A stretch of 64,000 nucleotides of DNA from Halorhabdus utahensis DSM 12940 (GTDB taxonomy: Archaea; Halobacteriota; Halobacteria; Halobacteriales; Haloarculaceae), in contig NC_013158.1 in the NCBI RefSeq assembly GCF_000023945.1, forward strand, positions 620,001-684,000, written 5' to 3'. A model generated the notes under the pieces. That model saw nothing but the letters and a program-made list of their open reading frames with translations, did no database searches and had not been told where the DNA came from. A program made the translations under genes and the position numbers. Positions 1-64,000 of the stretch are shown here, piece after piece (positions within the stretch are counted from its first letter, which is position 1; every line of letters starts with the position of its first letter).

Positions 1-598
1 GCGCGAGTTCGCTCTTCTCCGGCGCAAACGACGTGGCAGTCGCCAACTCGACTGCCGGATGGACGCCCATCACGATCGCCACGTCCAGCCCACCTTCCGT
101 CCGGGAATACATATCGTGGAGGTGGCGTTCGACCAGCCGCATCACGAGTCGATTGCCTTCGTCGAACATCATCCGGTGGAACGAGCAGTTGGTGACGCCA
201 GTTTCTGGATCCTCGGCGATCACGACCGAAGACGCGAAGTACTGGCGTTCGTGCTCGTCATAGAAGATCGGGATCGGGACGTGCTCGTCGATGGTCGGCT
301 CGCTCGCGACGTGCTCGAAGGACGGGTCAGCCGTCTCTTCGACGGGCAGCGGCTCGTTCATCGCCGACCCCATCGCATCGACGATCGAGGCGGCCTCGAC
401 GCCGAGCGCCCACCCGATCATCTCCCGGGAGCCGAGCGTGTTGGCCACCGCGCGAACGTCAGGATACCCCTCGACATCCTCGAAGACAGTCGGCTGTGTC
501 TCCTTCTGGACGGCCAGGGCCGGGAGTTCGAATCGGGGATCGACTGGATCGGTGAGTGTCGTCTGTGCTTCCTCCCGCAGAAAGTCTCGTAACCCCAT
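1..598 (-). CDS. UbiD-family decarboxylase (partial, C-terminus off window)
   Basis: The first 199 residues of a UbiD-type decarboxylase read leftward from an ATG at 598 and run off the window. Enzymes of this family use prenylated FMN, made by UbiX, to decarboxylate aromatic or unsaturated acids. Visible family blocks are the MGLRDFLRE start, VFEDVEGYPDVRAVANTL (about residues 38-55) and TNCSFHRMM (136-144), which lies in the cofactor/metal-binding half. The catalytic C-terminal part is not in view. In haloarchaea the usual link is to quinone biosynthesis. A UbiD homologue is the anhydromevalonate phosphate decarboxylase of many other archaea, but this genome carries the haloarchaeal phosphomevalonate decarboxylase at 61830-62801, so I consider that role less likely. 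It is divergent from alaX. Confidence 0.9.
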   Translation of the reverse strand, partial: MGLRDFLREEAQTTLTDPVDPRFELPALAVQKETQPTVFEDVEGYPDVRAVANTLGSREMIGWALGVEAASIVDAMGSAMNEPLPVEETADPSFEHVASEPTIDEHVPIPIFYDEHERQYFASSVVIAEDPETGVTNCSFHRMMFDEGNRLVMRLVERHLHDMYSRTEGGLDVAIVMGVHPAVELATATSFAPEKSELA

Positions 599-630
599 CG
601 TTGGCGGTGATTGCACGCCATCCTATTCAT

Positions 631-653
631 GTTCCGGGGCGCACTCCCGGAAC
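631..653. promoter_or_regulatory. 8-bp inverted repeat between ubiD and alaX
   Basis: GTTCCGGG and CCCGGAAC are perfect inverted arms around a 7-nt loop, in the 133-bp gap between two divergent genes. It lies 33 bp before the ubiD start and about 80 bp before the alaX start. It could be an operator or a chance GC-rich hairpin. No T-rich tract follows, so a terminator role is unlikely. Confidence 0.35.
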
Positions 654-731
654 GTGAGAATGCGTCTCGTCAGGCAGATGGCCGTCGAAATCTCGGGAAC
701 ATTTGTGGGGCTGGATCGTGAACCAGCCCAT

Positions 732-1457
732 ATGACCGAACTGCTGTACCTGCCGGACGCCGACGACGTGACCGACTTCGAGGCGACGGTCGTCGAAGCG
801 ACCGAGGAGTCGATCGTTCTCGATGGAACCTACTTCTACCCGGAGGGCGGGGGTCAGCCGGCCGATCGTGGGACGATCGAGTGGGACGGGGGCGCTGCGG
901 CGGTCGTCGACGTCCGAAAGGACCACGGCGAGGTTCACCACGAGATCGACGACGTCGAGGGCGATTTGCCGGCGGAAGGCGAAACAGCCATAGGACAGAT
1001 CGACGAGAACCGCCGCGAGGCCCACCGCCGAATGCACACCGCCCAGCACATCCTCTCGCGAGTCGTCCTCGGAGCATTCGACGCCACCACGGCGGGCAAC
1101 CAGATCCACGCTGACTGCTCCCGGATCGACTTCGAGCCTGCCGACTTCGACGACGCGGACCTCGAACTGATCGAAGAGCGAACCAACGAGGTGATCGAGC
1201 GCGATCTGCGGGTCAATAAGGACGAGCGACCACGGGAGACCGTCGAGGAGACCGTCGCCGAGGGACGGTCGAACCTTTCACTCCTTCCAGATCACGTCGA
1301 GGAATTGCGGGTCGTCGAGATCGATGACTTCGACATGTGCCCTTGCGGCGGAACCCACGTCGACCGGACGGGCGAGATCGGCCCGATCGAGATCACGAAT
1401 CGACTCTCGAAGGGTGCCGAGGTCGAGCGGATCGAGTTCGAGTTTCGCGAGGACTAA
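732..1457 (+). CDS. alaX: Alanyl-tRNA editing protein AlaX
   Basis: A 241-residue free-standing editing domain homologous to the second half of alanyl-tRNA synthetase. It hydrolyses mischarged tRNA-Ala (Ser or Gly on tRNA-Ala). The glycine-rich YPEGGGQPADRG loop is at residues 36-47. The zinc/catalytic HxxxH motif is HTAQH at 102-106, and the second half of the metal site is CPCGGTH at 203-209. All expected ligands are present and the length fits the medium AlaX class. The ATG at 732 puts the first family block at the normal distance; in-frame extension upstream gives no family similarity. It is followed by a leftward unknown membrane protein, so it is probably monocistronic. Confidence 0.93.
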   Translation: MTELLYLPDADDVTDFEATVVEATEESIVLDGTYFYPEGGGQPADRGTIEWDGGAAAVVDVRKDHGEVHHEIDDVEGDLPAEGETAIGQIDENRREAHRRMHTAQHILSRVVLGAFDATTAGNQIHADCSRIDFEPADFDDADLELIEERTNEVIERDLRVNKDERPRETVEETVAEGRSNLSLLPDHVEELRVVEIDDFDMCPCGGTHVDRTGEIGPIEITNRLSKGAEVERIEFEFRED

Positions 1458-1527
1458 GGGCGGCAGATTCTCGATGGGATTTCGTCCTGGCGAGGATTGG
1501 TGCCGCTGTACATCGTCGCTGTGGGTT

Positions 1528-1998
1528 TCAGTGACCGGCCCGGTAGCTCCAGACACCGCCAACACTGAGTACAATACCGACGATAGAAATTCCAACGCCA
1601 CCGATAACGGACACTGGACTCATCTCGATGACAACGTGGAGTAGATACAGTGATCCGTTGTAGCTGACGAAATACTTGTTCACGATGTCGTTTCGATAGT
1701 GAAATTGAGGGCCGTCATCCGACGCTCCATAATCGGTATAGGTGGACTGCGGGGAGTGGATGGCACCTTCGACAGCGGTCTGTTCCGCCGGGGAGAGCGT
1801 GGCAAACTCGATCGGGTCGATTTCAGTTGCAGCGGACGATTCCAGCGAGGTTGCCATCGCTGCTTCGCTCGGCTGTTGGTCGACAACCGTGGTTGTATGC
1901 GTCGGGAAGCCGAGATAGATCAATCCAACACCGGCGATGAGCATGAGAGCACCGAGGCCGAAAGCGAAGGTGGACTTCTTCGGCAGTGCCATCGCCAT
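1528..1998 (-). CDS. Two-pass membrane protein of unknown function
   Basis: 156 residues. A hydrophobic segment near the N-terminus (about residues 12-31) and a second near the C-terminus (about 128-150) flank an outside-facing domain of about 95 residues. That domain has a YRNDIVNKYFVSYNGSLYLL stretch resembling the small surface-domain proteins common in haloarchaea. No enzyme motif is seen. Codon use and acidic composition match the neighbours, so it is likely a real gene. A second in-frame ATG two codons downstream of the chosen start is an alternative. It is convergent with alaX. Confidence 0.75.
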   Translation of the reverse strand: MAMALPKKSTFAFGLGALMLIAGVGLIYLGFPTHTTTVVDQQPSEAAMATSLESSAATEIDPIEFATLSPAEQTAVEGAIHSPQSTYTDYGASDDGPQFHYRNDIVNKYFVSYNGSLYLLHVVIEMSPVSVIGGVGISIVGIVLSVGGVWSYRAGH

Positions 1999-2093
1999 GT
2001 CGGCGCTAACTGAGGCGTGTGTGTTGGATAATAGTTATGTCTCCAAGCCAAGTTGCCGACACGCGCGACATCGGTGCCGACGAGCATCCGCGT

Positions 2094-2708
2094 CTACCTC
2101 GGCACACACCGCAAGACGACCAGCCGCTCGAACGGAAAGGATTCCTCGGCGACGATCGACGATTCGAGGCCCTGCGCTGTGGCGTACTCTTGTACCGCCT
2201 CGATCCCGGTCAGACTGCTGACCAACAGGAGCGCTCGACCGCCATCTTCGAGCACGCGACCAACGTCCGCCAGAAACGGATCGACGGCCGCGCGACCGTC
2301 CTCGCCACCGGATAGAGCCGTTTGCATCCAGTCGCCCCACTCCGTGTCGGGCGTCGACGGGAGATATGGCGGATTGAACGTCACCAGATCGAAGCTATCA
2401 GCCAGGAACGGATCGAGCAGGTTCGCCCGCGCGACCGGGATCCCGGCATCGCGTGCCTGTTGGCAGGCAGCCGGGTTGAGATCCGTCCCGACCACCTCGA
2501 CGCCCGCTTCGGCGAGCGCGCTCGCGACGTATCCCGATCCAGTCCCGACATCGATCGCTCGCTCGCCCGCCGTCGCTCCCTCGACGGCAGCCTCCGCGAG
2601 CAGATGGGAGTCTTCACTCGCGCCGTACACAGCGTCGACCCCGCGCTGCTCGGCCAGGGACGGTCGATCGGTCGCTTCGGCGTCAGCCGGCTCCTCGGCG
2701 TCAGTCAT
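2094..2708 (-). CDS. HemK2/Mtq2-type protein glutamine methyltransferase
   Basis: A 204-residue class I SAM-dependent methyltransferase. Motif I is AIDVGTGSGYVASALA (about residues 50-65) and the acidic motif II is VVGTDLNPAA. The substrate motif NPPY (in FNPPYLPSTPDTEWGD) is typical of HemK-type enzymes that methylate the GGQ glutamine of release factors, here presumably aRF1. It lacks the N-terminal helical domain of bacterial PrmC, as in archaeal and eukaryotic Mtq2. Its start overlaps the ksgA stop by 8 bp, and it is the last gene of the leftward L21e-Rpo4-DUF655-KsgA-HemK2 run, a conserved archaeal translation cluster. Confidence 0.9.
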   Translation of the reverse strand: MTDAEEPADAEATDRPSLAEQRGVDAVYGASEDSHLLAEAAVEGATAGERAIDVGTGSGYVASALAEAGVEVVGTDLNPAACQQARDAGIPVARANLLDPFLADSFDLVTFNPPYLPSTPDTEWGDWMQTALSGGEDGRAAVDPFLADVGRVLEDGGRALLLVSSLTGIEAVQEYATAQGLESSIVAEESFPFERLVVLRCVPR

Positions 2709-3579
2709 CGCTATCGAGGCCGACTTCGTGAGCGAGACTCGCCAGTTCGGCGAAGTCGGTGGGCGAGAGATCGCCTGCGCGCTTGCGAAGCAGTTCCTCG
2801 TCGGCCGCATCGACGACCGCGTCGGGATCGTCGAGTCCCGAGATGTGAGCGGTGTTCCTGATCCCGTTCCGGACGGTTTTTCGTCGCTGGGTGAACACGG
2901 CCTTGACGAATCCCAGGAAGAAGTCGTCGTCCGGGACCGTATAGTTCGGTTCGCGAGGCAACGCCCGGACAAGTGCGCTGTCGACAGCGGGCGGTGGCGA
3001 GAAGGCTTCGGGCGGAACTGGTTCGACGACCTCGACGTCGGCGTAGTGGCCTGCCGTCACCGACAGCCGACCGTAGTCGTCGCTCCCCGGATCGGCAGCC
3101 ATCCGGTCGGCGAACTCGGCCTGGACCATCGCGATCAGTGGCTTCCCCGCGGGGAGCAACCGGAAGAGGATCTCGCTCGATGCGCCATACGGCAGGTTCG
3201 AGATCGAAGCGGTGTAGTCGGGCAGATCCACCTCGAGGGCGTCGCCTTCGATCACCGTGAGTCGTCCCGCCTCGATCGCATCCGCGAACTCTGTTCGGAG
3301 AAACGCGGCCAGATCGGGATCACGCTCGACAGCAGTCACCCAGTCGGCGACCGCGAGCAGCCGATCGGTGAGCGCGCCGTTGCCCGCCCCGATCTCCAGA
3401 ACGTGACCGAGATCGATCCCCGCCTCGGTCGCATACGTCGGGATCCGATCGAGGACGCGGTCGTCGACGAGGAAATGCTGATCCTGGTCGGGATCGCCCC
3501 TCGCGCCAGCGCGGGCCAGGAGGGCATCCGGATCACGACCCCCAACGTTCGGTCCGTCAGCAGCGTCTTCGCCGGCCAT
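2701..3579 (-). CDS. rsmA: 16S rRNA (adenine-N6,N6)-dimethyltransferase
   Basis: A 292-residue KsgA/Dim1 protein that dimethylates the two adjacent adenines in helix 45 of 16S rRNA during small-subunit maturation. SAM motif I is VLEIGAGNGALTDRLL (about residues 65-80), followed by VTAVERDP and the catalytic SNLPYGASS motif (about 130). The C-terminal small domain has FTQRRKTVRNGIRN, the RNA-contacting segment seen across the family. Its start codon overlaps the preceding DUF655 stop by one base, which suggests coupled translation. The 30-residue acidic N-terminal extension before DQHFLVDD is common in haloarchaea. Confidence 0.96.
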   Translation of the reverse strand: MAGEDAADGPNVGGRDPDALLARAGARGDPDQDQHFLVDDRVLDRIPTYATEAGIDLGHVLEIGAGNGALTDRLLAVADWVTAVERDPDLAAFLRTEFADAIEAGRLTVIEGDALEVDLPDYTASISNLPYGASSEILFRLLPAGKPLIAMVQAEFADRMAADPGSDDYGRLSVTAGHYADVEVVEPVPPEAFSPPPAVDSALVRALPREPNYTVPDDDFFLGFVKAVFTQRRKTVRNGIRNTAHISGLDDPDAVVDAADEELLRKRAGDLSPTDFAELASLAHEVGLDSDD

Positions 3580-4145
3580 CAGTCGTCACGACGGGCGAAC
3601 GTCCGGTATTTGAGATCCTCCTCGCGGATCTCTTCGAGGATTCGGTCGACGAGGACTTCCTTCGGATTGTGAAGCCCGTCGACCCGTTCGGTGAGTTCCT
3701 CGAAACTCTCGAAGGGCTTTCGCTTTCGCTCGTCGAGAATCCCGTTCCGGAGTTTCTTTCCGATCCCTGGCAGGAGGTTGAGAGAATGTAGTCGGGTCGT
3801 GATCGGCTGAGCATCGTTGAAGAAATCCACGAAACGGCCCTCGTTGTCCTCGACGATGTCCTCGATCGCGTAGTCGAGTTCGGACTGCGCACCGCTCGAG
3901 AGGTCCCCGTAGTCGACGGTGCGACGCGTCTCGATAACCTCGCCATCGAGGTCGATGATATCGCCGAAGGAGATGTCGGCGTCGTCGATAAGCGTCATTT
4001 CGAGGAGCTGAAAGTCCGCAGTCGCCACTGCGTACGCCAGCGGCTCTTTTTCGTACTGTGGACGATCGTCGTCCGACCGGCCGCGGGGGAGATGATCGAG
4101 AACGACGGCCGTCGCCACGTCTGTATCAGACTCATCACTGCTCAT
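3579..4145 (-). CDS. DUF655 family RNA/nucleotide-associated protein
   Basis: A 188-residue archaeal DUF655 protein of unknown biochemical function. After an acidic N-terminus, a KEPLAYAVATADFQLLEM beta region (about residues 35-52) leads into a C-terminal helix-hairpin-helix-like segment, LNLLPGIGKKLRNGILDER (about 130-148), then a PFESFEELTERV helix. This suggests nucleic-acid binding, probably RNA given the operon. It sits between rpo4 and ksgA, the standard archaeal order. The ATG at 4145 gives the short acidic leader typical of the family. Longer in-frame extension would run into the rpo4 region and is not supported. Confidence 0.9.
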   Translation of the reverse strand: MSSDESDTDVATAVVLDHLPRGRSDDDRPQYEKEPLAYAVATADFQLLEMTLIDDADISFGDIIDLDGEVIETRRTVDYGDLSSGAQSELDYAIEDIVEDNEGRFVDFFNDAQPITTRLHSLNLLPGIGKKLRNGILDERKRKPFESFEELTERVDGLHNPKEVLVDRILEEIREEDLKYRTFARRDD

Positions 4146-4207
4146 GTCATTCGGGTACGGTAACCGGCTACTTAAAATCACGCGGGGCGGCGACGGGCCG
4201 AGGACGG

Positions 4208-4564
4208 TTAGACGTACTTCGCGACGACGTCGAGAATGTCGTCGAGTTCGTCGCCCGAGAGCGTATAGCGCTCCTGGGCGTAGATCGCCCGGAGTTCGTC
4301 CCGATCCTGGGGGGTCAGGTTGGCGATCTTGTAGGCAGTCGGCTCGTCGACCTTCTCGACGTCGAGGAGTTCCTCGACGAACTCCGCCGACTCCTCGATA
4401 TCGAGGGTGGCAAAGCGGTTGGCGTGCTCGATGGCCCGGGTGAGCTCGTATGGCATCTCCCGGTCCTCGTCGGCTGCCCGCTCGCGCTCGATGTCCGCAA
4501 GCAGACCCTTCGCCTCCGCAAAGGTGAGGTACTCCTCTTCGAGTTTCTCCTTGAAGATGGTCAT
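4208..4564 (-). CDS. rpoF: DNA-directed RNA polymerase subunit Rpo4 (F)
   Basis: 118 residues, homologous to eukaryotic Rpb4. With Rpo7 it forms the stalk of archaeal RNA polymerase, which binds emerging RNA and helps promoter opening. The N-terminal tip domain (MTIFKEKLEEEYLTFAEAK) is followed by an HRDC-like helical domain ending in TLSGDELDDILDVVAKYV, which is well conserved. It is 5 bp downstream of rpl21e on the same strand and 62 bp upstream of DUF655, so it is part of the ribosome/polymerase operon. Confidence 0.95.
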   Translation of the reverse strand: MTIFKEKLEEEYLTFAEAKGLLADIERERAADEDREMPYELTRAIEHANRFATLDIEESAEFVEELLDVEKVDEPTAYKIANLTPQDRDELRAIYAQERYTLSGDELDDILDVVAKYV

Positions 4565-4569
4565 AGCCG

Positions 4570-4866
4570 CTACTCCTCTGTCTGTTCGCGCAGGTGAGCC
4601 GGCTTGACGATGATCGTCTTGTCCTTGCCACCGTCGTTGATCTGGACCTTGTAGGCCGTTCCCTGTTCTCCGATCACTTCACCGGTGTGACCGGAGAATC
4701 GCGGGTGGAACCGACCGTCCGCAACGCTGGGGTCGATATCGAGGTGGACCGAGGTCCCGACGTCGAACTCCTGGATCGCACGCTGAGGCGGTGAGGTTCC
4801 GCGGTCGCGTGGGTCGTTTTTGAGCTTGTTACGCGTGCCTTCGAGGGGTCCGTTGGAACTAGGCAT
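4570..4866 (-). CDS. rpl21e: 50S ribosomal protein L21e
   Basis: A 98-residue archaeal/eukaryotic large-subunit protein with an SH3-like fold. The [15 protein letters not shown] start, the [16 protein letters not shown] block (about residues 53-68) and the VKPAHLRE tail are diagnostic. It is the first gene of the leftward run rpl21e-rpoF-DUF655-rsmA-hemK2. The roughly 100-bp gap to the upstream aEF1-beta stop should hold the promoter, and an AT-rich element (TATAAAA-like, minus strand) lies near 4895-4901. Confidence 0.96.
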
Positions 4867-4963
4867 TCTTGATGTGCGCTAATCCGGTCGGCCATATAAA
4901 ACGTGCGTTCCGTCCCTCCCGCGTTGCTATCTGACGGGGAAAATCAGCACAACAGCGCGACGA

Positions 4964-5230
4964 TCAGAGACGGCCGACTTCTTCGACGGAAACGCTCTCG
5001 ACGTCATCGACGTCGCTGAACGCCTCCTCGACGGCCTCGGTCCCACCGGCGTCGTCTGGGACGATCACCGTCGGCAGGAGTGCGACCAGGCCAAAGGCCA
5101 CGTCGTCGCGTTCGACACTGTTTATCTTTGCGCCCTCTGGCAGGGACTGTTCGAGTCGGTCCTGAAGCTCGTCGAGATCGACCTCAGGACTCTCCGGCAT
5201 TACCTTGATGTTGGCTGCTACGTCTCCCAT
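4964..5230 (-). CDS. ef1b: Translation elongation factor aEF-1 beta
   Basis: 88 residues, the nucleotide-exchange domain only. The protein recycles aEF1A-GDP to GTP form. The start [20 protein letters not shown] and the [22 protein letters not shown] block match archaeal EF-1 beta over full length. It is separated by about 57 bp from a zinc-finger gene upstream on the same strand, so the two may be co-transcribed. Pairing of this gene with a HVO_2753-type zinc finger is a recurrent haloarchaeal arrangement, from memory. Confidence 0.95.
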
Positions 5231-5287
5231 ATGTGTGGATTGCGGTAGTGGATTATGTGCCTGTCGTTACGGTTCGGGATGTAGTAT

Positions 5288-5467
5288 TCAGGGTCCCGTA
5301 AAGCCACAGTCGGGACACTCATAGAGGTTGCTCTGCTTGCGGCAGGTCGGACACCGGTAGATCTGGTGGCCACAGTCGGGACACTTGAACGCGGCGGCGT
5401 TCGTTCCGGTGATGTTGATACCGCAGGAGATACACTTCTGCGTGCGTTTTTGTTGACTCTCGCTCAT
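5288..5467 (-). CDS. Small double zinc-finger protein (HVO_2753 type)
   Basis: A 59-residue microprotein made almost entirely of four CxxC/CPxCG knuckles: CISCG, CPDCGH, CPTC and CPDCG at about residues 12-16, 29-34, 39-42 and 50-54. It closely resembles Haloferax volcanii HVO_2753, a small protein with two zinc sites whose deletion affects swarming and biofilm formation (recalled, not checked). I chose the ATG at 5467 because upstream in-frame sequence has no family similarity and the family always starts just before the first CxxC. It is upstream of ef1b on the same strand. Confidence 0.9.
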
Positions 5468-5615
5468 ACCGTCTGGTTCCCGACCGGGACGTTTAACCCT
5501 TATTACTCTCAGCTGTCGGCACTCAGCACATCCCGATCCGACGCGGTGGGCCAGCACTTCACCGCCGGAGCAGCCAGAGCGTAACGTTCATGCGCCCGAG
5601 GCCGAATTTTTTAGC

Positions 5616-5903
5616 ATGGAACTGCAGGTCATCGAAAAGGACGATACGTCCTTGTCTATCGAGATCTCCGGCGAGGATCACACGTTCATGAACGTCCTCA
5701 AGGGCGCACTCTTGGAGACCGACGGCGTCGACGCAGCGACCTACGACATGAACCCCGAGCAGTCAGGCGGCCAGACCGATCCCATCCTCACGATCAAAAC
5801 GGAGAGCGGTACCGACGCACTCGACGCGCTCGAGGCGGGCGCACAGTACGTCATCGAGAAGGCAGACACGTTCGAGGCGGCATACGAAGACGCTGCCGCC
5901 TGA
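5616..5903 (+). CDS. rpoL: DNA-directed RNA polymerase subunit Rpo11 (L)
   Basis: 95 residues, homologous to Rpb11 and the N-terminal part of bacterial alpha. It dimerises with Rpo3 as the assembly platform of RNA polymerase. The core motif is [20 protein letters not shown] (about residues 21-40). It diverges from the zinc-finger/ef1b pair. An AT-rich TTTTTTAG stretch just before the ATG (about 5608-5615) suggests a very short or absent 5' leader, although an optimal TATA box is not obvious. Confidence 0.95.
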
Positions 5904-6002
5904 ACACTCACTCATTCTTGCGGCTCGTGACGGACAGTCCAGACTTCGGTCGACCTGAACGGGAACAAAAGACATACGGGTTGTCAGGTTCGAACGCCGA
6001 AT

Positions 6003-6221
6003 ATGGTCCCCGATAGCCATTCCGACCGCGGCTGCCCGAAGTGTGGACACGAAGAAACCGACGTCGGTGAGATTTCCACGACCGGCGGCGGTCTGAGCAA
6101 GATGTTCGACATCCAGACGAATAGCTTCACCGTGGTATCGTGCACCAACTGCGGGTACTCGGAACTCTATCGCGATACGACCAGCGGTGCCAGCGACTTC
6201 GTCGACGTCTTCCTCGGATGA
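6003..6221 (+). CDS. Zinc-ribbon protein
   Basis: A 72-residue single zinc ribbon. CPKCGHEE is at about residues 11-18 and CTNCGYSELY at about 47-56, with the GEISTTGGGLSKMFDIQTN linker typical of small archaeal zf-ribbon proteins related to nucleic-acid-binding ribbons. The function is unknown. The stop overlaps the start of the next gene by 4 bp (ATGA), so the two are likely translated together. Confidence 0.85.
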   Translation: MVPDSHSDRGCPKCGHEETDVGEISTTGGGLSKMFDIQTNSFTVVSCTNCGYSELYRDTTSGASDFVDVFLG

Positions 6222-6394
6222 CGGCCGGCGGGGCCGGCGGGGCACTCCTCATCGTCGTAATCATCGGCCTCGCCTTCACCGTGGGCCTGTATGCGCTCGT
6301 CCGGTCCGAGCACGACAGCCGGAAAGAAATGAGTCGTGACGAGGCCGAACGCGTCGCCCGACGGGATACATCCGAGAATCGGCGACGTGACTAG
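6218..6394 (+). CDS. Single-pass membrane microprotein
   Basis: 58 residues with one hydrophobic helix (about residues 8-28, LLIVVIIGLAFTVGLYALV) and a charged cytosolic tail rich in R, D and E. No known domain. It is coupled to the zinc-ribbon gene by an ATGA overlap and ends 7 bp before the convergent hisF stop. The overlap and acidic, GC-typical codon use are the main support. Confidence 0.65.
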   Translation: MTAGGAGGALLIVVIIGLAFTVGLYALVRSEHDSRKEMSRDEAERVARRDTSENRRRD

Positions 6395-6400
6395 CGTCGA

Positions 6401-7216
6401 TTACAGCCGGACCGGAACGCCACGCTCGTCGAGGTACTCCTTCGTCTCGGTGATCGAGTACTCGCCGAAGTGGAAGATCGACGCCGCCAGTCCGGCGTCA
6501 GCTCCGGCGTCGGTGAACACCTCGTACATGTCCTCGGGACCACCGCACCCCGAAGAGGCGATGACGGGCGTGTCGACGTTCTCGGTCACGGCCCGCGTCA
6601 GCGGGATGTCGTAGCCGTCCTTGGTGCCGTCGGCGTCGATGGAGTTGACGAACAGCTCGCCCGCGCCCCGATCCTCGGCCTCGCGGACCCACTCGACAAC
6701 GTCCATGCCGGTCCCCTCGCGGCCGCCCTTGACGGTCGCCTCGAACCAGACCGATTCGCCGTCGATCTGCTCGTAGTACTCGCCGGCCTCGTCGTAGCGC
6801 CGGCGGGCGTCGACGGAGATGACGATGCACTGGTTGCCGAAGGCAGTCGCGCCCGCCTCGATGAGGTCGGGGTTTTCGATCGCGCCGGTGTTGATCGACA
6901 CCTTGTCAGCGCCGGCCCGCAGGGTCTCCTTGATGTCCGCTTTGGTGCGGATCCCGCCGCCGACGGTGAGCGGGATGAACACCTCGTCGGCGACGCGCTC
7001 GACGGTGTCGAGCATCGTCTCCCGCCCGTCGGCGCTCGCGGTGATGTCCAGGAAGACGAACTCGTCCGCGCCGGCTTCGTTGTACTCCTTGGCCATCTCG
7101 ACTGGGTCGCCCGTGTACTGGAGATCCTCGAAGTTCACGCCCGTGTAGACGGCGGCGTTGCCGTCCTCGTCGAGATCCACGTCGATACAGGGGATGATAC
7201 GTTTGGTGAGCGTCAT
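6401..7216 (-). CDS. hisF: Imidazole glycerol phosphate synthase, cyclase subunit
   Basis: A 271-residue (beta/alpha)8 barrel that, with HisH, turns PRFAR and ammonia into imidazole glycerol phosphate and AICAR, joining histidine and purine synthesis. The first catalytic Asp is in [14 protein letters not shown] (about residue 11) and the second in [16 protein letters not shown] (about residue 135). The phosphate site [11 protein letters not shown] is near residue 225. The start [13 protein letters not shown] is canonical. It is monocistronic here; other his genes are not in the window. Confidence 0.97.
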
Positions 7217-7395
7217 CGGTTCTGTTCGTCACTCGGGGGCGGGCCGTCAAAAGCGACCCGGAAGTTCTAGCGGTCGCCCTGGGCGTCCACGCGAAGACAA
7301 CTGGATTCGTGGGACCAGTCAATAAACGCAAATAAAAATTCTTTGCATCAGAAAACAAAATGAAACAGCCAGTCGCTACATATGCGAACCAAGCG

Positions 7396-7647
7396 CTACA
7401 GGTTTTCAGTGATCCACCGACACCATGCATAGAAATCGTTTGCCCCAGACTGCTCGGCGATCGACTGGAGCGTCCCCGTTGGGATAGCATCCGCTGACTT
7501 CATTGGGACGGTGACAATACGGACTTCGTCGGTGTCGGGCGACTCGTAGCGGAGCTTCAAGTGACTGCCAACTCGACCTGTCCGGACGAATCCGTGGTCA
7601 ATCAGCACAGAAGCGATTTCACGCCCGGAAAACTGTGTCCGCACCAT
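7396..7647 (-). CDS. hicA: HicA-family toxin (YcfA-like mRNA interferase)
   Basis: 83 residues with the double-stranded RNA-binding-like HicA fold. The SGREIASVLIDHGFVRTG helix is followed by GSHLKLRY, whose histidine is the catalytic residue of the family, then a TVPMKSADAIPTGTLQSI strand-helix segment that matches the HicA C-terminal half. HicA toxins cleave mRNA and tmRNA in bacteria; archaeal members are mostly untested. It lies 1 bp downstream of the antitoxin gene, in the order hicB then hicA. Confidence 0.88.
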   Translation of the reverse strand: MVRTQFSGREIASVLIDHGFVRTGRVGSHLKLRYESPDTDEVRIVTVPMKSADAIPTGTLQSIAEQSGANDFYAWCRWITENL

Positions 7648-7648
7648 C

Positions 7649-7909
7649 CTACTGCATGAACTCGGGAAGTTCCGTATCGCCAGACTCAACGTCGTCAAGT
7701 CCCCACTCTTCGAGGTCTTCGTCGGTGACTGGCTTTCCGGCACCCTCATGGCACGCAAGCGCCTCGGCAAGCATCTGGAGTGCTTCTGCTTTCGTCTCGC
7801 CGAAGGAGGCAACACCACTTTCCAGATCACGAGCGGTAATCCGCCCATCATCCTCGTGGATGAACTCCACGCCTTCTTCGGGAGACTTGTCTCGTGTTGC
7901 ACTCGCCAT
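7649..7909 (-). CDS. hicB: HicB-family antitoxin
   Basis: An 86-residue partner of the downstream HicA. It has the partial RNase H-like HicB fold: GVEFIHEDDGRITARDLESG then VASFGETKAEALQMLAEAL, the usual strand-helix pattern. The C-terminal tail (about residues 65-86) is acidic and lacks an obvious HTH, so autoregulation may use another factor. The ATG at 7909 was chosen because the sequence upstream is not HicB-like. An AATAAG element about 30 bp upstream may be the TATA box. Confidence 0.85.
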   Translation of the reverse strand: MASATRDKSPEEGVEFIHEDDGRITARDLESGVASFGETKAEALQMLAEALACHEGAGKPVTDEDLEEWGLDDVESGDTELPEFMQ

Positions 7910-8067
7910 ACATTGTGTAGATGGACCGAAGAAATAAGTGTTCGGTTGATGGACTGTATTGACCGTCCATCGATGATCCAAGGGAATTTGCGAACGCTTC
8001 TGTGACGCGATGGTCCCGGCCTGCTGGCACCGACAGTTCGAAGTGCAACCCGGAGAAAGGCCCTCGT

Positions 8068-8256
8068 ATGAGCGACGATCACGATACCGAGCGCCCCGAA
8101 TACGATCCGACCGATCCCGCGCCGCCGTCCAGGGAGCCACCGCTGCGAAGCACGGCTCCCCAGGGCGAGTATACCATCGAACAGGTCGGCACAGGAATTG
8201 CGATCGCCGCCGTCGGCCTGCTGGCGACGTTCGGCCTCGCGCTCCTTCTGGCCTGA
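8068..8256 (+). CDS. Small haloarchaeal membrane protein (DUF7550-like)
   Basis: 62 residues: an acidic/proline-rich N-terminal half, then YTIEQVGTGIAIAAVGLLAT and a hydrophobic C-terminal helix ending in LALLLA. This layout matches a small haloarchaea-only family I recall as DUF7550. The function is unknown. It is convergent with purL, with 12 bp between stops. Confidence 0.7.
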   Translation: MSDDHDTERPEYDPTDPAPPSREPPLRSTAPQGEYTIEQVGTGIAIAAVGLLATFGLALLLA

Positions 8257-8268
8257 TTCGCTCCGGCC

Positions 8269-10419
8269 TCAGTCCAGCTCGTCTTCCAGAACTGACCGCA
8301 GGTCCGCGATCGCCCCTGTATCGTAGCTGAGTGACTCCTCACCGACGGTGAGATCGAGCGATTCCGAAGCGTCGGCTTCCCCAATCTCGACGACCGGGGC
8401 CACGCCGTCGAAGGCGTCTTCAATCGCCGCGGGGTCGGTCGTCTCGATGACGGCCCGACCCGGCTGTTCGTGACAGAGCGCGCCGACCGGGTCGGCCGCG
8501 TCGATCGTCACGGCCGCGCCCGCGTCGTCGTGGACCATCTCCGCGAGCGTGACCGCGAGGCCGCCGTGGCTGGCGTCGTGGACGGCGAGGGTGTCCTCGT
8601 GATCGGCCACGTCGGCGAGCGTCTCGATGAACCCGGACGGATCGTCGGGCAACTCCGGGAATCGGTCGCTGCCGCCCTTCTCGGCGAGCAGTTCGGAGCC
8701 ACCGAGACGGGGGTCGGTGTCGCCGCCGATCGCCAGATCGCCGACGAGCACGAGCGTCCCCTCGCCCGAGAGCGACATCGGTGGGGCGGAAAAGCCGGGC
8801 TTGGTGCCGACCATCGTCAGCGTCGGCGTCGGCGCGATTGGCCCCGTCGAGGAGTCGTTGTACAGCGAGACGTTCCCGCCGACGACCGGAACCGAGAGGT
8901 CTGCACAGGCGTCGGCCAACCCGTCGACGATGCCCGAGAACTCGCCGTAGACCTCGGGTTTCTCGGGGTTACCGGCGTTGAGACAGTCGACAGCCGCAAG
9001 CGGCGTCGCGCCCTTAGCGGCGATGTTGGTCGCGTTCTCCAGGCCGGCCGCAAATGCGCCCTCATACGGCGCGGTATCCGTCCAGTTGGGGTCCGCGCCC
9101 GCCGAAATCGCGAGGGCCGTGTCGGTCTCGGCCTCGCGGATCGCGAGCAGCGCGGCGTCGTCGCCCGGCCGCATCGCCGTCCGGACCTGGACCTCGTGGT
9201 CGTACTGGCGGTAGACCCAGCGCTTGCTCGCGGTGTTCGGACTGGCCAGGACGGTCTCGACCGCGTCTTCGAGATCGACGTCGGGTCGATCCTCGTCGGG
9301 CTGTTCGGGCTCGACAGTGTCCAGATCGGCCAGCGGCGCGCCCTCGCCGACGAACTCGGCGGGCACGTCGACCGCGACCTCGCCGTCGAGCGTACAGGTG
9401 TAGTTCGGATCCTCGGTCACCTCGCCGATGACCGCCGCTTCCAGATCGTAGCGCGCGGCGAGTTCCTGGACGCGTTCGACGTTTTCGTCCGTGACTTCGT
9501 AGACAATCCGCTCCTGGGACTCCGAGAGCAGGATCTCGGTGGCGTTCATGTTGGGCTCGCGCTGCGGGACGTCATCGAGATCGATGGCCGCGCCGAACCC
9601 GCCCTTGGCGACGAGTTCGCTCGACGCGCCGCCGAGACCGGCCGCGCCAAGGTCCCGGGCCGACTCGACCAGGTCCTCCTCGATGAGCGCCTCGTTGGTC
9701 TCGATGAGGAGCTTCTCCCGATAGGGGTTGCCGACCTGGACGGCCGAGCGGTCCTCAGTCTCGGCGTCCTCGGCGATGTCCTCGCTGGCGAAGGAGGCCC
9801 CGCCGAGGCCGTCCCGGCCGGTCGAGGCCCCGACGAGGACGAGGTTGTTGCCCGCCGCCTGGGCCTCGGCGGTGATCAGGCGGTCGGCCGAGAGCATCCC
9901 CACGCAGGCCACGTTGACCAGCGGGTTCTCCTCGTAGTCCTCGTGGAACGCGACGCTGCCGGCGACGGTCGGCACGCCGATCGAGTTGCCGTAGTCCGAG
10001 ATGCCTTCGACGACACCCTCCAGCAGATAGCGGGAGTGTTCGCGATCGAAGTTGCCGAAGTAGAGGCTGTCGGTCAACGCGATCGGGAACGCACCCATCG
10101 AGAGGATGTCCCGGACGATGCCGCCGACGCCGGTGGCCGCGCCGTCGTAGGGATCGACGTAGGAGGGGTGGTTGTGGCTCTCGATCCCCATCGCCAGATA
10201 GGTGTTCTCGTCTTCGGGCAGCGCCACGACGCCGGCGTCGTCACCCGGCGGGACGACGACGTGCTCGCCGTCACTTTCGAAGCGCCCCAGGAGTGGACGC
10301 GAGGAGCGATACGAGCAGTGCTCGCTCCAGAGGTTCTCGAACAGCGCCGCCTCCGCCGTCGTGGGGTCACGGTCGATCTTCTCGACGACGACCGCCCGGT
10401 CCGAGGTCGAAAGGGCCAT
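8269..10419 (-). CDS. purL: Phosphoribosylformylglycinamidine synthase subunit PurL
   Basis: A 716-residue short-form PurL. With PurQ and PurS it makes FGAM from FGAR, ATP and glutamine in purine synthesis. The N-terminal ATP/substrate region has [15 protein letters not shown] (about residues 30-44), [11 protein letters not shown], and the [20 protein letters not shown] motif (about 80). The second repeat has [10 protein letters not shown] and [11 protein letters not shown]. The length matches archaeal PurL rather than the fused 1300-residue enzyme. The ATG at 10419 gives the family start; upstream sequence is not conserved. purB (30428) and purF (44611) lie elsewhere in the window. Confidence 0.96.
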
Positions 10420-10523
10420 TACCGGCCTCTCGCCACCGCCAGCGTTTATCGCTTTCCATGCGGGCGCGCGCCTCGATGTCACCGAGAGAGGCGTCCGACA
10501 CTGCACCACATCATAGAACCCCA

Positions 10524-10537
10524 CTCACAGCTGTGAG
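10524..10537. promoter_or_regulatory. 14-bp perfect palindrome upstream of purL
   Basis: CTCACAGCTGTGAG reads identically on both strands and lies about 105 bp before the purL start, in the gap to the next leftward gene. It is a plausible operator for purL or for an upstream transcript, but no second copy was seen near purB or purF. It could be chance. Confidence 0.3.
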
Positions 10538-10589
10538 ATGCCGTTTGACCCTTGGGTGTTCGGGCGGTTGTTGATTCGATGAGATCTGC

Positions 10590-11126
10590 CTATTCACGTG
10601 GCAGGACGCGGAAATTGACTGCTAGTGGCGGGTTGTTGGCTAGAACGAAGAACCGGTACTTCCCGGGTGTGAATGCGACGCCGTCAGCTTCCTCTTCGGT
10701 GACACCATGCTCCTCCCCCGCTAACGCGGTTGCTGACAGCGGCACTGTTATGGTCTGCGTCTCACCGGGCGAGATCGTCGTCCCGCACAGGAGGGTCCAT
10801 CTCCCGTCCGTCCAGACTACGTGTTCCCACGTTCCGTCCTCGTATCGCTGGATGGCCCACGGGACGTGACAGCCCAAACTGATGTCCTCCGATTCGCCAG
10901 TGTGATGGAGTTCGAACGTGATGGATTCCCCACGGGGGACGGCGTCCGTCGGTGCCTGCAGGCGGAGTGATTCGCGCTCGTAGGTGATCGGATCGAACGC
11001 TGAGTCGAAATACACCGGTTCGTCGGTGTCGTTCGTGGCCAGCGGGCCGAAGCCGGCGGCTGTCGCGGCAGCACCCCCTCCGAGAAGGGCTAACGCGCCT
11101 GCCCCGAGTAATTCTCTCCGTTTCAT
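10590..11126 (-). CDS. Secreted/anchored Ig-like domain protein with twin-arginine start
   Basis: 178 residues. The N-terminus MKRRELLGAGALALLGGG has a KRRE twin-arginine-like motif and a hydrophobic segment, so export by the Tat route is likely. No lipobox cysteine follows. The rest is a beta-sandwich-type domain (PRGESITFELHHTGES, then TVPLSATA and GKYRFFVLANNPPLAVNFRV) like haloarchaeal Ig-like surface proteins. The function is unknown. It is isolated between purL and a 350-bp gap. Confidence 0.75.
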   Translation of the reverse strand: MKRRELLGAGALALLGGGAAATAAGFGPLATNDTDEPVYFDSAFDPITYERESLRLQAPTDAVPRGESITFELHHTGESEDISLGCHVPWAIQRYEDGTWEHVVWTDGRWTLLCGTTISPGETQTITVPLSATALAGEEHGVTEEEADGVAFTPGKYRFFVLANNPPLAVNFRVLPRE

Positions 11127-11475
11127 TCTATCTCCTCATTTACATCTGATCCTGCATAATGGTATGGTCGCATAGTCATCACCTCAACGAAGGTCTCCCA
11201 AGGGAAGCCGCAGAGCTTAGAAATTGTGTCCAGCAGTATCATGTCCTATAAGATGTAGTTTCGGCAGAAGAATTCGTGAATGCGGCGGCTACCGGGACAG
11301 TGCCCTGTTCAAGCAGCTTGAGTTCGATATTCCTTGCGCTGTGCCCACGACTCGTCGTTGCAATCACCGATTACGATCGGAAAGATGATCCCAGTCTAGA
11401 GGAGCTCACGCTATGAAAAGAATTCTATGACAGGCTCACACAGCGCTTAAGGAGACACCCCGAGTTAACTCCGGC
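11127..11475. other. Gene-free gap with no recognised feature
   Basis: This 349-bp stretch has lower GC than its surroundings and no credible intact gene. The segment from about 11275 to 11470 looks weakly protein-like on the + strand but is broken by stops, which would fit a decayed gene. I cannot identify a source. The promoter for the SLC13 permease should lie at its right end. Confidence 0.3.
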
Positions 11476-13326
11476 ATGGCTGTCGCAGGGATCCCCTTCG
11501 AGGCGGCGCTCGTCTTCGGGCTGATCGGCATTGCACTGGTTCTGTTCGTCTCGGAAGTGATCCCGAACGACGTGACGGCGATCGGTGTCATCGTCGCACT
11601 GGCTGCACTGGGTCCGACCATCGGCGTCACGCCGAGAGACGCGATCGCCGGCTTCGCCAACCCGGCGACGATCACCATCGTCGCGATGTACATGCTGAGT
11701 GCCGGGATCCAGAATACAGGACTCGTCCAGCGCCTCGGCGTCTCGCTCGCCGGGTTCGTCCGCGGCGACGAGGGACGGGCGTTGCTGGCGACCGTCGGCA
11801 CGACCGGCCCGATCGCGGGGTTCGTCAACAACACGCCGGTCGTCGCCGTGTTCATCCCGATGATCACCGATCTCGCCGAGGGGAGCGACGTCTCGCCGTC
11901 GAAGCTGCTGTTGCCACTGTCCTATGCCGCGATCCTCGGCGGGACGCTGACGCTCGTCGGCACCTCGACGAACATCCTCGCCAGCGACTTCGCCCGGGAA
12001 CTCATCGATGGCCGAAGCGGCATCGGGATGTTCGAGTTCACGCCGCTTGGCGTCGTCATCCTCGTGGTCGGGCTGGTGTACTTGCTGACGATCGGCCGTC
12101 GACTCACCCCGGCCCGGATCCCGGTCGACGCCGATCTGGTCTCGGCGTTCGACCTCGAAGATCACCTCGCGCAGTTGCGTGTCCCCGAGGGCTCGTCGCT
12201 CGTCGGCGAGCGCGCCGCCGACGTGGATGCGCGCGAGGATGTCCCGGTCGATGTACTCCAGGTGCGACGAAACGGCGAGGCCTACGCCGTCCCGGACACC
12301 GACCAGCGACTCGCTGCCGGCGACATACTGGTGGTCAACGGTCCCAGCCAGGCGACGACCCGCTTCCGTGACGCCTTCGACCTGCGTCGACTCGTCCGGG
12401 AGGACGTTACCGACGGGACCTTCGACGAGAGCCCGACCGAGAACACGCTTGCCTCCGCAGTCGTGCCAGAGGACTCGGCGTACGTCGGGGAGACGCTCGC
12501 GGAGGCACGCTTGGAGGAGTTTCACCGGACGACGGTTCTTGCAGTCCGACGGGGTGGGAATCTCATTCGCCAGGACCTCGACGACGTGACTGTCGAGCCG
12601 GGAGACCTCCTGCTGGTTCGGCTATCGCCGACTGCGATCGAGTACTTCGGGGAGTCTGGGGACCTGATCGTCACCGAGGAGAGCGCTTCCGAACGGATCG
12701 ACGCGGTGGAGCCGGAGACAGCCGCACCGCTTTCCGCGAAGACGCCACTCGCGGTCGCGATCATGGCCGGCGTGATCGGCGCGGCGGCGCTGAATCTCCT
12801 GCCGATCGTGATCGCCGCGCTCGGGGGCGTCTTCGTGATGATCGTCACCGGCTGTCTGTCGCCCTCGGACGCCTACGACGCCGTCTCCTGGAACATCGTC
12901 TTCCTGCTCGCGGGCGTGATTCCACTCGGGTCCGCGATGGGCGAGACCGGTGGCGCGGAGGTGCTGGCGGACGCACTGGTCGCCACTGAGGCGTTCCTGC
13001 CGCTGATCCTGGTGATGCTACTGTTTTACGTCTTCACTGGCCTGCTGGCGAACGTCATCACGCCCGTTGCGACCATCGTGTTGATGATTCCAGTGGCCGT
13101 CAACGCGGCGGGCCAGATGGGGGCCGACCCCTTCGCGTTCCTGCTGGCAGTGATGTTCGCGTCGGCGACGTCGTTCATGACGCCGGTCGGCTACCAGACC
13201 AACCTGATGGTCTATGGTCCTGGCGGCTACCGGTTCTCGGACTTCCTGAAGGTCGGTGGCCCGCTGCAGTTGCTGCTCGCGGTCGTGACGACGGTCGGCA
13301 TCGCCGCGATGTGGGGGCTTACCTGA
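11476..13326 (+). CDS. SLC13/DASS-type anion permease with two RCK_C domains
   Basis: A 616-residue membrane protein. N-terminal transmembrane segments (about residues 1-205) include FVNNTPVVAVFIPM and LVGTSTNILAS, the two signature hairpins of the divalent anion/Na+ symporter family. Two soluble TrkA-C (RCK_C) domains follow (about 215-300 and 305-390, with LEDHLAQLRVPEGSSLVGE and DSAYVGETLAE), then a second transmembrane half with a matching TPVGYQTNLMVYGPGGY hairpin. Members carry sulfate, phosphate-like or dicarboxylate anions; the substrate cannot be read from sequence. The short 6-bp gap to the following phosphoesterase suggests an operon. Confidence 0.9.
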   Translation: MAVAGIPFEAALVFGLIGIALVLFVSEVIPNDVTAIGVIVALAALGPTIGVTPRDAIAGFANPATITIVAMYMLSAGIQNTGLVQRLGVSLAGFVRGDEGRALLATVGTTGPIAGFVNNTPVVAVFIPMITDLAEGSDVSPSKLLLPLSYAAILGGTLTLVGTSTNILASDFARELIDGRSGIGMFEFTPLGVVILVVGLVYLLTIGRRLTPARIPVDADLVSAFDLEDHLAQLRVPEGSSLVGERAADVDAREDVPVDVLQVRRNGEAYAVPDTDQRLAAGDILVVNGPSQATTRFRDAFDLRRLVREDVTDGTFDESPTENTLASAVVPEDSAYVGETLAEARLEEFHRTTVLAVRRGGNLIRQDLDDVTVEPGDLLLVRLSPTAIEYFGESGDLIVTEESASERIDAVEPETAAPLSAKTPLAVAIMAGVIGAAALNLLPIVIAALGGVFVMIVTGCLSPSDAYDAVSWNIVFLLAGVIPLGSAMGETGGAEVLADALVATEAFLPLILVMLLFYVFTGLLANVITPVATIVLMIPVAVNAAGQMGADPFAFLLAVMFASATSFMTPVGYQTNLMVYGPGGYRFSDFLKVGGPLQLLLAVVTTVGIAAMWGLT

Positions 13327-13332
13327 TCGGTC

Positions 13333-14739
13333 GTGACCGATACCGCGGGCGAAGACATTATGCCCCAGCGCGAGCACGAAGAGACGATGGGTGAGGCCCA
13401 CGTCGAGAACCATGCCGACGAGGACGAACCAGTCTACTATGTCATCAGCGACCTCCACATCGGCGGCGACGAGCAACTCGAACACGTCGAGTTCCTCGAT
13501 GAGCTGCTTTCGTTCCTCAAGCGGCTCGAACAGTTAGACGAGGACGCCGAACTCGTCATCAACGGCGACGCGTTCGGCCTCTGGGAGTTCACCACCCTGG
13601 AGGGGATCGAAAAGTTCGACGCGCTGGTCGAGCGATACCCGAACCTCTTCGAGCAACTCCGGGCGACCGGGGAGAACGTTCAGATAACGCTGCTACCCGG
13701 CAATCACGACCACGAACTCGCCGCCTACGACGCGTACGTCGAGCGCTTCGCCGCGTACAACGTGGATCTCGTCCAGGAGCAGTCGATCACCCGTCCCGTC
13801 GGGGACCGGACGATCCACTTCGAGCACGGCAACCAGCGCGACCCGAACAACCGCTTCGAAGATTTCGGCAATCCCCACGAGAAGCCGCTTGGCTACTATT
13901 ACAACACGCTCGTGACCAGCCGTGCGGGCCAGGTGTCGGCTCTCGGCCGGCGCAACTGGCTGAAGGACATCCAGGCAGTCACACCGACCGAGCGGGTCCC
14001 GGTGTGGTTCCTCTCGAAGTACTTCTACAACGAGATGCACCCGCTGTTGCGGTACGCGATCGTCCCCTTTCTGTTAGTGTTCAACCTGAGTGCGATCGCT
14101 GCGATCGCCGTCGGTCTCGACCTGGTTGGCGTCTGGTCGATGCCGACCGAGACTGTCGAGGGGGCCTTTGGCCGGTTCGGGTCCGCCGGGGCGCTCGCGT
14201 TCTCGCTGCTCGCGATCAACGTGGCGATCGTCGGCATCCTCGTGCTGGTCTGGATTCCGATTCGGTTCATCCTCCAGGATTTCAAGCGGACGATCGATCG
14301 CTTCGGCCTCGTCGAGACGGAGTTTACCGTCGATCCGAGCAAACCATACCGAGCGGCGGCAAAGGATCTCTTCGAGGAACACCCCGAGACGGCCGTCTTC
14401 TGTTATGGACACACCCACCGGCCGGCGGTCGACGAACACGACGGGCGGTTGATCGTCAACACAGGGACGTGGCTCAAGCGGTTTCACCGACGGCAGGTCA
14501 TCGCCGGGATCCTCCCGCCGGTGTTCCACCCGACATTCCGGCTGAATATTGTCCGGATCGCCGCCGAAGACGAGGGCGTGGCCGTCGAGTACGAGACGAT
14601 GGACAAACCGGACCCGGCCAAGACCGACCTGACGTTCACCGAGCGACTGCTGACGGTCGGTCGTGTGCCTGACCCGACAATCCCGGATCGCGTGGTCGCC
14701 GATGACACAAGGGCAGCATCGACATCTCCTGACGAGTAG
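13333..14739 (+). CDS. Membrane-bound calcineurin-like metallophosphoesterase
   Basis: 468 residues with all metal-binding motifs of the calcineurin-like family: DLHIGGDE (about residue 40), NGDAFGLWE (about 77), LPGNHDHE (about 123), FEHGNQRD and YGHTHRP (about 360). Two transmembrane helices (about 240-262 and 285-308) are inserted between the fourth and fifth motifs, so the active site faces the cytosol. The substrate is unknown; bacterial relatives include UDP-diacylglucosamine hydrolases. The listed start is a GTG. ATGs at 13360 and 13387 are reasonable alternatives. Confidence 0.85.
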   Translation: MTDTAGEDIMPQREHEETMGEAHVENHADEDEPVYYVISDLHIGGDEQLEHVEFLDELLSFLKRLEQLDEDAELVINGDAFGLWEFTTLEGIEKFDALVERYPNLFEQLRATGENVQITLLPGNHDHELAAYDAYVERFAAYNVDLVQEQSITRPVGDRTIHFEHGNQRDPNNRFEDFGNPHEKPLGYYYNTLVTSRAGQVSALGRRNWLKDIQAVTPTERVPVWFLSKYFYNEMHPLLRYAIVPFLLVFNLSAIAAIAVGLDLVGVWSMPTETVEGAFGRFGSAGALAFSLLAINVAIVGILVLVWIPIRFILQDFKRTIDRFGLVETEFTVDPSKPYRAAAKDLFEEHPETAVFCYGHTHRPAVDEHDGRLIVNTGTWLKRFHRRQVIAGILPPVFHPTFRLNIVRIAAEDEGVAVEYETMDKPDPAKTDLTFTERLLTVGRVPDPTIPDRVVADDTRAASTSPDE

Positions 14740-14853
14740 GTCGAGGGCCAAAGATCGTGTGTGGCTGCTCCTGGCGGACACGCGTTCGATCTCACGTCGG
14801 AGAACGGGCGGCAACTTGCCGTGTGTGGGATTCCCGCGTTCGCATCGAGAAGA

Positions 14854-14861
14854 TTTAAATA
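14854..14861 (+). promoter_or_regulatory. TATA box of leuA
   Basis: TTTAAATA lies about 27-34 nt before the ATG at 14888, which is where a leaderless haloarchaeal transcript would begin. It supports 14888 as the true leuA start and so supports the frameshift reading of that gene. Confidence 0.6.
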
Positions 14862-14887
14862 CGACCACGCCGTCACTTCGGTTGCAA

Positions 14888-16112
14888 ATGTCCAATACGC
14901 ACGAGGTTACGTCGGGATCCCCGGCGGATCGAGTTCTTCCAGGGCACACTCGATAGTACGTCCGAAATCACGGACGCACGAATTTTCGACACCACGCTTC
15001 GCGACGGGGAACAGACGCCGCGAACCTCGTTTTCCTACGAAGACAAACGAGAGATAGCGGCGGTGCTCGACGAGATGGGCACCCACGTCATCGAAGCGGG
15101 GTTTCCCGTCAACTCCGACGCGGAGTTCGAGGCGGTACGCGATATCGCCGAAAGTACCACGACGACCACCTGCGGGCTCGCCCGCGTCGTCGAGAAAGAC
15201 GTCGAGGCGGCCATCGACTCGGGCGTCGAGTTGATCCACGTGTTCGTCTCGACAAGCGACATCCAGCTCCAGGATTCGATGCACGCGACCCGCGAGGACG
15301 CCGTCGAACGGGCCGTCGAGTCCGTCGAGCGCGTCAAAGACGCCGGCGTCGAGTGCATGTTCTCGCCGATGGATGCGACCCGCACCGACGAGGACTTCCT
15401 GATCGACGTCGTCGAAGCCGTCACCGAGGCGGGCACCGACTGGATCAACATCCCCGACACGACGGGCGTCGCGACGCCCGGTCGATTCCAGGAAATGGTC
15501 GGAAAAGTCGTCGCTCACACGGACGCACGCGTCGACGTGCACACACACGACGACTTCGGGCTGGCGACGGCCAACGCCCTCTCGGGCTTCGAGGCCGGCG
15601 GCGCACAGGCCCAGGTCAGCGTCAACGGCATCGGCGAGCGGGCCGGCAACGCCGCCTACGAGGAAGTCGTCATGGCCTTGGAGAGTTTGTATGACGTGGA
15701 TACGGGCATCGATACGACCCGGATCACGGAGCTCTCCCGGCTGATCGAGGAGAAAAGCGGCGTCGACACGCCGGGCAACAAGCCCGTCGTTGGCGACAAC
15801 GCCTTCTCCCACGAGTCGGGCATCCACGCCGCGGGCGTCATCGAAAACAGCGATACGTTCGAGCCCGGCGTGATGACTCCCGAGATGGTCGGTGCCGAGC
15901 GCGAACTCGTCCTCGGGAAACACACCGGCCAGCACTCGGTCCGGGAGCGACTCGTCGAGGCCGGCTTCGAGCCGACCGAGCAAGAGGTCCGGACGGTGAC
16001 TCGCCGCGTCAAGGAGTACGGCGCGGAGCAAAACCGGATCACGATGGACGTCCTCGAACGGTTCGCCCGCGACGTGGACGTCGACCGGGCGCGCGAGGAG
16101 GTCCGCGCCTGA
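14888..16112 (+). CDS. leuA: 2-isopropylmalate/citramalate synthase, frameshifted near N-terminus
   Basis: A DRE-TIM metallolyase that condenses acetyl-CoA with a 2-keto acid, the entry to leucine (or citramalate-route isoleucine) synthesis. The main frame contains FDTTLRDGEQTPRTSFSY with the DRE-type catalytic motif, the metal-binding HTHDDFGLATANAL (about residue 205) and the NGIGERAGNAAYEE segment. That frame has no ATG, GTG or TTG between its upstream stop and GTG 15063, which lies past the catalytic motif. The ATG at 14888, 27 nt after a TATA box, starts MSNTHEVTSGS in another frame. Removing one C from CCCC at 14919-14922 would join it to RRIEFFQGTLDS, as in haloarchaeal LeuA. The cause is either a base error or a real lesion. 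Confidence 0.85.
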
Positions 16113-16199
16113 CCATGTCGTCCACGTCGCTCGCCCGGATCGATCAGCGGCCGCTGTACGGCGCTCGCTCGGGCGTTCGGGAAATCGTCTCACGGAACG

Positions 16200-16207
16200 T
16201 TTATAAT
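16200..16207 (+). promoter_or_regulatory. TATA box of the ilvB leader transcript
   Basis: TTTATAAT lies 26-33 nt before the ATG at 16233, placing a predicted transcription start at about 16228-16232. That makes the 28-codon leader peptide leaderless or nearly so. The ATG at 16206 overlaps this box and is therefore not the likely start. Confidence 0.6.
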
Positions 16208-16232
16208 GAACGACGGCGATGTTCCGATACTG

Positions 16233-16319
16233 ATGCGTCCGCTGTCCACATCCGGCGTTCGATCCGGCGACAGCGACGCGACCGACCTGCTTCTTGTCGG
16301 TATTGTAGGGGCGGCATAG
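16233..16319 (+). CDS. Putative branched-chain amino acid leader peptide (28 aa)
   Basis: This short frame starts at the expected transcription start and ends in TAG at 16317-16319. Its last eleven residues are DLLLVGIVGAA: three Leu, two Val and one Ile in a seven-residue window, all products of the pathway encoded downstream. The codons include CTT, CTT, ATT and GTA, which are uncommon in such a GC-rich genome; uncommon codons are typical of attenuator control codons. The Ile-Val codons lie in the 5' arm of a 14-bp hairpin and the stop codon at the start of its 3' arm. By analogy with bacterial ilv leaders, ribosome stalling for lack of charged Leu/Val/Ile tRNA would change the fold. No archaeal precedent is known to me. 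Confidence 0.6.
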   Translation: MRPLSTSGVRSGDSDATDLLLVGIVGAA

Positions 16320-16332
16320 CCCCGACAGTACC
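16299..16332 (+). promoter_or_regulatory. Attenuator-like stem-loop in the ilvB leader
   Basis: GGTATTGTAGGGGC (16299-16312) pairs with GCCCCGACAGTACC (16319-16332) around the 6-nt loop GGCATA, with one G-U pair and one A-G mismatch over 14 positions. The leader peptide's ATT GTA codons are in the 5' arm and its TAG spans the loop and the 3' arm. No U-rich tract follows, so it is more likely a translation or processing switch than an intrinsic terminator. Confidence 0.55.
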
Positions 16333-16481
16333 CCATTTCCACGACGATCGCACGGCGCTGCAACCACCAGCGACACGACTCCACCCATGACACACAAGCG
16401 AACCATGACATCCCAGGATTCACCGACGCCGCGTCCGCGAGCCACGCGCTCACGACCGGCCACGACACGGAGGTATCGACC

Positions 16482-18263
16482 ATGAGCGAACGCGCGTTCC
16501 ACCAGGACCGCGAGCCGGATCCCTCGACAGATGCTGCCGATGACGAGGACGAAGCCGACGACGCGCGCGAGGTAACGACGGGCGCGGAAGCGGCGATCAT
16601 CGCTCTCGAAGAGGCCGGCGTCGACATGGCCTTCGGCGTCCAGGGCGGGGCGATCATGCCCGTCTACGACGCCCTCTATGACTCGGACATCGAGCACATC
16701 ACGATGGCCCACGAGCAGGGCGCGGCCCACGCCGCCGACGCCTACGGCATCGTCTCGGGCGAACCGGGCGTCGCGATGGCGACCTCCGGGCCAGGAGCAA
16801 CGAACCTCGTGACGGGCATCGCCGACGCCTCGATGGACTCCGATCCGATGATCGCGCTGACCGGCCAGGTCGCGACGGACTTCGTCGGCAACGACGCCTT
16901 CCAGGAAGTCGATACGGTGGGGATCACCCAGCCCATCACCAAGAACAACTACTTCGCCGGCGACCCGGACACGCTGGGTGCTGACGTCAGCGAGGCGTTC
17001 GCCCTGGCCGAGTCCGGTCGCCAGGGGCCGACGCTGGTCGATCTCCCGAAGGACGCAAGCAAGGCCGAGACCGACGTCCAGCCGGTCTCCCCGGAGACGC
17101 CCGATACCTATCACCCGCCGGAGACTGCCGACGAGGCTGTCATCGAGGCCGCGGCCGAAACGATCGAGGACGCCGATCGGCCGGTCATCCTCTCGGGCGG
17201 CGGCGTCATCAAGGGCGAAGCCAGCGACGAGTTGCGCGCGTTCGCCCGCAAGTACGACATCCCGGTGATCACGACGATGCCGGGTCTGGGAAGCTTCCCC
17301 GAGACGGACGACCTCTCGCTGGGGATGGCGGGGATGCACGGCACCGGCGCGGCAAACCTGGCGATCACGAACACCGATGTGCTGATCGGCGTCGGGACGC
17401 GCTTTGACGATCGGTTGACCGGCGGCGTCGACACGTTCGCCCCGGACGCCGAGGTCATCCACGTCGAGATCGATGCCGCCGAGATCAACAAGAACATCTA
17501 CGCGGATTACCCGCTGCTGGGCGACGCCGAGCGCGTCCTTGAACAGCTTGAGGACGCACTGACCGACGCGCCCGACGCCGACGAGTGGCGCGAGCAGTGC
17601 CAGACCTGGAAGGCGGAGTATCCGCTGGACTACGAAGCACCCGAGGACGAGCCGATCAAACCCCAGCACGTCGTCGAGCGCTTCGCCGAGATGGCCGACG
17701 ACGACGCGATCGTCACCACGGGCGTCGGCCAACACCAGATGTGGGCCTGCCAGTTCTGGACCTACACCGAGCCCCGGACCTGGGTCTCCTCGAATGGCCT
17801 TGGGACGATGGGCTACGGCGTCCCCTCGGCCATCGGCGCGAAGCTGGCCGCCCCCGACCGGGAGGTCGTCGCCTTCGACGGCGACGGCTCGTTCCTGATG
17901 ACGATGCAGGAGTTGTCCGTGGCGGTCCGCGAGGACTTAGACATCACGTACGTCATCCTCAACAACGAGGCGATCGGGATGGTCCGCCAGTGGCAGGACG
18001 GCTTCTACGAGGGCCGCCGGATGGCCAGCGAGTATCAGTGGGTGCCGGAGTTCGATCTGCTGGCGGAGTCCTTCGGCGCACGCGGGTTCCGGCTGGAGGA
18101 CCACGACGAGGTTGAGGAAGTCATCAAGCAGGCCCGCGAGTACGATGGCCCGGCGGTGATCGACGCGATCATCGATCCCGGCGAGAACGTCTATCCGATG
18201 GTCCCCAGCGGCGGCGACAACGGACTGTTTGCACTCTCGGAGAAACAACTGGAGGGGCTATAA
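16482..18263 (+). CDS. ilvB: Acetolactate synthase, large (catalytic) subunit
   Basis: A 593-residue thiamine-diphosphate enzyme that makes acetolactate or acetohydroxybutyrate, the first common step to Val, Leu and Ile. The N-terminal domain has FGVQGGAIMPVYDAL and MAHEQGAAHAADAYG, with the catalytic Glu. The C-terminal TPP motif is GDGSFLMTMQELS followed by YVILNNEAIGMV. The ATG has an ideal GGAGGT Shine-Dalgarno 7 nt upstream (16470-16475). A 32-codon frame (16387-16485) overlaps the start as ATGA and might couple translation. ilvN begins within the stop (TAATG). Confidence 0.97.
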   Translation: MSERAFHQDREPDPSTDAADDEDEADDAREVTTGAEAAIIALEEAGVDMAFGVQGGAIMPVYDALYDSDIEHITMAHEQGAAHAADAYGIVSGEPGVAMATSGPGATNLVTGIADASMDSDPMIALTGQVATDFVGNDAFQEVDTVGITQPITKNNYFAGDPDTLGADVSEAFALAESGRQGPTLVDLPKDASKAETDVQPVSPETPDTYHPPETADEAVIEAAAETIEDADRPVILSGGGVIKGEASDELRAFARKYDIPVITTMPGLGSFPETDDLSLGMAGMHGTGAANLAITNTDVLIGVGTRFDDRLTGGVDTFAPDAEVIHVEIDAAEINKNIYADYPLLGDAERVLEQLEDALTDAPDADEWREQCQTWKAEYPLDYEAPEDEPIKPQHVVERFAEMADDDAIVTTGVGQHQMWACQFWTYTEPRTWVSSNGLGTMGYGVPSAIGAKLAAPDREVVAFDGDGSFLMTMQELSVAVREDLDITYVILNNEAIGMVRQWQDGFYEGRRMASEYQWVPEFDLLAESFGARGFRLEDHDEVEEVIKQAREYDGPAVIDAIIDPGENVYPMVPSGGDNGLFALSEKQLEGL

Positions 18264-18880
18264 TGAGTAGTGGCGAACTCCCAGGGCCGGCCCCCGACGA
18301 GCGAAAGCGACCCGAGGGACGGCGCAACACGCAAGGTATTCGTATCGATCCGGAAGCGGAGGCGACCCACCAGCCCCGGATGGCCGTGCTGTCGGCGCTG
18401 GTCGAACACGAGCCCGGCGTCCTCGCCGAAGTGTCGGGGCTGTTCAGTCGCCGGCAGTTCAACATCGAGAGCCTCACCGTCGGACCGACGACCGACGACG
18501 ACATCGCCCGGATGACGATCGTCATCGAGGAGGCCGAGCCGGGCATCGAGCAAGCCAAGAAGCAACTCGAAAAGCTCGTCCCCACGATCGCCGTCGAGGA
18601 ACTGAAGCCCGAGGCGATGCGGCGGGAACTCGCCCTCGTGAAGGTTCGCGGCGAGAAGCCCGACGACATCCAGTCCGTCGCGGAGATGTACAACGGCCAG
18701 GCCGTCGACGCCTCGACGAACTCCGTGACCGTCGAAATCACGGGCAGCAAGCAGAAGGTCGACGCCGCCGTCGAGGCGTTCAAGCAATTCGAGGTCCAGG
18801 AGGTTGTCCGCACCGGCGCGGCGGCGCTGGAACGCGGCGCGGACACCATGGACGCAAACGGCCACCTGAGCGAGGAGTAG
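18263..18880 (+). CDS. ilvN: Acetolactate synthase, small regulatory subunit
   Basis: 205 residues. An N-terminal ACT domain (MAVLSALVEHEPGVLAEVSG, about residues 40-59, then RRQFNIESLTVGPT) binds the feedback inhibitor valine and activates IlvB. The C-terminal half, with ALVKVRGEKPDDIQSVAEMY, is the second conserved IlvN domain. Its start shares one base with the ilvB stop, so translation is coupled and the subunits are made together. The 35-residue charged N-terminal extension is typical of haloarchaea. Confidence 0.96.
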   Translation: MSSGELPGPAPDERKRPEGRRNTQGIRIDPEAEATHQPRMAVLSALVEHEPGVLAEVSGLFSRRQFNIESLTVGPTTDDDIARMTIVIEEAEPGIEQAKKQLEKLVPTIAVEELKPEAMRRELALVKVRGEKPDDIQSVAEMYNGQAVDASTNSVTVEITGSKQKVDAAVEAFKQFEVQEVVRTGAAALERGADTMDANGHLSEE

Positions 18881-18952
18881 TTCGACGACCGAGCACGCCG
18901 ACACGATAGATTGAACACTGACCCATCCGGAAACGAAGACGACACACTACCG

Positions 18953-19963
<1,011 letters not shown>

Positions 19964-20019
19964 GCGACTGAGACAATGCAATCACGTTATCGAACGCACA
20001 CGACAGACAGAGGACGAGT

Positions 20020-21441
20020 ATGAGTCAGGGAACGCTGTACGACAAGGTATGGGACGAGCACAAGGTAACGCAACTCCCCAACGGGCAGGATCAACTGTTC
20101 GTCGGGCTGCACCTCATCCACGAGGTCACGAGCCCGCAGGCCTTCGGGATGCTCCGGGAGCGCGATATCGAGGTCGCCCGGCCGGATCTGACCCACGCGA
20201 CGGTCGATCACATCGTGCCGACGAGCGACCAGTCCCGGCCCTACAGCGATGACGCGGCCGAGGAGATGATGAGCGAGTTGGAGGAGAACGTCCGCGAGGC
20301 GGGCATCCAGTTCTCCGATCCGACGACAGGCGATCAGGGCATCGTCCACGTCATCGGCCCGGAGCAGGGCATCACCCAGCCCGGCAAGACCATCGTCTGT
20401 GGCGACAGCCACACCTCGACCCACGGTGCCTTCGGCGCGCTGGCCTTCGGCATCGGGACCTCCCAGATCCGGGACGTCCTGGCAACCCAGTGCATCGCCA
20501 TGGAGAAACAGAAAGTCCGAAAGATCCAGGTCGACGGCGAACTGGGGCCGGGCGTCGAAGCCAAGGACATCATCCTGGAGATCATCCGTCGCCTCGGAAC
20601 TGATGGTGGCGTCGGCTACGTCTACGAGTACGCCGGCGAGGCCATCGAGAATCTCGACATGGAAGGCCGGATGAGCATCTGCAACATGTCCATCGAGGGC
20701 GGCGCTCGCGCGGGCTACGTCAACCCTGACGAGACCACCTTCGAATGGATGCAGAACACCGATTACTTCCAGGAGAATCCCGAGGCCTTCGACGAGCTGA
20801 AGCCCTACTGGGAGTCGATCCGGAGCGACGCGGACGCCGAGTACGACGACGTCGTCCACATCGACGCGAGCGAACTGGAGCCGGTCGTCACGTGGGGCAC
20901 GACGCCGGGCCAGGGCATCGGCATCACCGAGCCGATCCCCCACCCCGAGGACCTGCCTGCGGACAAGCAGGACACCGCGCGTCGCGCCCAGGAGCACATG
21001 CGCGTCGAGCCCGGCGAGACGATGGCGGGCTACGACATCGACGTGGTCTTCCTGGGCTCGTGTACGAACGCCCGCCTGCCCGATCTGCGTCGGGCCGCGG
21101 ACATCGTCGAGGGTCGGGAAGTCGACGACAGCGTCCGGGCGATGGTCGTCCCCGGCAGCCAGCGTGTCCAGCGGGCCGCCGAGGAGGAAGGCCTGGGGGA
21201 TATTTTCCGCGAGGCCGGCTTCGAGTGGCGCAACGCCGGCTGTTCGATGTGTCTGGGCATGAACGAGGACCAGCTGGAGGGCGACGAGGCCTCCGCGTCC
21301 TCCTCGAACCGGAACTTCGTCGGTCGCCAGGGCTCCAAGGACGGGCGGACCGTCCTGATGAACCCCCAGATGGTCGCCGCGGCGGCCGTGACGGGCGAAG
21401 TGACTGACGTGCGCGAACTGCCGGAGGTGACCCCCGCATGA
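20020..21441 (+). CDS. leuC: 3-isopropylmalate dehydratase, large subunit
   Basis: A 473-residue aconitase-family enzyme that, with LeuD, isomerises 2- to 3-isopropylmalate through a [4Fe-4S] cluster. Cluster ligands are visible in [15 protein letters not shown] (about residue 348) and [14 protein letters not shown] (about 407-420). The substrate-side [19 protein letters not shown] motif (about 126) is intact. The last four bases overlap leuD (ATGA), consistent with assembly of the two subunits from coupled translation. Confidence 0.97.
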
Positions 21442-22058
21442 GCGAGTTCGATGCGGACATCCCCGAAGTGCGCGAAGTGACGGGAACGGGCGTCCCCATC
21501 CGGGGCAACGACATCGACACTGACCAGATCATCCCCGCGCGCTTCATGAAGGTCGTCACCTTCGACGGCCTGGGGCAGTTCGCCTTCTTCGACGTCCGCT
21601 ACGACGACGAGGACAACCAGAAAGAGCACCCGATGAACGAGGATCGGTTCCGGGACGCCAACGTGATGGTCGTCAACGACAACTTCGGGTGTGGATCCTC
21701 GCGAGAACACGCCCCCCAGGCGTTGATGCGCTGGGGGATCGACGCCTTCATCGGCGAGTCCTTCGCCGAAATCTTCGCGGGCAACTGCCTCGCACTCGGG
21801 ATGCCGACCGTGACGGCCGATCAGGAGACGATCGCCGACCTCCAGGACTGGGTCGAAGAGAACCCGGACGGCGAGATCGACATCGACGTCGAGAGTGAGA
21901 CCGTTACCTACGGCGGCCAGACCGTCGAGGTCACGGTCGACGACGCACAGCGTCAGGCCCTGGTCGAGGGGATCTGGGACACGACAGCGCTGATGAGTGC
22001 CAACGAAAACGAGATCGAGCGGACGGCAACGTCGCTGCCCTACGTCGGGAACACGTAG
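21438..22058 (+). CDS. leuD: 3-isopropylmalate dehydratase, small subunit
   Basis: 206 residues, the swivelling domain of the LeuCD enzyme. [16 protein letters not shown] (about residues 22-37) and [20 protein letters not shown] (about 76-95) are the substrate-specificity and loop motifs. It is the last gene of the rightward ilv-leu run. The next gene begins at the adjacent base on the opposite strand, so termination signals must lie inside coding sequence. Confidence 0.97.
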
Positions 22059-22595
22059 CTACGGTACCCCGTCGGTACTTCCCAGGGCCGCGTCAAAGAG
22101 ATCTTCGTCGTCGAGTGCAGCCGCGAGTTCGTCGAGTTCACATTTGATGTCCGCAATCTCCTGTGCAGATTTGTCCGTCTCATTCTCCGAGGCACGTTCA
22201 CTTCGAGCGCGAGAGAGAGAATAAAATCGAGAGAGGAGCCGGTTGTACCGTGCGCGACGCTGGAGGCGATCGACGGTCGAGCAGATCGTGTCCGTCTCGG
22301 CGGCGTGAGTCAGAACCGCATCGGCACGACCCGCATTCGGATCCATGCTCGTGCCGAGTTGGAGTACCTGTGCGTCCGGCGATTGTTCGGTTGTCATCGC
22401 CGCCAGGTCATCCAGCGACAGCCCAGCAAACGCCGTGTCGAAGACGACGACAGTGACATTCTCGTCAAGGCTGCGGGTCGTTTCATCCGGCGACGTTGCG
22501 GTTCGTGTCGGCCATCGATCCCGAAGAGTAGCCGTCAGTGACGATACGACGTCTTCATCGGGAGAACTGACCAGCACGGCCTGGATCGGGGCCAT
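22059..22595 (-). CDS. HalX-domain response-regulator-like protein
   Basis: 178 residues. Residues 1-105 look like a degenerate receiver domain. Asp53 in VVFDTAFAGL is at the phospho-acceptor position, but the acidic pair normally following beta-1 is replaced by SSPDE, so phosphorylation is uncertain. Residues about 112-170 form the helical HalX domain (RRARYNRLLSRFYSLSRARS and IADIKCELDELAAAL), found almost only in haloarchaea. The role is probably transcriptional or signalling. It is 93 bp downstream of a DUF7504 gene on the same strand; its stop abuts that of leuD. Confidence 0.82.
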   Translation of the reverse strand: MAPIQAVLVSSPDEDVVSSLTATLRDRWPTRTATSPDETTRSLDENVTVVVFDTAFAGLSLDDLAAMTTEQSPDAQVLQLGTSMDPNAGRADAVLTHAAETDTICSTVDRLQRRARYNRLLSRFYSLSRARSERASENETDKSAQEIADIKCELDELAAALDDEDLFDAALGSTDGVP

Positions 22596-22688
22596 GATAT
22601 CGATGGTTTCTGTGGGGGCGAATAAAAATGATCGGCTTCCGGCCCGCGAAAGTCGACGGCAAGACGAGACTGCAGTACGTGGCGGGCG

Positions 22689-23285
22689 TCAGCCCAGGTC
22701 CGGGTCTGCCCGGACAGTCGCCTCGAACAGTGGTGAGAGCGTCTCGAAGACGCGCTCCGGATGACCGTGGGCGTCGATATGATAGTGGGCTGCCACCCCG
22801 GATTCGTTCACGCGTGTCGTGAGGACGTGGAGGAAGCGACTGAGCGTCTCTTCGGATTCGAATTGCAGCAGGTCCGTCAGCGAATCGATACAGACAGCGA
22901 CGGTCTCGTTACTGTCGCTGTCGAGTTGGTTCGTGATCTCCTTGCCGATATCGCGGAGGTCGACCTCCGGGACTTCCACGACATCGACGAGTGCGCCGTT
23001 CTGGCCGCCGAACCCGTCAGCGGACATGGCGGCCGAACGACCCCCGTGGGAGACGTCGATGAAGGTCAGTTCGGTCGTCATCGGATTGATCGCGTTGCCC
23101 CATTCCGCCATGCGACCGCCGGGCGACGACGCGACGGTGACACCCACGATCCGGTCAGGGATCCCGCAGCGCGTCAGCAACTCCTGGCAGCACTCCTCTT
23201 TGGAGGTGCTGATCTCGGGAGAGATACACAGCACGTTCGAGGCCTCTTCCAGCGATTCATCGGCGTCAAAGACATCGAAGCTCAC
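22689..23285 (-). CDS. DUF7504 family protein (RecA/KaiC-like fold)
   Basis: 198 residues resembling the haloarchaeal DUF7504 family, a shortened P-loop-like fold without an intact Walker A. NVLCISPEISTSKEECCQEL takes the place of the nucleotide loop. ELTFIDVSHGG and VAVCIDSLTDLLQFESEE match the beta-strand/Walker-B-like region (about residues 120-140), and the C-terminal HYHIDAHGHPERVFETLSPL is conserved. Such proteins are often near HalX regulators and light/redox sensors. The function is unknown; I infer a signalling adaptor. It is upstream of the HalX gene and divergent from DUF7503 across an AT-rich gap. Confidence 0.75.
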   Translation of the reverse strand: MSFDVFDADESLEEASNVLCISPEISTSKEECCQELLTRCGIPDRIVGVTVASSPGGRMAEWGNAINPMTTELTFIDVSHGGRSAAMSADGFGGQNGALVDVVEVPEVDLRDIGKEITNQLDSDSNETVAVCIDSLTDLLQFESEETLSRFLHVLTTRVNESGVAAHYHIDAHGHPERVFETLSPLFEATVRADPDLG

Positions 23286-23540
23286 GTCGGGTCACTCCCC
23301 TGAAGTGCAATGCTCGGTTGACTCATCTGTGTTACCTACGTCCGATTACAATATTAACAATTAAGTAAGTTACGGGAGAAGCCAAATTATCGAGGTTTGC
23401 CAGTCGATAGCACCCATACCTGAAAAGGACCGTACTACCGGAATTATACATTTAAATTTTCCATGTATTGTATTAAATAATTTTGTATTAGATGATTTTA
23501 GAAATATATTTTATACAATGGAATAAAGGTTGAGTTGGCT
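23286..23540. other. AT-rich divergent intergenic region
   Basis: From about 23335 to 23525 the sequence is strikingly AT-rich (for example TAATTTTGTATTAG and ATATTTTATACAAT), unlike the GC-rich chromosome. TTTATACA at about 23510-23517 is 24-31 nt before the DUF7503 ATG and is probably its TATA box. Promoters for DUF7504 (leftward) should be at the left end. The composition suggests an imported segment. Confidence 0.6.
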
Positions 23541-23681
23541 ATGAGCCACTCAGAATCGGAGGAAACGAGCTTCCTGGCACAGCACCCACGAATGATCGGC
23601 GTCCTGTTCATGCTCCTCGTTCTGCTGACGCAGATGGGGGCGGCGGCGGCAGGCAACGCATCGGTGACATTTGGCCCTTAA
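23541..23681 (+). CDS. DUF7503-like hydrophobic microprotein
   Basis: 46 residues: an acidic start MSHSESEETSFLAQHPRMIG, one transmembrane helix (about residues 18-37, VLFMLLVLLTQMGAAAAG) and a short NASVTFGP end. It matches my recollection of DUF7503, very small haloarchaeal membrane proteins with the same AxHPRMIGVLF core, often next to CHAT genes. It has its own TATA box and appears leaderless. Its TAA stop is shared, on the opposite strand, with the stop of the CHAT gene: the 4-bp palindrome TTAA at 23678-23681 ends both. Confidence 0.75.
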   Translation: MSHSESEETSFLAQHPRMIGVLFMLLVLLTQMGAAAAGNASVTFGP

Positions 23682-25816
23682 TCAATCTGAAAGTCGTCAC
23701 TCCAAGTTAGTTCGTCATTGATAAATATTGGATAGTCTTCTCTAGAGAGGAACTCATCAAATTCATGCTTAGACATTTCCATCTCTTCGATTCTTGTGGG
23801 GTTTATATAATCATATCCAAATGATTTTGAATGCCAGCTCCGCAATCCACCAATAGAAAGAGATGGTGACGGATAGCCCTGTATGCTAAACATTATCGGT
23901 GTGCGTGTATTTCCCTCAATTTCGATATAGTATGGGGCCCCCGACTGACTTTCCACGATATTCGAATACCCATCACCGACGACCATATACCGTTTGGCTA
24001 GTTGTTCATCTTTTTCCAAAAATGACCGGGCTGTCGCGATCGAAAATCCGGAATTCAGTAACCGCGCTAGCGTCTTCCCGATGCTCGTCGCCGTCGGATT
24101 CGGAATGTTCGCGAGGGTGACGATCCCACCGACGGCACCGGCGTCAACGAGCGCACGACCTTGCACGTAGGACTGGCAGGCGTTGAGAAGAAAGCCGCTG
24201 ATGTTTACCGACGACAGCGATCGGACATCCAGATAGCCGTCGCTGCATTTGAACCCCTCGTCGTCGACGTGGCCGATATAGTGGAGGAAGTCAGTGTCGC
24301 GCTGGAAGACGTCAGCGAGTTCGCCCTGCGTGAGGTCCGAGTGGATCGTGACGTCGAAGTCGATCCAGTCGCGTGTTCCGTAGACGTCCGAAACGGCAGT
24401 CTCGTCGCTCATCGCTTCCTCGTTGACGATGACGTCGACCCGGACCCGGCCGGACTCGACTGGTTCGTACTCCAGGCGGCGACGGAACATCTCGGGCGTC
24501 ATCTTGGTCGCACCCAGGGGAATCCCGTCGCCGACAAACGTATGCATCAGGCTGTCAGTGGGATCCGGCCGGAAGACCCGCTCTGCGACCTCGGATTCAC
24601 CCGACGAGGTCCCCGAACGCACGTCGGCAGCGCCACGAAGTAACACCGGTTCGTCCGGCATCGCCGGGCCGTCACGGAAGAACGATTCGACGTCCGGCGA
24701 GGCCTCCGAGAGGTCCTCCGGCTCGATGTCGTCGTCGCCCGTCGCCCGGATGAGGGCGAGGTCAGACGAGAGGAACGGCAACACTCGAGCGTTCTCCGGT
24801 TCGGGCTGGACGTCGGCAGTCAGCTTCCACTCCGGCGTGGCTGGTTCGACAGTCTCAAACGGGACATCCAGATAGGCCAGAGTCCGCTCGGCCAGCGGGA
24901 GGTCGTACAACCGCTGGAAATCCAGGTCAGTGCGGGCTTCGAGCACCGATCGCTCGTGGAGATCAACGTTGTACAGCCCCTCGGTCCGGACCACACAATC
25001 GAGCGTGAACACGTGCTTGAGAATCTGTGCGATCCGCTGTTCGTAGCCATCGGGCCCAACGAGCGGAACAGTCTCCCCATCGAGATGGAGCCGAGCCCGA
25101 TCGCCGGGAACGAGATCCGCATCGAGATAGTACGATAGCGGCGCGGCCGGCAAGATGCGATCCCAGCGGGGTGGCAATTCGATCGACAGCGACGCCGGAG
25201 ACAGCCGAGCACCACCAGGTGCGGAAAACTCCTCGCCGAACTCCACCAGCGGGGGATGACCGCGCAACGTGGGAAACGACCGCTCCGGTGACGTGGTCTT
25301 CAGCGCACCACGGAACTGTGAAATCGCCTTCATGACGTCATGTGGGCTCTCCGTCGTCGTGATCGTCCGTGCCGGCTGTTCGTGATACGATCGCAAGCCG
25401 ACGACCACGTCGGACTCTCCCGACGTCGAAAATTCGACGAGATCACCCGTCGCATCGACGGTCGCTGGCCCGTCGATTCCGAGATAGAGTTTGAGCTGGA
25501 CGGAGGAAAACTCGACGACGTATCGCCCGTCGGGAAGTGATACCTGATCGCCCCCCGTACACTGCTCGACGAGGTCGAACTCTCCATCTCTGATCCAGAC
25601 GCCCACGAGATACGGCGTCCGAATCACGTCAGTATCGATCGACACTGCGCCGTCGACTGGCACCGGCAGCGCGTCCTTCGGTGCCGGGTCCGTCTCCACC
25701 GGATCGGGAGTCAGAAAAGTGAACTGCCCTCCGTCGATCGGATCGACGACCTGAATACCGGTTGGTGCAGCCAGCGGTTCGAACCGCGGCGTCGAGGACA
25801 GTGGTAGTGTTTCCAT
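23678..25816 (-). CDS. CHAT-domain caspase-like protease
   Basis: 712 residues. The C-terminal third is a CHAT (caspase HetF-associated with TPR) domain with its catalytic pair visible: His in DFLHYIGHVDDEG (about residue 514) and Cys in GFLLNACQSYVQGRALV (about 547). The N-terminal 480 residues are a large haloarchaea-type beta-rich region (SLPDGRYVVEFSSVQLKLYL and similar) that may bind a partner or ligand; no TPRs are evident. CHAT proteases act in bacterial defence and cell-death systems. The last 128 residues (23678 to about 24065) are AT-rich, unlike the rest, suggesting a replaced 3' end. The start ATG 25816 is followed by METLPLSSTP; upstream in-frame sequence is not protein-like. Confidence 0.88.
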   Translation of the reverse strand: METLPLSSTPRFEPLAAPTGIQVVDPIDGGQFTFLTPDPVETDPAPKDALPVPVDGAVSIDTDVIRTPYLVGVWIRDGEFDLVEQCTGGDQVSLPDGRYVVEFSSVQLKLYLGIDGPATVDATGDLVEFSTSGESDVVVGLRSYHEQPARTITTTESPHDVMKAISQFRGALKTTSPERSFPTLRGHPPLVEFGEEFSAPGGARLSPASLSIELPPRWDRILPAAPLSYYLDADLVPGDRARLHLDGETVPLVGPDGYEQRIAQILKHVFTLDCVVRTEGLYNVDLHERSVLEARTDLDFQRLYDLPLAERTLAYLDVPFETVEPATPEWKLTADVQPEPENARVLPFLSSDLALIRATGDDDIEPEDLSEASPDVESFFRDGPAMPDEPVLLRGAADVRSGTSSGESEVAERVFRPDPTDSLMHTFVGDGIPLGATKMTPEMFRRRLEYEPVESGRVRVDVIVNEEAMSDETAVSDVYGTRDWIDFDVTIHSDLTQGELADVFQRDTDFLHYIGHVDDEGFKCSDGYLDVRSLSSVNISGFLLNACQSYVQGRALVDAGAVGGIVTLANIPNPTATSIGKTLARLLNSGFSIATARSFLEKDEQLAKRYMVVGDGYSNIVESQSGAPYYIEIEGNTRTPIMFSIQGYPSPSLSIGGLRSWHSKSFGYDYINPTRIEEMEMSKHEFDEFLSREDYPIFINDELTWSDDFQID

Positions 25817-25961
25817 GGATGAGATGTTTCGTCGCGATTGACCCGACTCTGTGTGTAAGACACGTCGACAGCGGCAAAAAGCGTTCTGGAGGGGGAACAG
25901 TTCACCCGAATACTGCGTCGAACGGCCCCGAAAACCGCACTTGGAGGGAGTCTGACCGGAG

Positions 25962-26984
25962 ATGCCCGCGACCGTGAGAGGATGGCTTCGTCGATTCTCT
26001 TCAACGGGACGAGTCCACTGCCAGGTCAATCGGCAACCGCTCACTGAAAGCAGCGATAGAGCACTGTCTGCCGGACCCGAACGCTCAAGTGTCGATGGGG
26101 CAACCACTCCGGCAGTGCTCTATCGCCCTTCGACACTGTCGGCGGCCGACCAGGGTGCCTTCGAGGAACACGCAGACGCCTGTCGTGAGCGGATGCTCGA
26201 CCACGTCGAGACGCTGGTCGAAAGAGTACCGCCGCCGGGGGCGCGCCCGGTCTACGAACTGGCGTTCTCTCCGAGCGAGGCACTCCCAAAGCGCGACCGT
26301 CGCCCGAAGCTGGACACGGTGATACTGATCGAGGCGGTCGCAGAGGCGCTCGATCTGCCGGCGTCCGATCGTGACAGGGTCGTTCGGATGACGATACTCA
26401 CGCAGGAATACTTCGATATCGTCGACGACATCGTCGACGGAGACGTCGCCGAGGGGCGGACCGCGGAAGCGCTGATCGTCTCACAGCTGCTGGTGGCGCT
26501 CACCGTCGAAGCGGCGAGCCGACTCGGTCCTGACGCTGTAGCGTACTGGAGTTACCACGCACAGACGGTGCTCTGTGCGCCGTTCGTGGAAGCCCGGAAG
26601 ACTCCGGGAGCGGAGACGTATCTGGAACTCCTCGACCGCCAGGCTGGACTCTATGCGGTGTGTACCGGCGTGGCGGCGGTCGTCGCCGGGGCCGACGACA
26701 GCGTTGTCGAGCGCTACGAACGCATCGGCGCGACGGTGTGCAAACACCGACAGGTCGTGCTGGACTACGAACAGACGGGCGACGGCACCTGGAACGCCGG
26801 CCAGCTGTTCGACGAGACGACCCTCGTCGAGACGCTTGCTCGCTTCGAGCAGACGGTGACGGACCTCGTCAGCGACCTACCGGACCGGCCGGCAGGCCAC
26901 ATCCGTGGGCTGGTCGCACTGGACGTGCCACGGTGGCGCGAGGCCGTCGAAAAGATGGTGGATGAAAATCCGAGCGATCGGTGA
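25962..26984 (+). CDS. Class 1 isoprenoid synthase-like protein
   Basis: 340 residues with the all-helical trans-prenyltransferase fold. LDTVILIEAVAEALDLPAS and TILTQEYFDIVDDIVDGDVA (about residue 150) cover the first Asp-rich helix. The motif reads DIVDD-IVDGD rather than the classical DDxxD, and the second Asp-rich motif is not clear, so catalysis may be altered or lost. Haloarchaea have several such divergent paralogues of GGPP synthase, annotated only as class 1 isoprenoid biosynthesis enzymes. Its start is uncertain; the first 40 residues look poorly conserved. It is divergent from the CHAT gene across 145 bp. Confidence 0.7.
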   Translation: MPATVRGWLRRFSSTGRVHCQVNRQPLTESSDRALSAGPERSSVDGATTPAVLYRPSTLSAADQGAFEEHADACRERMLDHVETLVERVPPPGARPVYELAFSPSEALPKRDRRPKLDTVILIEAVAEALDLPASDRDRVVRMTILTQEYFDIVDDIVDGDVAEGRTAEALIVSQLLVALTVEAASRLGPDAVAYWSYHAQTVLCAPFVEARKTPGAETYLELLDRQAGLYAVCTGVAAVVAGADDSVVERYERIGATVCKHRQVVLDYEQTGDGTWNAGQLFDETTLVETLARFEQTVTDLVSDLPDRPAGHIRGLVALDVPRWREAVEKMVDENPSDR

Positions 26985-26990
26985 CGCCGA

Positions 26991-27095
26991 TCACCAGACG
27001 CCCAGACGGGCGTACTCTTCGTCGCGATCTTTGCGCCGCCGGATGTCGGCGGCTATCTCTTCGAAGTCGCACCCCTCACGTCCCATTGCAGTCAT
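26991..27095 (-). CDS. 34-aa microprotein with palindromic promoter
   Basis: A 34-codon frame starting MTAMGREGCDFEEIAADIRR with a charged C-terminus ending ARLGVW. It has the acidic-basic amphipathic make-up of real haloarchaeal small proteins and ends 7 bp from the convergent isoprenoid gene. A strong TATA-like element (TATTATATAT on this strand, 27131-27140) is 36-45 nt upstream, inside nested inverted repeats. No family is recognised. The promoter and composition are the evidence; the length is too short for a statistical case. Confidence 0.5.
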   Translation of the reverse strand: MTAMGREGCDFEEIAADIRRRKDRDEEYARLGVW

Positions 27096-27119
27096 TGTTC
27101 GTATACCTCAATCGTGCAA

Positions 27120-27158
27120 TCAGCCCAAACATATATAATAGTTTGGGGAATGGGCTGA
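27120..27158 (-). promoter_or_regulatory. TATA box inside nested inverted repeats
   Basis: CCCAAAC (27124-27130) and GTTTGGG (27141-27147) flank the 10-bp TATA-like core symmetrically. A second perfect 8-bp pair, TCAGCCCA (27120-27127) and TGGGCTGA (27151-27158), lies outside. A regulator bound here would block TBP directly. The promoter most likely serves the 34-aa gene on the minus strand, just downstream of fba. Confidence 0.55.
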
Positions 27159-27188
27159 CAGAATCAGTTCGCCCCAGTCCGCAGACTC

Positions 27189-28181
27189 TTACTTGTAGAG
27201 GCTTCGACCGGCGCTGCCCGAGACTTCCGCGAGGCCGGCATAGACTTCGGCGATACGCTCGCGGACGTCGCGGCCGCCGACACGGGGATCGAAGCGGTCC
27301 TTGTTGGGCGACCAGTCGACGTCGTTGAAGAACGAATCCCGCTGGTCCTCGACGCCCTCCGGCGGGACGATGTCGTTCGGTTCCTCCCGGTAGAGGTCAT
27401 AGAGGGTCCGCGTGTACTCGTACTGGTAGCGGGTGTCCTTGTTGACCTTGCAGATCCCGCGATTCATGAAGTCAGACAGCTGATCCGGCTGGAGGCCCGA
27501 AGAGCCGTGCAGGACCAGCGGCGTGTCCAGCCCGTGGTCCGAGAGGGCCTCCTTGATATCCGTCGCGAGATCGGGTTTGAGATCGAGGTCCTTCCCTTTG
27601 GCGACGCCGTGTTGGGTTCCGACGGAGATCGCCAGCAGGTCACAGCCCGTCCGGTCGACGAACTCGACAGCCTGTTCGGGGTCGGTGTAGAAGGCCTCCT
27701 CGGCGACGATCTCGTCCTCGACACCCTTGATCTGGCCGAGTTCGGCCTCGACGAGGATCTCCTCGTCGGCCTGCTCGGTCTTTTCGACGACCTTCTTCGA
27801 GCGGGCGACGTTCTCCTCGAAGTCCTCGTGGGAGGCGTCGATCATGATCGAGGAGGGGATGGCCGTCTCGACCTGCATGTCGATGAAGTCCATGTCCGTC
27901 TGGTGGTCCATGTTGAGGAAGACGCCGATGTCGTACTGCTCGGCGATGGTGTCGATATACGTCCCCATCGAGCGCAGGCCCGCCTCGGCGTCGCCGTTGC
28001 CCGCAAAGCGGCAGGCACCGGCGCTCATCTGGATGAGCAGGTCCGAATCGGCCTGGTCGGCTCCCTCCATGAGCCCCATCATCGTGTTCGGTTCCGCGAC
28101 GTTACTCGCGACGAGTCCGAACCCTCCGTCGAGAGCCTCGTCGTACACGTTTCCGAGTTCGTCTCCGCCGTAAAACGGCAT
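27189..28181 (-). CDS. fba: Class II fructose-bisphosphate aldolase
   Basis: A 330-residue zinc-dependent aldolase splitting fructose 1,6-bisphosphate. [14 protein letters not shown] carries the catalytic Asp and a zinc-ligand His (about residue 91). [27 protein letters not shown], and [20 protein letters not shown] with the phosphate loop follow. In haloarchaea this enzyme works with 1-phosphofructokinase in PTS-dependent fructose breakdown; here pfkB is about 110 bp upstream on the same strand. No fructose PTS genes or GlpR regulator are in the window. Confidence 0.95.
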
Positions 28182-28290
28182 CAGTAGGTCACCGAGTCGT
28201 CGTTTCGGTGCCGTCGTAATAACGTATGCGGAATTTCCTGCCGACTGATTTTACTCGCGACCCCACTCGCTCACTCCCGGACGGTGACGC

Positions 28291-29202
28291 TCACGCTCGC
28301 ATCGACCAGACGCGAACCTCGTCCATCGTCGCTTCGGGATCGAGTTCGTGGACGCTCGGCCCCTTGACGCTGACGAGTTGGGCCGAGGTCGCGACCCCGG
28401 CACGGAGCGCACGTTCGTCGTCCCAGCCCTGCTCGTAGGCCCACAGCACGGCGGCGAACATCGAGTCGCCGGCACCGATGGTGTCGACCACGTCGACGTC
28501 GAGCGGCGGCGCATACAGCGTCTCCTCGGGCGTAACCAGTACCGCCCCGTCGCCGCCCATCGACGCGATGACGCGCTCGTAGCCCCGCTCCTGAAGTTGG
28601 CGGGCCGCCTCCGCACAGTCGTCGATGGTCTCGACCTCGATCCCGGTCGCGGCCGTCAGTTCCTCGCGGTTGGGCTTGCAGTATTCGTACTCCCCGTCGA
28701 GTTCGATCATCAGTTCGCCGTGAACGTCGAGGGCCGTGTCCCAGTCGCCGGCCGACGCGATCCGATCGACGTCAGCAGCGTCCATCTCCGGCGGCAGGCT
28801 GCCGCCGATATTGATCACCGATGGGTCGTGATCCTGCAACGTTTCGATCAGTTCGTCGACGGCGTCTCGGTCAGCCGACGGGCCGGACTGATTGATGTGG
28901 TACTCGCTTTCGGGCGTCAGCAGTGTCGTATTGATCCGGGTTTCGCCGTCGACCTCGACGAAATCGGTCGGCACGTCGTACTCGACGAGATCCTGCTCGA
29001 TGAAGTAGCCGGTGAAGCCGCCGATGAAACCCGTTGCAACTGTTTCCGTCCCCAAAGCGGAGACGAACTGTGATACGTTGATGCCGTTCCCGCCAGAGTT
29101 GAACTGTGCGTCTGTACTTCGCTGGACGGTATCGGCTTGAACCTCTTCGTCCATCTCGATCGTCTGATCGACCGCCGGATTCGGTGTGACTGTCAGTATC
29201 AT
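28291..29202 (-). CDS. pfkB: 1-phosphofructokinase (PfkB family)
   Basis: A 303-residue ribokinase-fold sugar kinase. MILTVTPNPAVDQTIEMDEE is the classic FruK/PfkB start. NSGGNGINVSQFVSALG (about residues 36-52) is the substrate loop, and VVDTIGAGDSMFAAVLWAYE (about 243-262) carries the anion hole and catalytic Asp. The fba neighbour supports the fructose 1-phosphate to fructose 1,6-bisphosphate step. The ATG at 29202 is fixed by the family start. Confidence 0.93.
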   Translation of the reverse strand: MILTVTPNPAVDQTIEMDEEVQADTVQRSTDAQFNSGGNGINVSQFVSALGTETVATGFIGGFTGYFIEQDLVEYDVPTDFVEVDGETRINTTLLTPESEYHINQSGPSADRDAVDELIETLQDHDPSVINIGGSLPPEMDAADVDRIASAGDWDTALDVHGELMIELDGEYEYCKPNREELTAATGIEVETIDDCAEAARQLQERGYERVIASMGGDGAVLVTPEETLYAPPLDVDVVDTIGAGDSMFAAVLWAYEQGWDDERALRAGVATSAQLVSVKGPSVHELDPEATMDEVRVWSMRA

Positions 29203-29344
29203 GGTAATCTCCTCCGGGCCGTCGGCGTGCCGACAGTCCCGTTTTCCCTCTGAGCGTTGCACTACTCCGTCTTAAGAAGGTCGGTCTCGACGTGCCGAGT
29301 GCGATTGCCGGCCCGCAAGCCGCCAGGGAGGCACTATCAGCCGT

Positions 29345-30325
29345 TCAAAGCTGTTCGAGAACGGCGTCGGTGAACGTCTCGGTAGAGGCGTCCCCACCGA
29401 GGTCAGGGGTCCGCGGTCCGTCTTCGAGCACGGTCTCGACGGCGTTGCGGACACGCTGGCCGTCCTCGTCGTAGCCGAAGTACTCGAGCATCATGGCGGC
29501 CGAGAGGATCATCGCCGACGGGTTGGCAACCCCCTCACCGGCGATGTCGGGGGCCGAGCCATGGACGGGTTCGAACAGCGCGTTGTCGTCGCCGACGTTG
29601 GCGCTCGGAAGCATGCCGAGCCCACCGACGAGTCCCGCTGCGAGGTCCGAGAGCACGTCGCCCGCGAGGTTCGGCGTCACGATCACGTCGTAATCCTCGG
29701 GGTGCAAGACGAGGTGCATCGCCAGCGCGTCGATCAGCGCCTCGTCGTATTCGACATCCATCTCCTCGGCGACCTCGGCGGCGGTGTCGACGAACAGCCC
29801 GTCGGTCTTTCGCATCACGTTGGCCTTGTGGGCGACAGTGATCCGGTCGGCGTCGTGCTCGTCGGCGTACTCGAAGCCGTACTCGGCGATCTTCCGGGAC
29901 GCATCCTCGGTGATGAGTCGCGTCAACGTTGCGACGTCATCGGTAAGGTCGGATTCGAAGCCGGCGTAGACGCCCTGGGTGTTCTCCCGGACGAAAACCA
30001 GATCGGTCTCGGGTTTGACGGCGTCGACACCGGGGTACGCGCGAGCCGGCCGGATGTTGGCGAAGGACTCGACGTCCTGGCGGAGCGGGAGGATGATGTC
30101 GGCCGCAAGCTCCCCCGCGGCACCGAACAGCGTCGCGTCGGCCTCGCGGGCGAGTTCACGCGTTTCTTCAGGCAGGGGCGTGCCCTCACGTTCGTAGACG
30201 GCGTTGCCCGCGCGTCCCTCGACGAACTCGAAATCACGATCGAGCGCTTCGAGGACGTCGATGGCCGCGGGGAGCACTTCCTGACCGATGCCGTCGCCCG
30301 GAATGGCGGCGATCTGTTTCGTCAT
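29345..30325 (-). CDS. leuB: 3-isopropylmalate dehydrogenase
   Basis: A 326-residue NAD-dependent beta-decarboxylating dehydrogenase, the last dedicated leucine step before transamination. [16 protein letters not shown] (start), the [20 protein letters not shown] substrate loop (about residues 87-106), and [19 protein letters not shown] with the metal-binding Asp residues (about 226) are intact. The short 326-residue archaeal form is shared with isocitrate/homoisocitrate relatives; the leucine cluster nearby supports LeuB. It is leftward and 7.3 kb from leuD, whereas in other haloarchaea leuB directly follows leuD. Confidence 0.93.
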
Positions 30326-30427
30326 GGCGATAGATCCCACAGGCGGGGAAAAGAGGGTATCGATATGCCTGAGCGATAGGTCGAAGACGGCGTGTCCCAA
30401 CGGGAGGGCGAACGCGTCGGTTCCCGG

Positions 30428-31810
30428 CTACTGAACGTCAGCCAGTTCGTCGGCGATACCCGTATACGATGCCGGCGTCAAGGCTTCGAGTTCATCCCTG
30501 ACCGCCGGATCGACATCAAGATCCGCAAACAGCGCTTCGAAGTCTGCCATCGTGATCGACTCACCGCGGGTGTGTTCTTTGACGCGCTCGTAGGCGTCGG
30601 TGTAGCCCTCCCGCCGGAGAATTGTCTGGACGGCCTCGCCGATGACGGCGGGGGTCGCCTCGAGGTCCTCGCGCATGACTGTCTCGTTGGGGACGACCTT
30701 TCCGAGTCCCCGCTGGAGTTTTTCGTAGCCGATCAGACAGTGAGCGAGCGCGCCGCCGATGTTGCGCTTGACCGTCGAGTCGGAGAGGTCACGCTGGAGT
30801 CGGGAGTTGGTGACGTACCCCGCCAGAAAGTCCAGATCGCTGTTGGCCTTCGAGAGGTTGCCCTCGCTGTTCTCGAAGTCGATCGGGTTGACCTTGTGGG
30901 GCATCGTCGAGGAACCGGTCTCACCGTCGACGGATCGCTGGCCGAGATAGCGATCCGAGACGTACAGCCAGGCGTCGAGGTCGAGGTCAAGCAAGATCCG
31001 GTTCGCGCCCTGGAGTGCGCCGAACAGCGTCGCGAGATCATCGCACGGGTTGACCTGCGTCGTGAGTGGTTCGTGGTCGAGCCCGAGCGAGTCGACGAAC
31101 CCCAGCGCGAAGGCCGGCCAGTCGACGTCGGGATAGGCCGCATGGTGGGCGGCATAGGTCCCCGACGCCCCGGCGAGTTTCCCGGAGAGCCCATCCGTCG
31201 CCCACTGAATTCGCCCGAGTGCACGGCCGAGTCGCGAGGCGTAGACGGCCATCTCCTTGCCGAAGGTCGTCGGCGTGGCCGGCTGGCCGTGGGTCCGGGC
31301 GAGCATCGGCGTGTCCCGATAGGTCTGGGCAAGTTCGACCAGGGCGTCCCGGACGTCCCGCAGGGCAGGCAGGAGGACGTCCTCGACAGCAGGCTTCACC
31401 AGGATTCGCTGGGCCAGGTTGTTGACGTCCTCGCTCGTGAGCCCAAAGTGCAGCCACTGTTCGGCGTCGAGATCGGCGGGGAGTCGCTCCCGGAGGAAGT
31501 ACTCGACGGCCTTGACGTCGTGGTTGGTCGCGTCGTACGTCTCGGTCCCTTCGGTTTCGATCTGTTTGACCAGTGCGGCGTCCTCGTCGTCGAAGTCCTC
31601 GTAGACGGCCCGAAGTGTCGCGCGCTGGTCGTCGTCGATTTCGAGGGGCGTCGCGTCGAGGTCGGCGAGCGCGAGCAGGTACTCGACTTCCACGCGAACG
31701 CGGGCGCGGATCAGTCCCGATTCGCTGGCGTAGGGTACCAGCGGGTCGGTGTAGCGGGCGTAGCGGCCATCGAGCGGCGAGACCGCTGACAGCGGATCGC
31801 GATCAGTCAT
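30428..31810 (-). CDS. purB: Adenylosuccinate lyase
   Basis: A 460-residue fumarase/aspartase-superfamily enzyme acting twice in purine synthesis (SAICAR to AICAR, and adenylosuccinate to AMP). The signature loop is GSSTMPHKVNPIDFENSEGN (about residues 278-297). SPLDGRYARYTDPL at the N-terminus and ARTHGQPATPTTFGKEM (about 160) are typical. It is 102 bp upstream of leuB on the same strand, probably with its own promoter. Confidence 0.96.
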   Translation of the reverse strand: MTDRDPLSAVSPLDGRYARYTDPLVPYASESGLIRARVRVEVEYLLALADLDATPLEIDDDQRATLRAVYEDFDDEDAALVKQIETEGTETYDATNHDVKAVEYFLRERLPADLDAEQWLHFGLTSEDVNNLAQRILVKPAVEDVLLPALRDVRDALVELAQTYRDTPMLARTHGQPATPTTFGKEMAVYASRLGRALGRIQWATDGLSGKLAGASGTYAAHHAAYPDVDWPAFALGFVDSLGLDHEPLTTQVNPCDDLATLFGALQGANRILLDLDLDAWLYVSDRYLGQRSVDGETGSSTMPHKVNPIDFENSEGNLSKANSDLDFLAGYVTNSRLQRDLSDSTVKRNIGGALAHCLIGYEKLQRGLGKVVPNETVMREDLEATPAVIGEAVQTILRREGYTDAYERVKEHTRGESITMADFEALFADLDVDPAVRDELEALTPASYTGIADELADVQ

Positions 31811-31873
31811 GTCCCTGGCTCGGTGCAGGCGGCGAAAAAACTTGCCGGTCGGCCGGCAGCGACCGAACCGTGA

Positions 31874-32074
31874 TTAGGTGTTCGCGCGGTGCTGGCCGTG
31901 CATGACACCGACGACGAACACGACGACGGCGAAGACGAGCATCGACGGCAGTACCATCATCAGCGTCGTCTCGGCCGTCATCCCGATCGGTGCCACGATC
32001 AGTCCACCAGTGCCTGCGGCGATAACTGCGAGGATGATCCCCACAGCCACCGGCAAGGAGAGTTCACGATCCAT
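31874..32074 (-). CDS. Small two-helix membrane protein (DUF7333-like)
   Basis: 66 residues with two transmembrane helices (about residues 8-28 and 38-58) joined by a short PIGMTAETTLMM loop and a GVMHGQHRANT tail. It resembles a haloarchaea-only family I recall as DUF7333. Function unknown. It is downstream of the ferredoxin gene on the same strand, 71 bp away. Confidence 0.7.
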   Translation of the reverse strand: MDRELSLPVAVGIILAVIAAGTGGLIVAPIGMTAETTLMMVLPSMLVFAVVVFVVGVMHGQHRANT

Positions 32075-32145
32075 AGGGGATACTTGGACTCAACCATCAA
32101 AAGGTCAGGGCTGTGGGCGCGAAGTTTCGAGCCGTGGGCCGGCCG

Positions 32146-32520
32146 TCACCGGGAATCGTTTTCGGTGGCGTTCCGAGATCCCCAGATGCGTTTGTCCGCG
32201 ACCAGTTCGACGGTGAGATCGGCCTCGACGGTCACCTGACAGGACAGGCGGGGGTAGCCAAACCGGGCTGCCAGCCGGTCGTGCCAGTGCTTCGGCGGCG
32301 GCCCATCACGCAACCGCACGCCACAGGTCGCACAGAGCCCACGGCCGCCGCAGTTCGCTGACGCTGTCAGCCGTGTGTACGGCGAGAATCCCTGTTCGAG
32401 GAGTCCGTCACGAAGTATCCGGCCGCGCGTGACTGATACCTCGGTCCGAGTCTCGCCGTCAAAGACCGTCACAGTCACTGTGTCGTTTTCTCCTGTTTCG
32501 GCCGTCGATTCGTCACTCAT
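32146..32520 (-). CDS. 2Fe-2S ferredoxin
   Basis: 124 residues with a beta-grasp plant-type ferredoxin fold. The four cluster cysteines are in ANCGGRGLCATCGVRL and PRLSCQVTVEAD (C-x5-C-x2-C then C). It lacks the acidic insertion of the major halophilic ferredoxin, so it is a secondary electron carrier, perhaps for a specific oxygenase or reductase. An FNR-type oxidoreductase is encoded at 33604-34638, beyond the tRNA array; pairing is possible but unproven. Confidence 0.88.
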   Translation of the reverse strand: MSDESTAETGENDTVTVTVFDGETRTEVSVTRGRILRDGLLEQGFSPYTRLTASANCGGRGLCATCGVRLRDGPPPKHWHDRLAARFGYPRLSCQVTVEADLTVELVADKRIWGSRNATENDSR

Positions 32521-32934
32521 CAGCAGTGTCTGGTGGTATGGACGGCGGTGCCTGTTTCCACGTGGTCAGTTCCGTCGCGCGATTGGTCGACGTGGCCCCA
32601 AAACTCGAAAGGAGACATGCTCACAGGTAGGACCTGGATCACCAAACGCGTTTGGCTCGTTGCTGTGTGGCCCATGTCGTTGCAGTAGCGGACCACGAGT
32701 ACGACAGCTATCCCTCTGATCGTGGTCGTCAGGTCGCGTTCGGGGCGTCACGGCAACCCGTCAGGCCACGACTGAGAACGACAGCTTGAAATTCAGTGTG
32801 TTCATTCGTTTAGATGCCGCAGCCAATCGCACACGCGACCGCTCGGTTCCGGTTTGGCACGTGTTGGTGCTGGCAAACGCACCTGAGTGACCGCCGGTGT
32901 GACCATACCGAGGCATGGTCGTCCAGGCTATCGT
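32521..32934. other. Gene-free region before tRNA-Ser
   Basis: No supportable protein gene is seen. An open frame at 32566-32751 has arginine-rich, unconserved-looking content. The right end (about 32790-32934) holds the tRNA promoter region, with an AT-rich TTCATTCGTTTAGA stretch at about 32802-32815. Confidence 0.4.
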
Positions 32935-33016
32935 GGTGGGGTGGCAGAGCGGCCCATTGCGCCGGTCTTGAAAACCGGTGGCGCAAGCCTCCTGGGTTCA
33001 AATCCCAGCCCCACCG
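32935..33016 (+). tRNA. tRNA-Ser (anticodon UGA)
   Basis: An 82-nt class II tRNA. The acceptor arms GGTGGGG (32935-32941) and CCCCACC (33009-33015) pair fully and the discriminator is G. The D arm is GCAG/TTGC. The anticodon stem CCGGT/ACCGG closes the loop CTTGAAA, with anticodon TGA. A long variable arm follows, then T arm CTGGG-TTCAAAT-CCCAG. The long variable arm and G73 are the serine identity elements. CCA is not encoded. It reads UCA and, with wobble, other UCN codons. Its 3' end is copied three more times downstream. Confidence 0.95.
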
Positions 33017-33498
33017 CTTCTGCGCGAACGAACGTGAGCGCGGAGCGGTGCAACTGGATTTGAATCACGGCAGACGCGCGCAGCGAAGCGAGCACGTCTG
33101 GCATCGGGTTCAAATCCCAGCCCCACCGTACTTTTGTCGCGAGCAAAACCGCGAGCGATAAATACGTCAACTGGGATTTGAATTAGAGAAGGTGGAGCGC
33201 GAGTGGAGCGAGCGACCACCTTCGCGTGGTTCAAATCCCAGCCCCACCGCTTCTGCGCGAACGAACGTGAGCGCGGAGCGGTGCAACTGGATTTGAAGCC
33301 GACAAGTCGCAGCCCGCGCAACGAAGTGAGCAGGACCGTCTTGGCTCGGTTCAAATCCCAGCCCCACCGTCGGATTCCGTTCGTCATCCGACGAGCGCTG
33401 TCTCGCTTCGCTCGACAGGACACCGTATTTTACTGCGAACTATCCGTGAGCAGCAAATGCGACAAGTTGGGATTTGCATCACGCCAGACGCGCACAGC
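32995..33498 (+). repeat. Array of tRNA-Ser 3'-end copies with hairpin spacers
   Basis: The 20-mer TTCAAATCCCAGCCCCACCG (T arm plus acceptor 3' strand) occurs in the tRNA (32997) and again at 33109, 33230 and 33350, at spacings of 112, 121 and 120 bp. A 70-bp segment is repeated exactly at 32995-33064 and 33228-33297. Spacers contain inverted T-arm copies (TGGATTTGAA) and inner hairpins, such as CAGACG/CGTCTG at 33071-33100 and AAGGTGG/CCACCTT. A degenerate copy lacking the T-arm end lies at 33467-33498. The layout suggests repeated attachment-site remnants or a tRNA-derived mobile repeat. Confidence 0.8.
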
Positions 33499-33603
33499 CG
33501 AGCGAGCATTTTCGTGCGCAGATACCGGTCAACGTGGAGAGCCGGCGGAAGAATCGTTTGACGGGGCCGGTATGCATTTCCATCGGTGCCTCATGCGTCC
33601 GGT

Positions 33604-34638
33604 ATGGATGCTCAGGTCAGGGACCACGCATCCCAGCACGACGCGATCGCCGACCTCCCGCTGGTCACGGAATCCGCTCGCGTGACGCGGGTCACGAAGA
33701 TGGATCAGGACCGGCGGCCGGAGGTCACGCGGGCGATCAATCGCTGGGTCGCCGAGTCCGCTCCGGAATACAGCCCGATCGAGGGGCCGGCCGACTGGGA
33801 TGGCTTGCGCGAACGCCTCGTCGCCGACGGGCATCAGCCCGTGGCCCGACGCGTGGCGACGCTGGCAGAGCGATACGATCGGCCGAAGCCGATGCTCGCC
33901 CGCGTCGAGTTGGCCACCGAGTCCGATGTCGATTTCGTCGCCGGTCAGTACATCGGACTCCGTTACGATGGAACGTCACGGGCGTATTCGCTTTCGAGTT
34001 CGCCTACCCGCGACACCCTCGAGATCTGCGTGCGGCGGGTACCGGGCGGGCGGTTGTCACCTCGGATCTGTGACGATATCGCCGTCGGCGACGAGGTGAC
34101 TGTCCGCGGTCCGTACGGGGACCTCGTCCTGGCAGATTCCTCGCCACGGGACATTGTCTTTCTCGCGACGGGTACCGGCGTGGCCCCGTTCAAGAGCATG
34201 ATCGACTACCTGTTCGAGACCGCGCGCGACGAGTACGACGGAGAGCGACGCGACGTGTGGTTGTTCCTCGGCGCGGCGTGGGCCGACGACCTGCCGTACC
34301 GGGCGGCGTTCCGAAGACTGGCCCGCGAGCGCGACAATTTTCACTTCGTGCCCTGTCTCAGCCGGGAGCCGTATCTCAGCGACTGGGACGGCGAGACGGA
34401 TTACGTCCAGCACGCCCTGCTCAAGCACATCGACCAGACGAAAGTCGCGACGCCGGTGGGGGCGCTCCTCGACAAACGGATCGAAGACGGCCCAGATTCG
34501 AACGAGTCCTCATCGATCGATCCCGACAACGTCGACGTCTACGCCTGCGGGATCAACGCGATGGTGTACAGTCTCGTTGCGGCCGTCGAACGATTGGGTA
34601 TCCCGGAGAAGCGGATCGAATCCGAAGGCTTCGGATGA
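33604..34638 (+). CDS. Ferredoxin/flavodoxin-NAD(P)H reductase-like oxidoreductase
   Basis: A 344-residue FNR-superfamily flavoprotein. The FAD-binding RAYSLSSSPTRD motif (about residues 126-137, RxYS type) and the NAD(P) motif FLATGTGVAPFKSMIDYL (about 183-200) are clear. CGINAMVYSLV near the end is the usual CG-x-x-M loop. An extra N-terminal region of about 85 residues (acidic, with KMDQDRRPEVTRAINRWV) has no assignment. The partner could be the 2Fe-2S ferredoxin at 32146. The ATG at 33604 was chosen over an upstream GTG because of spacing from the repeat array. Confidence 0.85.
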   Translation: MDAQVRDHASQHDAIADLPLVTESARVTRVTKMDQDRRPEVTRAINRWVAESAPEYSPIEGPADWDGLRERLVADGHQPVARRVATLAERYDRPKPMLARVELATESDVDFVAGQYIGLRYDGTSRAYSLSSSPTRDTLEICVRRVPGGRLSPRICDDIAVGDEVTVRGPYGDLVLADSSPRDIVFLATGTGVAPFKSMIDYLFETARDEYDGERRDVWLFLGAAWADDLPYRAAFRRLARERDNFHFVPCLSREPYLSDWDGETDYVQHALLKHIDQTKVATPVGALLDKRIEDGPDSNESSSIDPDNVDVYACGINAMVYSLVAAVERLGIPEKRIESEGFG

Positions 34639-34642
34639 ATCG

Positions 34643-34873
34643 TCACTCGCCGGCGAGGCCCGTCATCGGGGACGCGCCAGCGACGATCGCCCCTGACGAG
34701 AGGATCGCGGCCGAGAGCGTCACGAAGTCCGGACTCGGACTATCCACTGCCAGATTCGCCCCGACGTCCACGATGAACACCGTGACAAAGAAACTCAGGA
34801 TCGCGAACACCAGCATGACCAGTGCCGCGATCAGGCCCGCTACCAGTCCACCGAAGGAATCGAGTATTGCCAT
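34643..34873 (-). CDS. Small two-helix membrane protein
   Basis: 76 residues with hydrophobic helices at about residues 8-36 (GLVAGLIAALVMLVFAILSF) and 52-70, separated by a DSPSPDF loop. No family recognised. It is convergent with the oxidoreductase gene (4 bp between stops). The ATG at 34873 is preferred because the sequence upstream in frame is cysteine-rich and unlike haloarchaeal protein. Confidence 0.65.
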   Translation of the reverse strand: MAILDSFGGLVAGLIAALVMLVFAILSFFVTVFIVDVGANLAVDSPSPDFVTLSAAILSSGAIVAGASPMTGLAGE

Positions 34874-35055
34874 GGTTAATATCCCAAAACAACCGTCACA
34901 TGGAACATGGAAAAAATGAGGGGTTGTTCCATCACGATAGTTTTCATTGCAATCACACTCTCTTCCCACGGGGATCCTTCCCGTCGTCCGGATTAGCAGA
35001 ACCATCAGTAACTTTCGACGCAATGCCTAACCCGGTCGCTCCCGTCTGGATCGAC

Positions 35056-35268
35056 ATGACCGAATACACCACCGTTTCGATCCCGAAAGAACTCGCAGAC
35101 CGCGTCGAACATACGATCGAGGGGACAAGTTTCTCCTCGACGAGCGACCTCGTCCGGTTTCTGCTCCGAAGCATCGTCATCCAGCACCAGCGCTCGGGGG
35201 AGCTCACCGAGGCAGAGTTCGAAGAGATCGCCACCCAGCTGCAGGACCTCGGTTACTTGGAGGAGTAG
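35056..35268 (+). CDS. CopG-like ribbon-helix-helix regulator
   Basis: 70 residues. The N-terminal TEYTTVSIPKELADRVEHTI gives the beta-strand and first helix of an RHH DNA-binding domain. SSTSDLVRFLLRSIVIQHQ is the second helix, and the C-terminal acidic helix ends in LQDLGYLEE. These proteins bind DNA as dimers; no toxin partner is adjacent. A longer start at 35023 (11 more codons) is possible. Confidence 0.82.
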   Translation: MTEYTTVSIPKELADRVEHTIEGTSFSSTSDLVRFLLRSIVIQHQRSGELTEAEFEEIATQLQDLGYLEE

Positions 35269-35271
35269 ATA

Positions 35272-35706
35272 TCAGTCCAGGTGCTCTTCCGGTGGTTCAA
35301 CGTCGAGCACCCGAAGCTCACGCGGCGAACTGTCGCGGTCGAAGACGGCAATCGAATCGCGATTCCACGGTGGGACGGCCACGAACACGACCGCGTGGAA
35401 GTCGTCCGACTGGGCGGGCTCGAGTCGTCCCTCAGGGTGGGACAGAAATCGCCCCTGGGTCTGTCCCGCGGGCGTGCCCAAATCGACGCCGAAGACGAAG
35501 TTTATGGAACTGCCGGCATCCGGGAGGTAGAGATGGGTGAACACGGGCGTCTCTGGCGGAAGGTCGAGCGCCGAGAAATCGCCAGCGGCTGTCACTGACA
35601 GCGAGATCGTGACCGGATCGGGTGCGCGCTCGGCCGCCTGCTCTAAGAGGACGTCGATCAGTCCCGCAGTAGCGTAGATCGGATCCGTTGTCCCCGGAGC
35701 AGTCAT
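35272..35706 (-). CDS. Conserved haloarchaeal protein of unknown function
   Basis: 144 residues with no domain I recognise. It is mainly beta-strand-like, with PVFTHLYLPDAGSSINFVFG and DDFHAVVFVAVPPWNRDSIA as the most conserved-looking blocks, and a C-terminal PPEEHLD. No signal peptide. Its start overlaps the stop of the MBL-like gene by 4 bp (ATGA), so the two form a translation-coupled pair and may share a pathway. Confidence 0.7.
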   Translation of the reverse strand: MTAPGTTDPIYATAGLIDVLLEQAAERAPDPVTISLSVTAAGDFSALDLPPETPVFTHLYLPDAGSSINFVFGVDLGTPAGQTQGRFLSHPEGRLEPAQSDDFHAVVFVAVPPWNRDSIAVFDRDSSPRELRVLDVEPPEEHLD

Positions 35707-36377
35707 CCGAATACGAGGTCCTTTGCTGCGTCGAAATACAGCGCCGGCGTCCGGCGTCGTGCCCCGTCTACCGCGTCGGCAAGTGCGTCGTCGGCGTCCG
35801 ACCGGAGCGGTTCGCCATGGCCGACGAGGATGCGCTCCGGACTGAATTCCCGGAGTCGGCGGGGCGGTCTGAGACGGAGCATCGGGTGGATCCCGATGCG
35901 TTCGCGACCCGTGCGGAAATACGACGCCGTCCCGACCGCTTCGGGAATCACGAGCGTCCCGTCGTCTTCGTCGTACAGCGCGGCTTCCTGCCAGAATCGC
36001 GAATCCTTGATCGGGTAGACAGTATACGTGTCCGCCAGCGTCGTCCCGAAGCGTTCGACCGGTGCAGTCATCGCTTCGGCCACGCCGTCCATCCACTCCG
36101 GGATGTACACCGGCACGTCGTGTCTGAGTGCGACCGCATCGGTGTCCCGCTTGTGGCGGTCGAGAAGGACGACGACGCCCGCGACATCGCCGAGGTCGGC
36201 GAGATGCTCGTCGAGTCCGTCGGCGTCGACGGGGTCGACGACCCACACGTCACCATCGACAACCAGCGCGTGACTCGCCCGTTGCATCGACTCCTCGGGA
36301 TGGGCGATCCAGGTCGTGCCGCCGTCCCAGCGGTCGTCTGGGTCGAACGTCGCCTGGCTCGTGGACTTCAGTGGCAT
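35703..36377 (-). CDS. Degenerate metallo-beta-lactamase-fold protein
   Basis: 224 residues. SHALVVDGDVWVVDPVDADG then VAGVVVLLDRHKRDTDAVA follow the beta-lactamase-fold order, but the metal motif HxHxDH is replaced by RHKRD, and only GHGEPL near the C-terminus retains a histidine of the second site. It probably binds metal weakly or not at all. The substrate is unknown. Haloarchaea carry many such proteins. It is upstream of, and coupled to, the 144-residue unknown gene. Confidence 0.78.
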   Translation of the reverse strand: MPLKSTSQATFDPDDRWDGGTTWIAHPEESMQRASHALVVDGDVWVVDPVDADGLDEHLADLGDVAGVVVLLDRHKRDTDAVALRHDVPVYIPEWMDGVAEAMTAPVERFGTTLADTYTVYPIKDSRFWQEAALYDEDDGTLVIPEAVGTASYFRTGRERIGIHPMLRLRPPRRLREFSPERILVGHGEPLRSDADDALADAVDGARRRTPALYFDAAKDLVFG

Positions 36378-36476
36378 ACCTGATGGTACGGGCTCTGCGG
36401 GTATAAACCGTCAGCCTGCGGACAACCATGCGGCCGAACGGGCCATCGCTCACCGGCAAGCGTCCCCCGCGGCCGG

Positions 36477-36776
36477 TCAGGACAGCCGGTCCGTGTCGAT
36501 CTCGATGCCTGGCGGCGTCACGACGAGGAAGCCACGAAAGTGCATCAAACTCCCACCCGCATCACGGATGTCTCGGGCGAAGCCAGCGGCCCGTTCGTTG
36601 ACGTCACCCTCGACGTTCAACACGAGGATCGCGCCGTCATCGACGAGATCGACCCACTCTCCCTCGGGCGTCGTTCCGTCGAGAACATCCAGGACAACAC
36701 GGCCGTCCGGCGACCCGTCGTCCGCGTCCGGCAACTCTGATTCGACGGCTCCCAGATCCAGGTCGAATTCGCCCAT
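36477..36776 (-). CDS. DUF5779 family protein
   Basis: A 99-residue haloarchaea-specific protein. MGEFDLDLGAVESELPDADD, VVLDVLDGTTPEGEWVDLVD and the C-terminal SLMHFRGFLVVTPPGIEIDT match my memory of DUF5779 over its length. Function unknown. It lies 99 bp from the divergently placed start region of the MBL-like gene; the MITE inserted 48 bp from its 5' end and so lies in its upstream region. Confidence 0.8.
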   Translation of the reverse strand: MGEFDLDLGAVESELPDADDGSPDGRVVLDVLDGTTPEGEWVDLVDDGAILVLNVEGDVNERAAGFARDIRDAGGSLMHFRGFLVVTPPGIEIDTDRLS

Positions 36777-36816
36777 GTCCCTCTGTGGGTGAGCGGACGG
36801 TAAAAATCCACGCGCT

Positions 36817-37209
36817 CACGACAGGGCAGTGTTCAGATAAGCACCGAGCAAAGAGTTTGTTTCTGCTGGCTTTTCAGCCGGGTCCTGGCGGCCTGCGAAA
36901 ATCGAAGATTTTCGGGCGACCAGAAGACTGCGTCTTCTGGTAAAATGAAAGGGCGATCCACGCGTGGCGGCGCAGCCGCCACGGTTTGCGGAGGTCGGCG
37001 ACGCCGACCTCCCTTTTCGGGAACCCCGACGAAGCAAGCACTGCAGGCCGCAACGCGGCCGAAGCGCGTGGTCCGAAAGAGCGAAGCTCTTTCGTCATCT
37101 CGGAAATCTCCGATTTCCGGCGACAGCGAGGCGCGGGACCGAAACTGGATCGCCCTTTCAGGGCAGTCTCACTCTGGTTAGATCCTTATCTGAACACTAC
37201 CCACGACAG
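36817..37209. mobile_element. 377-bp MITE with 8-bp target duplication
   Basis: Termini GGCAGTGTTCAGATAAG (36825-36841) and its inverted copy (37185-37201, one mismatch) bound the element. The identical octamer CACGACAG occurs directly outside each end (36817-36824 and 37202-37209). Tip sequence and 8-bp duplication recall IS6-family haloarchaeal elements, but no transposase is present. The core has a further 15-bp perfect inverted repeat (TGAAAGGGCGATCCA, 36946-36960, with 37146-37160) and seven hairpins, all with 3-nt loops. It is non-autonomous and, given the intact duplication, probably a recent arrival. Confidence 0.85.
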
Positions 37210-37338
37210 CGCGTGACTCTTCGTCCAGAGGCGACGGACACGTTTTCGAAATGCCGGGAGGGCTCTTGCGGTTCGAGGTGGTCCCTGCTCACGAAATCAG
37301 TCCGACCGATGTCTCATCTGAAAAGACTATCGTTACAG

Positions 37339-37356
37339 CGCTGCCGACCGGCAGCG
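37339..37356 (-). terminator. Stem-loop terminator candidate after cspA
   Basis: CGCTGCCG and CGGCAGCG pair perfectly around a 2-nt AC gap, 11 bp beyond the cspA stop in the direction of transcription. A TTTT run follows 14 nt later on the minus strand. Archaeal termination relies mainly on T-rich tracts, so the hairpin may stabilise the mRNA 3' end rather than terminate. Confidence 0.45.
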
Positions 37357-37366
37357 ACGCGAAGAT

Positions 37367-37561
37367 CTATGCGCGGACGACGTTGGTCGCGCGGGGCCCC
37401 TTCTCGGCCTGCTCGATGTCGAATTCGATATCCTGTCCCTCTTCGAGATCCGGGCCCGAAACGTCCTCCATGTGGAAGAAAACGTCGTCGTCCGCGTCCG
37501 CAGTCTCGATGAAACCGTACCCGCCAGTGTCGTGGAAGAAATCTACTTTTCCGTTTGCCAT
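37367..37561 (-). CDS. cspA: Cold-shock domain protein
   Basis: A 64-residue OB-fold RNA chaperone. KVDFFHDTGGYGFIETADAD contains RNP1 (GYGFI) and DDVFFHME contains RNP2 (VFFH). The tail GPRATNVVRA is typical. It binds single-stranded RNA or DNA and is usually abundant. A perfect palindrome TACAATTGTA (37574-37583) lies between the probable TATA element and the start, a possible regulatory site. The gene is downstream of a small zinc-finger gene on the same strand. Confidence 0.95.
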   Translation of the reverse strand: MANGKVDFFHDTGGYGFIETADADDDVFFHMEDVSGPDLEEGQDIEFDIEQAEKGPRATNVVRA

Positions 37562-37632
37562 TGCAAACAAATGTACAATTGTAGCGGGCATAACCCTTCC
37601 GAGAGTGACGATACCACGAGGGTTGGGGTGGA

Positions 37633-37785
37633 TCACTCCAGCAGCGACGCAACGTCCTGCTCGTAACATTGCTGACAGACGTACCACTCGAGGACGCCGT
37701 CCTCAGTGTTCGTGTGCACGAGAAGATGAACAGTGCTATCGAACGGAAACTCCCCGTCACAGACTGCACACGTCTCGGTTGCCAT
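37633..37785 (-). CDS. Zinc-finger microprotein
   Basis: 50 residues with two knuckles: CAVC at residues 6-9 and CQQC at 37-40, 27 residues apart, spaced as in treble-clef or ribbon domains. The middle carries DSTVHLLVHTNTEDGVLEWY. The family is common in haloarchaea but has no known role. The frame is closed by a TGA at 37633. It is 71 bp upstream of cspA on the same strand. Confidence 0.75.
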   Translation of the reverse strand: MATETCAVCDGEFPFDSTVHLLVHTNTEDGVLEWYVCQQCYEQDVASLLE

Positions 37786-38019
37786 CCCAACCCATGTGAT
37801 ACAATACCACAGTATTTATAACTACGTCATGGACTGAAAGTGAAAGATCGTGATCAGAATCTGACGATTAGGCGAACAGAACTCACCGACCGAGATCCAA
37901 TCTGGACGGTAAACGGACGTGTACTCGCTGGTTTTCACAGGGGCACAGACGACCGGTCGATCGATGGAAGCCGGTCGCTTCTCCGGCCTCGCCCGATGGA
38001 GGCCGCACGCATCTACGCC

Positions 38020-38259
38020 TTACGCCGACTGCAGCACCTCGACGAGTCGATCGACGTCCGGGATGTCGCCTTCCGTCTGTATCTCGCCGTCGACGGCGAC
38101 GGCCGGCGTGTGCATCACACCGCGGTCGATGATCTCCATTTGGTCCTCGACTTTCTCGACAGTCGCATCGATAGCGTCGAGTTGATCGAGTGCTTGCGTG
38201 ACGTGCTGTTCGGTCTTCTTACACCTGGCACAACCAGGGCCGATGACTTCGATTTTCAT
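38020..38259 (-). CDS. Thioredoxin-fold redox-active disulfide protein
   Basis: A 79-residue mini-thioredoxin. MKIEVIGPGCARCKKTEQHV has the redox CARC motif, and TPAVAVDGEIQTEGDIPD gives the cis-Pro strand. Such proteins are often encoded next to ArsP/DUF318 permeases and may reduce or deliver the substrate. Here the permease gene is 42 bp upstream on the same strand, supporting a functional pair. Confidence 0.9.
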   Translation of the reverse strand: MKIEVIGPGCARCKKTEQHVTQALDQLDAIDATVEKVEDQMEIIDRGVMHTPAVAVDGEIQTEGDIPDVDRLVEVLQSA

Positions 38260-38301
38260 GGGTCGTGTTGTTGGTTCGTATGGTGATTCGATAGCGATAG
38301 C

Positions 38302-39462
38302 TCAGACGATCAGCAGGCCCCAAATCAGCCCAGCAACGGTGGCCGCGAGGGCGACGAGTCCGACGTAAAGCGCCGTCCGCTTGGTGCCGATGGTCTTCCA
38401 GATCACCAGCATGTTCGGCAGCGACAGCGACGGGCCGGCAAGTAGCAACGCGAGCGCGGGGCCGTCAGCCATCAGACCGTTCGTGTACCCGAACAGCGAG
38501 CCGACGATGGGTACTTCCAGCAGCGTCGGCATGTACAGGATCGCGCCGATGACCGCGCCCAGGCCGGCCGACAGCACCGTCGTCTCGCCGAAGATCCCCT
38601 TCGTGAGCAATCCAGGCGCGACCTGGTGGGCGACGAACGTCTCGCCGCCTCGCGTGATCGTCTCTAAGGGCCCCATCCCCTGGACGATCGCTGCGATCGC
38701 GCCGATGATGCCGATGACGAACGTGCCCACGAGCAACAACGGAAAGATCGTCCGCGTGAAGAACCACGTTTCCTGCAGCCACTCGTCGATCACGTCCCGA
38801 TCGAATTCGGCCCACAGAAGGTAGCCGAGTGTGGCGAACAGCGGCGCGAGCACCGGTGCTTTGACCGCCCAGGTGAGCAAGCCGGTGGCGGCGATCAGGA
38901 GGATCGCGACCTGACTCCCGAAAAAGCCGCCCGTCACCCACAGCGGCCGCTCGCGCTCGGTTCGCTCACCCCCGTCAGTCATCGCGGGTTGTCCCTCCGG
39001 AGTCTCGCGATCGTCGCCACTCCCGAAGACGAAGGCCATCGTGAGGCCGATCGCCCCGGCCATCGTGACCGCGAAGAACGCTCGCGCGCCCCCGAGCGGG
39101 AGGCTGAGCGCACTCGCGGTGAACACGACGGCGAGGACGTTGATCGCCGGCCCCGAGAACAGAAAGGCCGTCGCCGGGCCGATCCCCGCGCCTTTCTTGT
39201 AGAGGCCGGCGAACATCGGGAGGATCGTGCAGCTACACACCGCCAGCGCCACGCCCGATACGGACGCGATCGAATAGGCGTGCAGTTTCGGGGCGTCCGC
39301 GCTCAGGTACTTCGTGACGAAGTGATCCGACAAGACGGCCGAGATCCCGCCGGCGATGAAGAAGGCGGGCACCAGACACGTGATGACATGCAACGTCAGG
39401 TACGACAGCGTCTCGTCGATCCCCGCTCGGAGTATCTCGAAGAGGAGTGTCACCAGCGCCAC
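38302..39462 (-). CDS. ArsP-like (DUF318) permease
   Basis: A 386-residue membrane protein with about 8-10 helices. SGVALAVCSCTILPMFAGLY (about residues 69-88) carries the conserved cysteine pair of ArsP-type permeases, which export trivalent organoarsenicals in bacteria. FLFSGPAINVLAVVFTAS and LLAGPSLSLPNMLVI are the repeated GPA/GPS hairpins. The loop at about 155-175 is cytosolic. The arsenic genes beside it support a metalloid role. The disulfide gene follows downstream. Confidence 0.88.
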   Translation of the reverse strand: MALVTLLFEILRAGIDETLSYLTLHVITCLVPAFFIAGGISAVLSDHFVTKYLSADAPKLHAYSIASVSGVALAVCSCTILPMFAGLYKKGAGIGPATAFLFSGPAINVLAVVFTASALSLPLGGARAFFAVTMAGAIGLTMAFVFGSGDDRETPEGQPAMTDGGERTERERPLWVTGGFFGSQVAILLIAATGLLTWAVKAPVLAPLFATLGYLLWAEFDRDVIDEWLQETWFFTRTIFPLLLVGTFVIGIIGAIAAIVQGMGPLETITRGGETFVAHQVAPGLLTKGIFGETTVLSAGLGAVIGAILYMPTLLEVPIVGSLFGYTNGLMADGPALALLLAGPSLSLPNMLVIWKTIGTKRTALYVGLVALAATVAGLIWGLLIV

Positions 39463-39552
39463 TGTGTGACCACCATTTCAAACAAATCTAAAACGCAGGG
39501 AGACATATAGCTATCGGTTTCAAATGCTATTGAAACAGATTCGGGAGTCTGC

Positions 39553-40004
39553 TCACTCGCTCGTCTCGAGTCTCTCGGTTGGGACCTCGTCGAGCAGTTC
39601 TATGACTCGCCGTTCGATCTCGTCGCGGATCGCGGCGACCTTCCCGGGCGGTTTGTCGTCAGGATCTTCGAGGCCCCAGTCGCGGCTGTCGCCGCTCCAG
39701 GTCGCCGGACAGACGCCCTCGGCCGAACACCCCATCGTGATGACGTGGTCAGTGTCTGCGGTCTCTTCGAGCGTGGTTTCGCGGGGCTTCCGATCCGAGA
39801 GATCGAACCCGATTTCGCCCATCGCCTCGACCACTTCCTCGTGGACGTAATCCGCTGGTCGGGTCCCGCCCGTGACGATCAACAGCTGTTCGTCAAGACC
39901 TCGCGCGTCCAGTTCTCACTTCACGAACGCGTAGGCCATCTGTGAGCGACCGGCGTTCTGGACGCACACGAACGCGGTTCGGGGCTATCGGTGGCTTCCG
40001 TCAT
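39553..40004 (-). pseudogene. arsC: Broken arsenate reductase / low-MW phosphatase (arsC)
   Basis: The remnant encodes an ArsC-type low-molecular-weight phosphatase but with two lesions. From ATG 40004 the start MTEATDSP runs out of frame at a GCCCCG run; one more C would join it to RTAFVCVQNAGRSQMAYAFV, with the active-site CxxxxxR loop (CVQNAGR). Then an in-frame TGA follows AFVK (expected CGA or similar), before ELDARGLDEQ. Downstream the frame is open to 39553, with TGGTRPADYVHEEVVEAMGE and MGCSAEGVCPATWSGD. Two independent lesions argue for a genuine pseudogene. It lies 3 bp from the acr3 stop. Confidence 0.8.
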
Positions 40005-40007
40005 GGG

Positions 40008-41195
40008 TTAATCGTCCTCCGTAACGGGTTCCGCGTCAGTCTCCGCAACTGTCGTCGGTTTCGTGCTGTCGAGCTGTCCGGTAGTGTGGCCGCGCCAGTC
40101 GACCGTCCGCTGGAGCCACAACGCGACGTAGACCAGCGAGAGCAACACGGGCACTTCGATCAGCGGGCCGATAACGGTCGTGAAGGCGACACTCGACTCG
40201 ACGCCGAAGACCGCGACGGCGACGGCGATCGCGAGTTCGAAGTTGTTCGAAGCAGCCGTAAAGCCGATCGCAGTCGTCGTCGAGTAATCCGCGCCGATCC
40301 GGTGACCCATCGCGAAGCTAACGACGAACATCACGAGGAAGTAGATCGTCAGCGGCACGGCAATGAGGACCACGTTCCCTGGCTCGTCGAGGATCTTTCC
40401 GCCCTGCGTGGCGAACATCACGATGACGGTGAACAGCAGTGCGACAAGGGTGAGGGGATCGATCTTCGGGACGAACTCCTCGTCATACCACGCTTCGCCC
40501 TTCGTTCGGGTACCGACGAACCGCGAGGCAATGCCTGCAGCGAAGGGAATCCCGAGGAAGATCGCGATCGCCGCAAAGACCTCGCCGGCAGTGATCTCGA
40601 ACTCGGCGATCCCGGCCGTCAACGTCTCCAACCCGAGCACGTCCGGCAGAACGAGTGCGAAGAAGGTAATGTACACACCGTACGTCAAAATCTGGAAGAC
40701 GCTGTTGAACGCCACCAGGCCGGCGGCATACTCGCTTGAGCCATCAGCAAGATCGTTCCAGACGAGCACCATCGCGATACATCGGGCCATCCCGATGAAC
40801 ACGAGTCCGAGGAAGAAATCGGGGCGTGCCGGCAGTCCGGGGACGATACCGCCGAAGAAGAGCAGCGCCAGCCCGACCATCAGGGTCGGCCCGATAAGCC
40901 AATTCTGCAGCAGGCTCAGGCCCAGGACGCGCCACTGGGAAAATACCCGCGGCAACTGCCCGTAGTTGACTTTCGCCAGCGGTGGGTACATCATCAAAAT
41001 TAGGCCGATTTCGACGAGATAGAAGTCATTGATCGGCGCGGTGACACTGGGCGCGACGTATCCCAGTCCGACGCCGATCGCCATCGCGCCGAAGATCCAG
41101 ACAGTGAGATACTTATCGAGAAAGTCCATCGACCGCGGATCGCCACAGTCGGGACAGTCACAGTCCGGGCCGTGCTCGTGTTCGACCGCGCTCAT
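40008..41195 (-). CDS. acr3: ACR3-family arsenite efflux pump
   Basis: 395 residues with ten predicted helices of the bile/arsenite/riboflavin superfamily. GLVFIGMARCIAMVLVWNDL carries the essential cysteine (helix 4), and GFTAASNNFELAIAVAVAVF (about residues 313-332) the conserved helix 9 motif. The N-terminus has an added HEHGPDCDCPDCGD metal-binding-like stretch (about 6-20), unusual for ACR3. Its ATG overlaps the arsR stop (ATGA), so regulator and pump are coupled. Confidence 0.95.
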   Translation of the reverse strand: MSAVEHEHGPDCDCPDCGDPRSMDFLDKYLTVWIFGAMAIGVGLGYVAPSVTAPINDFYLVEIGLILMMYPPLAKVNYGQLPRVFSQWRVLGLSLLQNWLIGPTLMVGLALLFFGGIVPGLPARPDFFLGLVFIGMARCIAMVLVWNDLADGSSEYAAGLVAFNSVFQILTYGVYITFFALVLPDVLGLETLTAGIAEFEITAGEVFAAIAIFLGIPFAAGIASRFVGTRTKGEAWYDEEFVPKIDPLTLVALLFTVIVMFATQGGKILDEPGNVVLIAVPLTIYFLVMFVVSFAMGHRIGADYSTTTAIGFTAASNNFELAIAVAVAVFGVESSVAFTTVIGPLIEVPVLLSLVYVALWLQRTVDWRGHTTGQLDSTKPTTVAETDAEPVTEDD

Positions 41196-41611
41196 TGGGA
41201 GTCCCCGTTACTTGCTGGCTCGACCGCCACGGTCCCTTCGAGGACGGTCACGATCGCGACCGCGCGATTCGTCGCACGGTACTTCTTCCAGCGGCCGTCC
41301 TTGCGGGATTCGACCAGCCCCGACGCCGCGAGTTCCGAGAGGGCGTGACTCAACCCGCTCTCGCTGACCGCGACCAGCGGCTGGAGTTCACACACGCACA
41401 ACTCCTCGCGGGCTGCCACCAGCGCCCGCGCGAGGGTGTAGCGTGTCTCGTTGGCCAGCGCCGCGAGCACGTCGAGTTCGACCGACAATTGCTCGTCGAT
41501 GGTCCGCTCCAGCGATGCGATTTCTTCCAGACGCGCCTGTACGTCCTCGTTCCGGCACTCCCCCAGTTCGTCTTCCATATACCGACGAAGTCGATCTGTC
41601 GCTTGACTCAT
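41192..41611 (-). CDS. arsR: ArsR-family metalloregulator
   Basis: A 139-residue winged-helix repressor. LDVLAALANETRYTLARALV is the dimer/HTH scaffold, and EELCVCELQPLVAVSESGLS (about residues 70-89) holds the arsenite-binding CVC motif and recognition helix. An N-terminal extension of about 45 residues (MEDELGECRNEDVQARLEEI) is coiled-coil-like. ATG 41611 is chosen over an adjacent GTG. An inverted repeat lies 2 bp upstream, fitting autorepression of arsR-acr3. Confidence 0.93.
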   Translation of the reverse strand: MSQATDRLRRYMEDELGECRNEDVQARLEEIASLERTIDEQLSVELDVLAALANETRYTLARALVAAREELCVCELQPLVAVSESGLSHALSELAASGLVESRKDGRWKKYRATNRAVAIVTVLEGTVAVEPASNGDSQ

Positions 41612-41613
41612 CA

Positions 41614-41626
41614 CTCAATTGTTGAG
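41614..41626 (-). promoter_or_regulatory. Putative ArsR operator
   Basis: CTCAA-TTG-TTGAG is a perfect 5-bp inverted repeat whose inner edge is 2 bp before the arsR ATG. Short TCAA/TTGA dyads near the start are typical ArsR sites. Repressor binding here would cover the start of a leaderless mRNA. Confidence 0.5.
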
Positions 41627-42277
41627 ATAGGATTCAATTAATGTTTTCGTCTTTTTCGCCTAAAGCGTCTCAAAGCTGCGATGTAGCCGCATTTTTAAAC
41701 GGCGAAGATTTATCTCAGTATTATACTTGACTGGAAGCTAAATTAGAATGTGGTACTGAGCGAATCCAGAGACTCTCACCAGGATCAGGGAAGTACGGCA
41801 ACTCGAAAGCAGCGTGAGGGCACGGAGTGCATCGGCGAGTTTTTGCGCGAAGGAATGCCACCGGGAACCGCCTGGTGACGGAATCACTGTGGCCTCTGGG
41901 ACAGGGGCTTGGTGAACCTGTTATCGACAGTGGGTGCGCCCGGAACACTATCGGGCGAGAAACTACTAGTAGGTTCATGGGATTTGTAATCGGGCGTCCG
42001 GCGACCGAGCGGTCCGAAGGACCCGGAAGGTCACCGGGGGACTTCCCTTCGGTCGTCTCCCGAGCCTTTGCTCGCTACGCTCGCAAAGACGCCGGTTCAC
42101 TCGCGCGAACGGATGTGAGCGCGAGGCCGACGAGCGACTAACGCGAGTGAAGCGAGCGGCAGAAGCGAGGAGTGCTTTTGGTCGAGCTTTTGCAAGCGAG
42201 CGACGCAGTCGCTCGCGTAGTAAAAGGTCGTAGTGTACGCCCGGAACACTAACGACCGACCTCATCCCTGGCGGCGT
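41627..42277. other. Non-coding region with flanking direct repeats
   Basis: No credible protein gene. Two 14-bp copies of CGCCCGGAACACTA (41937-41950 and 42238-42251) bound a 300-bp segment; each copy is itself the right arm of a short hairpin. The interior contains GGTCC-gaa-GGACC (42011-42023) and GCGAGCGAC-gca-GTCGCTCGC (42196-42216), again with 3-nt loops. An AT-rich start (about 41640-41735) contains TATA-like sequence (TATTATAC at about 41718) and may drive a transcript rightward. Confidence 0.5.
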
Positions 42278-42489
42278 GCCGGGTTGGTCGGGAAACCCTC
42301 GTGCCGGGCGGGAGATCCCGCCAGGGATCTCCGAATGCGCGACCGGCGGTAGCCGGGAGCGCGGGGGACACCGTTCGGTGTCCCCGAATGCCGAGGCGGT
42401 GTCAACCGCCGAGGCGGGAGGAGTCGGAAGACGCCTCCGAATGCCGAGACGGCGAAAGCCGTCGAGATATCACGTGCCCGGGTTCGCCG
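42278..42489. repeat. 53-bp tandem repeat with compensated hairpins
   Basis: CCGAATGC recurs at 42331, 42384 and 42437, exactly 53 bp apart; a preceding unit from 42278 lacks that box but keeps the layout. Each unit holds one short and one long stem. Short stems are GGGTT/AACCC, CCGGC/GCCGG, GGCGGT/ACCGCC and GACGGC/GCCGTC. Long stems are GGAGATCCC/GGGATCTCC, GGGGACACC/GGTGTCCCC and GGAGGAGTC/GACGCCTCC (one mismatch). Stem sequences differ between units yet stay paired. A 53-bp period cannot maintain a reading frame. This points to structured RNA or a structured DNA repeat. Confidence 0.75.
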
Positions 42490-42582
42490 CGCGGTCATCG
42501 CACCCCTGTGGGTGAACTCGGGCGGGGACTGAGGCACGTACCCGGAGTTATCACCGCACGGAGTAAAGCCCTTCGCGCCGAC

Positions 42583-43137
42583 TCAGACGTCACGGCAATC
42601 GGTACAGAGGAGCTGCCCGTTGAACGAGATGAGGTCGCTCGTCAGCGCGCCGCATCGTTCACAGATGCCCTGGTTGGAGTAGCCGGCGTCAGTTTCGTTC
42701 GTGGCTTCGGTTCGAGCAGGTTCGAGATTGCTGCCGTCGGGCTGTGCATCTCGATTAAGTGCCACGGAGCGGACCAGGTCATCCTTGGTGATGACGCCGG
42801 CGACCTCATCGCGTTCGTCGAGGACGACCAAAAGCGAGACCGAGTTCGAAAGCAACTGGTCGGCCGCCGATTCGACGTGGTCGTCGACGTCGATCCGCGG
42901 AACCATCGACTCCATCGCGTCGCTGACGGTCTCGGCCGTCGGATCCTCGACCTCGAGCATCTGATCGAGGACGTCCTCACTCGAGACTGTTCCGACCGGC
43001 TCGTTGCCCCGTAACACGACCGCACCGTCGGCGCGTTCGTCCCGAAGCAGACGGCCAGCCTCCACCAGGCCGTCGGACTCACTGACGCCGACGTAGTCTC
43101 TCCGCATCACCTCCCGCACGTTGGTCGATCCGTTCAT
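42583..43137 (-). CDS. CBS-pair protein with C-terminal zinc ribbon
   Basis: 184 residues. Two CBS motifs (about residues 5-60, VREVMRRDYVGVSESDGLVE; and 70-125, VSDAMESMVPRIDVDD with DEVAGVITKDDLVRSV) form an adenosyl-ligand-binding Bateman module. The C-terminus has a ribbon, ICERCGALTSDLISFNGQ then LLCTDC. Such fusions are common haloarchaeal regulators. The target is unknown. The zinc end may contact RNA, DNA or a partner. Confidence 0.9.
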   Translation of the reverse strand: MNGSTNVREVMRRDYVGVSESDGLVEAGRLLRDERADGAVVLRGNEPVGTVSSEDVLDQMLEVEDPTAETVSDAMESMVPRIDVDDHVESAADQLLSNSVSLLVVLDERDEVAGVITKDDLVRSVALNRDAQPDGSNLEPARTEATNETDAGYSNQGICERCGALTSDLISFNGQLLCTDCRDV

Positions 43138-43313
43138 ACCTCGTACTTTGCTACGTTGACTCTAAAAGATACCTACGCCACGTTTAAGTCCGGAGAGTCC
43201 CTATGCGTGAGGGTGACAACCATGCGGGTTCGGTGGGGCAAGAGCCGATAGCAGCCCAACTGCCGTGCGCACAAAATCGAACTGGTTTTCGAGCGAATAA
43301 GGGACTCCGCAAA

Positions 43314-43610
43314 TCAGGCGTGATCTCGTTCCAAAGGCCAGTAACCGGCCTCACGCATCGCCGCACCGACAGCCGTGTGGAACGCCGGGAAATCGTCGAA
43401 CTCGGCGTCATCAACGTGCTCGAAGATGTCACCGACGCTCACGACCTGTTCGTGGTCGATCCGTACCGGGTGATCGCCATACGTTTCGACGAACGCCCCG
43501 GTCGAAACGGGAAAGTCCTCGGCGTCGAGTTTCTTCGCGACGATCGCCTGTCCGTACTTGCGCCGTCCTTCGCTTCCCTCGTCGCTGTCGGGGTCGTGGG
43601 GCCAGTCCAT
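43314..43610 (-). CDS. DUF5785 family protein
   Basis: A 98-residue haloarchaeal protein. MDWPHDPDSDEGSEGRRKYG at the N-terminus, HPVRIDHEQVVSVGDIFEHV in the middle and AAMREAGYWP near the C-terminus match DUF5785 as I recall it. Unknown function; soluble and acidic. ATG 43610 was chosen over an in-frame start 15 codons upstream because the family begins with MDWPHDPD. Confidence 0.82.
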   Translation of the reverse strand: MDWPHDPDSDEGSEGRRKYGQAIVAKKLDAEDFPVSTGAFVETYGDHPVRIDHEQVVSVGDIFEHVDDAEFDDFPAFHTAVGAAMREAGYWPLERDHA

Positions 43611-43770
43611 ACGGGTTTCTGGAGCGGTTCGGACAAAAGGATTGTGTGGGTCCATGGACTCGTCCGAAACAGGCGATAGTTTTTTGGTATCGTGTTCTGA
43701 GCATTAGATGTATCGTATCGATCGAACGTCCAAGAGGGGGAAACACCACGACAAAATGGGGGACATATGA

Positions 43771-43920
43771 ATGGAGTCACCGGGTAACTCGTCGGGGAAA
43801 GACCGACCGCGAATCGACGCCGAGCATACGGACGAACAGCTGTATATCATCTACGATCGGGTGAACTTCGACGCCTGGATCCAGTCGGACTACCACGTTG
43901 ATCGGACCGGGTGGCGATAA
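43771..43920 (+). CDS. DUF7331-like microprotein
   Basis: 49 residues. The core is HTDEQLYIIYDRVNFDAWIQ followed by SDYHVD, which resembles small haloarchaeal proteins (recalled as DUF7331) with a YDxxNxxAWIxSD pattern. No membrane segment. It is upstream of the DUF420 gene on the same strand, separated by about 96 bp. Function unknown. Confidence 0.65.
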   Translation: MESPGNSSGKDRPRIDAEHTDEQLYIIYDRVNFDAWIQSDYHVDRTGWR

Positions 43921-44016
43921 GTTCGACCATCGCATTCGTCGACTGTACCGACATGCACCTGGTCGTCGAGGCTGTCGACCGTAACCATCGTGGAGTTGCA
44001 ACACCGAGTGACGAGT

Positions 44017-44571
44017 ATGCGATCGATCGTCCGCAGACGGACCGTCGAATTGACCGTCGTTCTCACAGTGGGATCGCTGGCACTGATTTTCGGCGTGGTG
44101 GGTGGAGTGGTCCCATCGTCGTGGCTGCCACATACTGCCGCTGTCGACGTGTTGGCGCACGTAAACGCCGTACTGAGTGTCCTCGCACTGGTGTCGATCG
44201 GAGCTGGAGTGCTCGCGGTCCGCCGGGGGGATATCGACGCGCACCGTCGACGGATGGGGGCCGCGTTCGCGCTGTTCGTCGCCTTTCTCGCCAGCTACCT
44301 CTATCGGATCACCGTCGCGGGTACGCAACCGTTTACCGGGCCAGGAGTGCTCGAACCGGTGTATCTGGTCATCCTGGCGGTTCACGTCACGCTCGCGATC
44401 GTCTGTCTGCCACTGCTTTACTACGTGCTATTGCTGGCCGCCGCGTACGACCGACGCGAGCTTCCGGAGACCTCCCACCCCCGCATCGGACGGATCGCCG
44501 CGCCGCTTTGGGCAATCTCGTTCACACTTGGACTGGTCGTCTACGTGGTCCTGTACATAGCCCCGTGGTGA
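44017..44571 (+). CDS. DUF420 membrane protein
   Basis: 184 residues, five hydrophobic helices. DVLAHVNAVLSVLALVSIG and RRGDIDAHRRRMGAAFALF (about residues 70-90) carry the conserved histidines of DUF420, a family related to heme/cytochrome-oxidase-associated membrane proteins. AVHVTLAIVCLPLLYYVLLL adds another histidine. It may act in terminal oxidase assembly, but no oxidase genes are nearby. ATG 44017 is preferred; a GTG at 43990 would extend by nine residues. Confidence 0.85.
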   Translation: MRSIVRRRTVELTVVLTVGSLALIFGVVGGVVPSSWLPHTAAVDVLAHVNAVLSVLALVSIGAGVLAVRRGDIDAHRRRMGAAFALFVAFLASYLYRITVAGTQPFTGPGVLEPVYLVILAVHVTLAIVCLPLLYYVLLLAAAYDRRELPETSHPRIGRIAAPLWAISFTLGLVVYVVLYIAPW

Positions 44572-44610
44572 CGCGCTCCAGAACAAGCCGCGAAAGAGTT
44601 ACCAACCCGC

Positions 44611-46038
44611 TCAGTCCTCAGCCACGCTCGCCCCGTCGATGACGGGACGGGCGATCTCCCGATCGGTCGCCTCGCCGTCGATGTCGTAGGGATACTCACC
44701 GGTGACACACCCAAGACAGAGGTCGTCGCGGTCGGTCCCGAGTGTCTCGGAGATGGCGTCGATCGAGAGGTACGAGAGGCTGTCGGCACCGATCGTCTCA
44801 CGGATCTCTTCGACCGAGCGGTCGCCGGCGATCAACTCATCCCGGGAGGCCATATCGATCCCCATGTAACAGGGAGCGACGATCGGCGGCGACCCGATCC
44901 GGAGGTGGATCTCCTCGGCTCCGGCGTCACGGAGCAGATCGATCAGCTGTGTCGAGGTCGTCCCGCGGACGATCGAGTCGTCGATGAGCGTGACGCTTTT
45001 GCCCTCGATCGTGTTCCTGATCGGGTTGAGCTTCAGCCGGACGGCGCGTTCACGCTCGTCCTGCGTCGGCATGATGAAGGTGCGGCCGACATACCGGTTT
45101 TTCATCAGTCCTTCGGCGAACTCGACATCCTCGGCGGCCGCCGCATACCCGGAGGCGAAGGCACGCCCGGAGTCCGGGACGGGCAAGACGACGTCGGTGT
45201 CGATACCCGATTCGTCGTAGAGCTTCCGCCCGAGTTCCCGCCGGGTGTCGTAGACGAGTTGACCGTCGATATCCGAGTCCGGGCGGGCGAAGTAGACGTG
45301 TTCGAAAAAGCAGTGGGCCGTCCGGTCGTGCTCGACGAGTTGATACGTGTCATAGCCCTCGCCGTCGGGCTGGAGGACGACCAGTTCACCGGGTCGGACG
45401 TCCCGGATGACCTCGCCGTCGAGCGTGTCGATCGCGGCCGACTCGGACGCGAGGACGTAGCCGTCCTCGAGTTCGCCGATACAAAGCGGCCGGTTGCCCT
45501 CCGGATCCCGAACCCCGAGGACAGTGTCGTCGTGGGTGATCGTCAGCGAATACGAACCGTGGATGCGTTTCATCGTCCGTTTGACAGCCCGGACGAGATC
45601 AGCTTCGAGCAGGTTCCGGGCGAGGTCGTGGGCGATGACCTCCGTATCGCCGTCGGAGGTAAAGGCGTGGCCGAGGTTCGCGAGTTCGTCTCTGACGTCG
45701 TCGGCGTTGACGAGGTTGCCGTTGTGACTCAACGCGAGCGAGCCACTCTTGAAGGAGACGGTAAACGGCTGGGCACAACTCGAGTCGACGCTGCCGGCGG
45801 TCGGATACCGAACGTGACCGATACCGACCGCCCCGGTGAGATCGTCGATATCGCCGGAATCGAAGACGTCACCGACCAGCCCCATGCCGATGTGACTGTG
45901 CTGCTGGAAGCCGTCGTGGGTCACGATCCCCGCGGATTCCTGGCCGCGGTGCTGGAGCGCGTAGAGGGAATAATACAGCGGACGAGCGGCCTCACGATCC
46001 TGTAGCGAAATGCCGACCACACCGCACTTTTCGTCCAT
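44611..46038 (-). CDS. purF: Amidophosphoribosyltransferase
   Basis: 475 residues, first committed step of purine synthesis (PRPP plus glutamine to phosphoribosylamine). MDEKCGVVGISL shows the Ntn-hydrolase nucleophile Cys5 after a 4-residue propeptide. LQHRGQESAGIVTHDGF and GIGHVRYPTAGSV are glutaminase motifs, and VTLIDDSIVRGTTSTQLIDL (about residues 348-367) the PRPP loop. It lacks the cysteines of the Fe-S Bacillus enzyme at the usual C-terminal sites, except DDLCLGCVTGEYP, so a cluster is uncertain. It is downstream of rpl37e (9 bp). Confidence 0.95.
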   Translation of the reverse strand: MDEKCGVVGISLQDREAARPLYYSLYALQHRGQESAGIVTHDGFQQHSHIGMGLVGDVFDSGDIDDLTGAVGIGHVRYPTAGSVDSSCAQPFTVSFKSGSLALSHNGNLVNADDVRDELANLGHAFTSDGDTEVIAHDLARNLLEADLVRAVKRTMKRIHGSYSLTITHDDTVLGVRDPEGNRPLCIGELEDGYVLASESAAIDTLDGEVIRDVRPGELVVLQPDGEGYDTYQLVEHDRTAHCFFEHVYFARPDSDIDGQLVYDTRRELGRKLYDESGIDTDVVLPVPDSGRAFASGYAAAAEDVEFAEGLMKNRYVGRTFIMPTQDERERAVRLKLNPIRNTIEGKSVTLIDDSIVRGTTSTQLIDLLRDAGAEEIHLRIGSPPIVAPCYMGIDMASRDELIAGDRSVEEIRETIGADSLSYLSIDAISETLGTDRDDLCLGCVTGEYPYDIDGEATDREIARPVIDGASVAED

Positions 46039-46046
46039 CGATCGGG

Positions 46047-46220
46047 TTATTCGCCGGCCTTCTCTTGCCAGGCGTAGTCACGCCGCTTGGCGGACTTCCC
46101 GAAGCCACACGACGCACAGACGCCTTTCGTGGCGTGATAGGACTTCTCGCCGCACCGTCGACACTTGACATGTGTCGTCTTGTTCTTCTTGCCCTGGCTC
46201 GGAGTTCCTTTCCCGGTCAT
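46047..46220 (-). CDS. rpl37e: 50S ribosomal protein L37e
   Basis: A 57-residue zinc-binding large-subunit protein. [20 protein letters not shown] start, the CRRCG (20-24) and CASCG (35-39) knuckles, and the basic RRDYAWQEK tail are diagnostic. Its start overlaps the Lsm stop by 4 bp and purF follows at 9 bp. The Lsm-L37e-PurF order is a conserved haloarchaeal operon. Confidence 0.96.
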
Positions 46221-46402
46221 AGGTGTATCGATACGACGTTGTCGCCGCGTATAATCGTTGTGTCTTCGCCCGCCGACAGCACCAGATTCAGGTGCTGATC
46301 GTAGCCAGTGAGTTCGCCTTCCAGAACCTCGCCGCCTTTCAGATCGACCGTAACCGTCGACCCGACAGTCTCTTCGAGAACGTCACGTGGTTGACCACTC
46401 AT
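46217..46402 (-). CDS. lsm: Sm-like (Lsm) RNA-binding protein
   Basis: A 61-residue archaeal Lsm protein, shorter than most and forming presumably a heptameric ring that binds U-rich RNA. Sm1 is [21 protein letters not shown] (glycine and Asp conserved), and Sm2 is [14 protein letters not shown] 46402 gives [13 protein letters not shown], the family start. Coupled to rpl37e by ATGA. Confidence 0.94.
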
Positions 46403-46466
46403 ACGGATACGAGACGGCGGTAGTCTGATAAACGTGTCGGCTTTCGAAACGACCTCTCGCTGGTGA

Positions 46467-47546
46467 CTAGGCCCTCGACTCAGTGTCGAATTCGACGCCG
46501 AAGGGCGCAAGCGACTCGGCGGCGACGGCGAAGGCCCCGAGGAGGGTGGCCGCGTTCGTCAGGTCCGCGGTGTCGATCACTTCGACGGGCGTGTGCATGT
46601 AGCGGTTCGGCAGCCCCAGGTTCACCGACGGGACGCCCCCACGCTGGGTGTAGAACGCGTCGGCGTCAGTTCCGGTCCGGATGCCCGTCGCTTCGAGCTG
46701 GACGTCGACGTTCTCCTCGTCGGCCACGGAGCGAAGTGACTCGACAAGCTGCGGGTGGTTCGCGCTCCCGCGAGCGACGACCGGGCCGGCCCCTAATTCG
46801 ACGCCGTTCGATCGTTTTCCCGGCACGTCGGGCGTATCAGTCGCGTGCGTGACGTCCACCGCCACCACGGCGTCGGGATCGAGATCGAACCCGACCATCT
46901 TCGCGCCCTGGAGTCCGAGTTCCTCCTGGACGGTGCTGACGGCGTAGACCGTCGCCGAGGCGTCGGCGTCGCTTGCCGTTCGGAGCGCTTCGGCGGCCGT
47001 CCAGATCCCCACGCGGTTGTCCATGCCGCGGGCCGACAGCCGCGTCCCCGCGAGCGATTCGAGGCCCGAGGCAAATGTCACTGGATCGCCGATCTCGACG
47101 CGCTCGCGAGCGGACTCGCCGTCGGAGACGCCGATGTCGACGTGTTGTTCGGCTACGTCGTCGATACTGTCGTCCTCACGATCACGCAGGTGGATCGCCG
47201 TCTGGCCGACGACGCCGGAGACAGGTCCCGCATCGGTGTGAACAGTGACGTGTTGGCCGCGAGTGACCGTCCGATCCGACCCGCCGATCCGGGACAGTTC
47301 GATGAATCCATCGTCCGTGATGTCCCGGACCATGAATCCGATCTCGTCACCGTGGCCGGCGATCGCGATCTCGCGATCCCCGTCGCCCTCGTGGACCGCG
47401 ACGGCGTTGCCGTAGTCATCAGTCCTGACGTTGTCGGCGAACTGTGAGACGTACTCGATCCAGACGCGCTGGCCGGGCGTTTCAAAGCCCGATGGGCTGG
47501 CAGTGTCGAGGAGCGATTCGAGAAAGTCCCGCTGTGGGTCGTCCAT
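46467..47546 (-). CDS. M42-family aminopeptidase (TET/FrvX-like)
   Basis: A 359-residue dinuclear metallopeptidase of the kind that forms large TET dodecamers. SPSGFETPGQRVWIEYV start, IAGHGDEIGFMVRDITDDGF (first metal His, about residue 66), ARGMDNRVGIWTAAEAL (bridging Asp, about 172), TVQEELGLQGAKMVGFD (catalytic EE, about 209) and YMHTPVEVIDTADL (last metal His, about 318) are intact. Cleaves short peptides in protein turnover. Monocistronic. Confidence 0.93.
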   Translation of the reverse strand: MDDPQRDFLESLLDTASPSGFETPGQRVWIEYVSQFADNVRTDDYGNAVAVHEGDGDREIAIAGHGDEIGFMVRDITDDGFIELSRIGGSDRTVTRGQHVTVHTDAGPVSGVVGQTAIHLRDREDDSIDDVAEQHVDIGVSDGESARERVEIGDPVTFASGLESLAGTRLSARGMDNRVGIWTAAEALRTASDADASATVYAVSTVQEELGLQGAKMVGFDLDPDAVVAVDVTHATDTPDVPGKRSNGVELGAGPVVARGSANHPQLVESLRSVADEENVDVQLEATGIRTGTDADAFYTQRGGVPSVNLGLPNRYMHTPVEVIDTADLTNAATLLGAFAVAAESLAPFGVEFDTESRA

Positions 47547-47627
47547 GCGACCATTCGGGGTGGCCCCACCAAGAAAACCTCGCCTGCCCGGCGGAACTTC
47601 TTTGGGAGCACTCGTCGAGCCCCCTGT

Positions 47628-47861
47628 ATGGACGAGTTCACGTTCATGGAACTACATTTCGAGGACGGGTCGATCCCCGCCGGAAGCGAGTACGAGGGAG
47701 GTAGTAACCGCGGTGAACTGAACGGGACGGACGAAAACGACGAGTCAGGTGGCGCGGGCCTCGGCATTCCACTCCTGGGACTTGCCGTCCTGGCCATCGG
47801 GATTGCTCTTGCCCGAAAACTGCTTGCCGGCGACGGCGAAGATATCGAAATCGAAGCCTGA
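47628..47861 (+). CDS. Small single-pass membrane protein
   Basis: 77 residues: an acidic, glycine-rich N-terminal half (FMELHFEDGSIPAGSEYEGG) and a C-terminal transmembrane helix (GIPLLGLAVLAIGIALARKL), with an acidic end. No family recognised. It is divergent from the M42 peptidase and convergent with the YeeE permease. Confidence 0.65.
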   Translation: MDEFTFMELHFEDGSIPAGSEYEGGSNRGELNGTDENDESGGAGLGIPLLGLAVLAIGIALARKLLAGDGEDIEIEA

Positions 47862-47888
47862 CTTGTGAGGACCGGGCGAACAGCCGTG

Positions 47889-49031
47889 CTATCCCCGGGC
47901 ACGAAAAAGCAATCGGGTACTGGCGTACGCACCGAGGACGATGCCGGTTCCGGCGACGATCCCGTGGATGCTCAGTGATGCCAGGCCGGTGTAGAGGTTC
48001 GTCACGTTACAGCCGGGGGCGAGGGTTGCGCCGACGCCCATCAGGATGCCGCCAGCGACGGGCGTGACGCCAGCCGAGCGCGACGGCGGCGTGAACTCGA
48101 AGTCGCCACCGGCGAGTGCCGCGAGAAAGGCACCCAGGAGAAATCCGGCAATGACGCCCATCCCCGGCGAGATGCTGCCGGAATAGGCGGCCGCGAAGCC
48201 GGGGACAGTTTCCAGCAGGTCGGTACTGATCGCCCCGAACCCGAACGCAACCCAGTCCTCGAGTGGGCCCGAAACGGTCCAGACGCTCGACACGCCGATC
48301 CAGAGTGTCGCCGTGAGCGCGATGCCGATCCCGCAGGTCCGGGGATCCCACGGTCGGCGAAGCGCGCGGGCGACATCGATCCCCGACGTTCGCGCACCGA
48401 CGTACTGGCGCGTGCCTGCAACGAGGCCCGCCAATCCAACGCGTACGGATTCGCGAAGCCCGTTGATCCGCCCCTCGTCTTCGTCGATCGGCCCGTCGAA
48501 TCGGCGCGTCGTCGATCCAGCGACCCCAGCGTACGCGAGCACGACGACGCCGACGAATGCGACCGCCACGAGCGGTGCGGGGACGGGAGCGGCGAAGGCA
48601 GTCCCGCCAGTTCCGAGCCACAGCGGCGTGAAATAGAACTCCGCCAGCCAAGGGTGGGCCAGTCCGGTGAGGAAGAATCCCACGAGGATGCCCACCAGCA
48701 CGAGCGCGTACTGGCCGCTGCCGCTGGCGACGCGCCAGAGCGTGCTCGTCAGGCAGGCACCCGCAAGGATCATCCCGACGCCGAAGATAGCGCCGCCGAT
48801 CAGCCCAGAGAACCCCCACGAGGGGAGCCAGAACCCGGCTTTGCCGCCCAAAAGATACGCACCACTCCAGGAAAGCGTCGTCAGCAGCGTGGCGAGCAGG
48901 ATGCCGCCGCCGACCCGAGACGATCGAAACAGAAAGAAATCCGACAGCGCGCTCGCATAGCAGAGCCGCCCTTTCTGAAAGAAGACGCCGAATCCGACGC
49001 CCGCCACCAGCGCGAGGACGAGTTCACTCAT
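47889..49031 (-). CDS. YeeE/YedE (DUF395) sulfur-compound permease
   Basis: 380 residues with about nine helices. Conserved cysteines for thiosulfate-type transport are visible in FFQKGRLCYASALSDFFLFR, MILAGACLTSTLWR and ATLAPGCNVTNLYTGLAS, as in the YeeE structure. A cytosolic loop (about residues 175-205) carries RRFDGPIDEDEGR. The gene begins 8 bp inside the upstream cupredoxin gene, so translation is coupled. The substrate could be thiosulfate or another sulfur compound. No sulfurtransferase is adjacent. Confidence 0.88.
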   Translation of the reverse strand: MSELVLALVAGVGFGVFFQKGRLCYASALSDFFLFRSSRVGGGILLATLLTTLSWSGAYLLGGKAGFWLPSWGFSGLIGGAIFGVGMILAGACLTSTLWRVASGSGQYALVLVGILVGFFLTGLAHPWLAEFYFTPLWLGTGGTAFAAPVPAPLVAVAFVGVVVLAYAGVAGSTTRRFDGPIDEDEGRINGLRESVRVGLAGLVAGTRQYVGARTSGIDVARALRRPWDPRTCGIGIALTATLWIGVSSVWTVSGPLEDWVAFGFGAISTDLLETVPGFAAAYSGSISPGMGVIAGFLLGAFLAALAGGDFEFTPPSRSAGVTPVAGGILMGVGATLAPGCNVTNLYTGLASLSIHGIVAGTGIVLGAYASTRLLFRARG

Positions 49032-49440
49032 TGGACTCGTCGAGGCTACACCCACCCAGCATATCCGCGGGCACGGCTTCGAGTTTGAAAGGGCCCATGG
49101 TCCCGTTGCACTCGATCGCATAGTCGCCCGGTTTCTCCGGGACAGCCACCGTCCGGCTGACGGTCTCGCCCGCCGGCACGCGAACATCGAAGTCGCCGAA
49201 GTCCCCCCGCAAAACGTGTTCTCGGTCGTCGTGGTTCTCGAACACGACGGTCACTTCGTGGCCCGCAGCAGCCTCCCACGAACGCGGGGAAAACGCCCCG
49301 TCGCGAATCGTGACGGTCGTCCGATGGTCGCGGTCGGTGCCCGTCGATTCGTCCTCTCCCGACGCGTCGAGACAGCCACTCAACGCCGATCCGACCCCCA
49401 CCGCCATGCCCCCGAGGAAACAACGTCGATTCAGTGCCAT
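49024..49440 (-). CDS. Cupredoxin-like Tat lipoprotein
   Basis: 138 residues. MALNRRCFLGGMAVGVGSAL gives the Tat RR motif and LSGC (about residues 20-23) the lipobox. The mature domain is a cupredoxin fold: TVTIRDGAFSPRSWEAAAGH, VTVVFENHDDREHVLRG (His ligand) and GDYAIECNGTMGPFKLEAV (Cys, then Met-like ligand pattern), so it probably binds copper and faces outward. It overlaps the YeeE permease gene by 8 bp; the two may act together in sulfur or copper handling. Confidence 0.85.
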   Translation of the reverse strand: MALNRRCFLGGMAVGVGSALSGCLDASGEDESTGTDRDHRTTVTIRDGAFSPRSWEAAAGHEVTVVFENHDDREHVLRGDFGDFDVRVPAGETVSRTVAVPEKPGDYAIECNGTMGPFKLEAVPADMLGGCSLDESNE

Positions 49441-49685
49441 CCTCTAACAGGACAATATTGCCTGTACCGGACTATAACCGTTACGACGGCTGCCCAGGTG
49501 GCGGTTGGTTAACGGTTCGCGATTGCGAACAGCAAGAAAGGGGCCGCGCCCGCAAGGATCCCCGGCGTCCGCGGCTCTGCCGCGTGGCTCGGGGACCCTC
49601 TGGCTCTCACATCCCATTCCTGCGAAACTAAACACTAGTGCTGCCCGAGGGGAAGCCCTATCTTCGGCGACCGGCTACCGACCGT

Positions 49686-50633
49686 ATGAATCTGTTCGAA
49701 AGTGCCCGGGCCCTCAGGGAGGCATCGGGAACGGGCCCGATCGACTGGGAGGCGGCCGGCGACGCGGCGACTGCTGCGACTGATCCCGGGTCGGTATCCC
49801 TGACGGCGGCCGAAGAAGAGGCCTACGCGGCCGACGTTCGGGCAGCCAGAGACGCGGTCACTGCGGCGACGAACGCCGCCTTCGAGTTACCCGAGTCGGT
49901 CACGATCCTGAACCGCAACCACTGGATCGAGGCGAACGTCGGGACCTTCGAGCGCGTGATGGAACCGATCGAAATCCACGCAGCGGAAATCCCGGGCATC
50001 GCCCGCACAATAAACACCGGGACGATGGCGGTCATGCTCGCCTTTCTCGGACGGAACGTCCTCGGGCAGTACGACCCCGTCTTGCTCGGTGAGGACCCCC
50101 ACGAACTGTACTTCGTCCACCCCAACATCGTCGAAATCGCCGACCAGCTGAACGTCCCACTCGCCCGGTTCCGGCGCTGGATCGCGTTCCACGAAGTGAC
50201 CCACGCCGCGGAGTTCGGGGCCGCACCGTGGCTGTCGACCTACCTCGAAACACGCGTCGAGGAAACTGTGGGGGACCTCGCCGACGGTCAAATTGATCGC
50301 GACGCCTTCGCCGAACTCAACACGGCGATGACGGCCGTCGAAGGGTACGCCGAACTCGTGATGGACGACGCGTTCGATCGGCCCTACCAGGATCTCCGGG
50401 ACGCACTCGACCGCCGGCGGAACAACCGTGGCCTGGTCGCCGGGCTCATCCAGCGACTGCTCGGGCTGGGCCTGAAGCGCCAGCAATACGAGCGCGGGAA
50501 GGCCTTCTTCGAGGCCGTCGCGGCCGAGAGAGGGATCGATGGCGCTCACGCCGTCTGGGAGCAACCGGAGAATCTCCCCACCGACGACGAACTCGATACG
50601 CCCACCCGGTGGCTCGATCGTGTCGATCCGTAA
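49686..50633 (+). CDS. DUF2342-type zinc-dependent metalloprotease
   Basis: A 315-residue protein of the zincin-like DUF2342 family, sometimes called F420 biosynthesis associated. The zinc motif FHEVTHAAEF (HExxH, about residues 176-185) and a downstream VEGYAELVMDDAF glutamate helix (about 218) are present. N-terminal NRNHWIEANVGTF and VHPNIVEIADQL segments match. Function not known. ATG 49686 follows a short AT-poor gap and fits the family start. Confidence 0.88.
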   Translation: MNLFESARALREASGTGPIDWEAAGDAATAATDPGSVSLTAAEEEAYAADVRAARDAVTAATNAAFELPESVTILNRNHWIEANVGTFERVMEPIEIHAAEIPGIARTINTGTMAVMLAFLGRNVLGQYDPVLLGEDPHELYFVHPNIVEIADQLNVPLARFRRWIAFHEVTHAAEFGAAPWLSTYLETRVEETVGDLADGQIDRDAFAELNTAMTAVEGYAELVMDDAFDRPYQDLRDALDRRRNNRGLVAGLIQRLLGLGLKRQQYERGKAFFEAVAAERGIDGAHAVWEQPENLPTDDELDTPTRWLDRVDP

Positions 50634-50656
50634 CCGGTGATCGGTGCGGCCACCAG

Positions 50657-51202
50657 TCAGTAAAAGCCCCGACCGACGTTCTCGTCGATCAAGTCCTCGA
50701 GTTCGGCGTCGAGCAGCTCCTCGGCCTCCTCAAAGGTGTCCGTGAGGTCGTCCATCGCGTCGGGGCGGCCGTCGGCGTCGAACTCCATCGGGCCGTAGGC
50801 CGGGCTGTCCAGGGCGTCCATCAGGTCCTCGAACAACGCATCAGGGGAGGTCGATGACTGGGCGTGTTCCTGAACGACTGCCTCCAGTTGGTTCGCCTTC
50901 TCTCTGGCCTCGCGCTGGTCTTCGACCGGCTGCTGGACGCCGAAGCGGCCGGCCCCCTTCTCGGGGAACAGCGGCTCGATCTCGTCGTCAAGGTTGCGGG
51001 CGACTTCCGCGCCGACGCCCTGGACCTCGAAGGGGTTCTTCGCGTAGGTCTTGAGCTGATAGACGCCCACCGAGGGGTGGCCCAGGTAGAGGTCCTCGCC
51101 GATTCCGGTGGCGCGATCACCACCGACGGCGCGCCATCCATCCGGGTCACGGTCGTTCTCAACCACGTCCGCGAGGATGTCCTGCCAGTCTCGAACGCGC
51201 AT
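50657..51202 (-). CDS. Conserved haloarchaeal protein of unknown function
   Basis: 181 residues. MRVRDWQDILADVVENDRDP, DLYLGHPSVGVYQLKTYAKN (about residues 38-57) and a C-terminal helical region rich in Glu and Asp (TFEEAEELLDAELEDLIDEN) form the pattern of a protein found widely in haloarchaea. No catalytic motif recognised. Convergent with the DUF2342 gene. Confidence 0.78.
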   Translation of the reverse strand: MRVRDWQDILADVVENDRDPDGWRAVGGDRATGIGEDLYLGHPSVGVYQLKTYAKNPFEVQGVGAEVARNLDDEIEPLFPEKGAGRFGVQQPVEDQREAREKANQLEAVVQEHAQSSTSPDALFEDLMDALDSPAYGPMEFDADGRPDAMDDLTDTFEEAEELLDAELEDLIDENVGRGFY

Positions 51203-51317
51203 AGGGATGGATAGTCGATCGGGCAGAATGAACGTGACGGTCCACGCGATGGAACTGCCACCACGGGAGCGGCGTCCGAGGGGGTCGTTGCCGTCTCAGT
51301 CTCGGCTGGCCCACCGA

Positions 51318-51713
51318 TCAGTCGGCGGCTTTCGGCCCCTCGTCGGCTGCCGGGAGGTCGCGGGTCGCGACAATGTCGACATCGGTGTCACAGACGTTTT
51401 CGACGATCACGTCACCGAGTTCGACCGGGGCCTGGACTTCGACGGCAGCGATCTCACGCATGGCAGCTTCCAGCTCCGGTTTGGGCATCGGCTCGGCGGA
51501 TTTGACGGGCACTCGTGGGAGGACGCCACCCGCGACGCGTGCCGTCGTCGGGAGGATCCGCGTCGGGTTCCGGTACTCCTCTTTGGCGTATTCCTTGCCT
51601 CTGGGGCAGGTGAAGCCCTCGATCGACTGGATCTCCCCACCCTCGACCTCGATGGAGACGTCACAGCCGACCGGGCAGGCGATACAGGTTATCTCGACGG
51701 TTTCAGGGCTCAT
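51318..51713 (-). CDS. DUF1667 protein, third member of a GlpA-like trio
   Basis: 131 residues. ITCIACPVGCDVSIEVEGGE (residues 8-27) with CIACPVGC and then GFTCPRGKEYA give a four-cysteine site that could hold an Fe-S cluster. PTRILPTTARVAGGVLPRVP and KSAEPMPKPELEAAMREIAA complete DUF1667. It directly abuts the FAD oxidoreductase stop. The set glycerol-3-phosphate dehydrogenase-like, FAD/NAD oxidoreductase, DUF1667 recurs in Clostridia and Thermotogales (recalled). Confidence 0.9.
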   Translation of the reverse strand: MSPETVEITCIACPVGCDVSIEVEGGEIQSIEGFTCPRGKEYAKEEYRNPTRILPTTARVAGGVLPRVPVKSAEPMPKPELEAAMREIAAVEVQAPVELGDVIVENVCDTDVDIVATRDLPAADEGPKAAD

Positions 51714-53072
51714 CTAGATCTCCTCCTTTGGAACGACGTCAACCACGAGACGATTCTCCGGGAGGTCTTCGAGCGCCTCGGCGTCGAGATCGACCGTGAT
51801 CATCTCGCCGGGTTCGGCACGGCGCTCGAACTCGCGAGCCAACTGCTCGTCGCCGCTCTCGACGGTGACGAAGACCTCGTTCATGGGCGCATAGACCCGC
51901 AGATACAACGGAAGTTCCTCGCGGTCGGCGTCGGATTTGCTGATCCGCTCCGGGACGACGTAGCTCACCGCGCCGGTGGATTCGATCTCGATCGGTTCCT
52001 CGCGGATGTCGATCTCGTCGTTGAGCTGTTTGGCGACCGATCGCCCGGCGATCATGCTCTCCTCGGTCACCCAGTCGACGAGATCGTGGACGTGGAGGAC
52101 GTTCCCGCAGGCGTAGATGTCCTCAACGCTGGTCTCCCGACCGTCGTCGACGACCGGCCCGCCAGTGACGGGGTGCATGTCCACACCGGCACCCTCCGAG
52201 AGTTCGTTTTCGGGAATCAGCCCGACAGACAGCAGGACGGTGTCACACTCGATGTCGTACTCAGTGCCGGGGATCGGCTCGAAGTCGTCGTCGACCTCCT
52301 GGACGGTAACGCCCTCGACGCGTTCGTCGCCGTAGATCTCGGTGATGGTCTGTTGCGTTCGTAGTGGAATGTCGAAGTCCTCCAGACACTGGACGACGTT
52401 GCGAGTCAGTCCGCCCGAGTACGGCATTACTTCGAGGACTGCCGGGACCTCAGCCCCTTCGAGGTACATCCGCCGAGCCATGATGAGGCCGATGTCGCCC
52501 GAACCGAGGATGACCGCCTTCTCGCCGGGCATCTTCCCTTCCATGTTGATGTAGCGCTGGGCTGTTCCGGCGCTGAAGACGCCGGCCGGGCGGTCACCCG
52601 GAATGTCCAGGGCCTCTCGCGTCCGCTCGCGACAGCCCATCGCCAGGACGACAGCCTCGGCGTCGATCTCGGTCAGCCCGACGTCTTCGCTGACGGCGTA
52701 GACGGTCTTCTCGTCGGTCACTTCCTGAACCATCGTGTTCAGCCGGATGTCGACGCCGCGCTCGGCGACGTTCTCGATGAACTCCTGGGCGTACTCGGGC
52801 CCCGTCAACTCCTCATCGAAGTAGTGCAGGCCGAAGCCGTTGTGGATGCACTGCTGGAGGATGCCGCCGAGTTCGAAGTCCCGTTCGAGAATGACGATAT
52901 CGTCGACCCCGTGATCGTAGGCTTCCTGGGCCGCAGCCAGTCCGGCCGGACCACCACCGACGACGACCAGATCGTGTGCTTCGCGTCGGATCGCACTCTC
53001 GGCCGCGGCGGCCGACTCGGTCGAATCAGCGGGCTCTGCCTCAGCCTCGGCCTCGGTTTCAGTCATCGGCAT
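51714..53072 (-). CDS. NAD(P)/FAD-dependent oxidoreductase of the GlpA-like trio
   Basis: 452 residues. An acidic/alanine-rich N-terminal tail (about residues 1-30) precedes VVVGGGPAGLAAAQEAYDHG (FAD dinucleotide fold, about 36). GILQQCIHNGFGLHYF (about 68) has the conserved Cys loop, and ILGSGDIGLIMARRMYLEGA (about 188) is the NAD(P) fold. YACGNVLHVHDLVDWVTEE is the C-terminal FAD site. Probably passes electrons between the dehydrogenase subunit and NAD(P). Overlaps the upstream gene by 14 bp. A start two codons later is possible. Confidence 0.9.
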   Translation of the reverse strand: MPMTETEAEAEAEPADSTESAAAAESAIRREAHDLVVVGGGPAGLAAAQEAYDHGVDDIVILERDFELGGILQQCIHNGFGLHYFDEELTGPEYAQEFIENVAERGVDIRLNTMVQEVTDEKTVYAVSEDVGLTEIDAEAVVLAMGCRERTREALDIPGDRPAGVFSAGTAQRYINMEGKMPGEKAVILGSGDIGLIMARRMYLEGAEVPAVLEVMPYSGGLTRNVVQCLEDFDIPLRTQQTITEIYGDERVEGVTVQEVDDDFEPIPGTEYDIECDTVLLSVGLIPENELSEGAGVDMHPVTGGPVVDDGRETSVEDIYACGNVLHVHDLVDWVTEESMIAGRSVAKQLNDEIDIREEPIEIESTGAVSYVVPERISKSDADREELPLYLRVYAPMNEVFVTVESGDEQLAREFERRAEPGEMITVDLDAEALEDLPENRLVVDVVPKEEI

Positions 53073-54549
53073 GCACCTCCTCGCTATCCTCGGCCAACAG
53101 CAGTTCTTTGGTGTCGCCGATCAGGACTTCCGAGCCGTTGCCTTCAAGTTTGATGTCAGTTTCATCGACGCCGTGTTCCTCGGCGAGGATCTCGACGACG
53201 CGTGGCTGGCAAAAGCCACCCTGACAGCGACCGGCCCCGGGGCGAACCCGTCGCTTGATGGCGTTGATCGTCCGAGCGCCGACGGGTTCGTTGATGGCGT
53301 CCCGGATTTCACCCTCGGTGATCATCTCACACCGACAGATGATCTGTCCGTAGGCTGGGTCTTCCTCGATCAGTGCCGCGCGCTCGGCGTGACTCATGTG
53401 TCGGGTCTTCGGCGGCGGTGAATAGTATGGATCGAACGTCGGGTCTTCGCTCAGCCCGCCTGCGAGGTCGCCCACGAGATCGACGACGAGTTCGGCGACT
53501 GCCGGTGCCGAGGCGAGGCCCGGCGACTGGATCCCGGCGACGTTGACGAACCCGGGGTCACGGCGTTCGATCCGGATCCGGAAGTCGCCGGTCTCTTTAA
53601 TGGCCGGCCGAAGCCCCGCAAACTCCCGGATGACGTCGTCTTTCGAGAGGTCCGGGACGGTCTCCTGGGCTCCCGCAAGCACCTCGTCGAGTCCCTCGCG
53701 AGTCGTGGCCTTCTCGGTCACGTCATCGACCTCCTCGGCGTTCGGGCCGATCATCACGTTGCCCTCGTCGGTCGGGGTGACGACGATCCCTTTGCTGACC
53801 TCGGAGGGGACAGGGAAGACGGTCCGCTGGACATCGATGTCCGTCTCCTTATCGTAGAGGTAGTACTCGCCGCGGCGCGGCGTGATCTCGAAGTCGTCAA
53901 CGCCGACCATCTCCGAGATGATATCGGCGTACAACCCGGCCGCGTTGACGACGATCTGGGCCTCGATGTCGCCCCGCTCTGTCGCAACGCGGAACGCATC
54001 GGCGGTTTCCTCGATGTCCGTCACCTCGGCGCTCAGTTCGACCGTCGCGCCGTTGCTGACGGCGTTGTTGGCGAACCCGACCGTGAGCTCGAAGGGGTTG
54101 ACGATCCCGGCCGTCGGGGCCCAGAGGGCGGCGATAGCGTCGTCGGTGAGGTGCGGTTCCAGTTCGTGGAGGCGCTCGCCATCGACGATTTCGAGGTCCT
54201 CGATGCCGTTCTCACGCCCCCGTTCCAACAGGGATTCGAGTTTCGGGCGCTCGGCTTCCTCGGTTGCCACCACGAGCGCGCCGCGCCACTCGATCGGGAC
54301 GTCGAGTTCGTGCTGGATCCGCTCGTGATAGAGTTCGTTCCCTCTGACGTTGAGCCGTCCTTTCTGCTTGTCCGGGTTCGCGTTGAAGCCGGCGTGTAGC
54401 AGGGCCGTGTTGGCCTTGCTCGTCCCGGTACAGACGTCCGGCGCTGCTTCGAGCAACGTGACATCGAGTTCGTACCGGGAAAGTTCGCGAGCGATAGCTG
54501 TGCCACTGACACCGCCGCCGATGACTGCTACGTCAGTCCGGTCGTTCAT
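53059..54549 (-). CDS. Glycerol-3-phosphate dehydrogenase-like FAD enzyme with BFD domain
   Basis: 496 residues. VAVIGGGVSGTAIARELSRY starts a DAO-type FAD domain (about residues 7-370; ANTALLHAGFNANPDKQKGR and GRRGEYYL-like PRRGEYYLYDKE follow). Near the C-terminus ICRCEMITEGEIRDAI and RRVRPGAGRCQGGFCQP form a BFD-like [2Fe-2S] domain with four Cys (about 415-460). Likely oxidises sn-glycerol-3-phosphate or a similar 2-hydroxy compound. Glycerol kinase is not in view. It is first in the leftward trio. Confidence 0.88.
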   Translation of the reverse strand: MNDRTDVAVIGGGVSGTAIARELSRYELDVTLLEAAPDVCTGTSKANTALLHAGFNANPDKQKGRLNVRGNELYHERIQHELDVPIEWRGALVVATEEAERPKLESLLERGRENGIEDLEIVDGERLHELEPHLTDDAIAALWAPTAGIVNPFELTVGFANNAVSNGATVELSAEVTDIEETADAFRVATERGDIEAQIVVNAAGLYADIISEMVGVDDFEITPRRGEYYLYDKETDIDVQRTVFPVPSEVSKGIVVTPTDEGNVMIGPNAEEVDDVTEKATTREGLDEVLAGAQETVPDLSKDDVIREFAGLRPAIKETGDFRIRIERRDPGFVNVAGIQSPGLASAPAVAELVVDLVGDLAGGLSEDPTFDPYYSPPPKTRHMSHAERAALIEEDPAYGQIICRCEMITEGEIRDAINEPVGARTINAIKRRVRPGAGRCQGGFCQPRVVEILAEEHGVDETDIKLEGNGSEVLIGDTKELLLAEDSEEVHADD

Positions 54550-54972
54550 TGTTGGACTCCGTGTCGCCCCACAGCGCACAGCCCCCGCCCTGTCAACGGG
54601 AACAGCGACCCGGATCGGTCGGTGACTGCTCACGAGACGGGACCTGAAACGGCCTTCAGTTCCGATCCGTCCACAGGCAGGCTGTTGGACGGACGGATGA
54701 CCCGCTCGTTACTGACTACTAGTCGTTTGGACGTGCCACGCCATATTAGCCTTTCTCAGCTTTCCCAGCCCCTGTGAACTCTCTTTCGGAGATTTTCGAC
54801 GGCTGTGGATTTGCATTCTCGAAGGCGTGTCACAGATCTCCCCGTTCCCGTCGTTCTTGATCTGATCACCGTGTCTATGCTGGCAGGCCGGAACTCCGAA
54901 ACAACCCTCGTTTCGTCGTATAATTTGGTAGTATTAGTGAGTTATAAGCCCATCGAGTTCCACGCATCATCT
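54550..54972. other. Divergent intergenic region before tenA
   Basis: 423 bp between the leftward dehydrogenase trio and the rightward tenA operon. Both promoters must lie here. TTATAAG at about 54944-54950 is 23-29 nt before the tenA ATG, a good TATA box for a leaderless start. I looked for a TPP riboswitch and saw neither of its conserved cores. No gene is supported. Confidence 0.5.
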
Positions 54973-55638
54973 ATGAGCTTCACCGACGATCTGGAACCGA
55001 CTGCCGAGCAGTACTGGGACGCCATCGTCGACCATCCCATGGTGGCCCAGCTGGGCGAGGGGACGCTGGATCCCGAGCCCTTCAAACACTGGGTCCGCCA
55101 GGACTACGTCTACCTGATCGAGTACGGGCGCGTGTTCGCGCTTGGGGCCGGGACGGCCCCCTCGCTCGCCCGGATGGGGCGCTTCGCCGAGTTGCTCGAC
55201 GCGACGATCAACACCGAGATGGATCTCCACCGCGAGTACGCCGCCGAGTTCGGGATCAGCGAGGCGGAACTCGAAGCGACCGAGCCATCGCCGACCACTC
55301 GGGGGTACACGGACTTTCTGGTGCGGACGGCCGCCGTCGGGACGTTCGGCGACACCGTGGCCGCGCTGTTGCCCTGTATGTGGGGCTTCAACGAGACTGC
55401 AACGCGACTGGACGCACAAGGCCGGCCGGACGATGATCGGTACGCCGAGTGGATCGACACCTACGCCGGCGAGGAGTTCACTGAACTCACCGAGTGGTGT
55501 CTGGACCTGATGGACGCCGTCGCCGCTGAATCGAGTGCCGAGGACCGGGAACGCTATCGGGAGCTGTTCGAGACCTCGGCGCGCTACGAGTATCGCTTCT
55601 GGGACGCCGCCTGGCGGCAGGAGGCGTGGTCGATATGA
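54973..55638 (+). CDS. tenA: TenA-family aminopyrimidine aminohydrolase (Cys type)
   Basis: A 221-residue all-helical TenA protein that salvages degraded thiamine by hydrolysing 4-amino-5-aminomethyl-2-methylpyrimidine to HMP. The catalytic Cys is in LLPCMWGFNETA (about residue 134, the position of Cys135 in B. subtilis TenA). FKHWVRQDYVYLIEYGRVFA (about 37-56) supplies substrate-binding Asp and Tyr. ATG 54973 fits the family start. The stop overlaps the next start (ATGA). Confidence 0.92.
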   Translation: MSFTDDLEPTAEQYWDAIVDHPMVAQLGEGTLDPEPFKHWVRQDYVYLIEYGRVFALGAGTAPSLARMGRFAELLDATINTEMDLHREYAAEFGISEAELEATEPSPTTRGYTDFLVRTAAVGTFGDTVAALLPCMWGFNETATRLDAQGRPDDDRYAEWIDTYAGEEFTELTEWCLDLMDAVAAESSAEDRERYRELFETSARYEYRFWDAAWRQEAWSI

Positions 55639-56384
55639 GCGACGCCACCCCCACGCAGGCAGTCCCGGACAGCTTCGAAGCCTATGCCGCCGATCGTGGC
55701 GACGCGCGATTCACCGAGTGGCTCCGGGCTCGCGCGGAGCCGGACTTCTCGTCGGCCGTCGACCACCGATTCGCGGAGGAACTCGCAGCGGACACGATCG
55801 ACGACGCCGTCTTCCGTCGGTACCTCATGCAGGACTACGCCTTCCTCGATGCGCTCGTCGGCACGTTCGGCCACGCAGTCGGGGACGCGCCGGACATGGC
55901 CGCCCGCTCGCGCCTCGTCGAGTTTCTCGCCGTCCTGACTGACGACGAGAACGACTACTTCGAGCGCTCGTTTGCGGCACTGGATGTCCCTGAATCAGCG
56001 TACGTCGACCCCGAGCCGACCGCGACGACCCGAGCCTTCGAGGATCTGCTCGGGCGGGCGGCCCGGGAGGGTGGCTACGCCGAAACGTTGGCCGTCCTCG
56101 TTCCCGCCGAATGGGTGTATCTCTCCTGGGCCGACGCGCGGGCCGACGCCGACCCGGACGCGTTCTATCTGCGGGAGTGGATCGACCTCCACGCCAACGA
56201 CGGGTTCCGGTCGTTCGTCGGGTGGTTGCGCGAGGAACTCGACCGGGAGGGAGCCGACGCCTCACCCCGACGCCGGGCACGGCTCGACCGACTCTTCCGG
56301 CGGACGGTCGAACTGGAGCGGGCGTTCTTCGAGACGGCCTACGGCAGCCAGGACGCCGACGCCGGAGGTGAGGTTCCATGGTGA
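55635..56384 (+). CDS. Second TenA paralogue lacking the active-site Cys
   Basis: 249 residues with the same fold: VFRRYLMQDYAFLDALVGTF (about residues 58-77), ERSFAALDVPESAYVDPEPT and LAVLVPAEWVYLSWADARA. Where TenA_C enzymes have Cys, this protein has Ala (VPAEW), as in the TenA_E class that uses Glu instead. It may handle the formyl or a later intermediate. Coupled to the first tenA by ATGA and overlapping the symporter gene by 7 bp. Confidence 0.85.
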   Translation: MSDATPTQAVPDSFEAYAADRGDARFTEWLRARAEPDFSSAVDHRFAEELAADTIDDAVFRRYLMQDYAFLDALVGTFGHAVGDAPDMAARSRLVEFLAVLTDDENDYFERSFAALDVPESAYVDPEPTATTRAFEDLLGRAAREGGYAETLAVLVPAEWVYLSWADARADADPDAFYLREWIDLHANDGFRSFVGWLREELDREGADASPRRRARLDRLFRRTVELERAFFETAYGSQDADAGGEVPW

Positions 56385-57901
56385 GCACTGGCGTCGCCCT
56401 CGGACTCACCGTCCTGACACTGGTCGCGTTTTCCGGGCTCGGCCTGTTGCACTCCCGGGGTCGCGTCGGCTCGGTCGAGGATCTGATCACGGCCCGCGAT
56501 TCAGTCGGCGAGAAACGGATGACGGCGACGCTCGTCGCCTCGGTGATGGGCGTCTGGATCCTGCTGTCGGCCCCCGAGGCCGGTGCGAGTTTCGGGATCG
56601 CCGCGGTCGTGGGCTACGCGATCGGCGAAGCCCTGCCAATGCTCGCTTACGCAAAGATCGGCCCCCGCGTCCGGGCGGTCATCCCAGACGGTCACTCGCT
56701 GACGGAGTACGCCCACGCCAGATACGGGGCGTCGATGTACGCCTTCGTCCTCGCCGTGAGTGGGCTGTACATGTTCGTGTTCCTCGCCGCCGAACTGACG
56801 GGCATCTCCCGGGCGCTCGCGATGGTCGCCGACGTGCCGCAGTGGCAGACCGCCGTCCTCGTCGGCGGGTTCGTCCTCCTGTATACGGGCTATGGCGGCC
56901 TCCGGGCGAGTATCTTCACTGACACCCTCCAGGCGATCATCGTCATGCCGTTGCTTGTCATCGCCGCGGCCGGTGCGGTGTTCGCCCTGGGCGGTCCCGG
57001 AGCCGTCTACGACGGGATCGTCGCCACCGATCCGACGCTGCTCGATCCGGGCTTCTGGCCGGGATTACAGTTCGGCCTCGCGCTCTCGTTTGCGATCCTC
57101 GGTGCGGAGTTGATCAACCAGACCTGGTGGCAACGCATCTACGCCGGCAGCGACAGTGAAACCGTCGAGCGTGGCTTCCTGCGGGCATCCCTCGCGAACG
57201 GGCTGATCGTTCTCGTGGCCGCTTTCTTCGGCGTTATCGCCGCCGGGCACGCGAACGTCGTGACCGCCAGCGAGGGGTACAACGCGGACCTCTCGTTTTT
57301 CCTGTTGCTGAACGAGTCCTTCCCCGAGTGGCTCGTCCTGGCCGTGGTCCTCCTGGCGCTGCTGCTCGTGATGAGTTCCGTCGACACGCTGTTCAACGCC
57401 CTTTCGAGCCTCGTGACCGCTGACCTGCCGCGCCTGATCGACGATCCGGACGACCGGACGCTCGCACTGGGCGCGAGGGCATTTACCGTCGTCATCGCCG
57501 TGGCAGCCATCTACGTCAGCCTGCGGGCCAGGAGCGTTATCCGGCTGTTCTTCCTCGCGGATCTGCTCGGAGCCGCCGTCGCGTTCCCGCTCCTGTATGG
57601 CCTGTACTCGCGCCGATTGACCGGAACCGGCGCGCTCCTCAGCAGCCTCGCCGGACTCGCCTTCGGCCTGGCGTACTTCCCGGATCTTCGCGAGTACATC
57701 ACGGCGATCCCGATCGTCGGCGGCCACCTGCCAGCGCCCGATGGGCTCTATCTCACGTCGTTTGCCGGCGCGTTCATCCTCTCGACGCTGCTGGCGCTCG
57801 TTGCCGCGCAACTCTCGACGCCGACCGTCGACCACGACGCGCTATCGCATCGCATCCGCCGCCTCGACGGCTCCGGTGCCGAGAGCCCGGCTGACGACTG
57901 A
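56378..57901 (+). CDS. Sodium:solute symporter (SSS family)
   Basis: 507 residues with about 13 helices. GSVEDLITARDSVGEKRMTA (about residues 30-49) is the SSS start, then AYAKIGPRVRAVIPDGHSLT, the GYGGLRASIFTDTLQAII helix and ELINQTWWQRIYAGSDSETV (about 247-266) follow. LLVMSSVDTLFNALSSLVTA (about 330) carries the Na+-site serines. The overlap with tenA2 suggests that the substrate is a pyrimidine or thiamine breakdown product; this is inference from context. Confidence 0.88.
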   Translation: MVSTGVALGLTVLTLVAFSGLGLLHSRGRVGSVEDLITARDSVGEKRMTATLVASVMGVWILLSAPEAGASFGIAAVVGYAIGEALPMLAYAKIGPRVRAVIPDGHSLTEYAHARYGASMYAFVLAVSGLYMFVFLAAELTGISRALAMVADVPQWQTAVLVGGFVLLYTGYGGLRASIFTDTLQAIIVMPLLVIAAAGAVFALGGPGAVYDGIVATDPTLLDPGFWPGLQFGLALSFAILGAELINQTWWQRIYAGSDSETVERGFLRASLANGLIVLVAAFFGVIAAGHANVVTASEGYNADLSFFLLLNESFPEWLVLAVVLLALLLVMSSVDTLFNALSSLVTADLPRLIDDPDDRTLALGARAFTVVIAVAAIYVSLRARSVIRLFFLADLLGAAVAFPLLYGLYSRRLTGTGALLSSLAGLAFGLAYFPDLREYITAIPIVGGHLPAPDGLYLTSFAGAFILSTLLALVAAQLSTPTVDHDALSHRIRRLDGSGAESPADD

Positions 57902-58006
57902 CTGGCCACAACGATCGGAGGTGGTCGGTGCTGCGGGCTCTCACGCAGGAAACAGCCACAAGGATGAAGAGACGGACAACAGAGGCCCGGGACGGACCGC
58001 GTCAGA

Positions 58007-58504
58007 TCATTGCATCGACGCCAGCTTGCCGATGTGGACCAGACTCAACAGATGATCGTCGATGGTCAGATCGCCGTCGGCCGAGCGCTCGTCGAGGCCG
58101 AGCAGGTAGTCATCGAGGTCGTCGCCGACATCGTCGGTGATCCAGTTGACCTCGACGTAGTAGTCGATGGCCTCGTTCGCGCCACGGAACCCGGCTTTTT
58201 CGAGCAGGTAGGATAGCCACTCGAAGACGATGAGTTCACCCGCGTACGTTTCGGGCAACGAATGTAAATACGGCTTTTCGGGGTCGCCGCCGGCCATACT
58301 TTCCAGTGGCAACAGCTGGCGGTACAGCTGGGAGCGATACGCGTCGTCGCCGAGGACGTCACCGCTCAGGCCGCCGGCATCCAGGTCTGGCGCTGGCGTG
58401 GATCCGTCCTCCTCGTCGTCGCCGACCGGAATCGTGGCCCCGCCACGCTCACGGGCCATCTTCCGGAGTTCGTCGAGGTCGTAATCCCGGGGATTGATCG
58501 ACAT
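58007..58504 (-). CDS. FlaD/FlaE-domain archaellum accessory-like protein
   Basis: 165 residues. MSINPRDYDLDELRKMARER starts it. A linker rich in Asp/Gly leads to the FlaD/E domain, PYLHSLPETYAGELIVFEWL (about residues 82-101), then EKAGFRGANEAIDYYVEVNW and a C-terminal DHLLSLVHIGKLASM. FlaC/D/E proteins link the archaellum motor to CheY-CheF signalling. The neighbouring ParA-CheW pair supports a motility or taxis role. It is divergent from parA by about 200 bp. Confidence 0.85.
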   Translation of the reverse strand: MSINPRDYDLDELRKMARERGGATIPVGDDEEDGSTPAPDLDAGGLSGDVLGDDAYRSQLYRQLLPLESMAGGDPEKPYLHSLPETYAGELIVFEWLSYLLEKAGFRGANEAIDYYVEVNWITDDVGDDLDDYLLGLDERSADGDLTIDDHLLSLVHIGKLASMQ

Positions 58505-58706
58505 AGGTTTTGATACTCGTACCTTCGCGCTACTGTATGTTAAATCTTGCAGTGCGGTCAGACGCCTGTCTGACGGGCCGAGACGCCGCCCAGCCGGCGG
58601 AACGTGGTTCAGCGAACCGAACGACGGCGTCGGCCTGATTTCAGCATTTGATACCCGCGAGCGTATTTTTATTAGCTGTCGACACGGATGATTCCGATAA
58701 CTGACG

Positions 58707-59618
58707 ATGAGCAGCGACACAGCGGCCCGGCCCGCCACTGTTTGCGTGACCAACGCGAAAGGCGGGACGGGCAAAACGACGATCGCGATCAACGTCGCGG
58801 GGGCACTCAACGACCGGGGCCACGACGTCCTGTTCGTGGACATGGATCCCCAGGGCAACGCCACCGAGGGGCTCGGCCTCCTCGACGCGTACGACGCCGA
58901 GCCCCCGACGATGTTCGACGTGTTGACCGACCGGGAGGCGAGGTCTTCCATCGACGACCTGATCGTCGAACACGAGGAGATGGACGTCGTCCCGAGCAGC
59001 GTCGACCTGCTCCAGGCCGAACACGAACTCACGATCGCTGATCTCGTGGCGTGGGCGAAGACTGACCCGACGGTCGACGTCGACCCGGCGACGCTGTCCT
59101 CGCTGGCGATCAACGTGACGCCGGAGACGGTGACCGGCGAGCACGCGCTCGATCTGCTCGATCGCGCACTGGCGGAACTCCACGCCGAGTACGACGTCAT
59201 CCTCATCGACTCGCCGCCGTTCTACGGGAAGCTGACCGATACGGCGATTTACGCGGCCCGCAGCGTCCTCGTGCCGGCACTGACCGAGGCGAGTTCCGAG
59301 CGGGCCATCGAGTTGCTGATCGATCAGATCGCCGCGCTGGAATCGCAGGTCGACATCGAAGTCGACACGGTCGGCGTCGTCGCCAACCGGGTCGAACAGA
59401 CCAACGAAGACACGGCCATGCTCGAATGGCTCGAAACCGTCTTCGACGACTATCCGGTCTGGGAGGTCCGCAAGCGAGTCGCGCTCCAGCGTGCCTTCTC
59501 GGCCGGCACATCTATCTTCGCCTACGAGCAAACGGTAGACATGGAATCGGTCTTTCTCGATATCGCCACACAGATCGAAACGCGATACGGCGTCGAACGC
59601 CCCGAGGTGCCAGCATGA
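58707..59618 (+). CDS. ParA/Soj-family ATPase
   Basis: A 303-residue deviant Walker ATPase. TNAKGGTGKTTIAINVAGAL (P loop KGGTGKT, about residues 14-20), FVDMDPQGNATEGLG (Walker A', about 44) and DVILIDSPPFYGKLTD (Walker B, about 153-168). Chromosome-partition or polar-positioning role. Coupled to a CheW gene (ATGA), so it may place chemosensory arrays, as ParC does in bacteria. Confidence 0.9.
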   Translation: MSSDTAARPATVCVTNAKGGTGKTTIAINVAGALNDRGHDVLFVDMDPQGNATEGLGLLDAYDAEPPTMFDVLTDREARSSIDDLIVEHEEMDVVPSSVDLLQAEHELTIADLVAWAKTDPTVDVDPATLSSLAINVTPETVTGEHALDLLDRALAELHAEYDVILIDSPPFYGKLTDTAIYAARSVLVPALTEASSERAIELLIDQIAALESQVDIEVDTVGVVANRVEQTNEDTAMLEWLETVFDDYPVWEVRKRVALQRAFSAGTSIFAYEQTVDMESVFLDIATQIETRYGVERPEVPA

Positions 59619-60616
59619 GTGACGACGACGAGCGCATGGACAGAGCCGAACGCATCAAAAATCTACGCCAGGGTCGCCGTGGCGGAGATCCGGAGCAAAC
59701 GGATACGGACGCGATGAGCGACGACAGCGATGACGATTCGAACCCCAGATCTGACGATGCCGACGCCGAGAAACCCACAGCCGACGACGCCGAAGCCGAC
59801 GAGAGCGAGCAAAGTCCGGACACAGTAGCTGGGGCCGGGGACACTGCTGAGAGTGACGAACCCACCGAGACTGCCGAGAACGCGGACAGTGCGAAGACGG
59901 ACGTGAGTGAAGAGCGGGCTCGGACAAACCAGGGCGACGGACAGCCATCGAAGGGTGCAGAGACGAACGAGGACGGGGCCGACTCGGTACCGGGCGAGTC
60001 TGACAGTGACGAAGACGCGGATGCGCTCTCGGCTGCCGAGGCGGCAGCCAGGGCGGCCGCCGAGTTCGAGACGGACACGGATCTGTCCGACGCTGAGGCG
60101 ACAGGAGACGCCGCGGCCAGCGAGACGCCAGACGAGGCGGCCGCGCCGGCCGGTGCGACCATCGCCGGGGCCGACGTCGAGGAGACGACCGAGGAAGAGA
60201 CGCGCGTCCTCGAGTTCCGCCTCGGCGAGGAGCGATACTGTCTCGACATCGAGTACGTCGAGGAGATCGTGCGCGAGGAGAGCGTCACGCGGGTGCCAAA
60301 CACTCCGGAGTACGTCACGGGCGTCGTCGACCTGCGTGGACAGATCACGACGATCCTGGATCCGAAAGTCGCCGCCGACATCGAGACGGACGACGGCGAT
60401 CGGCTCATGATCGTTTTCGACGCCGACGTGTTCGAAGATCACGGGGAGATCGGCTGGCTCGTCGACGCCGTCGATCAAGTCTCGCTCATCGCCGAGTCCG
60501 ACGTCAAGGAGTCGCCGATCCAGGAACCCTACATCAACGGCGTCATCGAGCGCGAGGACGAATTCGTGATCTGGACGACACCCGAGCTGGCGCTCGACGT
60601 CGAGGAAACAGACTAG
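59615..60616 (+). CDS. cheW: CheW with long acidic disordered N-terminus
   Basis: 333 residues. About 190 N-terminal residues are low-complexity (Asp, Glu, Ala, Ser, Thr, with repeated ADEAEADESE-like runs) and probably disordered. The CheW domain begins near residue 195 with VLEFRLGEERYCLDIEYVEE and has VTGVVDLRGQITTILDPKVA (about 230). It scaffolds transducers and CheA. The N-terminus is far longer than the usual 140-170-residue CheW, and may tether to ParA. Its stop overlaps the convergent NDH-2-like gene by 4 bp. Confidence 0.9.
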   Translation: MSDDDERMDRAERIKNLRQGRRGGDPEQTDTDAMSDDSDDDSNPRSDDADAEKPTADDAEADESEQSPDTVAGAGDTAESDEPTETAENADSAKTDVSEERARTNQGDGQPSKGAETNEDGADSVPGESDSDEDADALSAAEAAARAAAEFETDTDLSDAEATGDAAASETPDEAAAPAGATIAGADVEETTEEETRVLEFRLGEERYCLDIEYVEEIVREESVTRVPNTPEYVTGVVDLRGQITTILDPKVAADIETDDGDRLMIVFDADVFEDHGEIGWLVDAVDQVSLIAESDVKESPIQEPYINGVIEREDEFVIWTTPELALDVEETD

Positions 60617-61764
60617 GCGTCCGGCGACTGGCCGAAGACAGTCTCCCGGAGGTGGGCCCCCGCGTCTCCGAAGGCACCGATACTCGATAGATACCCGGCC
60701 CCGACGGTCGTCTTGACGGCTTTCGCCGCGTCACCACGGAGAAGCGTCGGACCGACCTTGGCGACGGCGTCGTCGCCGACGCTGACGAGCCAGCCCGTCT
60801 CGTCGTGACGATAGCGCTCGAGTCGGGGCGCAAAGCCGCCGTTTTCCCGGCGATACTCGATAACGCGAGTGACGTTCGTCGCCGCGACGCCGGCCTGGCG
60901 GATCGCCGCGTGTGCCGTCGGCGGCACGCGCGTCCCATCGGCGTCGACGACTTGGGCGGCATCGCCGAGCGCAAACGCGTTCTCACTCAGTCGAAGCGTC
61001 GCCGGCACCGTCGGCCGGTCGCCGGCCTGAGCCACCGGCCCCTGGATCCCGCCCGCCCAGACGAACTGCTCGTAGGGGATCGGTTCGCCGTCCGCCACCG
61101 CGACGGCGTCCGCGGTCGCGCCGGTGATCGTGGTCGATGGGTGAAGAACCACCCCGGCCGCCTCCAGCGCGTCCCCGACGGCGGTTTGCAATCGATCGTC
61201 GAACCCCGGCGGGACGGCGTCGCTCTGCTCGAGGAGGGTCACCTCGACCGTCTCGCTCGCGTCGCGGTGCCGGGCGAGCGCGGCGAGTTCGCCAGCCGTC
61301 TGGATGCCGGTCAGTCCACCGCCACCGACGACGACGCGGCCGCCGTCTTCCAGAACTGCCTCGAAGTCGGCCCGGATCGTTTCGACGTCGGACGGTCGAT
61401 GTAACGGCGTGGCGTGCTCGATGACGTCTTCGAGACCGTAGAATTCGGGTTCCCCGCCCAAGGTGACGACACCGAGGTCATAGGCGAGCGTCTCGCCGTC
61501 GGCGAGGGTAGCGACACCCGCGGTGTGATCGAGGGCCTCGACGCTGGCCTCCCGGATCGTCGCGCGCTCGAGAACCGTACCGAGCGGCAGGCGAACGTGC
61601 GCTAGTTCCTCAGGGTAGCGGATTCCCCGATGCAGGAGGTGCCGGACGACGTGCTCGCCTGACTCGTCGACGACAACCAGATCGTCGTCGTCGGGCAACG
61701 TTCGTTCCAGCCGTCTGGCAACACCGAGGCCGGCGTATCCCGCTCCGAAGATAGCGACGCGCAT
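60613..61764 (-). CDS. NDH-2-like NAD(P)/FAD oxidoreductase
   Basis: 383 residues. VAIFGAGYAGLGVARRLERT (FAD fold, residues 3-22), GGGGLTGIQTAGELAALARH (NAD fold, about 150), and NAFALGDAAQVVDADGTRVP with PTAHAAIRQAGVAATNV (C-terminal FAD site, about 270-310) match type II NADH dehydrogenases, which pass electrons from NADH to quinone without pumping. No clear C-terminal membrane anchor, though a hydrophobic stretch near 345-365 may be amphipathic. Confidence 0.88.
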   Translation of the reverse strand: MRVAIFGAGYAGLGVARRLERTLPDDDDLVVVDESGEHVVRHLLHRGIRYPEELAHVRLPLGTVLERATIREASVEALDHTAGVATLADGETLAYDLGVVTLGGEPEFYGLEDVIEHATPLHRPSDVETIRADFEAVLEDGGRVVVGGGGLTGIQTAGELAALARHRDASETVEVTLLEQSDAVPPGFDDRLQTAVGDALEAAGVVLHPSTTITGATADAVAVADGEPIPYEQFVWAGGIQGPVAQAGDRPTVPATLRLSENAFALGDAAQVVDADGTRVPPTAHAAIRQAGVAATNVTRVIEYRRENGGFAPRLERYRHDETGWLVSVGDDAVAKVGPTLLRGDAAKAVKTTVGAGYLSSIGAFGDAGAHLRETVFGQSPDA

Positions 61765-61829
61765 ACAGGCGGTTAGCGCGCCAGTAGCCTAAAGGCACGG
61801 ACCGACCGGGACCCTGCAACTGAGACCGA

Positions 61830-62801
61830 TCAGAACAGTGCCTTCTCGGGATCACGGACGCGCGCGGGGCCACCGACGCGCCAGGTGAGCGTCTCGATCC
61901 CGAGGGTTTCGATCGCCGATTCGACGCGGTCGACGTACTCGGCCGTGGTGTTGACGTAGATGCTTGCGCCGGTATCCCCGGAGAAGTAGACGGGAACCCC
62001 GTCGTCGCGAAGGTCCCGAACCGTCTCGAAGACTTCGAGGCTCTCGGGTTGCCAGTAGACCCAGCCGCTCGGTCCGGTCATCGTCGTCGCCGCCAGCGAG
62101 AGTGTGTCGTGTTCGGCGATCTCGAAGGACCGCTCGAAGTCCCCGCGACCGAGCGCGTCGCGCATGTCCGCGAGTTGCTCGTGGACGTGGGCGAGTCGGC
62201 CCTCGAACATGTGGCTCTCGGCGGCCTCCTCGTGGGCCGCCTCGGTCTCTTTGTATGCAGGAATCACTGCGCCGACGATGCGAACGTCATCCTCCAAGGG
62301 GACGTCGAGTCGCTTCGAACGGCAGTCGGCGTCGTTACTGCCCGCCCGCAGATCCGAAAAGCCACCCGTGACCGCCCGCGCCGCCGAGGTCGAGCCGCGG
62401 CGGGCAATCGTCGAGATCTCCGGGCGTGAGAGGTCCAGGCCAGCGGCCTCAACGAGAGCAGTCGCCAGCGCCGCGAATCCCGACGCCGAGGAGCCAAAGC
62501 CGACGTTCGACGGGAAGTTGTTCTCACTTGCGACGCGGACGCGCTCGTCGAGATCGGCCCGTTCGCGAACGTTATCGACGACGGTCCGGATGCGCTCGGC
62601 CCCGCGCCCGTCGATGTGTTCGCCGTCGATGACGTACTCGTCCTCGGGACGCTCGGGTTCGAAGGCGACCGTCGTCGTGGAGTTACTCGGCGCAGTGCAG
62701 AGGCTGATCGAATCGTGATACGGCGTCCGGAGTTCGGGGTCGCGTATCCCGTGGTACTTCACCAGCCCCTGGATCGGGTGGGCCGTCGCTGTCGCTTTCA
62801 T
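61830..62801 (-). CDS. Phosphomevalonate decarboxylase (haloarchaeal type)
   Basis: A 323-residue GHMP-superfamily decarboxylase converting mevalonate 5-phosphate to isopentenyl phosphate, which isopentenyl phosphate kinase then completes. MKATATAHPIQGLVKYHGIR start, ENNFPSNVGFGSSASGFAAL (phosphate loop, about residues 85-104) and VPVYFSGDTGASIYVNTTAE with the catalytic Asp (about 278) are present. It corresponds to the Haloferax enzyme defining the haloarchaeal mevalonate branch (recalled). All archaeal lipids depend on it. ATG 62801 fits. Confidence 0.92.
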   Translation of the reverse strand: MKATATAHPIQGLVKYHGIRDPELRTPYHDSISLCTAPSNSTTTVAFEPERPEDEYVIDGEHIDGRGAERIRTVVDNVRERADLDERVRVASENNFPSNVGFGSSASGFAALATALVEAAGLDLSRPEISTIARRGSTSAARAVTGGFSDLRAGSNDADCRSKRLDVPLEDDVRIVGAVIPAYKETEAAHEEAAESHMFEGRLAHVHEQLADMRDALGRGDFERSFEIAEHDTLSLAATTMTGPSGWVYWQPESLEVFETVRDLRDDGVPVYFSGDTGASIYVNTTAEYVDRVESAIETLGIETLTWRVGGPARVRDPEKALF

Positions 62802-62871
62802 ACCTGCTGGTGCAGTGGGTTGCACTTAGATGCCGCGTAATCGGTAACTATCGGCGTCGAATGACCGAGAT

Positions 62872-64000
62872 CTACACCAGTGCGCCCGCGGCGGCGATCG
62901 CTTCCTCGCTCGGGAAGCCGAAGGCAGGCAGGAGCAACACCGTCACGACCGCCGCGACGATGATGGCGGTGTACAGCCCGATCGGGTACGAGTCGATCTC
63001 GAAGGCCTGGGTCGGCTCCTCGAACCACAGCGCCTTGACGACCCGCGAGTAGTAGAACAGGCTCAGGGCACTGGCGATCGCGCCGACCGCGGCCAGCCAC
63101 CACACGCCTGCGTTGACAGCCGCGCCGAAGAGGACGTACTTCGAAAGGAAGCCCGCGCCGACGGGCAGGCCCGCGAGGCTGAACAGGAAGATCGTCATCG
63201 CCACGGCGGCGACCGGGGCTTCCCGCGCCAGGCCGTTGTAGTCCTCGAAGGTCCGGCCGACGTCCCAGTACTCCGCCAGCGCGACGAACATGAACGCGCC
63301 GGTGTTCATGAACCCGTAGACCAGCAGGTGGAGCATGCCGGCCCCGAGCACCAGGCTACCGTCGGCCTGTGGCGTCAGCGCCGCAAGCGAGATCAGGACG
63401 TACCCCGCGTGACCGATCGAAGAGTACGCGAGCATCCGCTTGACGCTCCGCTGGGTCGCCGCGGCGAAGTTCCCCAGCACCATCGTGGCGACCGCCAGGA
63501 TCTGGAAGAGGAGCAGCCAGTCGATGGTGCCGCTGATGAGGTCATAGGGGAACGCGGTCGTGAAGAGCCGGAACGCGAGGACGAATCCGGCGGCCTTCGA
63601 CGCCGAGGAGAGGAACGCCGAGATCGGCGTCGGCGCGCCCTCGTAGGCCTCGGGGGCCCAGAAGTGGAAGGGGACGCTCGCGGTCTTGAAGGCGACGCCG
63701 CCGGCGACCATCACGACGCCGACGCCCAGAATGCCGGCCGGGGCATCGCCGAGTGCGCCCGCGACCTCGGTGAACGCGAGGTGGCCCGTCGCGGCGTAGA
63801 CCAGGCTGATCCCGTAGACGAGGATCGCCGAGGACAGCGCACCGACGAGGAAGTACTTCAGCCCGCCCTCGACGCTGCCCTTGTTGTCCTTCAGCGAAGC
63901 CACCAGCGCGTAGGAGGGAAGACTCGCCAGTTCCAGCGCCAACAGTGCCGTCGCGAAGCTGTTGACCGCGCCGAGCAGTGTCATCCCGGTCGCCGCCAGG
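62872..64000 (-). CDS. nuoN: NADH dehydrogenase-like complex subunit N (partial)
   Basis: The C-terminal 375 or so residues of NuoN; the N-terminus is off the right edge. A proton-pumping membrane subunit of complex I (Fpo-like in archaea). FKTASVPFHFWAPEAYEGAP (the TM7/8 loop with conserved Lys and His) and RSVKRMLAYSSIGHAGYVLI (TM8 Lys region) are diagnostic. FSLAGLPVGAGFLSKYVLFG follows. It ends 70 bp before the phosphomevalonate decarboxylase start on the same strand. Confidence 0.95.
   Translation of the reverse strand, partial: LAATGMTLLGAVNSFATALLALELASLPSYALVASLKDNKGSVEGGLKYFLVGALSSAILVYGISLVYAATGHLAFTEVAGALGDAPAGILGVGVVMVAGGVAFKTASVPFHFWAPEAYEGAPTPISAFLSSASKAAGFVLAFRLFTTAFPYDLISGTIDWLLLFQILAVATMVLGNFAAATQRSVKRMLAYSSIGHAGYVLISLAALTPQADGSLVLGAGMLHLLVYGFMNTGAFMFVALAEYWDVGRTFEDYNGLAREAPVAAVAMTIFLFSLAGLPVGAGFLSKYVLFGAAVNAGVWWLAAVGAIASALSLFYYSRVVKALWFEEPTQAFEIDSYPIGLYTAIIVAAVVTVLLLPAFGFPSEEAIAAAGALV

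Follow-up and report, generated by a model that had tools for sequence, protein, structure and literature searches.

The closest described system is the haloarchaeal H/ACA sRNA with the motifs HP1 and HP2 (Hvo1/Hvo2; Grosjean et al. 2008, PMC2584109; PMC4652768), which shares with the locus studied here the order of its two H/ACA hairpins, its three 23S rRNA targets, and a long spacer. The published targets of HP1 and HP2 are U2586 and U1917/U1915; in PMC4652768, the Haloferax motifs are taken as validated by experiment, and alternative folds are given for HP2. Although the long spacer was already reported in 2008 (PMC2584109), the available text of the two papers describes neither a tandem hairpin array within it nor any variation in copy number. 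The second system is HgcG/Pab40/Pf7 (Rfam RF00064), to which PMC2584109 relates the haloarchaeal motifs, HP2 as the homologue of Pf7 stem III and HP1 as that of stem II. Unlike the haloarchaeal gene, the RNA of Thermococcales has adjacent hairpins and a third motif.

We analyzed a 64,000-nucleotide stretch of the Halorhabdus utahensis DSM 12940 genome (the window). We conclude that the locus is very probably a minus-strand gene for a two-hairpin H/ACA guide RNA of haloarchaea, as this is the best explanation of the data, including the anatomy of a hairpin array between the two guide hairpins. This high confidence applies mainly to identity and anatomy; a spacer or insulator role for the array is graded separately below. 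The parts of the gene are as follows.

42234-42539, minus strand: whole gene of the probable H/ACA guide RNA, in the order HP1, hairpin array, HP2; ends approximate by about 5 nt
42468-42539, minus strand: HP1, first H/ACA hairpin, with stems P5, P6, and P7; covariation, pocket match, AUA box
42417-42468, minus strand: array unit 1, adjoining HP1, outer stem of the B hairpin imperfect; R3 25.4 bits, fold
42364-42415, minus strand: array unit 2; R3 42.5 bits
42311-42362, minus strand: array unit 3, counted along the RNA (B hairpin, 4-nt linker, A hairpin); R3 54.1 bits
42234-42310, minus strand: HP2, second H/ACA hairpin, with stems P1, P1b, P2, and P3; covariation, pocket match
42234-42236, minus strand: last 3 nt of the HP2 region, near-invariant in the HP2 alignment (TGT on the plus strand)
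42563-42577, minus strand: putative TATA/BRE-like promoter element (CGCGAAGG..CTTTAC on the minus strand), about 24 nt upstream of HP1

Relatives were recovered from 52 of 60 genomes with a 361-bp query and share two strongly conserved blocks (42234-42312 and 42470-42544). Between these blocks lie 2 to 253 nt, which in many species form hairpins of a sequence unlike that of the H. utahensis array; because this variable hairpin stretch stands between two conserved blocks, the array represents an insertion into a larger RNA that is itself conserved. Covariance models were built of the conserved blocks (R1 and R2) and of the array unit (R3). The first-block model, R1, matched 241 of 244 Halobacteria genomes, nearly always in a single copy; its full-length matches in other families of the phylum were weaker. 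In many distant relatives, the second block also adjoins the first. According to R1 and R2, this RNA family extends over most Halobacteria and into several further families of the phylum. Rfam misses the guide RNA in the window, and a covariance model finds the gene in nearly every haloarchaeal genome. The DNA upstream is not conserved among relatives. Convergent neighbors are conserved, among them a gene identified by eye as an FAD-type oxidoreductase (35 loci), and explain nothing about function. Phage sequences gave no match to the locus, and the plasmid search gave one, to a 0.99-Mb Natrinema replicon.

These boundaries alter the preliminary description, which had treated 42278-42489, by implication on the plus strand, as an array belonging to no known RNA family. 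That interval is not self-contained. What had been read as a fourth, boxless unit (about 42278-42310) is part of the different, strongly conserved hairpin HP2, and the other edge of the interval cuts HP1. The array itself is the spacer of the two-motif H/ACA guide RNA already known from haloarchaea, which is related to HgcG/Pab40. The identity was missed because the guide RNA lies on the minus strand and its functional hairpins flank the described interval.

The assignment to the H/ACA class is based on two conserved hairpins, each built as stem, internal-loop pocket, and stem, in which two-sided changes affect 10 of 15 pairs (HP1) and 10 of 20 pairs (HP2). An ANA box lies 3' of both hairpins on the minus strand; in the alignments, 16 columns (HP1) and 19 columns (HP2) separate it from the closing pair of the upper stem; the HP2 value exceeds the usual 14 to 16 nt, a point against the assignment. 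Judged by eye, a possible K-turn or K-loop in the upper stem is marked in both hairpins by a conserved GAUGA on the minus strand (TCATC on the plus strand), facing GA. Several homologues in methanogens, found by R1 and R2, match Rfam HgcG/Pab40 on the minus strand, the best with 70 bits (E of 7e-17); their scores of 70 and 55.9 bits compare with a gathering cut-off of 77 for HgcG (RF00064). That model places the methanogen homologues (L166-L185) below its cut-off, misses the haloarchaeal gene (window 41600-42700), and has no match in the window. We infer that the guide RNA is expressed and assembled into a particle. Among other candidates, RNase P RNA (RF00373) and SRP RNA (RF01857) were rejected, as both genes lie elsewhere in the genome, and so was a whole 840-nt transcript, because conservation is lacking upstream, where a cassette remnant also lies.

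Each guide hairpin would bind a 23S site in its internal-loop pocket and position a uridine there for Cbf5. With guide rules applied to H. utahensis rRNA, the best rRNA site for the HP1 pocket, with a tied score, is 23S U2586 (E. coli numbering; 2621 in Haloarcula), in the predicted context GCTGGGTT-TA-GACC. For HP2, the pocket matches U1917, a uridine of helix 69 (predicted context GGGTAACTA-TG-ACCCTC), with U1915 as an alternative register by eye; this predicted target ranks only fourth among all uridines of the rRNA operon by a simple pairing score. The predicted pocket sites agree with the published targets. Antisense pairing of the plus strand with rRNA was also considered and set aside, being little above that of shuffles.

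Several observations bear on the strand. One HP2 stem position (pair 27-58) would be A.C on the plus strand in 11 sequences and is G.U on the minus strand. Among unique array hairpins, non-Watson-Crick pairs read on the plus strand comprise 35 A.C and 19 G.T, an asymmetry with a P of about 0.02 by a simple sign test, which is a rough estimate. The box 3' of HP1 is present on the minus strand in 47 of 47 loci (ACA in 40, AUA in 7, the latter including H. utahensis at 42468-42470), and that of HP2 (TGT on the plus strand) is near-invariant. Many relatives have CTTTAA-like boxes in the same place as the putative promoter element, about 24 nt upstream on the minus strand. Together, the stem asymmetry, the ANA boxes, and the upstream boxes indicate that the RNA is read from the minus strand. 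The plus-strand reading, which was implied at first and with which we also began, was dropped on account of the A.C/G.U asymmetry, the ACA boxes, and the HgcG matches. A stand-alone plus-strand RNA of unknown family would be in keeping with the Rfam scan of the window, which at E values up to 5 returned only two chance-level matches, but the conserved hairpins on either side, the ANA boxes, the targets, and the homology with HgcG all belong to the minus strand, and we give this reading almost no credence.

Minimum free energy folds show the same hairpins on both strands, better than all shuffles (z of -6.6 and -4.0), and the array alone reaches a z of about -9 to -10 against dinucleotide shuffles. 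As a point against the minus strand, in 38 of 55 inserts the array folds at slightly lower energy when read on the plus strand. GNNA-type loops and tandem G.A mismatches are also frequent on the plus strand of 42311-42468. They characterize structured nucleic acid better than do the U.C loops read on the opposite strand, and they count against the minus strand. GNNA-type loops are stable in DNA. The array could on these grounds act as plus-strand single-stranded DNA, for example in replication or recombination, with its cGNNAg loops, CGAG/CGAG mismatches, and lower plus-strand energy as support. However, the non-Watson-Crick pairs favor the minus strand and the units lie inside a gene read on that strand; we consider such a role very improbable.

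Read on the minus strand, a unit consists of the B hairpin, a 4-nt linker (commonly AUUC), the A hairpin (7 to 9 bp), and about 1 nt. The B hairpin has 3 to 4 bp, a 2x2 internal loop that is mostly UC/UC, 5 to 6 bp, and a loop of about 4 nt. UC stands on each side of the internal loop in 24 of 35 unique units, ATTC is the commonest linker, and TGAC occurs in 9 of 35 B loops. On the plus strand, CCGAATGC recurs at 42331, 42384, and 42437, so the reported spacing of exactly 53 bp is correct, as is the observation of two stems per 53-bp unit whose sequences differ from unit to unit. The covariance model recovers the same three units on the minus strand (42311-42362, 42364-42415, and 42417-42468). 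Homologous arrays occur in other haloarchaea, and in relatives most R3 matches fall within the HP1-HP2 interval on the strand of the RNA; a smaller number of weaker ones lie elsewhere. The matches outside the gene are few and weak, and one inspected in the organism's own genome (1165985) is GC-rich and without an array.

Selection on RNA structure, proposed in the preliminary description, is supported by many two-sided changes among relatives. Across 56 distinct units, pairing is kept, with two-sided changes in 14 of 16 pairs, and 165 compensatory cells stand against 42 +/- 5 in shuffled alignments, a count flattered by the fitting of the unit alignment to the model. Controls with slid partners lose the compensatory signal. 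One unit set was selected by pairing, so that its variety is informative and its percentage paired is not. The compensatory excess over both the shuffled and the slid controls implies that the stems are kept and their letters are not. What is new here is the anatomy of the spacer, with alternating 9-bp and interrupted hairpins, a variable number of units, and a nearly free sequence in which pairing is retained.

The array varies greatly among species, from 0 to about 6 units and from 0 to about 10 hairpins, and a single genus may have from one to about five units. In one relative (L031), two units are nearly identical, which indicates recent duplication. Species with a spacer of only 2 nt (L046 and L047) keep both guide hairpins; therefore, the array is not needed for guiding. 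CsrB/RsmZ-type sponge RNAs have repeated hairpins with a repeated short motif, GGA, in their loops. The array likewise consists of repeated hairpins; here, in contrast, they serve as a dispensable spacer of a guide RNA, with the repeated motif in the linker and the internal loop rather than in GGA loops.

We tentatively propose as the most economical reading, with somewhat less than even confidence, that the array is a self-folding spacer or insulator. It is an internal expansion of the minus-strand guide RNA in which A and B hairpins alternate. Each hairpin would close on itself, leaving the extra RNA unable to pair with the guide pockets, and the run of hairpins would hold the two guide particles apart. 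Tandem duplication would add or remove units, and sequence drift would be tolerated while the stems pair; we infer growth by unit duplication as the mechanism. A point against a passive spacer is the conservation of the UC/UC internal loop and AUUC-like linker, which exceeds what such a role needs. Alternatively, the expansion may be neutral, with closed hairpins harmless, selection removing only variants that misfold the guide, and the array having no function of its own. The range in length (2 to 253 nt) and in hairpin number fits this reading, as does the retention of both guide hairpins beside a 2-nt spacer, whereas internal-loop and linker motifs common to different genera are not predicted by it unless duplication is frequent and recent; we regard it as possible but somewhat unlikely.

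The same motifs raise the prospect of a protein-binding platform, in which the UC/UC loop, loops of the U-N-N-C type, and the AUUC linker would be repeated sites and copy number would tune recruitment. The frequency of the UC/UC loop (24 of 35 unique units), the prevalence of the ATTC linker, and the recurrence of loops such as TGAC (9 of 35 B loops) beside variable stems all point in this direction. Many species lack the array, though, and close relatives have one versus several units; moreover, there is no known partner, and no typical K-turn is recognizable in the units. We therefore think a protein platform unlikely. A broader reading, possible but somewhat unlikely, is that the array is an evolving, copy-number-variable functional domain whose units either serve as sites for a dedicated protein or determine how far apart the two pseudouridylation particles lie. 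If it were true, modification of helix 69 and the peptidyl transferase center would be tuned differently between species. With the anatomy described here, an unexplained long spacer becomes a defined, rapidly evolving RNA architecture, with natural variants from none to about six units in one class, and the need for guide-particle spacing becomes testable by swapping natural spacers.

A side observation concerns toxin-antitoxin-like cassettes that lie at the 3' end of this RNA gene in some haloarchaeal genomes. Two elements of the window are relevant.

42234-42251, plus strand: 18-bp attachment-like core (TGTACGCCCGGAACACTA), the 3' end of the guide RNA gene; duplicated downstream in relatives
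41934-41972, plus strand: partial outer copy of the attachment core, joined to the element end TCGGGCGAGAAACTACTAGTAG; bounds the cassette remnant together with 42234-42251

The last 18 nt of the gene are duplicated downstream in 17 of 127 loci and in none of the reverse-strand control. The duplicated copies are fused to a near-constant end, CGCCCGG-AACACTA-CCGGGCG, whose inverted arms around a 7-nt spacer resemble, by analogy, the core sites of tyrosine recombinases. A search with this element end found sites in 52 of 245 haloarchaeal genomes (about 20%), with as many as six consecutive sites. Most of them adjoin the guide RNA on the 3' side and share one orientation. Segments from site to site are mostly about 0.7 to 1.8 kb and contain toxin-antitoxin-like genes, identified by Pfam as DUF433 with DUF5615, Fic/Doc, and UPF0175 and by eye as HicB-like and PemK-like. 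The cassettes, bounded by that element end and ...CTACTAGTAG, form integron-like arrays (window 41934-42251; L188 in G093, L189 in G074, and L002, L013, L015, L016, L020, L064, L100, and L117). In the window, only a 301-bp remnant without a gene is left (41934-42251, between 41934-41972 and 42234-42251). No recombinase or integrase was identified for the cassettes, and a literature search of partial coverage returned no description of cassette arrays at this RNA gene. Judging from these duplications, the 3' end of the guide RNA is the putative attachment site of integron-like toxin-antitoxin cassette arrays, and a guide RNA gene as cassette anchor would add a non-tRNA gene to the known integration platforms.

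Contig ends fall within or near the gene in the draft assemblies of five loci (L005, L008, L021, L022, and L039), which would be in line with a disturbance of assembly by repeated cassette ends. Elsewhere in the window, at 32935-33369, about three 120-bp tandem copies follow tRNA-Ser(TGA), each with the tRNA 3' end (GGTTCAAATCCC...); since the copies carry this end, tRNA 3' ends may be used in a way similar to that of the guide RNA.
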